DNA from: Puniceicoccus vermicola
GTDB taxonomy: Bacteria > Verrucomicrobiota > Verrucomicrobiia > Opitutales > Puniceicoccaceae
Direction: 5' to 3'
NCBI RefSeq assembly: GCF_014230055.1
Contig: NZ_JACHVA010000045.1
Coordinates: 1-49,207, forward strand
Length of the DNA stretch: 49,207 nucleotides
The notes under the pieces were generated by a model. The model ran no database searches and was not told where the DNA came from. It worked only from the letters and a program-made list of their open reading frames with translations. Both the position numbers and the translations under genes were made by a program. Positions 1-49,207 of this stretch are shown piece by piece (positions within the stretch are counted from its first letter, which is position 1; every line of letters begins with the position of its first letter).

Positions 1-543
1 GAGCGGGGGCTGCGCCGGATCGACCTGGCGATCTCCGATAAGGCTGCGGGGTTGATCGAGGTCTTACCGGAGTTTTATCCGCAAGCCAAATGGCAACGGT
101 GCGTGTTCCACTTCCACAAAAACATCCTGCACAAAGTGCCCAAACAAAAGCGAGAGGAAGTCATCCCCATGCTCAAGGCAATCCATGCTCAGGAAGACGC
201 TAAGAGCGCCCGCGAAAAAGCCGTTGCCATAGTCGACAAACTCGAAGCCATGAAACTCGGATCGGCGGCCGGGATCCTTTTGAACGGAATCGACGAATCG
301 CTCACCTACTACCAGTTCCCCAGAGAGCATCATCGTAGTATCCGGACGAACAACTTGCTTGAAAGAATCATGAAGGAAATCCGGCGAAGAACCCGAGTCG
401 TCGGAAGCTTCCCGGATGGGAAAAGCGCTCTCATGCTCGCCTGCGCCAGACTCCGCTACATCGCCACCAAATCCTGGTCCGATACCCGCAAATATATGGA
501 TATGACCAAGCTGGAGGAAACCGAACTTCAACAAACTGCCTGA
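1..543 (+). CDS. IS256-family (Mutator-type) transposase, C-terminal part; 5' end outside window
   Basis: The frame is open from base 1 and ends at TGA 541-543, so only the C-terminal ~180 residues are present. The peptide reads through ISDKAAGL and then WQRCVFHFHKN, the conserved block of IS256/Mutator DDE transposases in which a Trp-Gln-Arg-Cys-x-x-His motif follows the second catalytic Asp region. RTNNLLERIMKEIRRRTRVVG, read as RTNNLLER followed by an RRRTRVVG block, is the family's C-terminal region with the third acidic residue (the Glu of LLER). A TTG at 52 could be mistaken for a start, but the homologous sequence clearly continues upstream. The enzyme would catalyse transposition of its own element. 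Whether the copy is full length cannot be judged here. Family assignment is confident; the exact IS name is not. Confidence 0.93.
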   Translation, partial: ERGLRRIDLAISDKAAGLIEVLPEFYPQAKWQRCVFHFHKNILHKVPKQKREEVIPMLKAIHAQEDAKSAREKAVAIVDKLEAMKLGSAAGILLNGIDESLTYYQFPREHHRSIRTNNLLERIMKEIRRRTRVVGSFPDGKSALMLACARLRYIATKSWSDTRKYMDMTKLEETELQQTA

Positions 544-550
544 AAATCGC

Positions 551-568
551 AGCCCCCCATGGGGGGCT
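551..568 (+). terminator. Perfect palindrome just after the IS256 transposase stop
   Basis: AGCCCCCCATGGGGGGCT is a perfect 18-bp palindrome 7 bases after the transposase stop. It would form a very GC-rich hairpin in RNA. It is not followed by a U-run, so it is at best an atypical terminator or a barrier that limits transcription across the IS end. Confidence 0.4.
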
Positions 569-771
569 ATTGACATCAACTTCAACCTAACATCATAAAC
601 CAATCACCAACGCCTGAAGGCACTCAGACCTTTTTGCGAAAGATTTTGGACACTAACCAATTTTTAGAAATTGGGATTAAGTTCCTGATAGTCAGCGGAT
701 TAGGATGCGAGGAATTCCTTCAGGCTCTTCAAGCCTTTCGTAGGCAGATCGAGGATCTATCCAATAATAGT

Positions 772-796
772 GAGAACGTATCGAGGTAACGTTCTC
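772..796. promoter_or_regulatory. 8-bp-arm inverted repeat GAGAACGT / ACGTTCTC
   Basis: GAGAACGT at 772-779 and ACGTTCTC at 789-796 are perfect inverted copies separated by 9 bases. The spacing (17 bp centre to centre) is compatible with a dimeric regulator site or a small hairpin. No obvious gene starts next to it, so function is unknown. Confidence 0.3.
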
Positions 797-1044
797 GAGG
801 TTGCCCCATTTCTCTTCCGTATCGCGAATGGTTAGGGACGAAATCCAAGTGTCGGAACAAGGTCACTGGAAATTCGCGGCCTGGAAGATTCGATCTTTTG
901 CGGATTCTGTGATTTGTGATCATAAGAAAACAGTCCAGTATTCTGTGAACCCTTTGAGTAAGTTGGTTTCTTGGGTCGAGGGATTATTGGATCGCGTTGA
1001 TGTTGCTCGATCCGAGAAGCGTTTTCGTTAGGAAGCGAGGCAGT

Positions 1045-2253
1045 TTATTGGTCTTCCAGCTGACGAACCACTTCTTCAGCAAAGTTTTCAACATCCTCAA
1101 TTTTGACGAGAGGCTCTGCAAAGTGGAAGCCCAAGCAGAGATTTTCATGCACAGTGCTCGCGGCGACGAGGATCCCGAGATGACCGGGGCGCACCGACGC
1201 GCCGAACCATAGTGCTTCCACGCTATCCGGAACTTCGGAGGCAGGGCCCAAATTGGAGAGCGCAATGGGAAAGCCGAACTCCTTTTGCTCTTCGGATCGG
1301 AAAGGATCGATCGCGGAGTCGACCATCGCCGGATTGAATTTCTCGGGGCCGGTAATCGCTGTCGTCATCGCGTGGTCGAGTTGCCTGCCGAGAACCGCCC
1401 CGAGACGGGGAGAGTGAATCGAATCCGAGTCCGGCGCGTAAACTAAGGCATTTCCGATCAAACATCCCATGTTCTCGTCCGCGATAGGAGGTGCCATTCG
1501 TTTGCGTACGCTTACGGGGAGGATGAGCGAGGGAGACGAGGGGAATCCCGGTAATGTCACATTTGCGTTCTGGAGAATGGATTCCATCAGAAGGCTATTC
1601 ACCGTAATGCCCTGACGGTGACTTTTTTCCTGAACGGGTCCGATTGGAGTGCTGCGCAAAATACTTCGGCAGGTCCTCTCGGGCAGTGGTTTGGATTGAG
1701 CGAATTTCCAGCTTACGTTCTGTGAAGGGGTGGGGAGTGGAACGTCATAGGTCTCTTTGCTTTTGGCGACTAGAGATTCGACCGCAGGAAGAAGCGGAAG
1801 CGGATCCCCGGAGGGAGCACCTTCGGCGATTCGGATGATCTCAAGGAGTAAAGACCGAGCGGCTGTTCCATCGGCGATCGCGTGGTGAATCTTAAGATAG
1901 AGGTGCGGAGTGCTACCTCGCTTCGTCCCGATTTGCCATAACAGGGGTCCAACGGGCAGGGAGGAGTTAATCAGAGTCTCAAATCCAGTCAGGGGCTCTT
2001 CGGTAATGTCAGCGATAGCCGGTGTAGGGAATTCGCTGCATTCGACAAACTGGAGCCCGTTCGGGCTGGGGTCGATCCGGCACCGAAGCAGCGGATGGCG
2101 AGCCTGAACCGCTAAAATTGCCTGCTCAAGAGTCGCAATGGGAATTGCTTTTTGTAGTCGTGCGACGACGACCGTGACGAGGCCGGCCCCCAGGTCGGTG
2201 TAGAAATGGTGGAGAAAAGTCTCTGCGAATCCGAGTTTACGAAACCGAGGCAT
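1045..2253 (-). CDS. Condensation-domain (PapA5/alcohol acyltransferase-like) acyltransferase
   Basis: This 402-residue protein carries the catalytic motif HHxxxDG as HHAIADG at residues 123-129. That motif is the hallmark of the condensation-domain/chloramphenicol-acetyltransferase superfamily that includes NRPS C domains, PapA5-type ester-forming acyltransferases and WS/DGAT enzymes. Length and single-domain layout fit a free-standing acyltransferase rather than an NRPS module, since no adenylation or carrier domain follows. The reaction would be transfer of an acyl group from CoA or a carrier protein to a hydroxyl or amine; the substrate is unknown. The ATG start lies inside the 3' end of alaS (17-bp overlap, same strand), so the two are probably co-transcribed and translationally coupled. 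No membrane segments or signal peptide are evident. Superfamily call is confident, specific role is not. Confidence 0.78.
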   Translation of the reverse strand: MPRFRKLGFAETFLHHFYTDLGAGLVTVVVARLQKAIPIATLEQAILAVQARHPLLRCRIDPSPNGLQFVECSEFPTPAIADITEEPLTGFETLINSSLPVGPLLWQIGTKRGSTPHLYLKIHHAIADGTAARSLLLEIIRIAEGAPSGDPLPLLPAVESLVAKSKETYDVPLPTPSQNVSWKFAQSKPLPERTCRSILRSTPIGPVQEKSHRQGITVNSLLMESILQNANVTLPGFPSSPSLILPVSVRKRMAPPIADENMGCLIGNALVYAPDSDSIHSPRLGAVLGRQLDHAMTTAITGPEKFNPAMVDSAIDPFRSEEQKEFGFPIALSNLGPASEVPDSVEALWFGASVRPGHLGILVAASTVHENLCLGFHFAEPLVKIEDVENFAEEVVRQLEDQ

Positions 2254-4927
2254 TGCTCAGTGCGCTGCGATAATTCTCCAGAGCTGCGCCAAGTTGGCCG
2301 TCGTTGGCGGCGCCTCCCATGGCCATGTCTGGCTTTCCTCCACCTTTGCCGCCGAGTGCTTCGGCAAGCTTTCGGATTTGTTCCCCAGCCGGGAAGCCTA
2401 CTTCGATGGCTTTCGGGCTGGCCAGTGAAACGATCGAAATTTTCTTTCCCATCTCGGCGCCCAAAACTACGAACCCTTCTCCAAGCTTTCCGAGAGTTTG
2501 GGCTGCGGTTCCCCGAAGTTCGTTTGGATTGGTGGCTTCCGCTTTGGCGATAATCGCTTTGAGACCGGGTCCGATCTCAATGGCGGATTCGAGGGCAGCC
2601 TGCGCCTGCCCCGCGGCTTCTTTCTGTCGCACGCGGGTCAACTCTTTCTCGAGGTCGGATCGCTGCTTCAGCAAAGTGTCGAGTCGCTTTTCGATTTCTT
2701 GTGGCTGGCATCCCAGACGCTTGGCCATATGGTGCAGTTGGTTGAAATTGTCTTCAGCAAGTCGATACGAGGCCTTTCCGCAGACAGCTACAATTCGGCG
2801 CACTCCGGCAGCAATTCCGCTCTCGGAGACGATCTTGAATAGGCCGATCTCTCCGGTGTTGCGGACGTGGGTTCCGCCGCAGAGTTCTTTGGAGAATCCG
2901 CCAATGTCCACGATCCGAACTTCAGATCCGTATTTCTCTCCGAATACAGCAACGACGTCTTCGGGCTTTTCGCGGAATGGCACCTCGTACCAATGGACCG
3001 GCCGATTGAGGAGGATTCCCTCGTTGACCAAACGCTCAATCTCATCGATCTGCTCTTCGGTCAGGGCTTCGTAGTGGTTGAAATCGAATCGTAGTTGATT
3101 CTCAGTCACGAGCGATCCCGCCTGCTGAACATGGTCGCCGAGAAGTTTGCGCAAGGCCCAGTTGAGAATGTGAGTCGCGGAGTGGTGTCTCTGGATGGCG
3201 CGGCGACGATATGCGTCTACCCGAGGCTCGACCGTTTTGCCAACAAGATTGGTAAGTTCAGGGGAGGGATCGGTGACGAGGTGGAGGAACTCGCCGCCGG
3301 GCCCTTTCTGTGTGCGGGCGATTGGAATCTCCGTGCCATTGAAAACGATCGTTCCGGAGTCGCCTACCTGCCCCCCCATTTCGGCGTAGAAGGGACTTTC
3401 GTCGAGGAGAATTGCTTTCGCGCCGTCGGGGGCATCCAGGACGGCGGTAACGGTAGCTTCGGTGCCTTGCAGTTGATCGGCATGGTAACCGCGGAAATGA
3501 GTCGGGTCGATATTGGAGGGAGTTTTGACCGATATGGTTTCTTTGACTTGAGCGGCGCGGCCTTTAGCCCGCTGCTTTTCCATTTCGCGTTCGAATCCTT
3601 CGGTATCGACTTTGATACCGCGTTCGCGGGCGAGGATCTCCGTGAGGTCGAGGGGAAACCCGTACGTGTCATACAGTGTAAAAGCTTCTTCGCCGCTGAT
3701 GACCTCATCTTCGCATTGTTTTTCAAAGAGTTGGAGACCTCGGTCGATCGTTTTCTCGAATGCAGACTCCTCGGATTCAAGAACCTTGCGAATCACCACT
3801 TCCTGTTTCTTTAATTCGGGAAAGGCCTCGGACATTTTCTCGATAAGAACAGGCGCGAGGTTGGCGAAAAATCCGTTGGGTAGATTCAACCGTTTGCCGA
3901 ACATGACCGCGCGTCGGAGGATGCGTCGGAGGACGTAGTTGCGGCCTTCATTTCCCGGTAGGATTCCGTCTGCAATCGAGAAGGAGAGGGTGCGGATATG
4001 GTCGGCGATGACCCGGAATACGCAGTCTTTGATCTCTTCTTTCGTTAGCTTTTCATCGCCCTCGGGCATCGTATAGGTGTACCGGGCGTCGCATTGCGAC
4101 TCAAGGTGACTGAACAGGTCTGTGAACAGATCGCTGTTGTAGTTGCTCGGAGGCTGCGAGAAATCTGTGAAGTTTTTGGTGGTCGCGAGAATTCCCGCCA
4201 CACGTTCAAACCCCATCCCAGTATCGACGTGGCGGGCGGGAAGATCGACAAAACTGCCGTCCGGATTCGCATTGAACTGGATGAAGACAAGATTCCAAAT
4301 CTCGATACACCAGGGTGAATCCTGGTTCACGAGGTCCCCATTGGTATCGCCCTCGGGGGTTAGGTCGATGTGAACTTCGGAGCAGGGGCCGCAGGGACCC
4401 GTGTCGCCCATCATCCAAAAATTGTCTTTCTTATTTCCGGTGAGGACGTGCTTCTTGGGGTCGAGTCCGGCTTTTTCAAAGATACGGGACCAGATGGCGC
4501 TGGCTTCTTCGTCGAAACTGGCTGGGTCTCTGGGGCCAGGTTGATAGACGGTGGCGTAGAGGCGCTCTTTGGGGAATCCCCAGACTGCGGTCAGCAGCTC
4601 CCAGGCATACTCGATGGCTTCTTCCTTGAAGTAGTCCCCAAACGACCAATTCCCGAGCATCTCGAAAAAGGTGTGGTGATAGGTGTCGAAACCAACGTCC
4701 TCCAAGTCATTGTGTTTACCACCAGCGCGAATGCATTTTTGGGTATCCGCCGCACGGTTGAAGGGAGCTTTCTCTTCCTCGAGGAAGTAGGGCACGAACT
4801 GGTTCATCCCCGCGTTGGTGAACAGCAGGTTCGGCGAAGTGGGCATCAACGAGGCCGAAGGCACGATCTCGTGCCCCTTCGAACGGAAATGATCAAGAAA
4901 TGACTGGCGAATCTCGGATGAGAGCAT
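2237..4927 (-). CDS. alaS: Alanine--tRNA ligase
   Basis: This cytoplasmic class II synthetase charges tRNA-Ala with alanine. With the ATG at 4927 it has 896 residues, close to the usual ~875. It starts MLSSEIRQSFLDHFRSKGHE, the canonical N-terminus. The frame extends 7 codons further to a TTG, but that extension is not family-like. The catalytic core comes first and contains FTNAGMNQFVPYF. The editing domain has the zinc-binding HSATH and CGGTH motifs. The C-Ala region, with a coiled coil and a glycine-rich stretch, ends in DGQLGAALENYRSAL. The 3' end overlaps the downstream acyltransferase gene by 17 bp. No T-box-like leader was recognised upstream, where a structured repeat element sits instead at 5093-5363. 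Confidence 0.97.
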   Translation of the reverse strand: MLSSEIRQSFLDHFRSKGHEIVPSASLMPTSPNLLFTNAGMNQFVPYFLEEEKAPFNRAADTQKCIRAGGKHNDLEDVGFDTYHHTFFEMLGNWSFGDYFKEEAIEYAWELLTAVWGFPKERLYATVYQPGPRDPASFDEEASAIWSRIFEKAGLDPKKHVLTGNKKDNFWMMGDTGPCGPCSEVHIDLTPEGDTNGDLVNQDSPWCIEIWNLVFIQFNANPDGSFVDLPARHVDTGMGFERVAGILATTKNFTDFSQPPSNYNSDLFTDLFSHLESQCDARYTYTMPEGDEKLTKEEIKDCVFRVIADHIRTLSFSIADGILPGNEGRNYVLRRILRRAVMFGKRLNLPNGFFANLAPVLIEKMSEAFPELKKQEVVIRKVLESEESAFEKTIDRGLQLFEKQCEDEVISGEEAFTLYDTYGFPLDLTEILARERGIKVDTEGFEREMEKQRAKGRAAQVKETISVKTPSNIDPTHFRGYHADQLQGTEATVTAVLDAPDGAKAILLDESPFYAEMGGQVGDSGTIVFNGTEIPIARTQKGPGGEFLHLVTDPSPELTNLVGKTVEPRVDAYRRRAIQRHHSATHILNWALRKLLGDHVQQAGSLVTENQLRFDFNHYEALTEEQIDEIERLVNEGILLNRPVHWYEVPFREKPEDVVAVFGEKYGSEVRIVDIGGFSKELCGGTHVRNTGEIGLFKIVSESGIAAGVRRIVAVCGKASYRLAEDNFNQLHHMAKRLGCQPQEIEKRLDTLLKQRSDLEKELTRVRQKEAAGQAQAALESAIEIGPGLKAIIAKAEATNPNELRGTAAQTLGKLGEGFVVLGAEMGKKISIVSLASPKAIEVGFPAGEQIRKLAEALGGKGGGKPDMAMGGAANDGQLGAALENYRSALSNASVS

Positions 4928-5092
4928 CCCTTCAATAAGAAGGAACAAATCGGTGGATTCAATCCAGAAGGGGAGGGTGTTTGATCGTTAGGTCTATCCT
5001 GCCGGTTTCAAGGGAGCGCAGTGCTTTAGCTTGCGGGCGGAGTCCCAATAGGATTTCAGAAGCGCGGCCTCCCGGCTTTCGCGGAGCTTCTT

Positions 5093-5363
5093 ATACCGAA
5101 TTTAGTTAGTTTTGACCGTTATGGTGCAGCGCAGAATCGAAGCAGCGCAAGGCGCAGGGATTGGATTCGTATCGAGATACGCTCCGATCCCTGCAACGCC
5201 GCGACCTTCGATTCTGGGCGCATCCCCCTGGGACGGGCGGGAAATGAGCCTGAGCAGCGTTAGCCCAAATGGCACGGGTCGCAGACCCGCCCCCAATTGG
5301 GCCGCCTCGCTCAGACTCATTTCCCATCCCGCCATAACTATCAAAACTTCCTAAATTCGGTAT
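5093..5363. repeat. 271-bp element: 32-bp terminal inverted repeats enclosing two long hairpins
   Basis: The left end (5093-5124) and the inverted right end (5332-5363) match at 28 of 32 positions; both begin ATACCGAATTTAG and finish GTTATGG. Between them lie two further imperfect inverted repeats. Hairpin 1 (about 5129-5221) has outer arms around GCAGAATCGAAG / CTTCGATTCTGGGC and a perfect tip CGTATC-GA-GATACG at 5168-5181. Hairpin 2 (about 5235-5333) has outer arms around GGCGGGAAATGAG / CTCATTTCCC and a tip GGGTC-GCA-GACCC at 5276-5288. The folded form would be a three-way, cloverleaf-like structure. No transposase is encoded and no clear target-site duplication is visible. It lies upstream of alaS and beyond the 3' end of the serine hydrolase gene, so it could be a MITE-like non-autonomous element or a structured RNA/DNA repeat. 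Confidence 0.8.
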
Positions 5364-5409
5364 TACTGCGGGTAAGGAAGCACGACGCTACGCCAGCAGT
5401 CCCCTGCTT

Positions 5410-6957
5410 TTACTTCTCAACCTTGGTAAAGGGAATCGGCGCCCCTTCGGAATGGTCGACCAGCGTCAGGACTTTCCCATCCTCGACCGCAAACGTTACG
5501 TCTACTTTTCCCGTGCGGAGGTCTTCATTCGGATTGGTGTGGCGTCCGATGAAGTCGTTGGAGCCAGCTGCGGTTGGAACCAGCTCCAAGGTCTGTTCGG
5601 GGGTGCGGACGAAGGTGAGCCGATTGCCGGTGACCTCGATCGTAGCGGTGCCGAGCAGATCGCTGTGATATTGGCCAGCATAATTGGCGAGATCCAGAGC
5701 GGGTTGGATGTCCGATGCTGCCAGTTGCTGCCACTCCTCTTCGGCTTCATCTCGTTGGGTGATCTTGTTTTCGTAGCGGGTGAGAGGCTGAGATTCCTGA
5801 TCATCTCCATCGATTCCGGCGACATGGTCGACGATCTGATAGAAGACGGCTGTGCGAAATTCGCAGTCATCGAGGTTCGTCAGCATGGCCACACCCAATC
5901 CCAGTTCGGGAACGAGTCCCACCCAAGCGCTCATTCCGTCGATGTTGCCGTTGTGCCAGACGAGTCGCAGCCCTTTGTAGCTCTCAGTCGTCCAACCGAG
6001 GCAGTACGAATGAAGTTGGAAGGGGGAGTTGCGTACGGCTCCGTCGGGAGAGATCGACCACATCGGAGTTTGGGAGGTATGCAGATAGCGAAGGGTTCCC
6101 TCGGTCAGGAGGGGAACTTCGCTTTGCCCCAAATGGAGCTTCAACCAGGGGACAAGGTTGCTGGCGGTGGACATGATTGAGCCAGCGGGTCCGATGTTCG
6201 TCATGTCGCGGTAGGGCACGGGGATTAGCTGATTGTCGTATCCCAAGAGATGCGGAGAGGCCACATTGTCCATGTCCTCGACCCCAACATTGGTGGGAAG
6301 AGAACGGTCCATGCCCAGAGGCGCGAAAATCTCAGCCTCTAAAAACTCCGCCCAAGTTTGGTCGACCAAGTGAGGGATCATCTCCCCTGCGAGGAGAAAC
6401 ATGGTGTTGCGGTATTGAAACTGGTAGCGAAATCCTTCGCTGATGGGGACATATTGCAGTCGATCGATGATCTCTTCTTTCGTCAGCCCGGAGCCATACC
6501 AGAGTGCTTCCGAGACCGCGCTGAGCCCACTGTGGTTCGAGGGGAGGTCGCTGAGGCGAATCTCTTGGGTGACCCAAGGGTCGGAAAGTTTAAAGTCCGG
6601 ATCAATTTCGTGGATCTTGGTATTCCATTGGACTTCATCTTGGTCGACGAGCATCCCCAGGGCAGTGGCGGTGAAAGCCTTGGATGCTGACCCGATGGCA
6701 AAAACCGTATTTTCGTCGACGGGCTCGGAACCTCCGGCTTCGCGAACTCCATAGCCTTTGACCAAGATCGACTCGCCGTCTTTAACCACAGCGATCGAAA
6801 GACCCGGAAGCTGCCATTCCGACATTCCCGATTCGATGTAGCTGTCAAGATCGGGCGGTAGGGTAGATTCTGCGGCTGAACAAGGCAGGGAGGCAGAGAA
6901 TAATCCGATAAAGGGGAGGGCTATTGAAAAGGAAAGTCGAGCGAGTGAGTAGTTCAT
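5410..6957 (-). CDS. Exported class-C beta-lactamase-like serine hydrolase
   Basis: This 515-residue protein opens with a Sec-type signal peptide (about residues 1-28, ending PCSAA). The beta-lactamase/penicillin-binding-protein fold follows with its catalytic motifs: SASK at 90-93 (nucleophile Ser90, Lys93) and YRN at 182-184 (Tyr182, Asn184). A third box reads HNGNIDG in place of the usual KTG or HxG. The C-terminal ~120 residues form a separate beta-rich domain of the kind often appended to such hydrolases (DUF3471-like). The family includes D-aminopeptidases, esterases and peptidoglycan-related peptidases. It is not evidence of beta-lactam resistance. The protein probably acts in the periplasm. 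It is transcribed alone, divergent from recN; the substrate cannot be deduced. Confidence 0.88.
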   Translation of the reverse strand: MNYSLARLSFSIALPFIGLFSASLPCSAAESTLPPDLDSYIESGMSEWQLPGLSIAVVKDGESILVKGYGVREAGGSEPVDENTVFAIGSASKAFTATALGMLVDQDEVQWNTKIHEIDPDFKLSDPWVTQEIRLSDLPSNHSGLSAVSEALWYGSGLTKEEIIDRLQYVPISEGFRYQFQYRNTMFLLAGEMIPHLVDQTWAEFLEAEIFAPLGMDRSLPTNVGVEDMDNVASPHLLGYDNQLIPVPYRDMTNIGPAGSIMSTASNLVPWLKLHLGQSEVPLLTEGTLRYLHTSQTPMWSISPDGAVRNSPFQLHSYCLGWTTESYKGLRLVWHNGNIDGMSAWVGLVPELGLGVAMLTNLDDCEFRTAVFYQIVDHVAGIDGDDQESQPLTRYENKITQRDEAEEEWQQLAASDIQPALDLANYAGQYHSDLLGTATIEVTGNRLTFVRTPEQTLELVPTAAGSNDFIGRHTNPNEDLRTGKVDVTFAVEDGKVLTLVDHSEGAPIPFTKVEK

Positions 6958-7168
6958 GGCAAACTTCTACCGAAGCGATCTCGGAAGACCAAGTCTACAG
7001 CTCAAAAAAAACGTTTTGCTGTTTCTGGAGCAATGGTTTTAAGTCGATTGGTGCAGGCTTCGAAGTGCTCTCAGCGATTTCGCTGGAACGGGGGCGGTCG
7101 AATCGAGACCGACTGATTTCGCTTTTGAGATTTGCGCATTTTGCCAAGGAGAGCTACCCAAGTCATTC

Positions 7169-8833
7169 ATGTTGCAGTTCCTAAAAGTCGAGAATCTCGC
7201 TCTCATCGATTCGGTGGAAATGGAGTGTCATCCGGGATTTACCGCGGTGACGGGGGAGACCGGTGCCGGGAAGAGCGTGATTATGGGGGCATTATCCCTG
7301 CTCTCAGGGAGGAGGGCCGACCGGTCGATGATTCGCAAGGGAGCGGAGTTTTGCGAAGTTCAGGCGAGTTTGTTTTTTCGGGAGCCTTCCCGGGTCAACG
7401 CGGCAATGCAGGAGGCCGGGCTGCAGCCGATGGAAGACGGCGAGTTGGTTCTTCATCGGAAGATCCAGGCTGCTGGAGGGCAGAGGATTTTGGTGAATGG
7501 CCAGGTTGCCGCCTTGGGGCAACTGGCGGCATTGGGTGATGTCTGGCTGGAATTGCACGGACCGGAGGCTCCTTTGGCCCTCTTTCATCGGGCGGCTCAG
7601 GTGGATCTTCTCGACGCGTTTGCTGGGAATGGGGCTCTGCGCGAAACTTTTTCTGATATTTTCCATCAGTGGTCTCAGCTTAAGGCCAAAATCGAGAGGA
7701 TCGAGAATGAGGGGAGTTTGTCCGAAGATGAACAGACCTACCTTCAATCCCAGATTGAGGAGATCCGTATGCTCAACATTTCTCAGGAATGGTTGGAGAA
7801 GTTGGAAAGCGATTTTCATCGAGTGAGCAATGCCCGTGAGATCGATCAGAGGCTCAGTGGCTTGGAGGATGCGCTGTCTGGGCCGAAAGGGGCGCCGGGT
7901 CGTCTGGCCGATGTCTATCGTTGCGGGAATAAGTTGCGAGAACTGGTACCCGATGAGGTGGGGCCGCATATGGATCGGCTGGATGCGCTGATGGTGGATC
8001 TGAATGATTTGTTCGGTGAGCTGGAAGCGCTGCGCTCGGTTCTCGAGGTCGACGGATACGAGATCGAAGAAGTCGAGAACAACATGAAGTTGTGGATGGG
8101 AGTTCGTCGACGCCATGGTGGGTCTGTCGAGGCGGTTCTCGAAAAATGTGAGGAGATGGAGGAGCGGTTGGCTTCTCAAGGCAACATTGAGGGGACCCTG
8201 GCCAAGCTGGGAAAAGAAGAGAAAGCGTTGCGCGATCAGCTCGAATCGGTTGGAGCGCAATTGACTGAGAAACGAGAGAAGATCTCAGGGCCGTTGGCAA
8301 AGAAGGTTACGGAATTACTCACCCGTTTGGGATTTAAAAAACCGGCCTTCCGCATCGAGGTTGAGCCTGTTTCGACTTGGACGGAGCGAGGAACCTCCTC
8401 GTGCGAGTATCTCTTTTCGGGAACGGCGGGTCAGGCCGCGATGCCTCTGGGCAAGGTGGCTTCCAGTGGAGAAATTGCCCGGGTCACTCTCGCCTTGAAA
8501 ACCGTTCTGGCGGCGGTCGACCATACTGCGGTATTGGTGTTCGACGAGATCGACGCCAACGTGGGGGGTGAGGTCGGTCGGGAGATTGGCCGTGAACTCT
8601 CCCGTCTTGCGGAAGATAATCAGGTCTTCACCATTACTCACCTTCCGCAGGTTGCCGCCATGGCGAGTAGTCACTTCGTGGTGACGAAAGACCAATCTGA
8701 CGACAGCGCTGCGGTTTCGCTGCGTCCACTCAGTGAGGATCGGGGGGAGCGCATCGACGAGATCGCTCGTATGCTCGGAGACCGGAAGTCAAAGACCGCA
8801 CGCTCGCACGCCGAGGAGTTGTTGGGCTCGTAG
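7169..8833 (+). CDS. recN: DNA repair protein RecN
   Basis: RecN is an SMC-like ATPase that helps join and hold broken DNA ends during recombinational double-strand break repair. The 554-residue protein has the Walker A motif GETGAGKS at residues 29-36 next to the conserved N-terminus (ENLALIDSVEMEC). A long central coiled-coil region follows at roughly 150-380. Near the C-terminus are the ABC signature ASSGEIARVTLALK, Walker B LVFDEIDANVGGEVG and the His switch TITHLPQVAAMA. Length and order are normal. The gene is single and divergent from the serine hydrolase gene across a 211-bp gap in which I could not recognise an SOS operator. Confidence 0.96.
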   Translation: MLQFLKVENLALIDSVEMECHPGFTAVTGETGAGKSVIMGALSLLSGRRADRSMIRKGAEFCEVQASLFFREPSRVNAAMQEAGLQPMEDGELVLHRKIQAAGGQRILVNGQVAALGQLAALGDVWLELHGPEAPLALFHRAAQVDLLDAFAGNGALRETFSDIFHQWSQLKAKIERIENEGSLSEDEQTYLQSQIEEIRMLNISQEWLEKLESDFHRVSNAREIDQRLSGLEDALSGPKGAPGRLADVYRCGNKLRELVPDEVGPHMDRLDALMVDLNDLFGELEALRSVLEVDGYEIEEVENNMKLWMGVRRRHGGSVEAVLEKCEEMEERLASQGNIEGTLAKLGKEEKALRDQLESVGAQLTEKREKISGPLAKKVTELLTRLGFKKPAFRIEVEPVSTWTERGTSSCEYLFSGTAGQAAMPLGKVASSGEIARVTLALKTVLAAVDHTAVLVFDEIDANVGGEVGREIGRELSRLAEDNQVFTITHLPQVAAMASSHFVVTKDQSDDSAAVSLRPLSEDRGERIDEIARMLGDRKSKTARSHAEELLGS

Positions 8834-8887
8834 TCGAAACCGAGCGACCGCTGAAAGCAGGGCTCACCTCAATCGCGCAACGGTTTC

Positions 8888-11041
8888 TTAGAAGAAGTAT
8901 CGCACCGTCACCCCGATCTGCCGAGGGTCTCCCAGTGATTCGAAGTGAAGGTCTGGCACGAAGGCGGGATCGTTGTAATCGCCAAAGTAGACTGAACGCG
9001 TGCCGTAGTCGGTGTCGAATAGGTTGGTGATCCAAAAGTTGATCTCGAACCCTCCGATCATATAGCCGGCCCACAGATCGAAGAGCTGGTAGGCATCGGA
9101 TTTTCCGTTATAGAAGGAATCGTAGTAGACGGAGTCTTGTCCCCGGACCTTGAGGCGAAGGAAGGCCTCGGGAATAGGACGAACCTCACCATAGGCGGAG
9201 AATGTGTATCCCGGAGCCATAGCTTGGTCGCGACCATCGGCGAGCGTCGGAATATTATCGGCCTCGATTTTGGATTGCAGGAGACCGAGGGAGCCACCCA
9301 CTTCGAGCCAGTCCAAGGCCATCCAAGAGGCCGATCCCTCCAGACCGTAGCCATAAGAACTTTCGGCGTTCGTTTGGGTGAGGACATAATTGAAGCCCGG
9401 GTCAATTTCCCAGCGGCGGACCTGTGGGTCATCGCGGGTGAAGGCAAAGACCGAAACCCGTGACTCAAGGCGCCCGTCCGGCCGGGCGAAATTCCAGCCC
9501 CCCTCAACCTCGTAGAGTGCTTCTGGGTCGTAGTAGAGCTGATTGGCGTTGCGGTCGGCATTGATGCCTCCGCCTTTGTATCCGCGGGCCAGCTTGATGT
9601 AGAACGCCTGAGCCTCCGTCATCAGATAGTTATAAGAAATATCGCCTCCCCAGAGAAACTCCTGGTCATCGGCACTGCCAACAAATTGGGGAGAGCCGGA
9701 ATCCTTGAGCTCGAGATTGCGCCCCTCGAGGCGAAGGGTTCCTCCCACTTGATGCTTGTCGCCGAGAGGGTAAAGGATCTCCCCAAAGGTGTAGAGTTGT
9801 CCCTCATCGTAGGTGTTCTCGGCCGTATTGGAGTAGGGACCAAAGGCGTCTGTTGGGTAGTTTTCAAAAGCCTCGGAATCCTGATCGATATAGGTGCCCC
9901 CAACTCCGACCGTGTAGCGTGTTGTCTCTGGACCTTCGTTGAAGCGATAGAGAAACTCTTGGCGCACACGGCGGGTTTCCCGGTTATAATCCTCGGACCA
10001 GGATTGGGGACCAGGTTCGCCCCAAATTTCCTGCCAGAATTGAAGGTTCCTGGGATCGTCGGAGGTGTTGATCCAGTCCGCGTCGAAACTGTACTTGGTT
10101 TTGGTCTTCTGGAAAGTCGTCCGCGAAACCCATTCACTTTCAAGGGGTCCGATCCCAGCCTCGACGGCGATCGCGCTTGAGCGTTGGTTATCTTCGCCGG
10201 GCATATCGCTGTAGACGGTATGGGAGCCCTCGTTCGCCGTAAGAGTGAAGTTGTCGTACCCGTTTTGAAAATCGCTGTAGAGTCCAGTGACCTTCAGGCG
10301 GAAATTGTCGGAAGGTTCCCACTGGACCTTGAGCCGACTGGTGAATTCATCCTGGTCGGATCCAGCGTGCCGCCCGAGAAATTCGTTGTAGGTCCCGCCG
10401 TCGGTGTTGTTCTGATAGACCGAAAGGCGCATAGTCAGATTGTCAGAAAGAAAATCAAGTGGTCCGCCCACAGCAACTCCGCCTCGGTAGGTATCATATT
10501 CCGCAACCGTTCCCTCGACCTGTCCAGTCCAGTAGTCGGTCGGATTGGTTGACTCGATATAGATGAGGCCCGCCAAAGCCTGAGTCCCGTAGAGGCCACT
10601 CTGTGGTCCGCGAAGGACTTCGACTCGTTCGACATCGAAGAGCGAAACAATATTCCCGAATCCACTGAAATCGATACCGTCAATTACCAGACCGACAGAG
10701 GGAGTCACAGGCTCCTCATAATTATCATATTCCCCAATCCCGCGAATCTGAAAAAATCGCGCCCGGGAAGTCCCCCCAGCGAAAGTCAAATTAGGCGTAT
10801 CGAGGACAAGATCCTCAAGATGGGAACTATTCGGATCCAAAAGCTCCTGCCCGGTGAAGACTGAGATACTCGAATCCGTTTCCTGCGGCGAAACCTGAAT
10901 CGAGGACGCCGCGACGGTATAGCTCTCAAATTCCTGGCGAGAATCCGACTGCGGAGCGTCGGATTTGTCTTCGGCATCGAGCAGGGGACTGCAAGCGAGG
11001 CCGAATACTCCAGAGAAAAGAAGGAGAGATTTGCGGGTCAT
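8888..11041 (-). CDS. TonB-dependent outer-membrane receptor
   Basis: This 717-residue protein has a signal peptide (about residues 1-24). A plug domain follows with the signatures IRGIGEYDNYEE, VGLVIDGIDFSGF and VERVEVLRGPQSGLYGTQALAGLIYI. The rest is a long beta-barrel region rich in aromatic and polar alternation, with DLWAGYMIGGFEINFWITNL and a terminal Phe (VRYFF). These are the marks of TonB-dependent receptors that import siderophores, cobalamin, glycans or other large nutrients across the outer membrane. A possible TonB box is the ESYTVAA stretch near residue 39. Its style resembles the broad iron-siderophore/TonB receptor group, but the ligand is not deducible. It stands alone, convergent with recN; no anti-sigma or SusD partner is adjacent. 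Confidence 0.94.
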   Translation of the reverse strand: MTRKSLLLFSGVFGLACSPLLDAEDKSDAPQSDSRQEFESYTVAASSIQVSPQETDSSISVFTGQELLDPNSSHLEDLVLDTPNLTFAGGTSRARFFQIRGIGEYDNYEEPVTPSVGLVIDGIDFSGFGNIVSLFDVERVEVLRGPQSGLYGTQALAGLIYIESTNPTDYWTGQVEGTVAEYDTYRGGVAVGGPLDFLSDNLTMRLSVYQNNTDGGTYNEFLGRHAGSDQDEFTSRLKVQWEPSDNFRLKVTGLYSDFQNGYDNFTLTANEGSHTVYSDMPGEDNQRSSAIAVEAGIGPLESEWVSRTTFQKTKTKYSFDADWINTSDDPRNLQFWQEIWGEPGPQSWSEDYNRETRRVRQEFLYRFNEGPETTRYTVGVGGTYIDQDSEAFENYPTDAFGPYSNTAENTYDEGQLYTFGEILYPLGDKHQVGGTLRLEGRNLELKDSGSPQFVGSADDQEFLWGGDISYNYLMTEAQAFYIKLARGYKGGGINADRNANQLYYDPEALYEVEGGWNFARPDGRLESRVSVFAFTRDDPQVRRWEIDPGFNYVLTQTNAESSYGYGLEGSASWMALDWLEVGGSLGLLQSKIEADNIPTLADGRDQAMAPGYTFSAYGEVRPIPEAFLRLKVRGQDSVYYDSFYNGKSDAYQLFDLWAGYMIGGFEINFWITNLFDTDYGTRSVYFGDYNDPAFVPDLHFESLGDPRQIGVTVRYFF

Positions 11042-11338
11042 GTTTAGAATCGATCAGAAGACGGGTGATGAAAAAGAATGCAACGGAAACGAGTCGGCCC
11101 GCCAACCGTCCGCTCACCGGGATCAAAGACTCTTGGGGCCATCGGCACCTAGATGAAAACTCCCTAATCGCAGTCGGAAAGAACAGATAGAGAGGGTTGG
11201 GAGTCAATTTTTTAATAAACGGGTTACTCATTTCTGGTTTGCAAGATGTAACGGAACGCTTTGAAGTTAAATGGAGTATATTATATAACCGTTTTATTAT
11301 ATTTGACTCACATCGATTGCTGGTAGAGGATAGGAAGC
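11042..11338. other. AT-rich divergent region between TonB receptor and RAYT genes
   Basis: No gene is seen. The part from about 11195 to 11310 is clearly more AT-rich than its surroundings (for example TATATTATATAA near 11276-11288, then TTTTATTATATTTGACT). This could hold the promoter of the downstream RAYT gene and is consistent with an acquired gene. A ribosome-binding site GAGGA (11326-11330) lies 8 bases before the ATG at 11339. No GTAG-headed REP palindrome was found here. Confidence 0.5.
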
Positions 11339-12295
11339 ATGGGCAAGCGTAGGCATCGTATTTCGGATCAATTCGCGTATTATCATCTAATGAGCCGGAC
11401 GGTAAACGGAGAGGCTCTCTTCGGTGATCGGGAGAGGGAGGTTTTGCGGAAGATGATCTGGCAGGTGGCTGAGTTTTCTGGGGTTCGGGTGGTTACTTAT
11501 GCGGTGATGAAGAACCATTTTCATATTTTGGTGGAGGTGCCACCGGCGGGGACTGAAGTCTCGGATGGGGAGTTGGTTCGTCGGTATCGGAAGCTTTATC
11601 CTAAGCCTACTCCCTGGAATCCAATGCCTGCTGAGGTTTTGGAGGGGCATTTGAAGGATAACTTTCTTGATGGGAGGGAGTTGCGCAAGGAGCTTACCCG
11701 CAGGATGCATGATGTTTCGGAGTTTATGCGGACTCTGAAGCTTCGTTTTACGCTTTGGTTTAACCGCTCACGTGATCGGTTTGGGCCGCTTTGGTCGGCT
11801 CGCTTTAAGAGTGTTTTGGTCGAAGGGGATCGGTGGGCTTTGCGGACCGTGGCGGCCTATATTGACCTGAATGCAGTTCGGGCGGGGTTGGTTGCGGATC
11901 CTAAGGATTATCGGTTTTGCGGTTATGCCGAGGCTCTCGGCGGTGGCCGACTGGCTCGAGCCGGGCTTTCTGTTGTGGATAAGGACTTGGCGGGGTATCG
12001 GCAGACTTTGTATGGGGCTGGCGATGGAGAGAAAGAGGGGAAAGAGTCCATTTCCCACGAAGAAGCGGTGCGGGTTTTGCGGGAGGAAAAGGGGAAGTTG
12101 CCCCTTTCGGTGGTTTTGCGGTGCCGGGTTCGCTATTTTTCGGACGGGATGGTGCTGGGATCGGAGTCGTTTGTGCGGAAGTTCCTGGAGGATGAACCGG
12201 AAGGGAAGCGGGCGCGAAGGCCTCATCCTCTGAGGGGGAGCGATTGGCAGGGGCTGTCTGTGGGGACTGGGTTGCGCAAGGGGTTGTTTGGGTAA
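11339..12295 (+). CDS. REP-associated tyrosine transposase (RAYT, Y1/HUH superfamily)
   Basis: This 318-residue protein has the Y1/HUH nuclease signature: VMKNHFHILVEVP with His60-Phe-His62 as the metal-binding HUH pair. The family-typical helix AAYIDLNAVRAGLV is followed by DYRFCGY, with Tyr174 as the candidate nucleophile. This combination is characteristic of TnpA-REP proteins related to IS200/IS605 transposases, which cleave single-stranded REP hairpins next to a conserved tetranucleotide (GTAG/GGAG). At 318 residues it is about twice the E. coli enzyme, with an insertion after the HUH (about 66-125) and a C-terminal extension. It is not flanked by REPs here, but GTAG-headed palindromes occur in large arrays elsewhere in the window. 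It is a single gene with a good ribosome-binding site and an AT-rich upstream region, which suggests horizontal origin. Confidence 0.9.
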   Translation: MGKRRHRISDQFAYYHLMSRTVNGEALFGDREREVLRKMIWQVAEFSGVRVVTYAVMKNHFHILVEVPPAGTEVSDGELVRRYRKLYPKPTPWNPMPAEVLEGHLKDNFLDGRELRKELTRRMHDVSEFMRTLKLRFTLWFNRSRDRFGPLWSARFKSVLVEGDRWALRTVAAYIDLNAVRAGLVADPKDYRFCGYAEALGGGRLARAGLSVVDKDLAGYRQTLYGAGDGEKEGKESISHEEAVRVLREEKGKLPLSVVLRCRVRYFSDGMVLGSESFVRKFLEDEPEGKRARRPHPLRGSDWQGLSVGTGLRKGLFG

Positions 12296-12421
12296 ACTGG
12301 TCTGGTCCTGTTTCAATGGAGGGTTCTTGTGAGCATGGGTGTAAATTAGATGGCCCCCAATTCTTGAAGATTCAGGAAAAATCCCTCGCTCTCGGGATTT
12401 CGGCTCCCTACAACCCATTTT

Positions 12422-13525
12422 ATGAAGACGTTGAAAATCGCGGTTCTCCCCGGTGACGGGATTGGTCCCGAAGTCATGCAAGGTGCCCTGGCGGTCTTGG
12501 AAAAGGTCGCTGGACAAGAAGGATTCGGGCTGGATTGCTCGACTTGGGATGTTGGCGGTGCTGCCATCGACAACCATGGAGTCGCCCTCCCAGATGCGAC
12601 GAAGGAAGGCTGCCGCGCCGCAGAAGCGATCCTCTTTGGGTCGGTTGGCGGACCGAAGTGGGAGAGTCTTCCGCCTAAGGAGCAGCCGGAACGTGCGGCT
12701 CTGCTGCCTTTGCGAAAAGAGTTTTCGCTCTTTGCGAACATTCGACCAGGCCTTCTATATCCTGAACTCGTTCAGGCTTCGCCATTGAAAGAAGAGCGTA
12801 TTCCGCAGGGGATCGACATTGTTTGTATCCGTGAGTTGACGGGCGGCATTTATTTCGGTCAGCCGAAGAGCACGACCGAGCTCGAAGATGGCGATGTCGA
12901 AGCTATCGACACGATGGTTTATCGTGCCTCGGAAATCCGCCGCATCGCTGAAGTGGCCGCTGTCGCAGCTCGCGAGCGGGGTGGAAGGGTTTGCTCCGTG
13001 GATAAGGCGAACGTTCTGGAGACTTCCGTCCTCTGGCGGAAGACGGTGACTGAATTTTTTGCCAAAGAATATCCAGATCTCGAGCTGAGCCATTTGTATG
13101 TCGACAATGCAGCGATGCAGTTGGTTTCGAACCCCAACCAGTTCGATGTTTTGTTCACCGAGAATATGTTTGGTGATATTTTGTCCGATGAGTTGGCGGT
13201 CGTTTGCGGATCCATTGGGATGTTGGCTTCAGCCAGCCTCGGAAAGGGAGAGAATTCTCATGGGTTGCCTTTTGGCCTGTATGAACCGGCAGGGGGAAGC
13301 GCTCCCGATATTGTCGGTCAGGATAAGGCCAATCCTTGTGCTCAGATTCTGAGTGCGGCGATGATGTTGCGCTACAGCTTTGGTGAAACTGCGGCTGCCG
13401 ATCGCATTGAGAATGCGGTCAAGAAGGTCGTGAAATCAGGTGTCCGTACGGGAGACATCGCTTTTGGCGCCGACGCGGTCGGGACCCATAAGATGGTTGA
13501 GGCCATTATGGCCGAACTGGGATAG
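12422..13525 (+). CDS. leuB: 3-isopropylmalate dehydrogenase
   Basis: LeuB oxidatively decarboxylates 3-isopropylmalate to 2-oxoisocaproate with NAD+, the third step of leucine biosynthesis. The 367-residue protein begins [14 protein letters not shown]. It carries the substrate and metal motifs [34 protein letters not shown] and [10 protein letters not shown], and the NAD-binding segment [20 protein letters not shown]. The [13 protein letters not shown] stretch marks isopropylmalate dehydrogenase rather than isocitrate dehydrogenase. The other leu genes are not adjacent, so leuB is transcribed alone here and ends at a clear terminator. No strong Shine-Dalgarno precedes the ATG. Confidence 0.96.
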
Positions 13526-13572
13526 TACCCGGTTGCTTTTTGTGGGTCGATTTCGGCCTGCAGGTTCGAATT

Positions 13573-13604
13573 TGAAAGGGAGCAGAGATGCTCCCTTTCA
13601 TTTT
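13573..13604 (+). terminator. Rho-independent terminator after leuB
   Basis: A perfect 12-bp stem, TGAAAGGGAGCA (13573-13584) and TGCTCCCTTTCA (13589-13600), with a 4-base loop is followed by TTTTG. It lies about 50 bases after the leuB stop and before the polymerase gene on the same strand, so the two are probably separate units. Confidence 0.85.
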
Positions 13605-13683
13605 GCGAGCCATTGAGTCCTTCATGCATGGTTCTGCCAAAATTGGGATGAAGTTTGCGTTCTGAAACTGGATTCATTACCCG

Positions 13684-15882
13684 ATGTCTATTATGGTAGT
13701 CCCTTCGCCGCTTTCTGATTTGGATGAATCTCGTCTTCTCGTAGGAATCTGGGTCGATTCCGAGGAGGGGAAAGTCTGGACGGCTTGGCGCGTTGGAGGG
13801 CAGATCGAAACGGAATCTGAGCCGTTCCATGGATTTGCCTGGATCGAAGGCGGTCTATGCGATGATCGGGAGATCGGATCTCTTCCTCGAAAATCTCTAG
13901 CGGGTGCCGGTTCTCTTTCTCATCTCATTGAAGGGGATGATTCGGAGGGGGCTCGGATTCTGGCTCAGTTGCCCAGAAATCCGGTGAAAGCAGAGTCAGT
14001 GCGACCTCTTGAACATCAGCACCTTCTCCGGCACGGGATGCGAATGATCGCTCCAGGATTCTTGGGCGATGTGGTTCGTTGTCAGATCGATATTGAGACG
14101 GGTTGTGAGGATCCAAATGGATTCAGTGACCCGAAGCGTAAAGGGGATCGAGTTCTCGCCATCGGCCTACGCTCTGGTGGAAATGCGGAGATTCTGGAGT
14201 TGGAGGAAGAAACGGATGCTGCCGAGCGGTCTCTGTTGAAGAGGTTTGGAGAAAGACTCCGGGCGATCGATCCAGATATCCTCGAGGGGCATAATTTTTT
14301 CAATTTTGATCTGAACTATCTGCGATTCCGCTGTCGCCGTTTCAAGTTGCCGATGGAGTGGGGGCGATTTGGGGCTGAAGCTCGATTTCGTAACAGTCGG
14401 GTGCGCATTGCGGAGCGATGGTTCGATCTTTCCCGCTGTGATATTCCGGGGAGGACGGTCTTCGATACTCTGATCGCTGCGCAATTTTACGATTTAACTC
14501 AGCGTAGTCTGCCAGCCTTTGGGTTGAAGGATCTGGCTCTTCATTTTGGGCTGAGTGGAAAAGACAAGCGCACCTATCTCCCTGGAAATAAAATTGCGGA
14601 GTCTTTTCGAGAAAATCGTGAGACTTTCCGGGCCTATCTGGAGGATGATCTGCGGGAGACCGAAGGGATTGCCACGATTCTGCTGCCCACTTACGTAGCG
14701 CAGGCGGCGATCTTCCCGATGACTTTGCAAGAGATCCTCCTCCGAGGGACTGGTTCGCGGGTGGAGATGGTGTTTCTCGAGGAGTATTTCCGAGCCGAGA
14801 GGGCCCTGCCCGAGCCCCAACAGTCCAAGAGCTTTGAAGGAGCCGTATCGAAGAGTTTCGAGACGGGAGTCTTCCACAAGGTCCTTCATTTCGACGTGGC
14901 TTCGCTCTATCCGAGTCTTCTCCTCCACATCGGTCGCAATCCGAAAAATGACGATCTGGGTGTTTTGATTCCCGCTTTGGAGCGACTTCGGGCCGAGCGA
15001 TTGGAATATAAGAAACGTTCGCTTGAGGAGTCGGATCCTGCGCTCCGCCGTGAGTTTTCCGCCCGGCAAAACAGTTTTAAAATTCTAATCAACTCATTCT
15101 ACGGCTACTTGGGATTCGGCGGGGCCCGCTTCGGAGACAGTGAGCTGGCGGCTGAGGTGACCAAGGGAGGACGGGAGATTTTGGAGCAGCTGATCGTGAA
15201 TTTCCAATCCAAAGGTTGCCGGGTCCTCGAAGCCGATACTGATGGTATTTACGTGGAGGCGCACGATTGGTTCGAGACACCGGAGCGTTTGTTGGCTGCC
15301 GTGAACGGGGATCTTCCCGATGGAGTGGACCTTGAGTTCGACGGCACTTACGAAGCGATGTTCTGCTATAAAGCGAAAAACTATGCGTTGCTCGACGGAG
15401 AGAGCGTGGTCGTGAAAGGCTCGGCACTGCGCTCACGAGGGACGGAGCCCTTTCTGCGCAAGTTGACGAATCACTTGATCGACTGGCTCCTCGGTGTCCG
15501 CGAGGAGGATCCCCTCGAGGAAGTCCGGGAACTCGGTTCCCGCTTGGAGGAACATTCGATCCCGGTCGAGGAGCTGGCAAAGGGCGAATATTTGAGCCAA
15601 TCCCCGACGTCCTACGAGAAAGCGGTGGCGGAGAAGGGGAAATCGCGGCGGGCCTCTCTCGAAGTCGCTCTCCGAATGGATCCGATGCCGAAAATGGGGG
15701 AGCGCGTGAATTACTATGTGGGGATGGCTGACAAGAAAAGCACTCCAGAATGGCAAAAAGCCCGCAGTCTTGAGGAATATGATCCGATTACGGCTCCCTA
15801 CGATCCCGGATATTACCAGTCACGAATCAAAAGCTGGATGAAGCGTTACGGTGAGTTTCTAAGCGAATCCGAGCAAGTGTAG
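13684..15882 (+). CDS. Family-B DNA polymerase with 3'-5' exonuclease domain
   Basis: This 732-residue protein has all the motifs of a family-B (Pol II-like) DNA polymerase. The exonuclease part has Exo I as DIE at residues 136-138, Exo II in LEGHNFFNFDLNYL and Exo III in YLEDDLRETEG. The polymerase part has motif A FDVASLYPS (Asp404), motif B KILINSFYGYLGF and motif C ADTDGIYV (about residue 518). A KGSALRSRG stretch follows, like the family's KxY region. It is slightly shorter than E. coli Pol II (783). In E. coli this class serves in damage tolerance and replication restart; the role here is inferred to be similar. The first ~100 residues are not recognised. ATG at 13684 is chosen because no better start lies nearby. 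A stand-alone PolB-like exonuclease gene lies about 1.1 kb downstream on the other strand. Confidence 0.9.
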   Translation: MSIMVVPSPLSDLDESRLLVGIWVDSEEGKVWTAWRVGGQIETESEPFHGFAWIEGGLCDDREIGSLPRKSLAGAGSLSHLIEGDDSEGARILAQLPRNPVKAESVRPLEHQHLLRHGMRMIAPGFLGDVVRCQIDIETGCEDPNGFSDPKRKGDRVLAIGLRSGGNAEILELEEETDAAERSLLKRFGERLRAIDPDILEGHNFFNFDLNYLRFRCRRFKLPMEWGRFGAEARFRNSRVRIAERWFDLSRCDIPGRTVFDTLIAAQFYDLTQRSLPAFGLKDLALHFGLSGKDKRTYLPGNKIAESFRENRETFRAYLEDDLRETEGIATILLPTYVAQAAIFPMTLQEILLRGTGSRVEMVFLEEYFRAERALPEPQQSKSFEGAVSKSFETGVFHKVLHFDVASLYPSLLLHIGRNPKNDDLGVLIPALERLRAERLEYKKRSLEESDPALRREFSARQNSFKILINSFYGYLGFGGARFGDSELAAEVTKGGREILEQLIVNFQSKGCRVLEADTDGIYVEAHDWFETPERLLAAVNGDLPDGVDLEFDGTYEAMFCYKAKNYALLDGESVVVKGSALRSRGTEPFLRKLTNHLIDWLLGVREEDPLEEVRELGSRLEEHSIPVEELAKGEYLSQSPTSYEKAVAEKGKSRRASLEVALRMDPMPKMGERVNYYVGMADKKSTPEWQKARSLEEYDPITAPYDPGYYQSRIKSWMKRYGEFLSESEQV

Positions 15883-16149
15883 CGTTTTGTTGGATCTATA
15901 ACCATCTGATTACGAGTGCATTGATGAAGTTTTTTTTTCCTGAATTCTCCATTTGCAGCCATTATAACATCTCCGTTCTAAAATAGTTGACGTGGTGCGT
16001 GGCTTGGTTCGGATGGGGAGTTGGGACTTCGGGGAGATTTATAATCTAAATGACTCCCACACTCGACTTGCGGGCTCGTCTCTGTATAGCTGGTTGCTTC
16101 TAGGCGTGGGGGTTTCCGAACGCCGTAGACTTTTCACAAATCACTCTCT

Positions 16150-16956
16150 ATGAAACAAAAACTCCTCCTTTCGTTGTCACTTCTTCTCGCGTCTACTCCT
16201 GCATTTGCGGACGACACCGGCAGTCTCGGGCAGTTGGCCCTTCGCCGGATTCAGTATGAGATCGGGGACAAGCAGTTTGAGAGCACGATTGTGTGGGACC
16301 AGGATGAGGGCGATGACCGGCCGGCGATTTTGATGGTTCCCAACTGGATGGGGCCGACTCGGGCTTCGTTGGAAAAAGCGATGCGGGTCGCGGGAGATGA
16401 TTATGTGGTGATGATGGTCGATCTTTACGGAGTAGACGTACGCCCACAGAACATGGAAGAAGCGTCTGAAGCAGCTGGGGTTTTACGAGGCGACCGCAAA
16501 ATGATGCGGGAGCGGATGAAGAAGGCGTTGAAAGTTTTTCTGAGTGAAAAGGGCCTGCCTTTGAAGGACGGGCAGGTTGCTGCGATCGGATTTTGTTTCG
16601 GGGGCGGGGCTGTGCTCGAGTTTGCTCGGACAGGGGCGGATCTTGATGCGGTGGTTTCTTTCCATGGAGACCTCAGCTCCCCGACTTTGGCTGAGGATAG
16701 CGAGGAGATCGAAGGCAGTGTCCTGGTTCTCCACGGCGCAGATGATCCGTTTGTTCCCCAGGCCGATGTTGAGGAATGGATGTCGGTCATGAAGAAGACG
16801 AAGGTGGATTGGCAGTTGGTTCAGTTTTCCGGAACGGTCCACTCCTTTACGGATCCCGGTGCTTCCATGGACGGCAAGGCTGAGTTTAATCCACTCTCCT
16901 CGGAACGGGCCTTCGAATACATGGAGCTGCTTTTCGACGAGAAATTTGAGGACTAG
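16150..16956 (+). CDS. Exported dienelactone hydrolase family protein
   Basis: This alpha/beta-hydrolase of 268 residues has a signal peptide (MKQKLLLSLSLLLASTPAFA, cleavage likely after residue 20). The Cys-Asp-His triad of the dienelactone hydrolase family is visible: Cys149 in GFCFGGG, Asp199 in HGADDPFVP and His231 in GTVHSFTDPGA. Classical dienelactone hydrolases are cytoplasmic and open chlorocatechol-derived lactones. Exported homologues such as this are common and have unknown substrates, so an aromatic-degradation role should not be assumed. It is a single gene, preceded by a 267-bp gap in which nothing was recognised. It converges on the exonuclease gene. Confidence 0.88.
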   Translation: MKQKLLLSLSLLLASTPAFADDTGSLGQLALRRIQYEIGDKQFESTIVWDQDEGDDRPAILMVPNWMGPTRASLEKAMRVAGDDYVVMMVDLYGVDVRPQNMEEASEAAGVLRGDRKMMRERMKKALKVFLSEKGLPLKDGQVAAIGFCFGGGAVLEFARTGADLDAVVSFHGDLSSPTLAEDSEEIEGSVLVLHGADDPFVPQADVEEWMSVMKKTKVDWQLVQFSGTVHSFTDPGASMDGKAEFNPLSSERAFEYMELLFDEKFED

Positions 16957-16998
16957 TCCACGAATTTCGGCAGCGCTGGGAGCGGGTCGCTAATTCTT

Positions 16999-17862
16999 TT
17001 AGGAAGACTCCGGGGGCTGGATCGCTTGGAGTCGGTCCCATTCGTCAAGAAAGCGTTTGAGGGTGGGCTTTCCGTTTTCGATCAGCGAGACGATTAAGTC
17101 GCGGACCGCTTTCTGCTCGGCCTCGTATTCCTCGGCGTTGAGGAATCCCCCGAAGTGAGCGAACCGGGCCCAGACCAGATGGGTCGTGAGCGCGTCGCAC
17201 TCATTGTAGGCGAGGATCTCGTCCAGACGGCCCTCGAGCCATAGTTCGGCTACGCCGCCGCCACTGGTGTCGATCTTTCCGGGGATGCCGGAGAGTCGGG
17301 CCACTTCGTTGAGCGAGGGCATCTGGTTGTAGCGGCCGAGGACCGGGGCCAGGTCGATACTGTGGTCTCCGTGTCCACTGAAGTAATCGACACCCTCCCA
17401 AGGTTTTTCCGGGCGTCGGGCGAATCCGGGACAAGAGAGTCCGTTGACGATCGCCCGCTGAACTAGAATGGGAACATCAGCTTGCGCGGAATTGTAACCA
17501 ACGAGCTGGGGCTTTTTACTCCCGACCGCTTCGAAAAATCCCTGCAGAATCGCTCTCTCTTGGTCCATCCAAGGAGTGTCGAGCTTGAGAGGAAGGGAGA
17601 TCAGGCGGAGGTGGGGGATCTTGGAGTCTGGTTTCTTCTCGCGAAGAACTCCGACCAAGGTCACTACCCGGCAGAGAATGGTCTTCAGATAGGGCTGCGG
17701 TTTTTCCTCCGTTGCGCCGCCGTGTTGCCAGAGCCGTATCATTGCCTGCTCCCGTTCGGCCGGGGTTTCAATGGGACAGTCGAAGAGGCGTGCTGCGGCG
17801 AGCGGGTCAGGGACCCACTCGACATCAAATGAAAATACCAGCGGATTTACGGTCTTAAACAT
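16999..17862 (-). CDS. Stand-alone PolB-like 3'-5' exonuclease
   Basis: The protein (287 residues from the ATG at 17862) is an RNase-H-fold exonuclease of the kind found as the proofreading domain of family-B polymerases, without a polymerase part. Exo I is FDVEWV near the N-terminus, Exo II is VGYNSAQADVPIL and Exo III is YNECDALTTHLVW. The pattern fits the predicted PolB-like exonuclease family (DNA_pol_B_exo2). The frame extends 46 codons upstream to 18000, but that part is not family-like and MFKTVNPLVFSFDVEW is a natural N-terminus. Its function is presumably removal of 3' nucleotides in repair; no partner is proven. It is divergent from the aryl-polyene ACP gene over 157 bp. Confidence 0.85.
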   Translation of the reverse strand: MFKTVNPLVFSFDVEWVPDPLAAARLFDCPIETPAEREQAMIRLWQHGGATEEKPQPYLKTILCRVVTLVGVLREKKPDSKIPHLRLISLPLKLDTPWMDQERAILQGFFEAVGSKKPQLVGYNSAQADVPILVQRAIVNGLSCPGFARRPEKPWEGVDYFSGHGDHSIDLAPVLGRYNQMPSLNEVARLSGIPGKIDTSGGGVAELWLEGRLDEILAYNECDALTTHLVWARFAHFGGFLNAEEYEAEQKAVRDLIVSLIENGKPTLKRFLDEWDRLQAIQPPESS

Positions 17863-18019
17863 CGGCACTCTTAACGTTGGAGGGATTGCTTTAGGTTGGC
17901 GATAGGAAAGGGGCGAGGATCGATGTCTCCCGGAAAGGTTCGACTGAAACCTGTTTATTCCCGCTATAAGGTCTCCTTGACGGCGTCGCAATTCTATCAA
18001 TCATAGCAGGTGTTCAATT

Positions 18020-18385
18020 ATGTCAGATACCCCCGCAGATACTCACCCTCGTCTAGTTGGTTTTCCGCAAAAGGTGCAGGACGACTACAAGCGATACATG
18101 GAGACGAAAGACTCGGGAGATTTGAGTACATTCGTTTTGTCTGCCTTAGGATTTCTCAGTGAGGACAGCGACGGAGTGGAGGCTCTCTCGTCTGCTCCGG
18201 ATGACACCAAGTTGATCGAGCAGTCCGTGATCGACTCTCTTGCGGTCGCGGAATTGATGTTTCTTCTCGAAGACCTTTTCGAATTCTCCATCGACGATGA
18301 AAAAATGCGCGAGATGGAGACGGTCGGCGATTTGAAGGCGATCGCCGACGATTTGAACAACCAGAAAGGAACTCCCTCGGAATGA
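18020..18385 (+). CDS. Acyl carrier protein (aryl-polyene cluster), N-terminally extended
   Basis: This 121-residue acidic protein has an acyl-carrier-protein helical core in its second half. The phosphopantetheine attachment motif is IDSL, with Ser73, followed by AVAELMFLLEDLFEFSIDDE, the typical helix II region. About 50 extra N-terminal residues precede the core; they are not recognised and might be a docking or regulatory segment. The carrier would hold the aryl starter or the growing polyene chain for the ketosynthase encoded next. The stop overlaps the ketosynthase ATG (ATGA), indicating coupling. A second, shorter ACP is encoded at 28765-29025, and division of labour between the two (starter loading versus elongation) is likely but unproven. 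Confidence 0.85.
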   Translation: MSDTPADTHPRLVGFPQKVQDDYKRYMETKDSGDLSTFVLSALGFLSEDSDGVEALSSAPDDTKLIEQSVIDSLAVAELMFLLEDLFEFSIDDEKMREMETVGDLKAIADDLNNQKGTPSE

Positions 18386-19656
18386 ACCACCGTCCGGTTT
18401 TTATTACCGGATTGGGAATTGTTTCGTCGATTGGAGGCACCGCCCGTGAGGTGGTGGAGTCTCTCGAATCGAACCATCATGGGTTTGCGAACGTAGAGTT
18501 CGACGGGATTGAGAATTGCCCAGTTTCGGTGGTGGGGACTGTCGATGGATATTCGTTTCCCAGTGCCAATTATCTGGCTTGGAAAACTCCCGACTCCTGC
18601 AAAGCCCCTCGGTCTCTCGCCCGCGGGTTACCTCCGCACGGAATGTTCGTTTTCTCGGCGATTCAAGAGGCTCTGCAGGATGCTGGGCTGGAAAAGGAAG
18701 AGCTCGGGGACGGACGGACCGGGCTGTGCGCTTCGAGTGCGGGCTCTCCCTTTCTCATTCGAGAAGGAATGTCGGAAATTGGGAGGCATGGCGGAGTTCG
18801 GGGAAACCCCATGGGGGTTGTGAGCACCGTGTCGGGGACTCTCAATTTTAATTTCGGCAACTATCTGGGGATTCGCGGGGCAAATTGTGGATTCGTTTCT
18901 GCCTGTTCATCCTCCGCACACGGGATTGGTTATGCGCTCGATGAGATTCGGTTGGGACGACAGGACCGGATGATCGTCATTGCGGGAGAAGACCTGCAGA
19001 AAGAAACTTTGCTGCCCTTTTGGGCGATGCGCGCGTTGAGTCCGGAGTCCGATCCGTCCAAAGCCAGTTGTCCTTTTGACAAGAGCGCTTCGGGATTTGT
19101 CGGGAGCGGTGGAGGCGTGTGCCTCATTCTTGAATCGAGTGAGCTCATGGAACAGCGGTCGGCGAAGCCGTACACGCAGGTGCTCGGCTGGGGGCAGACC
19201 TCGGATGCGTTCAGCACGATGGCGCCGCATCCGGAAGGCGAAGGTTTGGTGCGCTCGATGAGGATCGCTTTGGAGGACGCTGGCAGTTCGTTGGATGGCG
19301 TTGATTACATCTCAAGTCACGCGACATCTACCCGGAATGGGGACCTCGCCGAAGCAAAGGCCTTGCTTTCGATCCTCGCCGAACAAAATTTCGCAGAGCA
19401 ATCGATCCCGATTGCCGCGACAAAGTCGCTTACGGGACACACTCTCTCAATGTCAGGCGCCCTTCAGGCGGCGATCGCCTGCCTGAGTATTCGAGAGGGA
19501 ATCATCCCAGGGAATCCGGGTTTGCACGATCCGATTGAGGGAGCGAAATCCCTGGATCTGGTAGATTCTCCGAGACGGACCGCGGTACGGAAAGTGCTTT
19601 CGAATAGTAGCGGTTTCGGGGGGACTTGCGTGTCGTTGCTCTTCGGTGACGAATAG
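18382..19656 (+). CDS. Beta-ketoacyl-ACP synthase (FabF-like), aryl-polyene cluster
   Basis: This 424-residue ketosynthase has an intact Cys-His-His triad: Cys175 in SACSSSAHG, His313 in SSHATST and His353 in ATKSLTGH. FabF-type enzymes perform decarboxylative condensation of malonyl-ACP with an acyl chain. It starts four bases inside the end of the ACP gene. Compared with the ketosynthase at 27641-28768 it is closer to normal FabF length and motif spacing. Aryl-polyene clusters normally encode more than one ketosynthase, so the two probably handle different condensations. Its stop lies only 11 bp from the stop of the convergent AMP-ligase gene, leaving no room for independent terminators. 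Confidence 0.93.
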   Translation: MNHRPVFITGLGIVSSIGGTAREVVESLESNHHGFANVEFDGIENCPVSVVGTVDGYSFPSANYLAWKTPDSCKAPRSLARGLPPHGMFVFSAIQEALQDAGLEKEELGDGRTGLCASSAGSPFLIREGMSEIGRHGGVRGNPMGVVSTVSGTLNFNFGNYLGIRGANCGFVSACSSSAHGIGYALDEIRLGRQDRMIVIAGEDLQKETLLPFWAMRALSPESDPSKASCPFDKSASGFVGSGGGVCLILESSELMEQRSAKPYTQVLGWGQTSDAFSTMAPHPEGEGLVRSMRIALEDAGSSLDGVDYISSHATSTRNGDLAEAKALLSILAEQNFAEQSIPIAATKSLTGHTLSMSGALQAAIACLSIREGIIPGNPGLHDPIEGAKSLDLVDSPRRTAVRKVLSNSSGFGGTCVSLLFGDE

Positions 19657-19667
19657 CGGCAGTTTGC

Positions 19668-21020
19668 TTAGGACTCCAAGCGCTGCTGCAGTTTCTGGCG
19701 GTCAACCTTCCCTCTGGAGGTTCGCGGAAACTGAGGAAGAAGGATAATCTTTCGAGGCAACTGAGGGGAGGGTAGGTCATTGGCGAGTTGCTGTCGTATA
19801 TCCTTCGCGCTCAAATTTTCCGAGGTCTCCATCGCCGCCGCCAAGCGGTCCTTGCCGTCGAGGGAAATGGTCGTGATGTAGAAATCCGAAATGTGTGGAT
19901 GAGCCCGGAGCTTACGGATGAGCTCATCGGTAATGATTCTTCTTCCACCAATTTTCAGGAGGCCGGGATGTCGCTCAGCCAATTGGATCTCTTGATTCGG
20001 GCCGAAGGTTCCTTTGTCCGAAAGCCGGAATCTCCCGACGCCTTTTTTGCGATGTCGATTCCCGTAGGTAAACACCGCGGGACTGCTGACCGAAAGGTGT
20101 CCGGATGCAGTGCGCTCCAGAGTGACTCCTGGGATGGGAGTTCCGATGAAACTCCCGTCGAGAGCAGCTTCTCCGGTCGCGTCGTAGGCGATGCCCCCCG
20201 TTTCGGAAGAGCCGTAGAAATTGTGGATTCTGCGGCCAAATTTCTGAAAGAAATCTCGGGCGATATGGGGATCCAGGCGGGCGCCGGCCGAAATGCAAAG
20301 ACGGAGAGATGAGAGCTCGAGGGGATCGTGAGTTCGACTAAGGGCGCGGAAAAGGGGAGGCGTTCCGGGGAAAACCGTCGATTGAGTCTGCTCGATCTGG
20401 GTCGCGATGCCATGGGGAAGATAAGTGCTTCCTTGGGCAATAGGACAACCGGCAAGCATGAAGGGGAAGACGATGTTCCCGAGGGCGTAGGAATGACCCA
20501 GTGGGATCGTTGCAAAATTTCGATCCTCGCTGTGGATGCCCATGGCCTCCATCAGTTGTGAGCCATCGGCGCACATCTCCTGGGCCGTGAAGAAGAGGAC
20601 TTTCGGGACTCCGGTGGTGCCGCTCGTGAGCTTGGCCAGTAGGAGGTTGGGAGTGCGAAAGCTTCGCGGATGCTCCAGTGAAACGATTTGTTCTGCCGAT
20701 ATCCGCAACGCGGCTCGCTCTGTGAGGGCAATTCGATCCTCGAGCTCAGGAGAGAGGGAGGAATCGAGGATTAGGGTGACGGCACCACATTTCCAAGTGG
20801 CGAGAAGAAGGGGGAGGAGAGAAGTCCCTTCACTGATCCGGATGAGCACCAGTCGATTCCGAAGATCGTGTGAGGCCAGACGCTCCTCCCACTCCGAAGC
20901 GAGTTCGGTGACCTCCTGAAAGGAAATCCAACTTTCCCGGACTGGATTCCATATGGCAGAGGCCTGTGGCTGCCTCGCCGCGAGTTGGTGGAAGTGGGTG
21001 ACTAGTTCCAGTGGGGTCAT
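19668..21020 (-). CDS. AMP-dependent acyl/aryl ligase of the aryl-polyene cluster
   Basis: This 450-residue protein belongs to the ANL adenylating superfamily. The P-loop motif A3 is LTSGTTGVPK, A5 is NFYGSSETGG and the C-terminal catalytic lysine lies in RTSRGKVDRQK. In aryl-polyene and xanthomonadin pathways the equivalent enzyme activates a hydroxybenzoic or cinnamic-type acid and loads it onto ACP. Here the likely substrate is the hydroxybenzoate made by the chorismatase at the start of the operon. At 450 residues it is shorter than general acyl-CoA synthetases, as is usual for this subgroup. The ATG overlaps the stop of the preceding dehydratase gene by four bases. It is the last gene of the operon. 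Confidence 0.88.
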   Translation of the reverse strand: MTPLELVTHFHQLAARQPQASAIWNPVRESWISFQEVTELASEWEERLASHDLRNRLVLIRISEGTSLLPLLLATWKCGAVTLILDSSLSPELEDRIALTERAALRISAEQIVSLEHPRSFRTPNLLLAKLTSGTTGVPKVLFFTAQEMCADGSQLMEAMGIHSEDRNFATIPLGHSYALGNIVFPFMLAGCPIAQGSTYLPHGIATQIEQTQSTVFPGTPPLFRALSRTHDPLELSSLRLCISAGARLDPHIARDFFQKFGRRIHNFYGSSETGGIAYDATGEAALDGSFIGTPIPGVTLERTASGHLSVSSPAVFTYGNRHRKKGVGRFRLSDKGTFGPNQEIQLAERHPGLLKIGGRRIITDELIRKLRAHPHISDFYITTISLDGKDRLAAAMETSENLSAKDIRQQLANDLPSPQLPRKIILLPQFPRTSRGKVDRQKLQQRLES

Positions 21021-21448
21021 TCGGAATATAAGGCAAGAACCGTAAATTCAACAAAGAGGAGTTCCTCGTCTCCTCGCTCGATGCGCCCATTGAATCGGAA
21101 ATACCCGATCGCGCTAGAGTCGGCTAGCTGTGCGGTGACGGAAAGTTTGTCGTTTTTTGGCAAATACTCATGTTCCGTTCGGAAAATGTTGGAGGAGACG
21201 AGGCGGCCGCCGATCAGTTTGCGGGAGTTGGGATCTTCCTTGGCTTGGGACGTGATCACCAGTGCGGCGGTCTGGGCGATGATCTCCATCCCAAAAGCAA
21301 TGGGCATGCCTTGGGCTTCCATCCAAGGCGATCCGAGTTCCCCGAGGATAGTCGTCGCGGTGAGACTGCCCGGTTCTTTTCGGATCATCTCCTGCAAAAG
21401 GATTGCGGGAGGTGTGTGAGGCAAGAGTGAGGCTACTGAATCAGTCAT
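21017..21448 (-). CDS. Hotdog-fold 3-hydroxyacyl-ACP dehydratase-like protein
   Basis: This 143-residue protein is of the ApeP/XanG-like hotdog type found in aryl-polyene clusters. It begins SVASLLPHTPPAILLQEMI, the family's LPH..P.LL signature with a candidate catalytic His. GMEIIAQTAAL on the central helix carries the candidate acidic partner. The reaction would be removal of water from 3-hydroxyacyl-ACP to give the trans double bond of the polyene. It overlaps the AMP-ligase start (ATGA) and follows the exporter gene by 24 bases. A second, different hotdog protein is encoded at 25044-25391. The two may act as a heterodimer, as described for aryl-polyene dehydratases. Confidence 0.83.
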   Translation of the reverse strand: MTDSVASLLPHTPPAILLQEMIRKEPGSLTATTILGELGSPWMEAQGMPIAFGMEIIAQTAALVITSQAKEDPNSRKLIGGRLVSSNIFRTEHEYLPKNDKLSVTAQLADSSAIGYFRFNGRIERGDEELLFVEFTVLALYSE

Positions 21449-21472
21449 GGAAGCGATGAGTTTGAGAATTTG

Positions 21473-23635
21473 TTAGGATCGGGAGGGGGACCGGTCGGAT
21501 TCGATCCATAGGTGAACGAGCACCATCAAGGAGAGGACAGTGATGCCTACCGATTGCACGGCGGTGATATGGCTGAAGAGAAGGACGGTGAACCCGGCCG
21601 CGGTGGTGAAAAGGGAGAACCTTATGGAGATCGGGAAATGTCCTCTCGAGCGTCGGAACAGTCGATAGAAGACGAGGTAATCGAGACCGATGCAGGACCC
21701 GAGAAGCACTCCGGTGAGGTGGAAAAGGTTGAGAGAGTGAAACCAGGCGACGCCTCCCAGAGTGATGGCACCACAGGCCAAAAGAGGAAGGAGGGTCGCG
21801 AGACCATCCCGCCACCCCAGAAAGATCAAGAGTCCGGCTGCAATGGCCGTGATCCCAATGAGGAGGGCCTGGGTTAGATCCCGACGGAACCCTGCCATTT
21901 TTTTCGAGAAGCTGTTGCTCTGACTTGTGGAGAAGGTGAAAGGAGTCGGTGTCTGTCGAGGTTGCATGGAGCCAGCCCAATACTCTTCGCCATGGGACCC
22001 AAGAATGATCTGGAGAGGCCCGCGCAGTTGGCTGGCAATTGTCGCGAGGACTGCATTGGCTCTCTGCTCTTCTTTTCCGCCGGAGACCCGATCGAAGTAG
22101 GCTTTCAGCTCCTGAAAGAAAGGGGCGAGGAGGGTGGAATCGATTCCGCGATTTTCCAATTCGGTTTGAAAGGCTTGGATGAAGGCTTGTCCGCGGGGCG
22201 CAAATTTTTCGACCGCATCGAGGGTGCTTTCAGTGGGAAGGGCCTCGGCAAGTCCTCCGGGGGCTGCCTCCTGGAGTCGGGAGATTGCTTGAAGATAGCT
22301 CGAACCGACTGCGACGGTAGTGGAAGGGGCGGTGGCGGAATCCGATAGGAGAGTGCTCGCCTCGGCTTCGAGCTCGGGGAGCGGGATATTCATAATCCCC
22401 ACTTCATCTTTCCAGGAAACGCTGAGAAGACCACCCAGAGCGACGAGGGTAAGAAGACTGAAAGCGATCTTCGTGGATAAGCGGGGGAGGCGGAGGGGCT
22501 GATGAAAAATGCGTTGGAAGCGCACTCCCGGATGCTTGCGGAAGAAAGGGGGGTAGAGGAATGCGCATATCAGTGCGATCGAAAGCCCGAGAGTGACGAT
22601 TAATCCCGTATCGCGAATGACCGGATTGTCGGTAAAAATTATCATGGCGAAGCCAATGACCGAACTGACCCCGGCGAGGAGAAGAGAACGAACGAGAATT
22701 CGCTGGTTTCCCTCGGTAGCATGGAGCAGGAGGTGGATCCCGTAGTCTACGGAGATTCCAGTCAGGACACTTGCGAACACCAGAGAAACGATGTGGAGTT
22801 CCCCCTCCAAAAGAGAAAATACTGCGACCGAGCCGCTCATCGCAAAAAGGACGGGGACGGCAACATGAGCCAAGCTGATCGGCCGTCTGAGGAAAATGAT
22901 GACAATCGCACCGACAGCCAAAAGGGAGATCAGGTTGAGCCGGGTGACCTCGGATTTGATCTCGGCTCGGCTGGCTTCGGCAAATCGAATCGCCCCGATC
23001 CAGGGATTCCCAGAGGCGCTCTCCGAGAGCAGAGGAAGCATCGACTCCTGGACATCGGGCCGGAACGTGTTGCCCTCTAGTTCTGCCCACCAAATCGAGG
23101 GGGTTGCGCTCGACGAGAGCGTGGAGCTTGCTGATTCCATTACCGATGGGAGGAGTAGGAGCGGATCCTTTAGGGCATAGTCCTCCATTCCCAAGGATTC
23201 GGGGGATTGCAGAAATACGTCAAAATCGGCGGCGGCCTGAGCCCCAAGATCCTCCGGCTCCTTCGGACTTTCGAGTGAGGCACTGTGTACCTTGAGCCAG
23301 TGTGGAAAGAAGAGGACGAGACGATTCGAAAAAAGGATCTCTTCGATCTTGGAGGTGTCGCCAATCCCCATGCCCACGGCTCGGATGCCGGGTTGTTCAG
23401 CGAGCTGAGCCATTTTCTCCGAGGGGTCCTCTCCATCCACCGAATAAAATACGAGCCGTGATTGATCGAGAATCAGTTGCTCGCGGATGGAATCGACTGG
23501 GCTCTCTTGGGTTTCTCCGAGGAAGCCCGCGCTAACATCGAGACTCAGAAAATCGCTCCACGAGATCGTGAGGAGGCGGGCGAGGATCAGAACGCCTAAA
23601 GCGGCCAGCGCAAGATATCGCCAGCGCACGTTCAC
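21473..23635 (-). CDS. MMPL/RND-superfamily exporter
   Basis: This 720-residue inner-membrane protein has the duplicated MMPL/RND plan. An N-terminal helix (about 7-25) and a large periplasmic segment precede a helix group (about 233-370). A second periplasmic segment and a second helix group (about 595-715) follow. Conserved acidic membrane motifs are GISVDYGIH (293-301) and SCIGLDYLVF in the second half. Related transporters in aryl-polyene clusters are thought to extract or move the lipid-linked pigment, driven by proton motive force. Translation begins at a GTG that overlaps the LolA-like stop (GTGA). Adjacent LolA-like and acyltransferase genes support a role in moving a lipidated product toward the outer membrane. 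Confidence 0.9.
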   Translation of the reverse strand: MNVRWRYLALAALGVLILARLLTISWSDFLSLDVSAGFLGETQESPVDSIREQLILDQSRLVFYSVDGEDPSEKMAQLAEQPGIRAVGMGIGDTSKIEEILFSNRLVLFFPHWLKVHSASLESPKEPEDLGAQAAADFDVFLQSPESLGMEDYALKDPLLLLPSVMESASSTLSSSATPSIWWAELEGNTFRPDVQESMLPLLSESASGNPWIGAIRFAEASRAEIKSEVTRLNLISLLAVGAIVIIFLRRPISLAHVAVPVLFAMSGSVAVFSLLEGELHIVSLVFASVLTGISVDYGIHLLLHATEGNQRILVRSLLLAGVSSVIGFAMIIFTDNPVIRDTGLIVTLGLSIALICAFLYPPFFRKHPGVRFQRIFHQPLRLPRLSTKIAFSLLTLVALGGLLSVSWKDEVGIMNIPLPELEAEASTLLSDSATAPSTTVAVGSSYLQAISRLQEAAPGGLAEALPTESTLDAVEKFAPRGQAFIQAFQTELENRGIDSTLLAPFFQELKAYFDRVSGGKEEQRANAVLATIASQLRGPLQIILGSHGEEYWAGSMQPRQTPTPFTFSTSQSNSFSKKMAGFRRDLTQALLIGITAIAAGLLIFLGWRDGLATLLPLLACGAITLGGVAWFHSLNLFHLTGVLLGSCIGLDYLVFYRLFRRSRGHFPISIRFSLFTTAAGFTVLLFSHITAVQSVGITVLSLMVLVHLWIESDRSPSRS

Positions 23636-24270
23636 CGGAAATAGGCCTTTTTCTCGTCGGGTGGGAATTCTTCGAGGAACTGATGATTGCTCAGTTCGAA
23701 AGTCACTTCTCTTTGAGGGCCCAGGTCGAAAACGATTTTGGTGATCTTCTTGCCAGTCCCATCCAAAGTGATGCGGTCCAAGCGCTCATCGGATAGGTCT
23801 TCTCTGGGTATGAGGTTCAGTCTCCAATCCTCTCCATCATCGTTTCGGATTCGGGATACCTCGAACTGTTCCTCGAGGGCTTCGGTGTCGAAGGAGAGGG
23901 CGGCGACAAGAGCTTGTTGGAAGGGGAGCATCTCCTCCCGCATCGGGATGGTCCGTTGCGAGTCCTCACTCGTGCGCCGGATGAGGCCTTGGTCGTCGAT
24001 GATTTGGACTGTTGAAAAGAGGCCGCTATAGTCGAGGCTGAGGCCGAGATCTGAATCATAGCGGAGGGTGCCGGTGTGATAACCGGGGCGTTTGCGGAGA
24101 GGATGAGCACGTGTCTCGGTGAACGAGCAGCGAACGGCTTGGGTGTTCTGGATTTCGGTTTCGATCTGCTCCCAGAATGCATCTTCATCGGATGCTAGCA
24201 GTGCGGTCGCCATCCCTGTGCAAAGAAAGAGGAGGGTGGCCCAAATGGTCGAGGATCGTCGGAAGTTCAT
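23632..24270 (-). CDS. LolA-like outer-membrane lipid/lipoprotein carrier
   Basis: This 212-residue protein has a signal peptide (about residues 1-26) and a beta-strand-rich body. The pattern, with segments such as QAVRCSFTETRAHPLRKRPG read in two parts (QAVRCSFTETRA and HPLRKRPGYHTGTLRYD) and the late YEVTFELS-like strand REVTFELSNHQF, fits the LolA fold. LolA homologues encoded in aryl-polyene clusters are believed to shuttle the lipid-linked polyene through the periplasm, by analogy with lipoprotein carriage. The gene lies between the GT2 gene (21-bp gap) and the MMPL gene (GTGA overlap). It is not the housekeeping LolA, judging from its location in this operon. Confidence 0.75.
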   Translation of the reverse strand: MNFRRSSTIWATLLFLCTGMATALLASDEDAFWEQIETEIQNTQAVRCSFTETRAHPLRKRPGYHTGTLRYDSDLGLSLDYSGLFSTVQIIDDQGLIRRTSEDSQRTIPMREEMLPFQQALVAALSFDTEALEEQFEVSRIRNDDGEDWRLNLIPREDLSDERLDRITLDGTGKKITKIVFDLGPQREVTFELSNHQFLEEFPPDEKKAYFR

Positions 24271-24291
24271 GAGTGTGGAGAAAGAGGCTTT

Positions 24292-25047
24292 CTACCGTTT
24301 GCGAAACAATAGTTTCCAGAGGTAGAAGAATACAAACTGAGAAAGGAGGCGTATGACGAGGAATGTCAGCTTCACATTGTCCCGCAGGTAGTGGAAATGT
24401 GAGACCCCGCCCTCGTCCTTGGAGAGATAGCGGCAGGGGACCGGATGCTGGATTGGACGAACTCCTTCCCAGTAGAGACGAACGGCGATTTCCGGATCGA
24501 AGTCGAATCCGCGAGCGAAGCGGGTTTTTCGGAGAACGGTGCAGAAGGACTGCAGTGGATAGACCCGCATGCCGAAAAGAGTATCCCCGAGGCCACCCCA
24601 GAGGGTCACGACATCCGTCCAGAAAATGCTCAGTTTACGGCCCCAGAGGCGGGCGAGAGGTGCGTCGGATCCGAATTGTGGAAGTCCCATGATCATTGCA
24701 GGTTCCTCCTCGGGGAGAAGCCGGATCATGGGGTCGATCTCGTCGGGCGGGTGCTGTCCATCGGCGTCGACGATGACCGCGTGGGTCGCGCCTTCTTTCA
24801 GTGCCGCCTCGGCCGCGACGAGAACCGCGGCCCCTTTTCCCCGGTTTTGGGGAAGAGTCAGGATCGAAAATCTTTCTGTCTCCGCAGCGAGGGGAGCGAC
24901 GGATTCTCCACTGCCGTCGGTGCTTCCATCAATGACGAGGAGCAGGGGGATCTCGGTGTGCGCAAGGACTCCTTCCACGGTTTTCCGGAGAAGGGTTCCC
25001 CCGGTGTTATAGGAGGGGATGATGACGATCGGGCGATTCGCACTCAT
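24292..25047 (-). CDS. Family 2 glycosyltransferase (aryl-polyene cluster)
   Basis: This 251-residue GT-A fold enzyme has the N-terminal nucleotide-sugar motif VIIPSYNTGGTL and the metal-binding VDADGQHPPDEI (DxD). The C-terminus has a hydrophobic stretch (about 225-245) that suggests membrane association. Start ATG 25047 is preferred over the frame's earlier start because it forms an ATGA overlap with the preceding hotdog gene. GT2 enzymes transfer sugars from nucleotide or polyprenyl donors. In aryl-polyene clusters the homologue (sometimes fused to an acyltransferase) is thought to help attach the polyene to a lipid or sugar anchor. Donor and acceptor are unknown. Confidence 0.88.
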   Translation of the reverse strand: MSANRPIVIIPSYNTGGTLLRKTVEGVLAHTEIPLLLVIDGSTDGSGESVAPLAAETERFSILTLPQNRGKGAAVLVAAEAALKEGATHAVIVDADGQHPPDEIDPMIRLLPEEEPAMIMGLPQFGSDAPLARLWGRKLSIFWTDVVTLWGGLGDTLFGMRVYPLQSFCTVLRKTRFARGFDFDPEIAVRLYWEGVRPIQHPVPCRYLSKDEGGVSHFHYLRDNVKLTFLVIRLLSQFVFFYLWKLLFRKR

Positions 25048-25391
25048 GAGTTCATCTGGAACCAAGCCTTGGCGGAGATCTCCTCACCGCGAGCCACTTC
25101 TACCAACAGGCCCCGTTGGGCAGGCCGGCATCGGATAATGACGGTGTCGCCCGGCTTGACCTCTCGCATAAACCGAGAGCGGAGAAGATTTCGCTGTGGT
25201 TGATGGACGCCGGCGGCTTCTGCTTGGCGGAACATCCAGTCGAGCATGAGCGCTCCGGGCGCGATCGGGTAGTCATCAAAGTGGCCAGCGAAAAGCTTGC
25301 CGTCCTCGGGAATATGGATGGTGGTTTCCTGGCTTCCGCGTTCGAAGACGAGGTGCAGAGGGTCGTGGCGTTGAGAAGTCGATTCAGACAT
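25044..25391 (-). CDS. Small FabZ/ApeI-like hotdog dehydratase
   Basis: This 115-residue protein has the FabZ signature region in altered form: LFAGHFDDYPIAPGALMLDWM, read as GHFDDYP with the candidate catalytic His followed by IAPGALMLDWM. In FabZ the position two residues after the GVLM block carries Glu; here it is Asp, a conservative change. Aryl-polyene clusters encode such a protein (ApeI-type) that pairs with the second hotdog protein to form the active dehydratase. It is embedded between the PlsC-like gene (8-bp overlap) and the GT2 gene (ATGA overlap). It is shorter than housekeeping FabZ (~150), consistent with needing a partner. Confidence 0.8.
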   Translation of the reverse strand: MSESTSQRHDPLHLVFERGSQETTIHIPEDGKLFAGHFDDYPIAPGALMLDWMFRQAEAAGVHQPQRNLLRSRFMREVKPGDTVIIRCRPAQRGLLVEVARGEEISAKAWFQMNS

Positions 25392-26115
25392 CGGTGGAAA
25401 TTCCTTCCCGGAGAAGTTGTGAGGTGGAGGCGTGAAGCTCTTGTGCGGTGACGAAGTCAGCCGGTGAGCGTTTGCCGAGATAGTGAATGGTGAAGATGGC
25501 GGGGAGAACGGGAGTCTGCCAGAAGGAGTGACTTTTGGTGAGGAGATTGGAGCTCGCCTCGATATAGCAGGCGTGAATATCGCGTCCGGAGTATTTGGAT
25601 ACGACCGAATAGAACCCGTAGAGCTTCTGCAGGGTTTTACGGGTCGAGCGGGTTCCTTCGGGGAAAACGAGGAACTGCCCGCCCTCCTTCAGTTGCTTGA
25701 TGGCCTCACGGAGCCCTTGTGGGCCCTCTTTGTTGCTGAGGTAGCCGATGGAGAGTGCGGTGGGTCCGAACAGCATGGAGGAGCGCAGGGCGTCCTTGAA
25801 AATGCAGAATCCTCGGGGGAGGCGAGTTAGATAGGCGATGGCGTCAAATTTGCTCGGATGGTTGGATACAATGATGGCAGAAGACTCGTTCAGGTCCTTC
25901 GGCCAGTTGACGAAATGGACCCTGAGGATCCCCAGAAGCTTCAGGAGCCAGACGAAAAATCGGCTCAGTCTGTTGATCAGTTTCTGAGAGATAAGAGTTC
26001 CCTTCGATTTCCAAAAGAGCCTGAGGATGGGACCCGCAATATTGATGATGACGAGGCCACCCGCGAAGACGGACAATGCGATCCAGTAGGCCACGAACTG
26101 GTAGAGCCTATACAT
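25384..26115 (-). CDS. PlsC-like 1-acylglycerol-3-phosphate-type acyltransferase
   Basis: The 243-residue protein has an N-terminal hydrophobic segment (about residues 4-30) and the acyltransferase motifs NHPSKFD (HX4D catalytic pair) and FPEGTRS. The start is set at ATG 26115, which overlaps the end of the LpxL-like gene by 8 bp; the frame's 28-codon upstream extension is within that gene and is not family-like. PlsC-type enzymes esterify glycerolipid acceptors with acyl-ACP or acyl-CoA. In aryl-polyene and xanthomonadin clusters a homologue is thought to transfer the polyene to a lipid headgroup. The enzyme would act at the inner face of the inner membrane. Confidence 0.88.
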   Translation of the reverse strand: MYRLYQFVAYWIALSVFAGGLVIINIAGPILRLFWKSKGTLISQKLINRLSRFFVWLLKLLGILRVHFVNWPKDLNESSAIIVSNHPSKFDAIAYLTRLPRGFCIFKDALRSSMLFGPTALSIGYLSNKEGPQGLREAIKQLKEGGQFLVFPEGTRSTRKTLQKLYGFYSVVSKYSGRDIHACYIEASSNLLTKSHSFWQTPVLPAIFTIHYLGKRSPADFVTAQELHASTSQLLREGISTDV

Positions 26116-27016
26116 GGGCGTAGGCCCCTTCGTCCGGGTGGAAGTTGTGCCATATGAAAGGCTGTTCGCGAATGAGCTCCTCTGCGGCGAGAAGAACATC
26201 CTGGAAATGCTCTCGGCTCCGGGCGAGGTGCTGACTCTTGCTGTCCTCGGCGTTCGGATAAAATGGGGGAGCGCAGTAACTCAGGGAGCCCCCGCTCCCA
26301 TCAGGAACACCGAAGGCGAAGAGCACGGGGCGTTCGAAGAGGCGGGAAAAATAGTAGATGGTGAACGGGAAGGTGGTTTCCTTTCCGAGAAATTGGAATT
26401 TTTCGACCTTGCGAGCCCCCTCAATGCGATCGCACTTGATTGCCAGTGAACCTCCTTCTTCGAGTGCTGATTTCACGGCGAAGGAAACGTTCTGGGGATC
26501 GTCGACCCAGATGAAGTCGAGAGATTGACCGAACTGCTTCGCTGCGAGCTCGGTGTCGGTAGAATTCTCGACGCGAATTCGAACCATGGATACGCGGATG
26601 CCAAAATTTCCCAAATGATACCCGAGGAGGTCGGAGTGACCGAGGTGGAAAGTGCCGAAGAGGACAGAGGGCTGCTTCCGCAATATGGATTCAAATTCCT
26701 CTCCATGCCCCTCGGCCCAGCGAATCTTGTGTGGGTATCCTTGGCCGGTGCGGAGGACTGCGATGAGTGTGTCGGCGAAATTGAGAAAATGGCGGTAGAC
26801 ATCCCGCAGGGTCGGGGGTCGGTCGAGGACCATCGCAAGATAGGCACGGGAGCCTTTCCGTTGATTTTCAAGCGTGGCGACGGCGATCCATGTGCCGATG
26901 AGTACGATCAGTCGGAAAATCGGATAGGGAAGCCACCGGCGGAAGAAGAGAATCAAGCGAAACCCACCGGCTGGACCGGGATTACGATCCTGGGTTGTCG
27001 TGCTTTTTACCGCCAT
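26108..27016 (-). CDS. LpxL/HtrB-like lysophospholipid acyltransferase
   Basis: This 302-residue protein resembles the lipid A late acyltransferase superfamily. It has a hydrophobic N-terminal anchor (about 20-50) and an HX4D motif in GTFHLGHSDLLGYHL. The conserved downstream region reads GGSLAIKCDRIEG, in the position of the usual DR block. The start ATG 27016 overlaps the preceding chain-length-factor-like gene (ATGGCGGTAA); the frame open to 27130 reads through that gene and is an artefact. Such acyltransferases are regular members of aryl-polyene clusters and may place the polyene or a fatty acyl chain on the lipid anchor. With the PlsC-like enzyme it gives two independent acyl-transfer steps. 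Confidence 0.82.
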   Translation of the reverse strand: MAVKSTTTQDRNPGPAGGFRLILFFRRWLPYPIFRLIVLIGTWIAVATLENQRKGSRAYLAMVLDRPPTLRDVYRHFLNFADTLIAVLRTGQGYPHKIRWAEGHGEEFESILRKQPSVLFGTFHLGHSDLLGYHLGNFGIRVSMVRIRVENSTDTELAAKQFGQSLDFIWVDDPQNVSFAVKSALEEGGSLAIKCDRIEGARKVEKFQFLGKETTFPFTIYYFSRLFERPVLFAFGVPDGSGGSLSYCAPPFYPNAEDSKSQHLARSREHFQDVLLAAEELIREQPFIWHNFHPDEGAYAHV

Positions 27017-27648
27017 TCGAGAGAAAGCCTGGCCTCGGATTGCTGGGAATGCCACGGGCGCCGCTCTTGCACGGCTCGGGTGAAAGAGCCGAGGTCCTCG
27101 CCGGGGAGGGCGATGGAGTCCTTCTCCCACTCGAGGCGGCCGATGGCGTTCTCTTCGGAACGGGAGAGTGAGAGGGCGGCGGCAAAGCTCACGGAGGAGG
27201 CGAGTCCAATCTCCAGCAGCCAGGTGCCGCTTTCTTCGGCAAAGATGACGAGACCTTCACCTCCAGCGATGTCGAGGCATTGAATTCCGGCAAGGGGGGC
27301 ACTGGAATCGGCCAACGGGAAGAATCTTTCGATAGGGCACTGAGCCGCGATGAAGACCTGCTCGACTCCACTGGGATGGATCGACGCCTGAAATTTGAGA
27401 GGACTGGGCTCGGGGAAACCGTCGACGTATTGTTCCAGCGTCCTCAGCTCAGAATACTCGGTTTGATAAACGACGGTCCGGAAGGAGGACAGATCCATAT
27501 CCTTGAGAGCGTAGTGGATCATCAGGGCATTGGCGGTCATACGCCGGCGGGCCGATCGGGAAACTCCCTCTTTGAGTTCAGCGAGGGTCTGCCCCTTTTC
27601 TCCGAGAAGGCAGGCTCCGGATTGGTGGATGAAGAGCTCTTCAGGCAT
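27007..27648 (-). CDS. Ketosynthase-like chain-length-factor homologue (catalytically reduced)
   Basis: This 213-residue protein resembles the short beta-ketoacyl-synthase-related proteins (Ketoacyl-synt_2 type) that accompany a ketosynthase in aryl-polyene clusters. Visible features are RRRMTANALMIHYALKD, YSELRTLEQYVDGF and FQASIHPSGVEQ, the last aligning with the typical F..SVHN segment. No ketosynthase Cys or paired His motifs are present, so it cannot catalyse condensation itself. By analogy with chain-length factors it would form a heterodimer with the ketosynthase encoded next to it (27641-28768) and set polyene length. It overlaps neighbours on both sides (8 and 10 bp), supporting stoichiometric expression. 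Confidence 0.78.
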   Translation of the reverse strand: MPEELFIHQSGACLLGEKGQTLAELKEGVSRSARRRMTANALMIHYALKDMDLSSFRTVVYQTEYSELRTLEQYVDGFPEPSPLKFQASIHPSGVEQVFIAAQCPIERFFPLADSSAPLAGIQCLDIAGGEGLVIFAEESGTWLLEIGLASSVSFAAALSLSRSEENAIGRLEWEKDSIALPGEDLGSFTRAVQERRPWHSQQSEARLSLEWR

Positions 27649-28768
27649 GTTGGATCAGGCAGCCGGCGTGGGCGCCTCCGAAAGCGTTACTGAGGGAGAG
27701 GAATCCGTCGAAGGATTGGCTGGAAAACGATTGCCGGGCGATGGAATCGCTCATGGGAGTTTCGCCTGCGCCTACGGTCCCCGGTATGGTTCCGCTCTCC
27801 ATCGCGCGCAGGGCAATGGCCAGTTCGACGAGGGCACAGGATCCGAGGGTGTGGCCGAGTGATCCCTTCCAGGAAATCAGCGGGCTATCGGGCATCCGCT
27901 GGGCAATCTGGGTCGCCTCCATTCGGCCAGCATCCAGAGTGCCGGTCCCGTGACCCTTGACCCAGAGCTTTTTCCCTTGGATCGCATCGGCAAGCCGGGA
28001 AAACAGTTCGATAAATCCGCTTCCATCCGGGGCATTGGCGGTCATGTGAAACATCTCGTTGTAGAGGGCCGGGTGAGAGAGGGTCCAGTCCCCGGAATCG
28101 CGACGGATGACAGCGGCCGCGGCGCCTTCACCCAGGCCGATCGACCCGATCTCGCGCTCGGTGAAGGGCTGAGGCAGGACGCCGTTGAGAATGCGAAGCG
28201 CGTGAAAGCCTCCGGTCACAAAGGCCGAAAGAAAATCGAAGCTGAGGACGAGGACCCGCTCAGCCTTTCCGGAAGCGATCCACTCGTGGGCCAGATTTAG
28301 CCCGAGCTGGGCCGAGACGCAGGCATGAGAGAGAATCTGCTGGTGGGGTCCCCAACCGTATCGATCACAGATCCATCGAATCGACCGTTGCGGCGTGCCG
28401 AAAGTTTCGTGACGTCGGTCTCCGGTCTTTCGCAGGGTGAGAACGTGGCCCACCCCAAAGTTACTGCTGCAAAAAATGACGGGGCAGCGGAGGGTTCCCC
28501 AAGGCGCGTCGGGAACCCGATCCAAGAGGCGGTCGAGAATCGGGCCCCAGGAAGTCGGGATGGTCGGCTCCAGGCTCCCGAAGAGTGAGAGAGGGACGAG
28601 GTCGCTTTCCCAGCGTTCACCGAGAACCGGGGAGGGGCGCAGGCTCACCGTGTCGGCGCAAAGTTTGGCCGCGTTCTCGGTGGAATCCCCGAGAGGAGTG
28701 ACGCAATCGATCCATTCGATAAACGAGCGGGATCGGGTCTGCAATGGAGTGGTCCCGATCGAGGTCAA
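27641..28768 (-). CDS. Second beta-ketoacyl synthase, aryl-polyene cluster
   Basis: This 375-residue ketosynthase keeps the Cys-His-His triad: Cys150 in LSHACVSAQLG, His273 in KGHGTGT and His306 in KGSLGHTLGS. It is shorter than FabF (~410) with a reduced N-terminal region, as seen for the ApeO-like subgroup. The frame begins with TTG at 28768, giving a TTGA overlap with the ACP stop. No in-frame ATG occurs before the conserved core, so a TTG start is likely and may lower its translation relative to the ACP. Its probable partner is the chain-length-factor-like protein encoded immediately downstream. Confidence 0.9.
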   Translation of the reverse strand: MTSIGTTPLQTRSRSFIEWIDCVTPLGDSTENAAKLCADTVSLRPSPVLGERWESDLVPLSLFGSLEPTIPTSWGPILDRLLDRVPDAPWGTLRCPVIFCSSNFGVGHVLTLRKTGDRRHETFGTPQRSIRWICDRYGWGPHQQILSHACVSAQLGLNLAHEWIASGKAERVLVLSFDFLSAFVTGGFHALRILNGVLPQPFTEREIGSIGLGEGAAAAVIRRDSGDWTLSHPALYNEMFHMTANAPDGSGFIELFSRLADAIQGKKLWVKGHGTGTLDAGRMEATQIAQRMPDSPLISWKGSLGHTLGSCALVELAIALRAMESGTIPGTVGAGETPMSDSIARQSFSSQSFDGFLSLSNAFGGAHAGCLIQHA

Positions 28769-29025
28769 CGCTTCCGGTGCTCCTCAATGTAGGCGGCGAG
28801 TGTTGAAATGGATTTCAGGGCTTTGCGGGACTCCTCGCTCGACTTGATCTTGATCCCGTACTCTTTTTCGAGCTCGAGGACCAGCTCCAGGGCATCGATG
28901 GAATCGAGGTCCAGACCGGAGCCGAAGAGGGGCTCATCGTCCGCGAGGTCCGATGGCTCGTAGTCCTCCAGATTGAGGGTCTCGATGGTTAGTTCTTTTA
29001 GATGCTGTCTCAGTTCGTCGCTCAT
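28765..29025 (-). CDS. Acyl carrier protein, aryl-polyene cluster
   Basis: This 86-residue acidic protein has the typical ACP layout. The phosphopantetheine site is LDLDSIDALELVLELE (Ser in DSI), followed by helix III/IV residues ending ISTLAAYIEEHRKR. The ATG at 29025 is chosen because MSDELRQHLKELTIETLN is a natural ACP start; the open frame further upstream runs through the halogenase gene. It differs from the ACP at 18020-18385, which is longer, so the cluster has two carriers. It is placed between a halogenase-like gene (19-bp gap) and a ketosynthase gene (4-bp overlap). Confidence 0.93.
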   Translation of the reverse strand: MSDELRQHLKELTIETLNLEDYEPSDLADDEPLFGSGLDLDSIDALELVLELEKEYGIKIKSSEESRKALKSISTLAAYIEEHRKR

Positions 29026-29044
29026 GTATCTGTAAGGGGATGAA

Positions 29045-30628
29045 TTATCGGTTTTCGCTCGTTTTTTGCAACTCATACCCTTGCTCGTTTTGCGGGGATT
29101 TGGGAGTCGGGGAAGAGCCTTTGGGGGAGCGTTTGAAGGCTTCCTTGATCTCGAGACCGAAGCTGCGGAGTGCGAGGTAGGCCAGACGCATTTTGAGAGT
29201 CCAGTTGAAGCCGTAGCTGTCAAACGGGCGATAGGTCTGGTGGTTTAGCTGCCCAAAGCGGCCGGAAGCCCGGCGCCGATTGGCGATTTTTACAAATCTT
29301 GCATTTCTGCGGGCCAGAAACCAAACCGCTCGCTTGGCCTTGGCATGGGAGAATGGCGGCCGATTCCAATTTTTGGAGCGAGCCTTCATCAAGGGCCTGA
29401 CCACCCCGAGGTAATACATCCCCAAATCGGTGCGAAACGCGATGTCCATGATTTGGAGATCGCCGAGGTAGAAGTACTTGTCCTTGTAAATCGCCCGAAA
29501 CCACCGTTCGTAGCTCGCAGAGAAGTTCTCGTTGTGGCGGTCGATCCGTTGATCGATGAACGATTCTTTCAAGCCCGCGAGAACGAGGCGCGAGGCGGCA
29601 TTGGAGGTGAATGCGATCCAGTCCATCCCCGGGCTGTAAAAGGGATCGAGGAAGGCAGCGGCATCGCCGACGGTGACCCAACCATTTCCCGCATATTTTT
29701 CGCTGAAATAGGAAATCTTGCGGCGGAAGTGAAGATCTCCCTCACACATTTTCGCCTCGGCCATGAGCTCGTTCCCTCCCGGATGACGCTGGATCAGGTC
29801 GAGGAGTCGGTCCGCAAGGGAGACGCCTTTGGGGAAGGAGATGAGCCGCTCGTCATAGACCGCGCCGATGCTGGTTTCCCCATTAGAAAGGGGGATGAGC
29901 CAGATCCAGTAGCCGTCTCCCATCAGGTGATTGGTGCCGGTGTCCCGGAGCCCGTGCACCCGTGAGCCCCATTGGATGTTACCCGGCTTGCGTCCGAGCT
30001 CTTCCCAGTTGGGAATGCCCGTAAATCGCGCCCAGATGGAGGAAATGGGATGTTCGGTATTGGGGTGAATGAGGCCGAGCTTGCGCCCGATCAAGGTAGA
30101 ACGTCCGCTGGCGTCGACGATCCAGCGAGCCCGCAGAGTGAGTGATTCCGCGCCGGGTAGTTCGCAGTGGACGACTTGGTCCCCGCCCTCGTTCAGTTCG
30201 ATCTCGCGGACGGTGCAGGGGCGAAACAGGGTGGCTCCGGAATCCTGGCATTGCTGAAGAAGCTCTGCGTCGAGAATCGTGCGGTCCACCTGATAGGAAG
30301 GCATGCGGACATTGTAGTGGGGGCCCACCTCTCCGCAGTCGGCGAGACGTTGGGAGCGATGGTTCCCGAAATGAAAACGGAGCCCCTGCTTGATCAAATG
30401 CTTCCGGTTCAAATGGTCCGAAAGATTGAGGTGCTTCCCCAGAAAGTAAGCGCTGACCTCGACCGTTGATTCGCCGACGCGTCGACCGAAATCCGTCGAC
30501 TTTTCGAGGATGCAGAGGCGGCACTTTGGCTTTCGCCGAAGAATCTGCAGGGCCGTGCTGCTCCCGGAGAGAGATCCGCCGATGACGACGACATCAAAAT
30601 TCAAATCCTGGGGAGGAATCTCGGTCAT
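29045..30628 (-). CDS. Flavin-dependent halogenase/monooxygenase-like protein (527 aa)
   Basis: This FAD-binding protein has the dinucleotide motif VVVIGGSLSGSSTA (residues 13-26, with GGSLSGS replacing GGGPAGS). It also has a VGEST block at 51-55 and the WxWxIP motif as WIWLIP at 241-246. WxWxIP is the signature of flavin-dependent halogenases, where it blocks the monooxygenase reaction. Lys80 in LIKQGLRF lies in the position of the halogenase active-site lysine. GWVTVGDAAAFLDPFYSPGMDW is the second FAD-binding region. A C-terminal extension of about 150 basic residues is unusual. Substrate and even halogenase activity are inferred: related proteins in pigment clusters may instead hydroxylate or reduce. 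The start overlaps the adjacent homologue (ATGA). Confidence 0.82.
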   Translation of the reverse strand: MTEIPPQDLNFDVVVIGGSLSGSSTALQILRRKPKCRLCILEKSTDFGRRVGESTVEVSAYFLGKHLNLSDHLNRKHLIKQGLRFHFGNHRSQRLADCGEVGPHYNVRMPSYQVDRTILDAELLQQCQDSGATLFRPCTVREIELNEGGDQVVHCELPGAESLTLRARWIVDASGRSTLIGRKLGLIHPNTEHPISSIWARFTGIPNWEELGRKPGNIQWGSRVHGLRDTGTNHLMGDGYWIWLIPLSNGETSIGAVYDERLISFPKGVSLADRLLDLIQRHPGGNELMAEAKMCEGDLHFRRKISYFSEKYAGNGWVTVGDAAAFLDPFYSPGMDWIAFTSNAASRLVLAGLKESFIDQRIDRHNENFSASYERWFRAIYKDKYFYLGDLQIMDIAFRTDLGMYYLGVVRPLMKARSKNWNRPPFSHAKAKRAVWFLARRNARFVKIANRRRASGRFGQLNHQTYRPFDSYGFNWTLKMRLAYLALRSFGLEIKEAFKRSPKGSSPTPKSPQNEQGYELQKTSENR

Positions 30629-31890
30629 TGGGGAGAAGGGGACAGGGGAGGTGTAGGCACGAAATGGTAGCGCTCATTGAGGCGATAGAGGCTGAGAATG
30701 ATCCATAAGCGCCAACGGATTCGAAAAGGCGGGCGGACCTCACCGGCGACGACACTGTTGAAGGCGGGGACGATGCCGAAGGGATTTTTCGGATTCATGA
30801 GAATGGCGTATCCCGCGTCGCTATAGAATAAGTCGGTCAGCTTGCGCATCGTCTGCAAACCCTTCTGAAAGCGACGGGTGTAGGCCTTTTGCGCGGCGAG
30901 AGGGATGCCTTTCTCTTGAGGGCTATGATTCATGATCGAGTCCGCAGCCGCGATGCCGCTTTCGAGGGCAAAGGCGACTCCCGAGGAAAAGATCGGGTCG
31001 ATGAAGCAGGCAGCATCGCCCGTGAGGAAATAATCGGCTCCGGCGAAGTTCTGGTAACTGTAGGAGTAGTCGCTCTCCATGTGCACCGGGCCGATCCGCG
31101 AGGCATTGGCGAGGCGCTCTTGGAGCCAAGGGGTCTCGGCGAGCGTTTGCTCAAAACGCTCCTCTGGCGATCCGCTTCCTTCTTTCCAGCTCTGCAGGCC
31201 GCTGACCCAGCCAATGGAAGTGCGGTCTCCCGCCATCGGAATCATCCAGATCCAACCATCGGCCAGGCGGGTGATCTCAATGTTGCCGGCGCGCTCGCCC
31301 GGACGTCGGGGAAATCCGCGAAAATGGGCAAAAACCGCGACGCGCTTGGGATACGGCAATGACTCGTCGGGAAGTTTTAAGTGTTTCCCGAGGATCCGGT
31401 TGCGGCCGCTGGCATCGATCAGGTAACGGGCCGTCTTCTGGGGGGATTGCCCATTTTTTTCGTAAGACACGGTCCATCCTCCGCCTTCATTGGATTGGAC
31501 TTGATGGATCCGGGCGGGTTGTTCGATGGCCGCTCCGGCTCCGCGGGCCCTTTCGAGAAGCAGGTGGTCAAATTTTGCCCTCTCGACCTGAAAAGCGCTG
31601 GTCAGATCCTTCCGCATGCCGTCGGAGAACTGGTTGATCACCTCCTTGTCCCGGGTCGGAGTGGTGAACTCGGCTCCTCGTTTTTCCAGAAAACCGCCTG
31701 CCTGAATGTCTTCGAGGACTCCTAGTCGACAGAAGGAGCGGTTGGCCGAGGGCAAGAGAGATTCTCCAATATGGAAGCGAGGAAACGTTTCTTTCTCGAT
31801 GACCGTGACCGGATAGCCCGCCTGCGCGAGAAGGATCGCAGCGCTGCTCCCGGCAGGGCCGCCACCGAGGATGATCGTCTCCGGTTTCAT
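30625..31890 (-). CDS. Flavin-dependent halogenase-like protein (421 aa)
   Basis: This 421-residue protein has the canonical FAD motif IILGGGPAGSSAA (residues 6-18). HIGESLLPS (40-48) and FLEKRGAEF with Lys70 follow, then the WxWxIP motif WIWMIP at 213-218 and the GDAACFIDPIFSSG flavin region. This combination is that of flavin-dependent halogenases acting on phenolic or pyrrolic, often carrier-bound, substrates. Xanthomonadins are brominated aryl polyenes, so halogenation of the aryl head or chain is a reasonable prediction. The homologue encoded next to it shares the motifs but differs in length and sequence, so two steps or two specificities are possible. It begins 6 bases after the chorismatase stop. 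Confidence 0.85.
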   Translation of the reverse strand: MKPETIILGGGPAGSSAAILLAQAGYPVTVIEKETFPRFHIGESLLPSANRSFCRLGVLEDIQAGGFLEKRGAEFTTPTRDKEVINQFSDGMRKDLTSAFQVERAKFDHLLLERARGAGAAIEQPARIHQVQSNEGGGWTVSYEKNGQSPQKTARYLIDASGRNRILGKHLKLPDESLPYPKRVAVFAHFRGFPRRPGERAGNIEITRLADGWIWMIPMAGDRTSIGWVSGLQSWKEGSGSPEERFEQTLAETPWLQERLANASRIGPVHMESDYSYSYQNFAGADYFLTGDAACFIDPIFSSGVAFALESGIAAADSIMNHSPQEKGIPLAAQKAYTRRFQKGLQTMRKLTDLFYSDAGYAILMNPKNPFGIVPAFNSVVAGEVRPPFRIRWRLWIILSLYRLNERYHFVPTPPLSPSPQ

Positions 31891-31896
31891 GGACTC

Positions 31897-32841
31897 CTAT
31901 TTTCCAAAGAGCGGGTAGAGGGCGACCTCGATCTCTACTTTGAGTTCGGCTCGGCAGATATCGGCCTCGAGCCATAGGACTTCGTCTCGATCCCGAAGAA
32001 GATGGGCCCCGAGTAATTCTTCGACGACAGCGCGGTCGTGACGATCTCGGAGGTAGACGGTGAAATGCCGATGAAGTTGTTCGTCGACGAGACCGGGAAC
32101 GACTTTCTCCCGTTCGGCCAAGATGCTTTGCAGGTTGCGAATGGTCTCTTCGGTCTGGCTGCGAATGTCGTCTCCTCCAACGCTCTCGTGTCCACGCACG
32201 GCGGCCGTTCCCGAGATGAGGCTGATGGGGACGCCCCGATGAATAATGGTTCCCCGCGAGAAACTGGGAGGCCTCGGGCCATAATCTTTCGGATAGCGGT
32301 AGGCGGGAACCTGCAGAGGGTTCTCGATATGGTCGACTTTATCGGGGCCGAAGAGAGCGAGGACGATGAAATCCTCTCCATGGCATCCGAGCCCGGAGGC
32401 CGACGGCATTAGTGCGACGGAGTCGTCTCCAGCGATCGCGTGAAAAGCCTTGCTGCGTCCCGAGCAAAAGGCGCGATAGTTTTCCATGCCTCCTCGCTCC
32501 TCATTGATTTTGGGAATGTAATTCCAGACACGATACAAGCGGTTGTCTTCAATGAAGGTGAGCAGATCCCGGTAGCGCTCTTCGACGATCGATTCGAGTG
32601 AATCTCCTATGGGCTGGATCCCGATTACCAGATGAATTCCCAGATGCGGTAGAAGGTAAACGTTCCAGCCTTGCTCGTCATCGGTTTTGACGGGGACGGC
32701 TTTTGAGGAAAAGGGAACCTGCCCTCCCAGAAACGGGAGGGGGAGAATGATCGAGGTCAGTTCGGGTTGCCGAAGAATTTCAGCGTGAGTCCCGTCGAAG
32801 AGAATTCGCAGCTGGTGTTCGGATGGCGTGTTCGGGGGCAT
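31897..32841 (-). CDS. Chorismatase / chorismate lyase-like hydroxybenzoate synthase (FkbO-Hyg5-XanB2 family)
   Basis: This 314-residue protein carries the chorismatase signatures LYRVWNYIPKIN (about 102-113), GRSKAFHAI, YGPRPPSFSRG and ISGTAAVRGHES. A C-terminal acidic block EADICRAELKVEIE holds the presumed catalytic Glu. The family converts chorismate to 3-hydroxybenzoate (Hyg5 type), 3- and 4-hydroxybenzoate (XanB2 type) or a dihydroxycyclohexadiene acid (FkbO type). In xanthomonadin synthesis XanB2 supplies the hydroxybenzoate starter. As first gene of the operon it most likely plays that role here; the exact isomer cannot be read from sequence by eye. The ATG at 32841 is preferred to a TTG seven codons upstream. 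Confidence 0.9.
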   Translation of the reverse strand: MPPNTPSEHQLRILFDGTHAEILRQPELTSIILPLPFLGGQVPFSSKAVPVKTDDEQGWNVYLLPHLGIHLVIGIQPIGDSLESIVEERYRDLLTFIEDNRLYRVWNYIPKINEERGGMENYRAFCSGRSKAFHAIAGDDSVALMPSASGLGCHGEDFIVLALFGPDKVDHIENPLQVPAYRYPKDYGPRPPSFSRGTIIHRGVPISLISGTAAVRGHESVGGDDIRSQTEETIRNLQSILAEREKVVPGLVDEQLHRHFTVYLRDRHDRAVVEELLGAHLLRDRDEVLWLEADICRAELKVEIEVALYPLFGK

Positions 32842-33082
32842 GTTGTGTTCGGATCCGTGCAATCGGAGAAGAAAAAGCCAAATTGGCGTGAAAATGAAAA
32901 GAAGGCGATATTACGGACGAAAATTTGCCGTTTTTCCAGCGGATTTCAGCGCCAAAGAGACCTGAGGGAAGAGACGGAGCAAATGGGGAAGGAGCAAACC
33001 GAGGATTTTGCGAGTTCCGATCCGACTCGGAAGCATTGCTTTTGCTCTTTGACCGAGGTCGGGGGGGCTCTATCGTCGATGG

Positions 33083-33739
33083 ATGTTAGAGGATTCTGGA
33101 GCGGAGTCGAACCGTTATGCGATGCTTATCCGAATCGTCATTTTTGGAGCGTTTTTCGGAGCTTCCCTGTTCCTCATTGCAAAGCATGGGCTGGATTGGG
33201 TCGAGCATCTGAGTCCCGGCTATTTTTTGATCGCGATGATCGTCCTGCCGACTGTTGGCGCTCCGATTTCTCTCTTTTACCTAGCGGCGGGGGGGCTCTT
33301 TCCTCCGCTTCCGGCAATCCTGATCGGCCTGATCGCCTTATTGGGCAACACCACTTTGGGGTATGGAATCGGTCGATGGGCCTTGGGGGAGATGACCCGC
33401 ACCCAGTTGCTGAAGCGCTGGCCGAAGATTTTCTCGCCAAGCCGTCTCAACGGGATTCGGGCCGTTATCCTCATCCGCTCGGTTCCCGGAGTTCCCTTTT
33501 GGATCCAAAATGTGGGTCTAGGCGCCGCGAAGTTGCCATTTCTCCCCTATCTAGCCCTCTCCGTCACGATCCAGGGAACCTTTCTCACGGCCATGGTCCT
33601 GAGCGTGAGTGGCCTTTTGGAGCAGAATCATGCCTACCTGCTCTTGGGCTTGCTCGCATTGATCGGAGCCTTCGCCCTCAGTCGCTATTTCCTGAGCTGG
33701 GCCCGGCAACAAGAAAATCAGGAAGATCCGGCGAGCTGA
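33083..33739 (+). CDS. DedA/VTT-family membrane protein
   Basis: This 218-residue protein has about five hydrophobic segments. The VTT/DedA (TVP38/TMEM64) signature region is visible as LPTVGAPISLFYLAAGGLF, followed by ALLGNTTLGYGIGRWALG and RSVPGVPFWIQNVGLGAAKL. DedA-type proteins sit in the inner membrane and are linked to lipid (undecaprenyl phosphate or phosphatidylethanolamine) translocation and membrane homeostasis. The start is uncertain: ATG 33083 adds 13 polar residues before MLIRIVIFGAFFGASLF, and ATG 33122 is the alternative. It diverges from the aryl-polyene operon and its 3' end abuts the first REP array. Confidence 0.85.
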   Translation: MLEDSGAESNRYAMLIRIVIFGAFFGASLFLIAKHGLDWVEHLSPGYFLIAMIVLPTVGAPISLFYLAAGGLFPPLPAILIGLIALLGNTTLGYGIGRWALGEMTRTQLLKRWPKIFSPSRLNGIRAVILIRSVPGVPFWIQNVGLGAAKLPFLPYLALSVTIQGTFLTAMVLSVSGLLEQNHAYLLLGLLALIGAFALSRYFLSWARQQENQEDPAS

Positions 33740-33765
33740 AGATTTTTGCGAAGAACTCCGGGGAT

Positions 33766-34163
33766 GTCGTTCACCAAGGACCGGCTGCTTCAGCTGCCGT
33801 CGCGTCTGAGCGGCTATTCTAGTAGGGGCGCAGCTTCAGCTGCCCCCATCGCGTTTTTTTTTCGGAACGGCCACCCGAGGAAGATCTTCCGCGACCGCAG
33901 GACCGCGCAGCTAAAGCTGAGCGACTACTTTTTCGGCGACTCACCCAAGGATCGTCTGCTTCAGCTGCCGCCGCGTCTGAGCGGGTATTTTAGTAGGGGA
34001 GCAGCTTCAGCTGCCCCCATCGCGTTTGTTCCGGACGGCCTCCGAGTAAGTCCTTCCGCGCCCGCAGGACCGCGCAGCTAAAGCTGAGCGGCTACTTTTT
34101 CGGCGACTCATCCAAGGATCGGCTGCTTCAGCTGCCGACACGTCTGATCGGCGCGTCCCCCCC
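33766..34163. repeat. REP/BIME tandem array 1 (about 2.3 units of ~167 bp)
   Basis: The array fills the gap between the convergent ends of the DedA and SulP genes. GTAG-headed palindromes on the plus strand start at 33822 and 33993: GTAG, then stem GGGG(c/a)GCAGC, loop TTCA, stem GCTGCCCC. Inverted partners (read on the minus strand as GTAG followed by a CCGCTCAGCTTTAGC palindrome; the first has GTAGTCGCTC) end at 33928 and 34095, 167 bp apart. Each unit also holds a third palindrome around GGCTGCTTCAGCTGCCG. The right boundary reads CTGATCGGCGCGTCCCC and is the same as that of the larger array at 43963. Confidence 0.92.
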
Positions 34164-34171
34164 AGCCGCCC

Positions 34172-35953
34172 TCAATGGTTCTCCTCCGCATCTTCCTTCT
34201 TCTCGGCGGCAAAGATGGTGATGTCGGCGGAGGTGAGGCCAGTGATCTGCTGAGCGCGTTTCAGGGCATCGCGGGTGGAGACGTTGGGGTTTCCTTCGCT
34301 GTAGCGGAAGAAGTTCTCTTCGCCGAGTTCGGCCATGAGGCCGGAGCGCTGGAAGATCTTGTCGATTTCTTCGTGAGCACCGCTGACGAGGAAAGCGCAG
34401 TTGTTTTTTCGCGCGAAACGAATGAGATCCATGATCGTCAGGGCGGCCGTTGCGTCGAGATGACGGGCGTTGCGAAGGCGCAGGATGATGGCCCGCTGAT
34501 TGGCGTGGCTGACCATGCGCCGCATCTGCTCAAGGAACAGGTCGCTCGAGGCGAAGAAGAGGTCGCCTTCGACGTGGACAATGGCGATCTCCGGTCGCTT
34601 TTCCTCCAGACCTTCAGGGGTCAAGTTGCCGCGATCGTCGAAGGTAATCTCCTTCATATTGGGGCGGGCGGCCTTGCGGACGAAGAGGACAATCGAGGTG
34701 ATGGCCCCTAAGGCGATGGCGGTGTCGAGTGGGAGGGCGAGGCCTCCCAGAAAAGTGGCGAGGAAGACGGCGAAATCACTCTTTGTGGTCCGGGCGATGA
34801 CGCTGATCTCAGCGCGATTGATGAGGGTGAATCCGACGATGATGACGACCGTAGCCAGACTGGCTTTGGGGATGTAGCCGATCAATCCCCCTACGAGGAA
34901 GAGGATGATGACGAGAAGGGTTCCGCTGAGAATACTGGCGATAGGGGTGGCTGCCCCACTGCGGAAGTTGAGGGCCGATCGGGTCAGCGAGCCAGATACC
35001 GCCATTCCCGAGCCGAAGGCCGAGACCATATTGGCGACGCCAATACTCATCATCTGCTGGTTGACATCGACCCGGTCGCCAGCTTGGGCGGCCAGGGCTT
35101 TGGAGATGGAAGAGCTCTCAAGGAGAGAGAGAAAGGCCACGGCGAGAGCCGGTCCGACGAGCTGGTTGATCTCCGCCCAGTGTAGCGAGGGGATTGAAAG
35201 GGGCCAAGCGGCGGCGTTGATCGGCGAGAGCATTTCAAACTCGATGCCGAGCGGACGCATCAGAACGACGACCAGAGCGGTGAGAACCAAGCAGAGGGCA
35301 ACGGTCGGGATGCCCCGGGCAAATTTTTTCAGGGGAAGGTAAATGGCCAGAGTAATGCCGGCGATGAGGGCCGATTCCCATTGGGTGCCTCCAATGCCCT
35401 TGAGAAGATTCCACAGGGACTCGGCGAAGGTTCCCGCCCGGGGGACGTGGAGGCCCAGTACGGTCTTGAGTTGATTGACGATGATCAGGAACGCTGCCGC
35501 GGTGATATACCCGACGATGACCGCTCGAGAGACAAATTGGGTGATCGCAGAGATGCGTAGGAGGGCTCCGCAGATCATAAAAAGGCTGACCATGATCAGC
35601 AGCAGGGGCATGGCCACCACCGCTTGTGCCTGCGAGTAGCCGAGGGTGAGGAACGTACTGAGGAGCATGACCGCAGTCGCGTTCGTCGGCCCCAGCATGA
35701 TGAAGCGGGAGCTGGCGAGGAAAGGGCCGGTAATCGACGCCAAGGCGGAACAAAAAACCCCCATTTGGACGGGGAGTCCGGCGATGAGGGCGTAGGCCAT
35801 GCCTTGGGGGAAATCGAGGAAAACCACGTTGATCGCCGATTTCCCGTCGGCCTTGGCTTTCGCCCAGCTGTAATTGCGAATCGTCTTGCCGAGGGGGAAT
35901 GGATGAAGCCCGGTTGACCGAAGTAGTTGTCCCGTTCGTCTGATTATGTGCAC
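34172..35953 (-). CDS. SulP-family anion transporter with STAS domain
   Basis: This 593-residue protein has the SulP membrane core of about 10-14 helices with DFPQGMAYALIAGLP near the start. A cytoplasmic C-terminal STAS domain lies at about 440-570 (AIVHVEGDLFFASSDLFLEQM read in parts, then AIILRLRNARHLDATAALTI). SulP proteins transport sulfate, bicarbonate or other anions, often with Na+ or H+. Marine bacteria commonly use them for bicarbonate. Substrate is not resolvable here. Translation appears to start at a GTG (35953). It lies 19 bases downstream of the acidic membrane protein gene on the same strand, so the two may be co-transcribed. Confidence 0.93.
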   Translation of the reverse strand: MHIIRRTGQLLRSTGLHPFPLGKTIRNYSWAKAKADGKSAINVVFLDFPQGMAYALIAGLPVQMGVFCSALASITGPFLASSRFIMLGPTNATAVMLLSTFLTLGYSQAQAVVAMPLLLIMVSLFMICGALLRISAITQFVSRAVIVGYITAAAFLIIVNQLKTVLGLHVPRAGTFAESLWNLLKGIGGTQWESALIAGITLAIYLPLKKFARGIPTVALCLVLTALVVVLMRPLGIEFEMLSPINAAAWPLSIPSLHWAEINQLVGPALAVAFLSLLESSSISKALAAQAGDRVDVNQQMMSIGVANMVSAFGSGMAVSGSLTRSALNFRSGAATPIASILSGTLLVIILFLVGGLIGYIPKASLATVVIIVGFTLINRAEISVIARTTKSDFAVFLATFLGGLALPLDTAIALGAITSIVLFVRKAARPNMKEITFDDRGNLTPEGLEEKRPEIAIVHVEGDLFFASSDLFLEQMRRMVSHANQRAIILRLRNARHLDATAALTIMDLIRFARKNNCAFLVSGAHEEIDKIFQRSGLMAELGEENFFRYSEGNPNVSTRDALKRAQQITGLTSADITIFAAEKKEDAEENH

Positions 35954-35972
35954 CCGATTGATCCTTTAAGCC

Positions 35973-37466
35973 TTAGTCTCTTGGGGGAAATGAGGGATTG
36001 AGTTTGAGGACATCGCCGGGGTTGATTTGGAAGACTCCGATGTCCGAGGGAATTTCGTCGTTGAGCAATAGCTCGGCGGAAATGGATTCTTGAGTTTCGT
36101 TGGTCCAGACCCACTCGCCGATACCGGTCATTTCGAGACGGACGCCTTTTTCGAGGGAGAGACCCGGGCCTTCGCCACGGAGGTAGATCCCATTTTGGAT
36201 TCCGACGAATGCGGAGGCGATGATCTTCGCCGGTTTTCCGGTGGCTTTGGGCTCTTCCTTTGGGGGTTCTTCAGTCTCCGTAATCGTGGCGGGAACTTCC
36301 ACGGGGGCCTCCTCGGTTTCTTCCAAGGAAGGTTCTTCCGGTTCCGGGATTTCGTCTTCGGCGACTGCATCGGGCTCGCTTGGCTCGCCGGGAGGGTCCT
36401 CCTGGGGAGAAGCGGGTTCGGCCATCACTTCGTCAATCGGTTCTTCTTGGGTGGGAAATTCTTCTTGTTGGGAAACTTCTTCTGCCGGTTCCTCGCCCTC
36501 GGACTCCGGTTCGTCGGAGTGTTCGTCTTCCGGTCCTTGGATTTCGTCTTCGGCAATGGAATCGGGTTCGCTCGGCTCGCCGGGAGGGTCCTCCTGAGGA
36601 GACGCGGGTTCAGCCATCACTTCGTCAACCGGTTCTTCTTGGGTGGGAAACTCTTCTTGCAGGGAAACTTCTTCTTCCGGCACCTCGCTCTCGAGTTCCG
36701 GTTCGTCGGAGTGCTCATTTTCGACGATAATCTCTTCAGTCGCGGCCGGATCATCCTCGATCTCAACGGATTCGGCGGATGGATCAGGCTCTTCTTCTGC
36801 CACTGCTTCTTCGACTTCTTCCGGCTCGGGCGTCGTTTGAGAAGGGCTGGATTCTTGGGCACCGTAGATTTGGAAGCGTCGGAGTTCGTCCAGTTTGGTT
36901 TCCAATCGCTGGATCTCGCCCGAAAGATTGCTCAGGCCCGTATCGACATATTCCTGGGTGACGGCATGGGCGGAGAGAATGCGAAGATCGTCGTGAAGCC
37001 GCTCGATGTCGTTGTTGAGTGGGTTCAGGTCTTCCAGGCGTTTCAGAATTTCGCTGGGGCGGTCGTCCCTCATCGAGAGACTTTTCTCCATCGCCTCACC
37101 GAGCTTTTCTTCGACGAGATCGGGCAGGCGCTCCGAAACGACGCGCAGGGGATTGTCCTCAATCTTGCGTTCGCGGAGTTCTTCGACGATTTCATCGGCC
37201 TTCGCGATGGCCGCTTTCAGGTTCACGCTCGCCTGGGTCGACCGGGATCGGTTCAGGTTTAAGAGTGCGAATTGATCGAGAAGAAAGGGGAGAAGGGTGA
37301 GGACTCCACCGATGGCCAAGCAAAGAACGACGAGGAGGACCGTTGCGATCGACCAGGGATTCGGGCCGAAGAAGACCAGGGCGGCCGCCAATCCGGCGAG
37401 GAGAATGTTTCCCGCGATGAAGGGGGCTTTCGGCGTTTTTCGGTATCTTACAGGCGTCTCGCTCAT
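35973..37466 (-). CDS. Acidic membrane-anchored protein with coiled coil and duplicated Glu/Pro-rich region
   Basis: I do not recognise this 497-residue protein. Two hydrophobic helices (about 16-35 and 39-62) precede a helical, probably coiled-coil region (about 70-200). A long low-complexity segment rich in Glu, Pro and Asp (about 205-410) follows, then a compact C-terminal domain (about 412-490). The acidic part contains a 64-residue tandem duplication. The C-terminal domain has IASAFVGIQNGIYLRGEGPGL, in two parts IASAFVGIQ and NGIYLRGEGPGL, then GVRLEMTGIGEWVW, the look of a small beta-rich, carbohydrate- or protein-binding module seen at the end of some bacterial envelope proteins; I cannot name it. 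Its gene precedes SulP. A scaffold or linker role is only a guess. Confidence 0.75.
   Translation of the reverse strand: MSETPVRYRKTPKAPFIAGNILLAGLAAALVFFGPNPWSIATVLLVVLCLAIGGVLTLLPFLLDQFALLNLNRSRSTQASVNLKAAIAKADEIVEELRERKIEDNPLRVVSERLPDLVEEKLGEAMEKSLSMRDDRPSEILKRLEDLNPLNNDIERLHDDLRILSAHAVTQEYVDTGLSNLSGEIQRLETKLDELRRFQIYGAQESSPSQTTPEPEEVEEAVAEEEPDPSAESVEIEDDPAATEEIIVENEHSDEPELESEVPEEEVSLQEEFPTQEEPVDEVMAEPASPQEDPPGEPSEPDSIAEDEIQGPEDEHSDEPESEGEEPAEEVSQQEEFPTQEEPIDEVMAEPASPQEDPPGEPSEPDAVAEDEIPEPEEPSLEETEEAPVEVPATITETEEPPKEEPKATGKPAKIIASAFVGIQNGIYLRGEGPGLSLEKGVRLEMTGIGEWVWTNETQESISAELLLNDEIPSDIGVFQINPGDVLKLNPSFPPRD
36333..36716 (-). repeat. Two-copy 192-bp in-frame tandem duplication
   Basis: Residues about 251-314 and 315-378 of the acidic membrane protein are near-identical copies offset by exactly 64 residues. 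Both contain EHSDEP, EEFPTQEEP and DEVMAEPASPQEDPPGEPSE. The DNA repeats with the same 192-bp period, so this is a recent duplication inside the gene that keeps the frame and is likely to vary in copy number between strains. Confidence 0.9.
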
Positions 37467-37607
37467 TCAGTTGCTCAAAAGTTCCTTTCTGAAGAAAGTT
37501 GGGCTGCGTTGCAATCCGCAATACGGAGACGGTCACTGTTGCCACTTGATTTCGGTGTCTGACCTTTGACGATGCAGGTTCGTTGACTTTGTGCCGGAAT
37601 CCCTGCG

Positions 37608-37616
37608 TGCTAGAAT
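37608..37616 (+). promoter_or_regulatory. Possible extended -10 promoter upstream of the isochorismate synthase gene
   Basis: TGCTAGAAT matches an extended -10 (TGnTANAAT) 11 bases before the ATG at 37628. A TTGACT at 37583-37588 is 22 bases away from the -10, too far for a normal -35. If real, the leader would be very short. Confidence 0.25.
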
Positions 37617-37627
37617 GTCTACGGTAT

Positions 37628-39028
37628 ATGGAGACGTTATCCTCGCATCATTTCGGTTCAAGGGACCGTAAGGGCCTCTTGGCCTTCCTACAATATTGCC
37701 AGCACCAGGCCCAATCGGATGGAAAGCCGCGGATCGGGAGTATTGCGCTGCAGGTGAGGGACCTCGACCCTCTGGCGGTTCTCCAATCGATCCGGGAGGT
37801 CGGAGAGCCTCATCTCTATTTGGAAAGAAGGGCGGTTTCCGTTTCGGGGGCAGAGTCTGTGGCCTTTCTGAATGCGACGGGGCCGGAACGTTTTCAGGCC
37901 GTGCGCGAGTTTACCGAGAGCTGGTCGTCGCGGATCATTGCGACCGGGGATCTCGATGGGTGGTTCTCGGGGCCGCTGTTTTTTCAGGCCTTTGCCTTTG
38001 CCGCGGGGAATGAGCCCTCCGCCACGGTTTTCCTCCCCAAGTGGCAAATTTGCCGGACTGAACGGGAGTGCATTGCCGTGGCGAATTTGTTGATCGAGCC
38101 GGAGACTGTCCTTGAGCCGGAAGCCGATCGGGTTCTTCGAGCCCATGGAGCCTTTTCCAATCCGTCAGGATTCGCCTCAGTGGAGGCCCCGCATCTCGGT
38201 TCGGTGAAGATTCGCCGGGAGGATCCGGAGCTCTATCGGGCTCGGGTCAGCGAAGCCCTGCACTCCATTGGCGAGGGTCGAGTTGCGAAGGTCGTCCTCT
38301 CCCGCTGGATGGAGCTCATCGCCGAGAAGGATTTTCGCCCCTTGGAGACCTTGAGGGGATTGCGTGAGGCTTATCCGGATTGTTTTGCCTTCTCCTACTC
38401 CCGGGGTGAGGGCGCGAGTTGGATCGGCGCCACGCCGGAGCGTCTGATTCAACTGAGTGGTGGGCGGTTTGAGACCGAAGCCTTGGCTGGCTCGGCTCCC
38501 CGGGGGCAGAGTCTCGCCGAGGATACGGTTCGGGGGCACGAACTCCTCTCCAGTGATAAGGATCTTCGAGAGCACGCCTATGTGGTCCAGACCATCCGCA
38601 AAGGTTTGGAGGAGCTGGGGCTCTCGCCGGAGGTTGGGCAGCATCCTCATCTCTTGCGGCTTTCCAACGTGCAGCACCTTCGCACACCCATCTCGGGAGT
38701 TCTTCAGCCGGAACGGGCGCTTCTGGATTTCACGGAGCGCCTCCATCCCACTCCCGCTGTCGGCGGAGTCCCGCGGAATGCGGCCGTGGAACTGATCCAA
38801 GAACTCGAACCCTTTAGTCGTGGCCTCTATACCGGATTCCTCGGCTGGCAAAAGCCGGGAGGCGAGGGGGAGGCAGTGGTCGCCCTCAGAACCGCGAGAA
38901 TGGAAGGCAAAACCGCCCGACTTTATGCAGGAGGAGGAATTGTCGAAGGGTCGGATCCGGATCAAGAGTTGAAAGAGACCGAGTTCAAGCTCCTCGCGAT
39001 GGCTCATGCACTCGGAGCAGATCTCTAG
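37628..39028 (+). CDS. menF: Isochorismate synthase (MenF/EntC family)
   Basis: The 466-residue protein belongs to the chorismate-utilising enzyme family. Conserved elements are KVVLSRWMEL, GATPERLIQL, the ALAGSAPRG block, LLSSDKDLREHAYVV and HPTPAVGGVPR, ending GGGIVEGSDPDQELKETEFKL. The HPTPAVGG stretch and overall motif set fit isochorismate synthases rather than anthranilate or aminodeoxychorismate synthases. The reaction, chorismate to isochorismate, feeds menaquinone or catecholate siderophores. No men or ent neighbours are seen, so menF is the more probable but unproven name. The frame extends to a TTG at 37583, but ATG 37628 is more natural. It diverges from the acidic membrane protein gene. 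Confidence 0.87.
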   Translation: METLSSHHFGSRDRKGLLAFLQYCQHQAQSDGKPRIGSIALQVRDLDPLAVLQSIREVGEPHLYLERRAVSVSGAESVAFLNATGPERFQAVREFTESWSSRIIATGDLDGWFSGPLFFQAFAFAAGNEPSATVFLPKWQICRTERECIAVANLLIEPETVLEPEADRVLRAHGAFSNPSGFASVEAPHLGSVKIRREDPELYRARVSEALHSIGEGRVAKVVLSRWMELIAEKDFRPLETLRGLREAYPDCFAFSYSRGEGASWIGATPERLIQLSGGRFETEALAGSAPRGQSLAEDTVRGHELLSSDKDLREHAYVVQTIRKGLEELGLSPEVGQHPHLLRLSNVQHLRTPISGVLQPERALLDFTERLHPTPAVGGVPRNAAVELIQELEPFSRGLYTGFLGWQKPGGEGEAVVALRTARMEGKTARLYAGGGIVEGSDPDQELKETEFKLLAMAHALGADL

Positions 39029-39154
39029 AGTGCGGTTTTGGGCGCGATTGGGCACTTTTATCTCAAGAAGATCATCATCAGGATTGGCTGAGAGGGGCGG
39101 GAATCCGGTCTCGAAGATGATTTGCTCCGCCTCCCACTATAACGATAACGATTG

Positions 39155-39169
39155 ATGTCAAAAAGACAT
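39155..39169. promoter_or_regulatory. Small inverted repeat in the leader of the hybrid kinase gene
   Basis: ATGTC-AAAAA-GACAT is a perfect 5-bp-arm inverted repeat in an AT-rich patch about 95 bases before the kinase ATG, preceded by the tandem ATAACG ATAACG. It could be an operator or part of a promoter; there is no direct support. Confidence 0.25.
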
Positions 39170-39261
39170 GCTAATAGTTTTTAAAATGTTAGTATTCGGG
39201 GCCTTCGGGGAATTCGTTGACTTGCTCCGTGACAAAAGCATCCTCTTATTTGAAGTGACTC

Positions 39262-41568
39262 ATGACAACAGATAGAGCGGAAACCAGTAAGACTCCCTCT
39301 CGGTTGAAGGGCTATTGGTCATGGGATCTGGTCAATGACCATATCCGATGTTCTCCGACCTGTCTGAAGATTTTTGGCTACGGACCGGAGAGAGCGGTTC
39401 AGTCGATGGCTGAGGCTGAGAAATTGATCCATGAGGAGGATATTGATCGCTATCGGGAAAACCTCCGAGCTCACTTCGAAGAGGGGCGCCCTTACCAGAT
39501 TCATATGCGGCTGCTCACGGGTTCCGGCAATTACATCAAGGCGATTTCGCAAGGGGAGGCTGTGCGCGACGCCGATGGCAAAGCGGTGGAGATGGCGGGA
39601 ACTTTGTCCGCGTTTGACCCGACGGATCTTTGCGATGGAGATCCCAAGGTCGGGACCTTGGATTGCACGGAAATTATTACGGAAATCGGGGAGATCGCCC
39701 GAGTTGGCTGGTGGGAAAACGACTTTACCACCAATCGGGTATTTTGGTCTGAACAGGTGAAGAAGATTCATGGGGTTCCGATTGACTTTTCCCCGACGTA
39801 TCTCGAAGCGACTGAGTTCATGATTGAAGAGGATCGGGCGCAATTCTTCGATCTCGTTTCGGACGCCAGGAAGAAACTTCAAAGCTATGATTTCGTCGCC
39901 CGAATTCAGACGAAGGACGGGAAGATTCGGTGGCTGCGTTCGATCGGGAAGCCGATTGTGGAGAAAGGCATCTGTGTCGGTATGCGGGGCGTCTGCCAGG
40001 ACGTGACCAAGGAGAAGGTCGCGGAGCAGAAGGCCAAGGAAAAAGATGACCGCTTGAAACGCGCCTTATCCTTCGCCCAGACTGGAATTTTTGAGTGGAA
40101 TCTCCGGACCGATGAAGTTCATTGGGATCGGGGTTGTTGCCTGATCAATGGGATCGATGCGGATGAGATGCGTCTCCCGATCCAGAAGATTCGATCGAAA
40201 GTCCACGAAGACGATCTTGAGCGATTCGAGGAGGCGATCGGCTCGCTGAAGAACGTAGGGGATCAGTTCACTATGGAGCATCGGATCATCGGAATCGATG
40301 GTGTGGTCCGATGGGTCTTTGTTCGGGCCGAAATCGTGGAGTCTCCCGGCGGAGTTTGGCGCTTAGTCGGGATGGCCATCGATATCACCGAGCGCCAAAA
40401 AGCGAAGGAGGATTTGGTTCAGGCCAAGGAAAGAGCCGATCGGGCGAATCGTGCGAAGTCGGAGTTCCTCGCGATGATGAATCACGAACTGCGTACGCCG
40501 CTGAGCACGATTATCGGCCCCTGCGAGCTCGCGCTGCAGATTGCTGAAGATCCGGAAATCCGAAGATTCCTGGAATTGTCGATGGAGTCGGGACGCCACC
40601 TTTTGGATTTGATCAACCGGGTCCTCGATCTGGCCCGCATCGAATCGAACGAACTGGAGCGGGAGGATCGCCGTGTTTCCATTCGCCCGTTCCTGAGAGA
40701 TTTTCTAAAGCCACTGTCGAGCAGTGCCATGCGCAAAGGGATTTCGCTGGCGCTTGAGTTCAACTGTGAAGACGAAATCGTGATCGATCCAGTGGTGGTT
40801 CGCCAGGTCCTCTACAACCTTGTCGGCAATGCGATCAAGTATTGTGGCGGAGGCCGGGTGAGTGTTTCTGTCCGTTCGGATGAGGAGGAGCTTGTCCTTG
40901 CGGTTAAGGACCAGGGGCCGGGAATCAGCGAGGTCGAAAAAAAGAAGATTTTCCATCAGTTCCATCGTGTCCAGGATGGCGACGATGGCCGCGTCGAAGG
41001 CACTGGCCTCGGTCTGGCGATATGCCGCCGATTGGCGGATCTGGTCGGCGGGTCTCTGGAAGTGGAAAGCGTGGAGGGGCATGGGAGCACCTTCATCTTC
41101 CGAATGCCAGTTGGGAAACTCTCCAAAGAAAGCGAGTCGCAGCCCCCGCGGAAATTCGTTCCCTACAGTCCGTCGCCGGGTGCCTATGATAAGAATGCCC
41201 GGATCTTGGTGGTGGAAGACAACGAGCCCAATCGTGCATTCATTGAGGCCGTGGTGCGTTCCATCGGTCTTCCCTTCGATTCTTGCGAGAGCGGGGAAGA
41301 GGCCGTCGAGAAGTTCTGCCCGGGCGTTCACCGAGTTGTCCTCATGGATATTTATCTCCCCGGTTACAATGGCGATGAGGCGGCCAGAAAAATTCGCGAA
41401 AAGGCGGACGGAGAAAAAGTCTACATCATTGCGCAGACCGCTGGTGTCGCAAACAAGGATCGGGATCGCCCGCTCTTCGAGGGAATGGACGACTTCGTGC
41501 CAAAGCCGATTGGGCTTTCGACCTTCACGGAAGCCATCAAGCGAGGCCTCCGCGGCTCCCGCTCCTGA
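39262..41568 (+). CDS. PAS-rich hybrid sensor histidine kinase
   Basis: This 768-residue protein has no membrane segments and so probably senses a cytoplasmic signal. Three PAS-like domains lie at roughly 15-115, 140-255 and 270-385; the second ends in VCQDVTKEK and the third in GMAIDITERQKAKED, typical PAC ends. The dimerisation/phosphoacceptor region has MMNHELRTPLSTIIG with His408. The ATPase domain shows LYNLVGNAIKYC (N box), VKDQGPGISE (G1) and GTGLGLAICRRLADLVGG (G2). The C-terminal receiver (about 648-760) has the acidic pair in VVEDNE, phosphoacceptor Asp696 in VLMDIYLPGYNG and Lys in VPKPIG. No response-regulator gene is adjacent, so it is an orphan and its target is unknown. Confidence 0.93.
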   Translation: MTTDRAETSKTPSRLKGYWSWDLVNDHIRCSPTCLKIFGYGPERAVQSMAEAEKLIHEEDIDRYRENLRAHFEEGRPYQIHMRLLTGSGNYIKAISQGEAVRDADGKAVEMAGTLSAFDPTDLCDGDPKVGTLDCTEIITEIGEIARVGWWENDFTTNRVFWSEQVKKIHGVPIDFSPTYLEATEFMIEEDRAQFFDLVSDARKKLQSYDFVARIQTKDGKIRWLRSIGKPIVEKGICVGMRGVCQDVTKEKVAEQKAKEKDDRLKRALSFAQTGIFEWNLRTDEVHWDRGCCLINGIDADEMRLPIQKIRSKVHEDDLERFEEAIGSLKNVGDQFTMEHRIIGIDGVVRWVFVRAEIVESPGGVWRLVGMAIDITERQKAKEDLVQAKERADRANRAKSEFLAMMNHELRTPLSTIIGPCELALQIAEDPEIRRFLELSMESGRHLLDLINRVLDLARIESNELEREDRRVSIRPFLRDFLKPLSSSAMRKGISLALEFNCEDEIVIDPVVVRQVLYNLVGNAIKYCGGGRVSVSVRSDEEELVLAVKDQGPGISEVEKKKIFHQFHRVQDGDDGRVEGTGLGLAICRRLADLVGGSLEVESVEGHGSTFIFRMPVGKLSKESESQPPRKFVPYSPSPGAYDKNARILVVEDNEPNRAFIEAVVRSIGLPFDSCESGEEAVEKFCPGVHRVVLMDIYLPGYNGDEAARKIREKADGEKVYIIAQTAGVANKDRDRPLFEGMDDFVPKPIGLSTFTEAIKRGLRGSRS

Positions 41569-41616
41569 GAAGGCTGTCGGTCGCGGCCAGTTGGAGAGAA
41601 AACGTGGCCTGAACGA

Positions 41617-42054
41617 TTAGGCTGATTGGCCGTCTTTGAATCCGTCAGCGTAGGCCGTAAAGACCATCTGAATGCGGTCGCGGATCTCCCGGAATGCAGC
41701 GAGAATCTCCTCTTCGCTCCCTGTGGCCTCTGCCGGGTCGGGAAAAGACCAGTGGTGACGGGTGACCTTGCCGGGAAAGACGGGGCAGGCCTCGGCGGCA
41801 TTGTCGCACACCGTAATGACGATGTTGATACCGGTATCGAGAAACTCTTCGAGATGCTTGGAGGTGTGCCCGGAGATATCGATTCCGATTTCCTTCATGG
41901 CAGCGATGGCCTTCGGGTGTACGTATCCAGAGGGATTGGCGCCCGCGCTGTAGACTTCCATGGAGTCTCCCGCCGCTTCGCGGAGAAAGCCTTCGGCCAT
42001 ATGACTGCGGCAGGAGTTGCCGGTGCAAAGAATAAGAATCTTCGAGGGAATCAT
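41617..42054 (-). CDS. arsC: Thioredoxin-coupled arsenate reductase (LMW-PTP fold)
   Basis: This 145-residue protein has the P-loop CTGNSCRS with nucleophile Cys10 (Cys-x5-Arg). Two more cysteines, Cys83 in TVCDNAAEAC and Cys90, are spaced as in the Cys10-Cys82-Cys89 relay of the S. aureus plasmid ArsC. This separates it from ordinary low-molecular-weight protein tyrosine phosphatases, which lack the Cys pair. It would reduce arsenate to arsenite using thioredoxin. No ArsR, ArsB or Acr3 gene is nearby, so efflux must be encoded elsewhere. It follows the MazG-like gene by 5 bases on the same strand and is probably co-transcribed with it. Confidence 0.88.
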   Translation of the reverse strand: MIPSKILILCTGNSCRSHMAEGFLREAAGDSMEVYSAGANPSGYVHPKAIAAMKEIGIDISGHTSKHLEEFLDTGINIVITVCDNAAEACPVFPGKVTRHHWSFPDPAEATGSEEEILAAFREIRDRIQMVFTAYADGFKDGQSA

Positions 42055-42059
42055 GTCTT

Positions 42060-42425
42060 TCAGAGTTCGGTATATTTGTCCGATCTCCCGCGCGCCTTGT
42101 CCACCGGATATTTGGCAGCGTTGTGTGACATTTTCTTTTCAATCGTCTCCGCCAGATCGGTGTCGGTCATATTGGCGAACTCGATGGCATAGATGACGAT
42201 GTCGGCGAGCTCCTCGCGGATCTTGGCAATCTTCTCAGGGTCGTTGGCGATCTTCCGGGAATCCGCCGATTCCATCCAGAGAAAGTGCTCAAGCAACTCC
42301 CCCGATTCGGCCGCGATCGCCATGGAAAGGTTCTTGGGCGAATGAAATTGTTCCCAGTCGCGCTCCCGGGCGAAGGCCAGAACACGTTCTTTAATTTCGA
42401 GGAGGCGAGTTTCGTTATCTTTCAT
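42060..42425 (-). CDS. MazG-like nucleotide pyrophosphohydrolase
   Basis: The 121-residue protein (ATG at 42425, chosen over an unlike 20-codon extension) is an all-helical NTP pyrophosphohydrolase of the MazG/RS21-C6 (dCTP pyrophosphatase-like) group. The metal-binding pattern is visible as AAESGELLEHFLW, then EELADIVIYAIEF, matching the family's ExxE...ExxD arrangement. Such enzymes hydrolyse non-canonical or excess (d)NTPs to monophosphates and pyrophosphate. It is upstream of arsC in an apparent two-gene unit. Just upstream of its start lies the large REP array, so its promoter must sit in the short gap or within the array. Confidence 0.88.
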   Translation of the reverse strand: MKDNETRLLEIKERVLAFARERDWEQFHSPKNLSMAIAAESGELLEHFLWMESADSRKIANDPEKIAKIREELADIVIYAIEFANMTDTDLAETIEKKMSHNAAKYPVDKARGRSDKYTEL

Positions 42426-42487
42426 GGCGCGCCCCGAATTCCATAGGGATTCGATGAGGATGGCAAGAGGGAGTCGAAACCGCATAC

Positions 42488-43963
42488 CGGGCCGAAGGAC
42501 CGGCTTCCAGTAGGGGCGCAGCTTCAGCTGCCCCCATTGCGTCTGTTCCGGGCGGCACCTCGGGGAAAACCTTCCGAAACCGCAAGACCGCGCAGCTGAA
42601 GCTGAGCGGCTACTTTTTTCAGCGACTCACTCAAGGACCGGCTGTTTCAACTGCCGCCTCGTCTGAGCGGGGATCCTAGTAGGGGCGCAGCTTCAGCTGC
42701 CCCCATCGCGTCTGTTCCGGACGGCACCTCGAAAGACCTTCCGCAACCACAGGACCGCGCAGCTAAAGCTGAGCGGCTACTTTTTTCGGCGACTCAGCCA
42801 AGGACCGGCTGCTTCAGCTGCCGCCTCGTCTGAGCGGGTATTTCAGTAGGGGAGCAGCTTCAGCTGCCCCGATTGCGTCTGTTCCGGACGGCACCTCAGA
42901 AAGACCTTCCGCAACCACAGGACCGCGCAGCTAAAGCTGAGCGGCTACTTTTTTCGGCGACTCAGCCAAGGACCGGCTGTTTCAACTGCCGCCTCGTCTG
43001 AGCGGGTATTTCAGTAGGGGAGTAGCTTCAGCTGCCCCGATTGCGTCTGTTCCGGACGGCACCTCAGAAAAACCTTCCGCAACCACAGGACCGCGCAGCT
43101 AAAGCTGAGCGGCTACTTTTTTCGACGACTCACCCCAAGGACCGGCTGTTTATGCTGCCGCCGCGTTTTAGTGGGGATCCTAGTAGGGGCGCAGTTTCAG
43201 CTGCCCCCATTGCGTCCGTTCCGGGCGGCACCTCGGGAAAAACCTTCCGCAACCGCAAGACCGCGCAGCTAAAGCTGAGCGGCTACTTTTTTGGCTAATC
43301 ACCCAAGGACCGGCTGCTTAAGCTGCCGCCGCGTTTGAGTCGGGATCCTAGTAGGGGCGCAGCTTCAGCTGCCCCTATTGCGTCCGTTCCGGGCGGCACC
43401 TCGGGAAAGACCTTCCGCAACCGCAAGACCGCGCAGCTGAAGCTGAGCGGCTACTTTTTTCGACGACTCAGCCAAGGACCGGCGGTTTATGCTGCCGCAT
43501 CTTCTGAGCGGGTATTTCAGTAGGGGCGCAGCTTCAGCTGCCCCCATCGCGTTTGTTCCGGACGGCACCTCGGGAAAGACCTTCCGCAACCGCAGGACCG
43601 CGCAGCTAAAGCTGAGCGGCTACTTTTTTCGGCGACTTATCCAAGGACCGGCTGTTTCAACTGCCGCCTCGTCTGAGCGGGTATTTCAGTAGGGCCGTAG
43701 CTTCAGCTGCCCCCATCGCGTCTGTTCCGGACGGCACCTCAGAAAAACCTTCCGCAACCGCAAGACCGCGCAGCTAAAGCTGAGCGGGGATCCAAGTAGG
43801 GCCGTAGCTTCAGCTGCCCCCATCGCGTCTGTTCCGGACGGCACCTCAGAAAAACCTTCCGCAACCGCAAGACCGCGCAGCTGAAGCTGAGCGGCTACTT
43901 TTTCCGACTACTCACCAAGGACCGGCTGCTTCAGCTGCCGACTCGTCTGATCGGCGCGTCCCC
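42488..43963. repeat. REP/BIME tandem array 2 (nine ~168-bp units, one shortened)
   Basis: GTAG-headed palindromes on the plus strand begin at 42510, 42679, 42846, 43014, 43183, 43351, 43520, 43689 and 43796. The spacings are 169, 167, 168, 169, 168, 169, 169 and 107. Between them lie inverted partners (GGCTAC on the plus strand, GTAGCC on the minus strand) near 42606, 42773, 42941, 43109, 43279, 43447, 43616 and 43891. A third palindrome with core GCTTCAGCTGC occurs in most units. Units are highly similar but not identical. The array separates the mazG-like gene start from the M42 peptidase gene stop. No protein gene is supported inside it. Confidence 0.95.
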
Positions 43964-43997
43964 ATCTCCCCAGAGCCCAACCGGCCGTCTTCCGCCC

Positions 43998-45197
43998 TTA
44001 CTCCTCGTCTTCTTCGGGGATGACGGCTTCCGGCGTTTCCTGAACGATGCGTTCGCTCTCTTCCTGAACCACCGAATCGACCCCGACGCGGCGGGTTTCG
44101 GGGAAGGCTTGGAGGCCGCCGAGAGAGTCCTTTTGCCGCTCGAAGATCATTTCGCTGCGGGCGTAGCTGACGATGAGGCGGGCGATGCACTCGAGGGAGT
44201 GGAGGTTCGTCCGTTCGTAGCCGTGGGAGGCATCGACGCCAAAGGTGATCAGGGCCGTGCGGATGTCGTTGCCGGCGTCGAGGGCCGAGGCGCTGTCGCA
44301 GCGGTAGTAGCGGAAAATGTCGCGTTGGTGCGGGATCTTTCCGTTTTGGCAAAGATGGAGGAGGTGGTGCGTGAGATGGTAGTCGAACGGGCCGGTCGAA
44401 TCACCGACGGCGACGGTGACGCCGAATTCGCTGGAGTTCTGCCCCGGTCCGCAGGTGCCGTTGTCGATCGAAACCATTTCGGCGACATCGCCGTGAAGCA
44501 CTGCCGAGGCTCCGGAACCAACTTCTTCCGAGATCGTAAAGAGGATGTGTAGGTCGACGGGCAGCTCGATGTCATTCTGCTTCAGGTAGCGAACCGCGGC
44601 GAGCAGGGCGGCCACCCCGGCTTTGTCGTCGAGGTGACGGGCGTTGATGTAGCCGTTTGGCATGCACTCGGCCATGGAGTCGACTCCGACGAAATCACCG
44701 ACGTTGATTCCCATTTTGCGAAGATCCTCGATACCCTCGATGTGGGCGTCGACGCGGATCTCGAGATTGTCCCAAGAGCAGGGCTGGGTATCGACCTCGG
44801 TGTTAAAAATGTGGCCCGAAGCTTTGAGCGGGAGAACCGTGCCGCGGATGATCGTATTGTCGGTGAAGATGGAGACGCGGGCGCCTTCCGCAAAACGGGC
44901 GGACCAAGTGCCCACGGGTACGATCCGCAGTCTCCCGTTTTCCTTCAATCCGGCGACCATGGCTCCCAAGGTGTCGAGGTGGGCGATGATGGCCCGGTCC
45001 GGGCTGCCTTTCTTTCCCGGTAGGGTGGAGCGGATGGCTCCGCGACGGGTCAATTCGAAGTCGATGCCGAGATCGGTCAGCTCCGAGCAAACTTCACGCA
45101 CGATCGGATCGGTGTATCCGGTCGGGCTGTGGATGCGAAGGAGATGAAGGAGCATCTCCTTCAGGTAGTCTTGGTCGATATCAACGGAAGAATCCAT
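43998..45197 (-). CDS. M42-family aminopeptidase-like protein of the NAGGN osmoprotectant system
   Basis: This 399-residue protein has the M42/M28-type di-metal peptidase pattern: His73-x-Asp75 in AHLDTLGAM, the bridging Asp in HLDDKAG (about 190-191) and the catalytic Glu pair in TISEEVGSGAS (224-225). A late His in DASHGYERT completes it. The C-terminal ~30 residues are acidic and unlike typical M42 enzymes. It is encoded directly after the two NAGGN synthesis genes, as in other bacteria where this peptidase homologue is a standing third member; its exact step (turnover or maturation of the dipeptide) is not established. The gap to the preceding gene is 3 bases. Confidence 0.9.
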   Translation of the reverse strand: MDSSVDIDQDYLKEMLLHLLRIHSPTGYTDPIVREVCSELTDLGIDFELTRRGAIRSTLPGKKGSPDRAIIAHLDTLGAMVAGLKENGRLRIVPVGTWSARFAEGARVSIFTDNTIIRGTVLPLKASGHIFNTEVDTQPCSWDNLEIRVDAHIEGIEDLRKMGINVGDFVGVDSMAECMPNGYINARHLDDKAGVAALLAAVRYLKQNDIELPVDLHILFTISEEVGSGASAVLHGDVAEMVSIDNGTCGPGQNSSEFGVTVAVGDSTGPFDYHLTHHLLHLCQNGKIPHQRDIFRYYRCDSASALDAGNDIRTALITFGVDASHGYERTNLHSLECIARLIVSYARSEMIFERQKDSLGGLQAFPETRRVGVDSVVQEESERIVQETPEAVIPEEDEE

Positions 45198-45200
45198 GAA

Positions 45201-46871
45201 TTACCGGTTTTCGGTGGGTTTGATGGAATGTGGAAAGAGGAAGTCGATCAACTTTTGCGCGGTCGGCTGGGGCTCGTGGTTGGCGAGGCCGGGCCGTTCG
45301 TTCGCTTCGATGATCACGTAGTCCTCAGATTGCTCGTCGGGGACAATGAAGTCCAGCCCAACGACGGGAATCGAAAGGGCGGCCGCGGCTCGGGTGGCCG
45401 CTTCGCCCAAGACCGGGTTCAGGGTGTCGGTGACGTCATGAATGGTTCCGCCAGTGTGGAGGTTGGCCGCCTTGCGGACGGTCACGATCTGTCCTTTCTC
45501 GAGGACGGATTGAAAGGTGAGGCCCGACTCCCGCAGGCAACGTTCGGTCTCCTCATCCTTGGGAATTTTGCTCTCGCCTCCGGTCGCTGCCGAGCGGCGG
45601 CGGGAGAGGCGGTCGATGAGGTCCTCGGCGGAGTGTTTGCCGGTGCCCATGATTTCGGCGGGTCGCCGGATGGCTGCGGCTACGACTTCTCCGTTAATCA
45701 CGATGATGCGAAGATCCTGCCCGACGGCGTAGGACTCGAGGATGACGTTGTCGCAGAACTTGCGCGCTTCTTGGATGGCGGCCTCCATGTCGGCATCGTC
45801 GGTGATGTCGACGGCGACGCCGAATCCTTGCTCGCCGCTCGCGGGTTTGACCACGATCCGCTTGTGCTCGGCGAGAAACTCCGAGTTCTGGGCGGACTCG
45901 CCCGCCGATTGCTGGGCCGGAACTTTCAGTCCCTTGCGGTCGAGAAGTTCGCGGGTCAGCGATTTGTCATCGCACCGCATGACCGCCACGGCTGAGGTCA
46001 TCTCGGTCAGCGATTCGCGGCAGGTCACCGAGCGTCCGCCGAGGCTCAGAGTGAAAAATCCGCGCGTCGGATCCGGATCGCTCATGCGAATCCCGCGCCG
46101 AAGAGCTTCGTTGATGATGATCTCCGCATAGGGATTGAACTTGGGGTCGGGTGGATCCCCGACAAACAGTCGCTCGTTGATCGAGTTGCGGCATTTGACG
46201 GCAAAGACAGCCACCTTGTGGAAACCGATCTTGTTGTAGAGGCCGATCGCGCCCTCGTTGTCGTGCATGACCGAGAGGTCGAGCTCGGAACGTCCTCGCT
46301 CCAGCATGGTCTCGATGGTTGCGCGAAGGAGGGCTTCGCCGACGCCGGGGAGGTCTCCCTGTTTGTCGACAGCCAAGGCCCAGAGGCTCGAACCGTTCTG
46401 GATGTCGTCAAAATTCTCAGCGTGATCGACACCGAGAACGACGCCGAGGATGTGGCCATCCTCTAAACGGCGGGCGACCAAGTATTGAAACCGTGGATTG
46501 TGGCGTTCGTGCCAGACAAAATCCTCATCGACCGGCACCATCTTGTGGGAGATGTAGATTCGGTTGATCTCGCGGATCTCCTTCTTCGACTGAATGGGCG
46601 TCACCTCGAAACCGGCGAATTCGCGATCCGAGCGTTGATAGTCGGCGAATCGGAGGCGGAAGGTGATCGATGGATCGAGGAAAAGCTCCTGCGGTGCCTG
46701 GTTCAGGACGAGGTGCGGATCGTTTAGGTAGAAGGCAATGTCTCGCTGCCCCTCTCTCTCCTCAAGGACGGTGCGGGCCACCTCCTCCGGCGAGGGGAAG
46801 GTGTGCGCAAATATTAGTCGCCCCCAACCGCATTGGAGGGTGACGCCTTCGAAGGTTGATTCTTCGGGCAT
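45201..46871 (-). CDS. ngg: N-acetylglutaminylglutamine synthetase (GNAT plus ATP-grasp)
   Basis: This 556-residue two-domain protein makes the N-acetylated glutaminylglutamine precursor of the compatible solute NAGGN. The N-terminal half (about 70-245) is a GNAT acetyltransferase with ALAVDKQGDLPGVGEALLRA as its acetyl-CoA-binding region and the NEGAIGLYNKIGFHKV helix. The C-terminal half (about 290-550) is an ATP-grasp ligase with RIVVKPASGEQGFGVAV, ILESYAVGQDLRIIVI and the metal-binding end VIIEANERPGL. This fusion is diagnostic of the NAGGN synthetase. It lies between asnO (15-bp gap) and the M42 gene on the same strand. Confidence 0.92.
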   Translation of the reverse strand: MPEESTFEGVTLQCGWGRLIFAHTFPSPEEVARTVLEEREGQRDIAFYLNDPHLVLNQAPQELFLDPSITFRLRFADYQRSDREFAGFEVTPIQSKKEIREINRIYISHKMVPVDEDFVWHERHNPRFQYLVARRLEDGHILGVVLGVDHAENFDDIQNGSSLWALAVDKQGDLPGVGEALLRATIETMLERGRSELDLSVMHDNEGAIGLYNKIGFHKVAVFAVKCRNSINERLFVGDPPDPKFNPYAEIIINEALRRGIRMSDPDPTRGFFTLSLGGRSVTCRESLTEMTSAVAVMRCDDKSLTRELLDRKGLKVPAQQSAGESAQNSEFLAEHKRIVVKPASGEQGFGVAVDITDDADMEAAIQEARKFCDNVILESYAVGQDLRIIVINGEVVAAAIRRPAEIMGTGKHSAEDLIDRLSRRRSAATGGESKIPKDEETERCLRESGLTFQSVLEKGQIVTVRKAANLHTGGTIHDVTDTLNPVLGEAATRAAAALSIPVVGLDFIVPDEQSEDYVIIEANERPGLANHEPQPTAQKLIDFLFPHSIKPTENR

Positions 46872-46886
46872 GGGATTTGGGTTCGG

Positions 46887-48665
46887 TTATCGAATTCCGT
46901 GAGTCTGGAGCCACATCTCCAGGAGAGCCAGTTGGTAGAGTTTCGAACCGCCGAGGGAGGTGATGTGGTCTTCGGGAGCTTTGAGGAGTTTCTCCACATA
47001 GTTCGAGTTGAAGAGGCCACGCTCGCGCGCGGTGTCGTTGATCAACGCATCGCGGGTCATTTCGAGGAATTCCCCCTTCAGGTATTTGAGGGCGGGTACC
47101 GGGAAATAGCCTTTCGGGCGATCGATCACGCCGGCCGGGATTACTTTGCGAGCGGCTTCTTTGAGGGCATACTTGCCGTCGCCGGGGACCTTCATCTCTG
47201 CCGGCATCTTCGCGGCAAATTCGACCACCTCGTGGTCGAGGAAGGGCACGCGGGCTTCGAGGCTGGCGGCCATCGTGTTGTTGTCGACCCGCTTCACCGG
47301 ATCGTCAACGAGCATGATGTTCGAATCGATCCGCAGGGCTTGGTCCACAGGACGGGTAGCGCCCGGGGAGTCGAAGTGGTTCTGCACGAAGTTCAGCGGG
47401 TTGTCCTCGGCGCAGCGGTAGCGGTCGGTGACCACTTGGCTGTATTCGGCGTAGTCCCGGTCGAAGAAGACCGAAGCGTAGTCGGCGACGCCGTTGGTGC
47501 TCTCCATCATCTTCTTGTACCAGAAGTATCCGGCGAAAACTTCGTCAGCGCCTTGCCCGCTCTGGACGACTTTCACAAATTTGCTGACTTCCTTCGAGAG
47601 GAGGTAGAATCCGACATTGTCGTGGCTGACCATCGGCTCGCTCATCTGGCGGATGCAGTCGCGCAGGGCCGGAATGGTTTTCGAGGAGTCGATGAAAAGC
47701 TTGTGGTGGCTCGTCTTAAAGCGGTCGACGATGATGTCCGAATATTTGAACTCGTCCCCTTCTTCATCGTTCACCGATTCGAAGCCGATCGAGAACGTCT
47801 CCACAGCCGAGGGATCGTGCTCGCAGAGAAGGCCGACGATGAGGCTACTGTCGAGTCCGCCCGAGAGGAGGACCCCCACCGGGACGTCGGCCACGAGGCG
47901 ACGCTTGACCGCGGTGCGCATGACTTCGAGCGTCTCGTCGATCCAGTCCTCCTTGGAATAGTCCTTGCGGCTGTCGTCGGTGCCGTAATTGACCGCCCAA
48001 TACTGCTTGGTGGTCATCTTGCCGTCGGGCTCGACGAACGCGATAGTGGCCGGCGGCAGTTTGTGGATGCCGTTGACGATCGTGTGCGGGGCCGGGACGA
48101 CCGAGTGATAGGTCAGATAATATTGAAGAGCGACCGGATCAATGGAGGTGTCGATTCCACCCGCCGCAATGATTCCAGGGAGGCTGGAGGAAAAGCGAAG
48201 ACGCTCACCGGTGAGGGAGTAATAGAAAGGCTTAATTCCGAGGCGGTCGCGTCCGAGGATCAATCGACCCGTTTCGCGCTCGGTGATGGCAAAGGCGAAC
48301 ATCCCGTTGAGCTTTTCGACAAAACTTTCGCCGAAAGCGTGGTAGGCTTTGAGGATGACCTCGGTGTCGCCATGACTGAAAAACCGGTATCCCTTGCCCT
48401 CGAGCTCCGAGCGGAGCTCCTTGTAGTTATAAATGGCCCCGTTATAGACGATCGAGAGACCGAGCTCCGAATCGACCATCGGCTGCCGGGAAGCTTCCGA
48501 AAGGTCGATGATTTTCAGGCGTCGATGTCCGAACGCAATTCGGTTGGCGGCCCATACGCCGCTGCCATCGGGCCCGCGTAGGCACATTTCCGTGCACATC
48601 CGGTCCAAGGCCGAGGTTTCGACCATTCGGTCGCCGAATACCATTTCTCCGCAAATTCCACACAT
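46887..48665 (-). CDS. asnO: N-acetylglutaminylglutamine amidotransferase (asparagine synthase-like)
   Basis: This 592-residue class II glutamine amidotransferase begins MCGICGEMV, so Cys2 becomes the N-terminal nucleophile after Met removal. The glutaminase domain covers about residues 2-210, with YNGAIYNYKELRSEL. The synthetase domain follows with the ATP-pyrophosphatase loop LLSGGLDSSLIVGLL. By context it amidates the dipeptide to the carboxamide N-acetylglutaminylglutamine amide, rather than making asparagine. It is the first gene of the three-gene osmoprotectant operon. A TTGACA-like element (minus strand, 48729-48734) lies about 65 bases upstream, with a poor -10. Such operons are usually induced by salt. 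Confidence 0.93.
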   Translation of the reverse strand: MCGICGEMVFGDRMVETSALDRMCTEMCLRGPDGSGVWAANRIAFGHRRLKIIDLSEASRQPMVDSELGLSIVYNGAIYNYKELRSELEGKGYRFFSHGDTEVILKAYHAFGESFVEKLNGMFAFAITERETGRLILGRDRLGIKPFYYSLTGERLRFSSSLPGIIAAGGIDTSIDPVALQYYLTYHSVVPAPHTIVNGIHKLPPATIAFVEPDGKMTTKQYWAVNYGTDDSRKDYSKEDWIDETLEVMRTAVKRRLVADVPVGVLLSGGLDSSLIVGLLCEHDPSAVETFSIGFESVNDEEGDEFKYSDIIVDRFKTSHHKLFIDSSKTIPALRDCIRQMSEPMVSHDNVGFYLLSKEVSKFVKVVQSGQGADEVFAGYFWYKKMMESTNGVADYASVFFDRDYAEYSQVVTDRYRCAEDNPLNFVQNHFDSPGATRPVDQALRIDSNIMLVDDPVKRVDNNTMAASLEARVPFLDHEVVEFAAKMPAEMKVPGDGKYALKEAARKVIPAGVIDRPKGYFPVPALKYLKGEFLEMTRDALINDTARERGLFNSNYVEKLLKAPEDHITSLGGSKLYQLALLEMWLQTHGIR

Positions 48666-48912
48666 ATTGTTGTTCTTCTATCGAGTGCCAGTTGGTTCTT
48701 CAGAAGGCTAGGGGGGCTTTTATCAAGGTGTCAAAGGAAAGCCCCGGTAAACCCAATCGTTCGCAAGGAGGATGCCAATTCGTAGCCATTCTCTCTCGGA
48801 GCAAGTAGCCGCTCAGCTTCAGCTGCGCGGTCCAGCGGTCGCGAAAGGCTCTTCCGTTTGAGCTTCCCCTGATATGTTGGACAGCTCGGTGCAAATGAAA
48901 AGGATAACCGAT
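48666..48912. other. Region between asnO and the IS3-type orfA
   Basis: This gap of 247 bases should hold the asnO promoter (minus strand, near 48705-48735), one solo REP with part of its repeat unit (48805 to about 48855), and the likely left end of the IS3-type element, which may begin near 48870 (TGATATGTTGGACAGC). No gene is seen. Confidence 0.55.
48805..48830 (+). repeat. Solo REP palindrome (GTAG-headed)
   Basis: GTAG followed by CCGCTCAGC, loop TTCA-like centre and GCTGCGCGG is the same sequence as the inverted REP of the two arrays, here on the plus strand. Similarity to the repeat unit continues to about 48855 and then stops before the IS3-type element. Confidence 0.88.
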
Positions 48913-49207
48913 ATGCCACCAACCAAACCTGCCTATTCCCGTGAGTTCCGCGAGGGAGCTGTTGATCTTCTGATCAGTAGTGCTCGCCCTCTCAAGCACG
49001 TAGCTGAAGAACTGGGAGTTTCCCCGAACACGCTGAGATTATGGCGTAATCGTGCAGCTGGGATCGGAGGAGAAGGAAGGGATCGAGACCGGCGTGAGCC
49101 GGGGGAGATGCCTTCCGGAGCCTCCGATCCTGATGAAGCCTCGGAGCTAAAGCGTTTGCGCCGGGAGAACGAGCAACTGCGTCGTCAGCGCGACATCTTA
49201 AAAAAAG
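48913..49207 (+). CDS. IS3-family transposase OrfA, 3' end beyond window
   Basis: The 98 visible residues start YSREFREGAVDLLISS after a short basic leader and contain the helix-turn-helix AEELGVSPNTLRLWRNR. A Leu-zipper-like helix, ELKRLRRENEQLRRQRDILKK in two parts (ELKRLRRENEQL and RRQRDILKK), follows and runs off the end. This is the standard OrfA of IS3-family elements, which binds the IS ends and is normally joined to OrfB by -1 frameshifting just past the zipper. AAAAGGA lies 8 bases before the ATG at 48913; an in-frame ATG at 48895 is the alternative. OrfB is expected outside the window. Confidence 0.93.
   Translation, partial: MPPTKPAYSREFREGAVDLLISSARPLKHVAEELGVSPNTLRLWRNRAAGIGGEGRDRDRREPGEMPSGASDPDEASELKRLRRENEQLRRQRDILKK

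Follow-up and report, generated by a model that had tools for sequence, protein, structure and literature searches.

Opitutus terrae, a member of the Verrucomicrobiota, is highly enriched in GTAG repeats of several families (Di Nocera et al. 2013, PMC3733652). The repeats described here, from Puniceicoccus vermicola of the same phylum, resemble them in being short GTAG-tagged hairpins, in forming dimers with GTAG outside as well as clusters, in lying between genes and in their link to RAYTs, but the REPs are ~50 bp apart, compared to spacers of 1–2 bp in the GTAG-17 HH dimers of O. terrae; the comparison with the families GTAG-17, -19 and -20 was made by description, not by stem sequence (PMC3733652). 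In Pseudomonas fluorescens SBW25 (Bertels and Rainey 2011, PMC3116915), as here, the conserved unit is an inverted REP doublet that forms one hairpin (REPIN), REPINs plus flanking sequence are stacked in ordered tandem clusters, and a cluster lies beside each RAYT. The largest ordered SBW25 cluster holds four REPINs in just over 700 bp, compared to nine in 1.47 kb here (PMC3116915), and the REPIN sequence is different from that of our family, with its loop TTCA/TTTA. The BIMEs of E. coli and their TnpAREP (4ER8) share the alternating inverted REPs, the bulged stems and a RAYT with the W-Q...R signature, again with a different REP sequence. The array belongs to this known REP/REPIN class and is not a new class. 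A preliminary description had seen in its GTAG-headed inverted pairs the hallmark of sequences known mainly from Gammaproteobacteria; the hallmark fits, but GTAG REPs had already been reported in O. terrae (PMC3733652). What would be a complete REP–RAYT pair, together with an empty site, is presented here for a phylum where mentions of such systems exist but studies are few.

Architecture of the array

In the window, i.e. the whole stretch of 49,207 nucleotides analysed, the array occupies 42495..43963. Its upstream neighbour is the M42 peptidase gene of the NAGGN system (TIGR03106; 43998..45197, minus strand), followed by the other two NAGGN genes (45201-46871 and 46887-48665, both minus), and downstream in the operon direction lies a MazG-like gene (Pfam PF12643; 42060..42485, minus, with its start by homology at ~42425). 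Scanning with the pattern GTAG-N5-YAGCTTYAGCTG, allowing at most one mismatch, gave 22 matches across the window, whereas 100 dinucleotide shuffles gave none. The nine plus-strand and eight minus-strand GTAG palindromes counted in the preliminary description are exact: A-type REPs start on the plus strand at 42510, 42679, 42846, 43014, 43183, 43351, 43520, 43689 and 43796, and the heads of B-type REPs lie on the minus strand at 42613, 42780, 42948, 43116, 43286, 43454, 43623 and 43898, while a ninth minus-strand hairpin at about 43791 has lost its GTAG. The reported period of ~168 bp was recovered by TRF (168, also 337, across 42508-43787), and the units are 167–169 bp long with a sole exception of 107 bp. 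A higher-order period of 337 bp was rejected, as identity between units does not rise from lag 1 (0.913) to lag 2 (0.878). Each unit runs from A (+) through B (−) to a linker that carries a third palindrome, C, and the array as a whole consists of a truncated C, nine A-B units and a terminal C element, with the alternating REP orientation and regular spacing of a BIME. The region has no match in Rfam, and no sigma-70-like promoters were found in it.

The exception is unit 8 (43689..43795). B and C both end in TGAGCGG, and from this unit ~61 bp between the two repeats are missing; with them went the GTAG at the head of B and the C element, which leaves a length of 107 bp. The tandem array of ~1.5 kb in the preliminary description is therefore present but not quite pure. 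As the assembly is in 143 contigs, copy number within arrays may be collapsed.

The first A-type REP (GTAG-GGGCGCAGC-TTCA-GCTGCCCC; 42510..42535, plus) is predicted to fold as GGGG-c-GCAGC/TTCA/GCTGC-CCCC with GTAG at the 5′ foot (z −3.8). The first B-type REP with GTAG (GTAG-CCGC-t-CAGC-TTCA-GCTG-c-GCGG; 42588..42613, minus) is predicted to fold as CCGC-t-CAGC/TTYA/GCTG-c-GCGG, also with GTAG at the 5′ foot (z −3.1 and −2.6 for two B forms). GTAG is wholly unpaired in B, and in the predicted fold of A its last G pairs with an extra 3′ C. Together, A on the plus strand and B on the minus strand make up the first REPIN (42510..42613, 104 bp, GTAG outward), predicted to form one long hairpin of −56.4 kcal/mol (z −4.0); further REPINs start at each of the A-type positions from 42679 to 43796, the one at 43689 with its right GTAG lost.

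The C palindrome noted in the preliminary description as a third one is present in eight full copies (the first at 42633..42680, the others at 42800, 42968, 43137, 43305, 43474, 43643 and 43917), with one more, truncated, at the left end (42495). It has AGGACCG at its start and TGAGCGG at its end, like B read on the plus strand, and a copy beside a REPIN on another contig (C52, L190) ends in TGAGCGGCTAC, which is GTAG on the other strand. Based on these few copies, C is best read as what is probably a decayed B-type REP, and not as a third kind of element.

Two further REP loci were found in the window. An array at 33774..34161, detected by both TRF and the pattern scan, has the same 167-bp unit, with two REPINs (A-B pairs) and three C elements, and the variant right-hand end TCTGATCGGCGCGTCCCC that it has in common with the main array indicates a relationship between the two that extends past the REPIN. 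A solo B-type REP (48805..48830, plus) lies upstream of the NAGGN amidotransferase gene. Another tandem repeat at 36334-36713, with two copies of 192 bp and 18-bp sub-repeats, is unrelated to the REPs.

A dispersed family and its unit

The repeat also occurs far beyond this locus. Its 12-base core has 274 copies in the 5.2-Mb genome compared to 20 for a reversed-pattern control, and GTAG stands at one fixed offset in 235 of the 274 and in none of the control; a looser pattern with two mismatches gave 298 matches against one. In sampled stretches (the DNA around REPs and RAYTs, picked partly with a GTAG pattern), GTAG is present at 140 of 152 cores, and solos, pairs and arrays all occur. The position bias between genes is strong, with only 4 of 145 REPs inside ORFs of at least 200 aa, though such ORFs make up 75% of the sampled DNA; for ORFs of at least 100 aa the figure is 32/145 at a coding share of 86%, and is inflated by spurious ORFs in repeats. 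Short hairpins whose 5′ foot is an unpaired GTAG, a high copy number and a mainly extragenic position are the features of the GTAG REP superfamily. Among the sampled gaps, those with REPs are more often convergent (17/32 as compared with 36/127, p 0.011) and seldom divergent (1/32 as compared with 31/158, p 0.020); three ORF cut-offs were compared, of which this one gave the sharpest contrast, and genes were called only roughly. The family is lineage-specific as far as our searches reach, being absent from 34 close relatives, while across 383 other genomes of the class just three stray matches turned up, a number close to that of the reversed controls.

Pairs with GTAG outside span 100–107 bp in 42 of 48 cases in the sampled stretches, the conserved distance expected of inverted REPs that form one REPIN hairpin. 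REPIN identity is 93% within arrays and 80% between arrays. The linkers between pairs are near-constant inside one array but differ from array to array (64–65 bp in this window, 126 bp on C82, 128–129 bp on C140 and 1–6 bp in most others), suggesting that the ~103-bp REPIN is what was dispersed and that REPIN plus linker was duplicated on the spot. By this pattern, the arrays look like local tandem duplications, and the case separates the spreading unit from the locally multiplied one.

Candidate transposase and origin of the array

A search with a profile of short RAYTs identified a candidate partner at G000:C127:8113-8703, in a frame with a GTG start. Two A-B pairs lie upstream of this gene and two downstream (one downstream A reads GTCG), the arrangement of a REPtron. 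The protein has an HUH motif (MPNHLH), a single catalytic Tyr (YVESNP) and the sequence WQRSWFDRWIR, and the RAYT family profile aligns with E. coli TnpAREP (4ER8) at E 4.5e-11. This alignment places in it the W-Q...D-R..R stretch, which has been linked to GTAG recognition; where the E. coli protein has E-H it has D-R, as do subclasses 2.5 and 2.7 (PMC6006769). Its only NCBIfam match is REP_Tyr_transpos (NF047646; E 3.5e-19), at 69.1 bits and so below the curated cut-off of 80, and it has no match in Pfam; we file it as a RAYT by its motifs and REPtron context, not as an NF047646 equivalog. A scan of named genomes with a single RAYT protein found no relative. On the genomic evidence, the C127 RAYT is the likely cognate transposase of the family; encoded at another locus amid copies of the element, it very probably helps the element to spread. 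A GTAG-headed family dispersed genome-wide, intergenic and flanking a RAYT gene bears out the REP/BIME identity proposed in the preliminary description.

Named relatives of the neighbouring peptidase put the window within Verrucomicrobiota, in Opitutales or close to it. The closest relative, G002, shares an exact 50-base stretch at this locus with Opitutia bacterium UBA4506; the two genomes are probably identical or almost so. Neither this REP nor a near copy of the C127 RAYT was found in G002. The gene order peptidase-mazG-arsC is conserved there, with a peptidase–mazG gap of 27 bp compared to 1,572 bp here (counted from a mazG start at 42425, which matches that of G002). The empty site is that of one sister genome, and a by-eye comparison of its 27-bp gap with the flanks of the array revealed no junction.

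We hold with considerable confidence that the array is a BIME of a lineage-specific GTAG REP family, whose ~103-bp REPIN would be moved in trans by the C127 RAYT, a dedicated single-domain HUH transposase (RAYT/TnpAREP) in a REPtron of the same REPs. The single-stranded REPIN would fold into hairpins as predicted, and the RAYT would recognise the GTAG-headed foot and cut and rejoin there, by analogy with E. coli TnpAREP and from the conserved residues. A REPIN would then have been inserted between the NAGGN peptidase gene and mazG, a gap whose short original length is supported by the 27 bp of the sister genome. REPIN and local linker would afterwards have been multiplied in tandem to the nine units observed, by slippage or unequal recombination, with at least one deletion of ~61 bp between short direct repeats, itself observed. 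Arrays could also be made purely by recombination, or RAYTs might, as PMC3733652 discusses, generate them straight from circular intermediates.

A linker common to the units of one array points to local tandem duplication, a trace that an ordinary minisatellite grown at this locus would leave as well, with copies elsewhere dispersed by recombination and not by a transposase. The more than 200 dispersed copies, solos and single pairs included, the 103-bp module conserved in unrelated linkers and flanks, the exact GTAG head genome-wide and the RAYT gene flanked by the family make this explanation hardly tenable. Equally little credence is given to the movement of the REPs by a different HUH enzyme, the Y1 family of ~320 aa. 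This family outnumbers all other HUH families in the genome, with about 38 copies, one of them in the window (11339-12295, plus), and accounts for most of the 50 Y1 transposase matches in the Pfam search. We rejected it as the mover, since stretches of ~6 kb around its genes are free of this REP family, except for two longer stretches in which the REPs are ~6 kb or more away, whereas the short RAYT on C127 is bracketed by REPs of the family.

A selected host element, acting as RNA or DNA, is a somewhat less remote explanation than these two, but still an unlikely one. It would terminate or stabilise the NAGGN transcript, uncouple mazG, or bind a nucleoid protein or gyrase, and such a role could hold on top of a mobile origin. 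The position of the array directly 3′ of the NAGGN operon, the strong RNA fold of the REPIN (z −4.0) and seven terminator-like sites, located on both strands (shuffles gave 2.7 ± 1.8), are consistent with it, as is the preference of REPs for convergent gaps and their avoidance of divergent ones. However, the sister genome manages with a gap of 27 bp, the same REP family lies at many unrelated loci, and the gap bias is equally expected from mere tolerance of insertions; the REP functions cited in PMC6006769 are known from other bacteria. Expansion at this site was most likely neutral or selfish.

Other RAYTs and their hairpins

The genome has about nine further RAYT genes, on C16, C9, C36, C80, C92 (two), C127 (at 41345), C139 and C141. 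Most sit amid a hairpin repeat family of their own, GTAG- or GTGG-headed on C16, C9, C80 and C92; for C36, C139, C127:41345 and C141, where the automatic hairpin test found none, the association rests on reading the sequence. Several of these families share the loop TTCA/TTTA, and GTAG is the most enriched tetranucleotide (14.8-fold) before hairpins in the flanks of 15 RAYTs. The genome seems to hold many REP–RAYT pairs in parallel, side by side. At G000:C9:20166-20708, amid GTAG hairpins, a RAYT frame is broken by one TGA and is probably a recent pseudogene.

The best RAYT of G002 shares 64% identity with the C36 RAYT but no more than 34% with that of C127. In both sister genomes, the hairpins on either side of the RAYT that they have in common show a related GCTTCAGC core, a hint of enzyme–target co-divergence. 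We tentatively raise the possibility, doubtful as it is at present, that each RAYT serves only its own family, that RAYTs and targets co-diverge, and that large arrays may be products of RAYTs and not of recombination; were each RAYT indeed restricted to its own family, one cell would be a natural specificity panel. The G002 RAYT (L146, G002:C39, 900-2700) is surrounded by a long tandem array made up of its own GTAG/GTGG hairpins, whose loops are TTCA/TTTA.

The ~320-aa Y1 genes are scattered singly, with 63–97% identity among 32 compared copies. Many have a common upstream motif (about TATAACNGTT, then TTGAC) and no shared downstream flank. They would be either a single-gene mobile element or an expanded RAYT-like family with common regulation.
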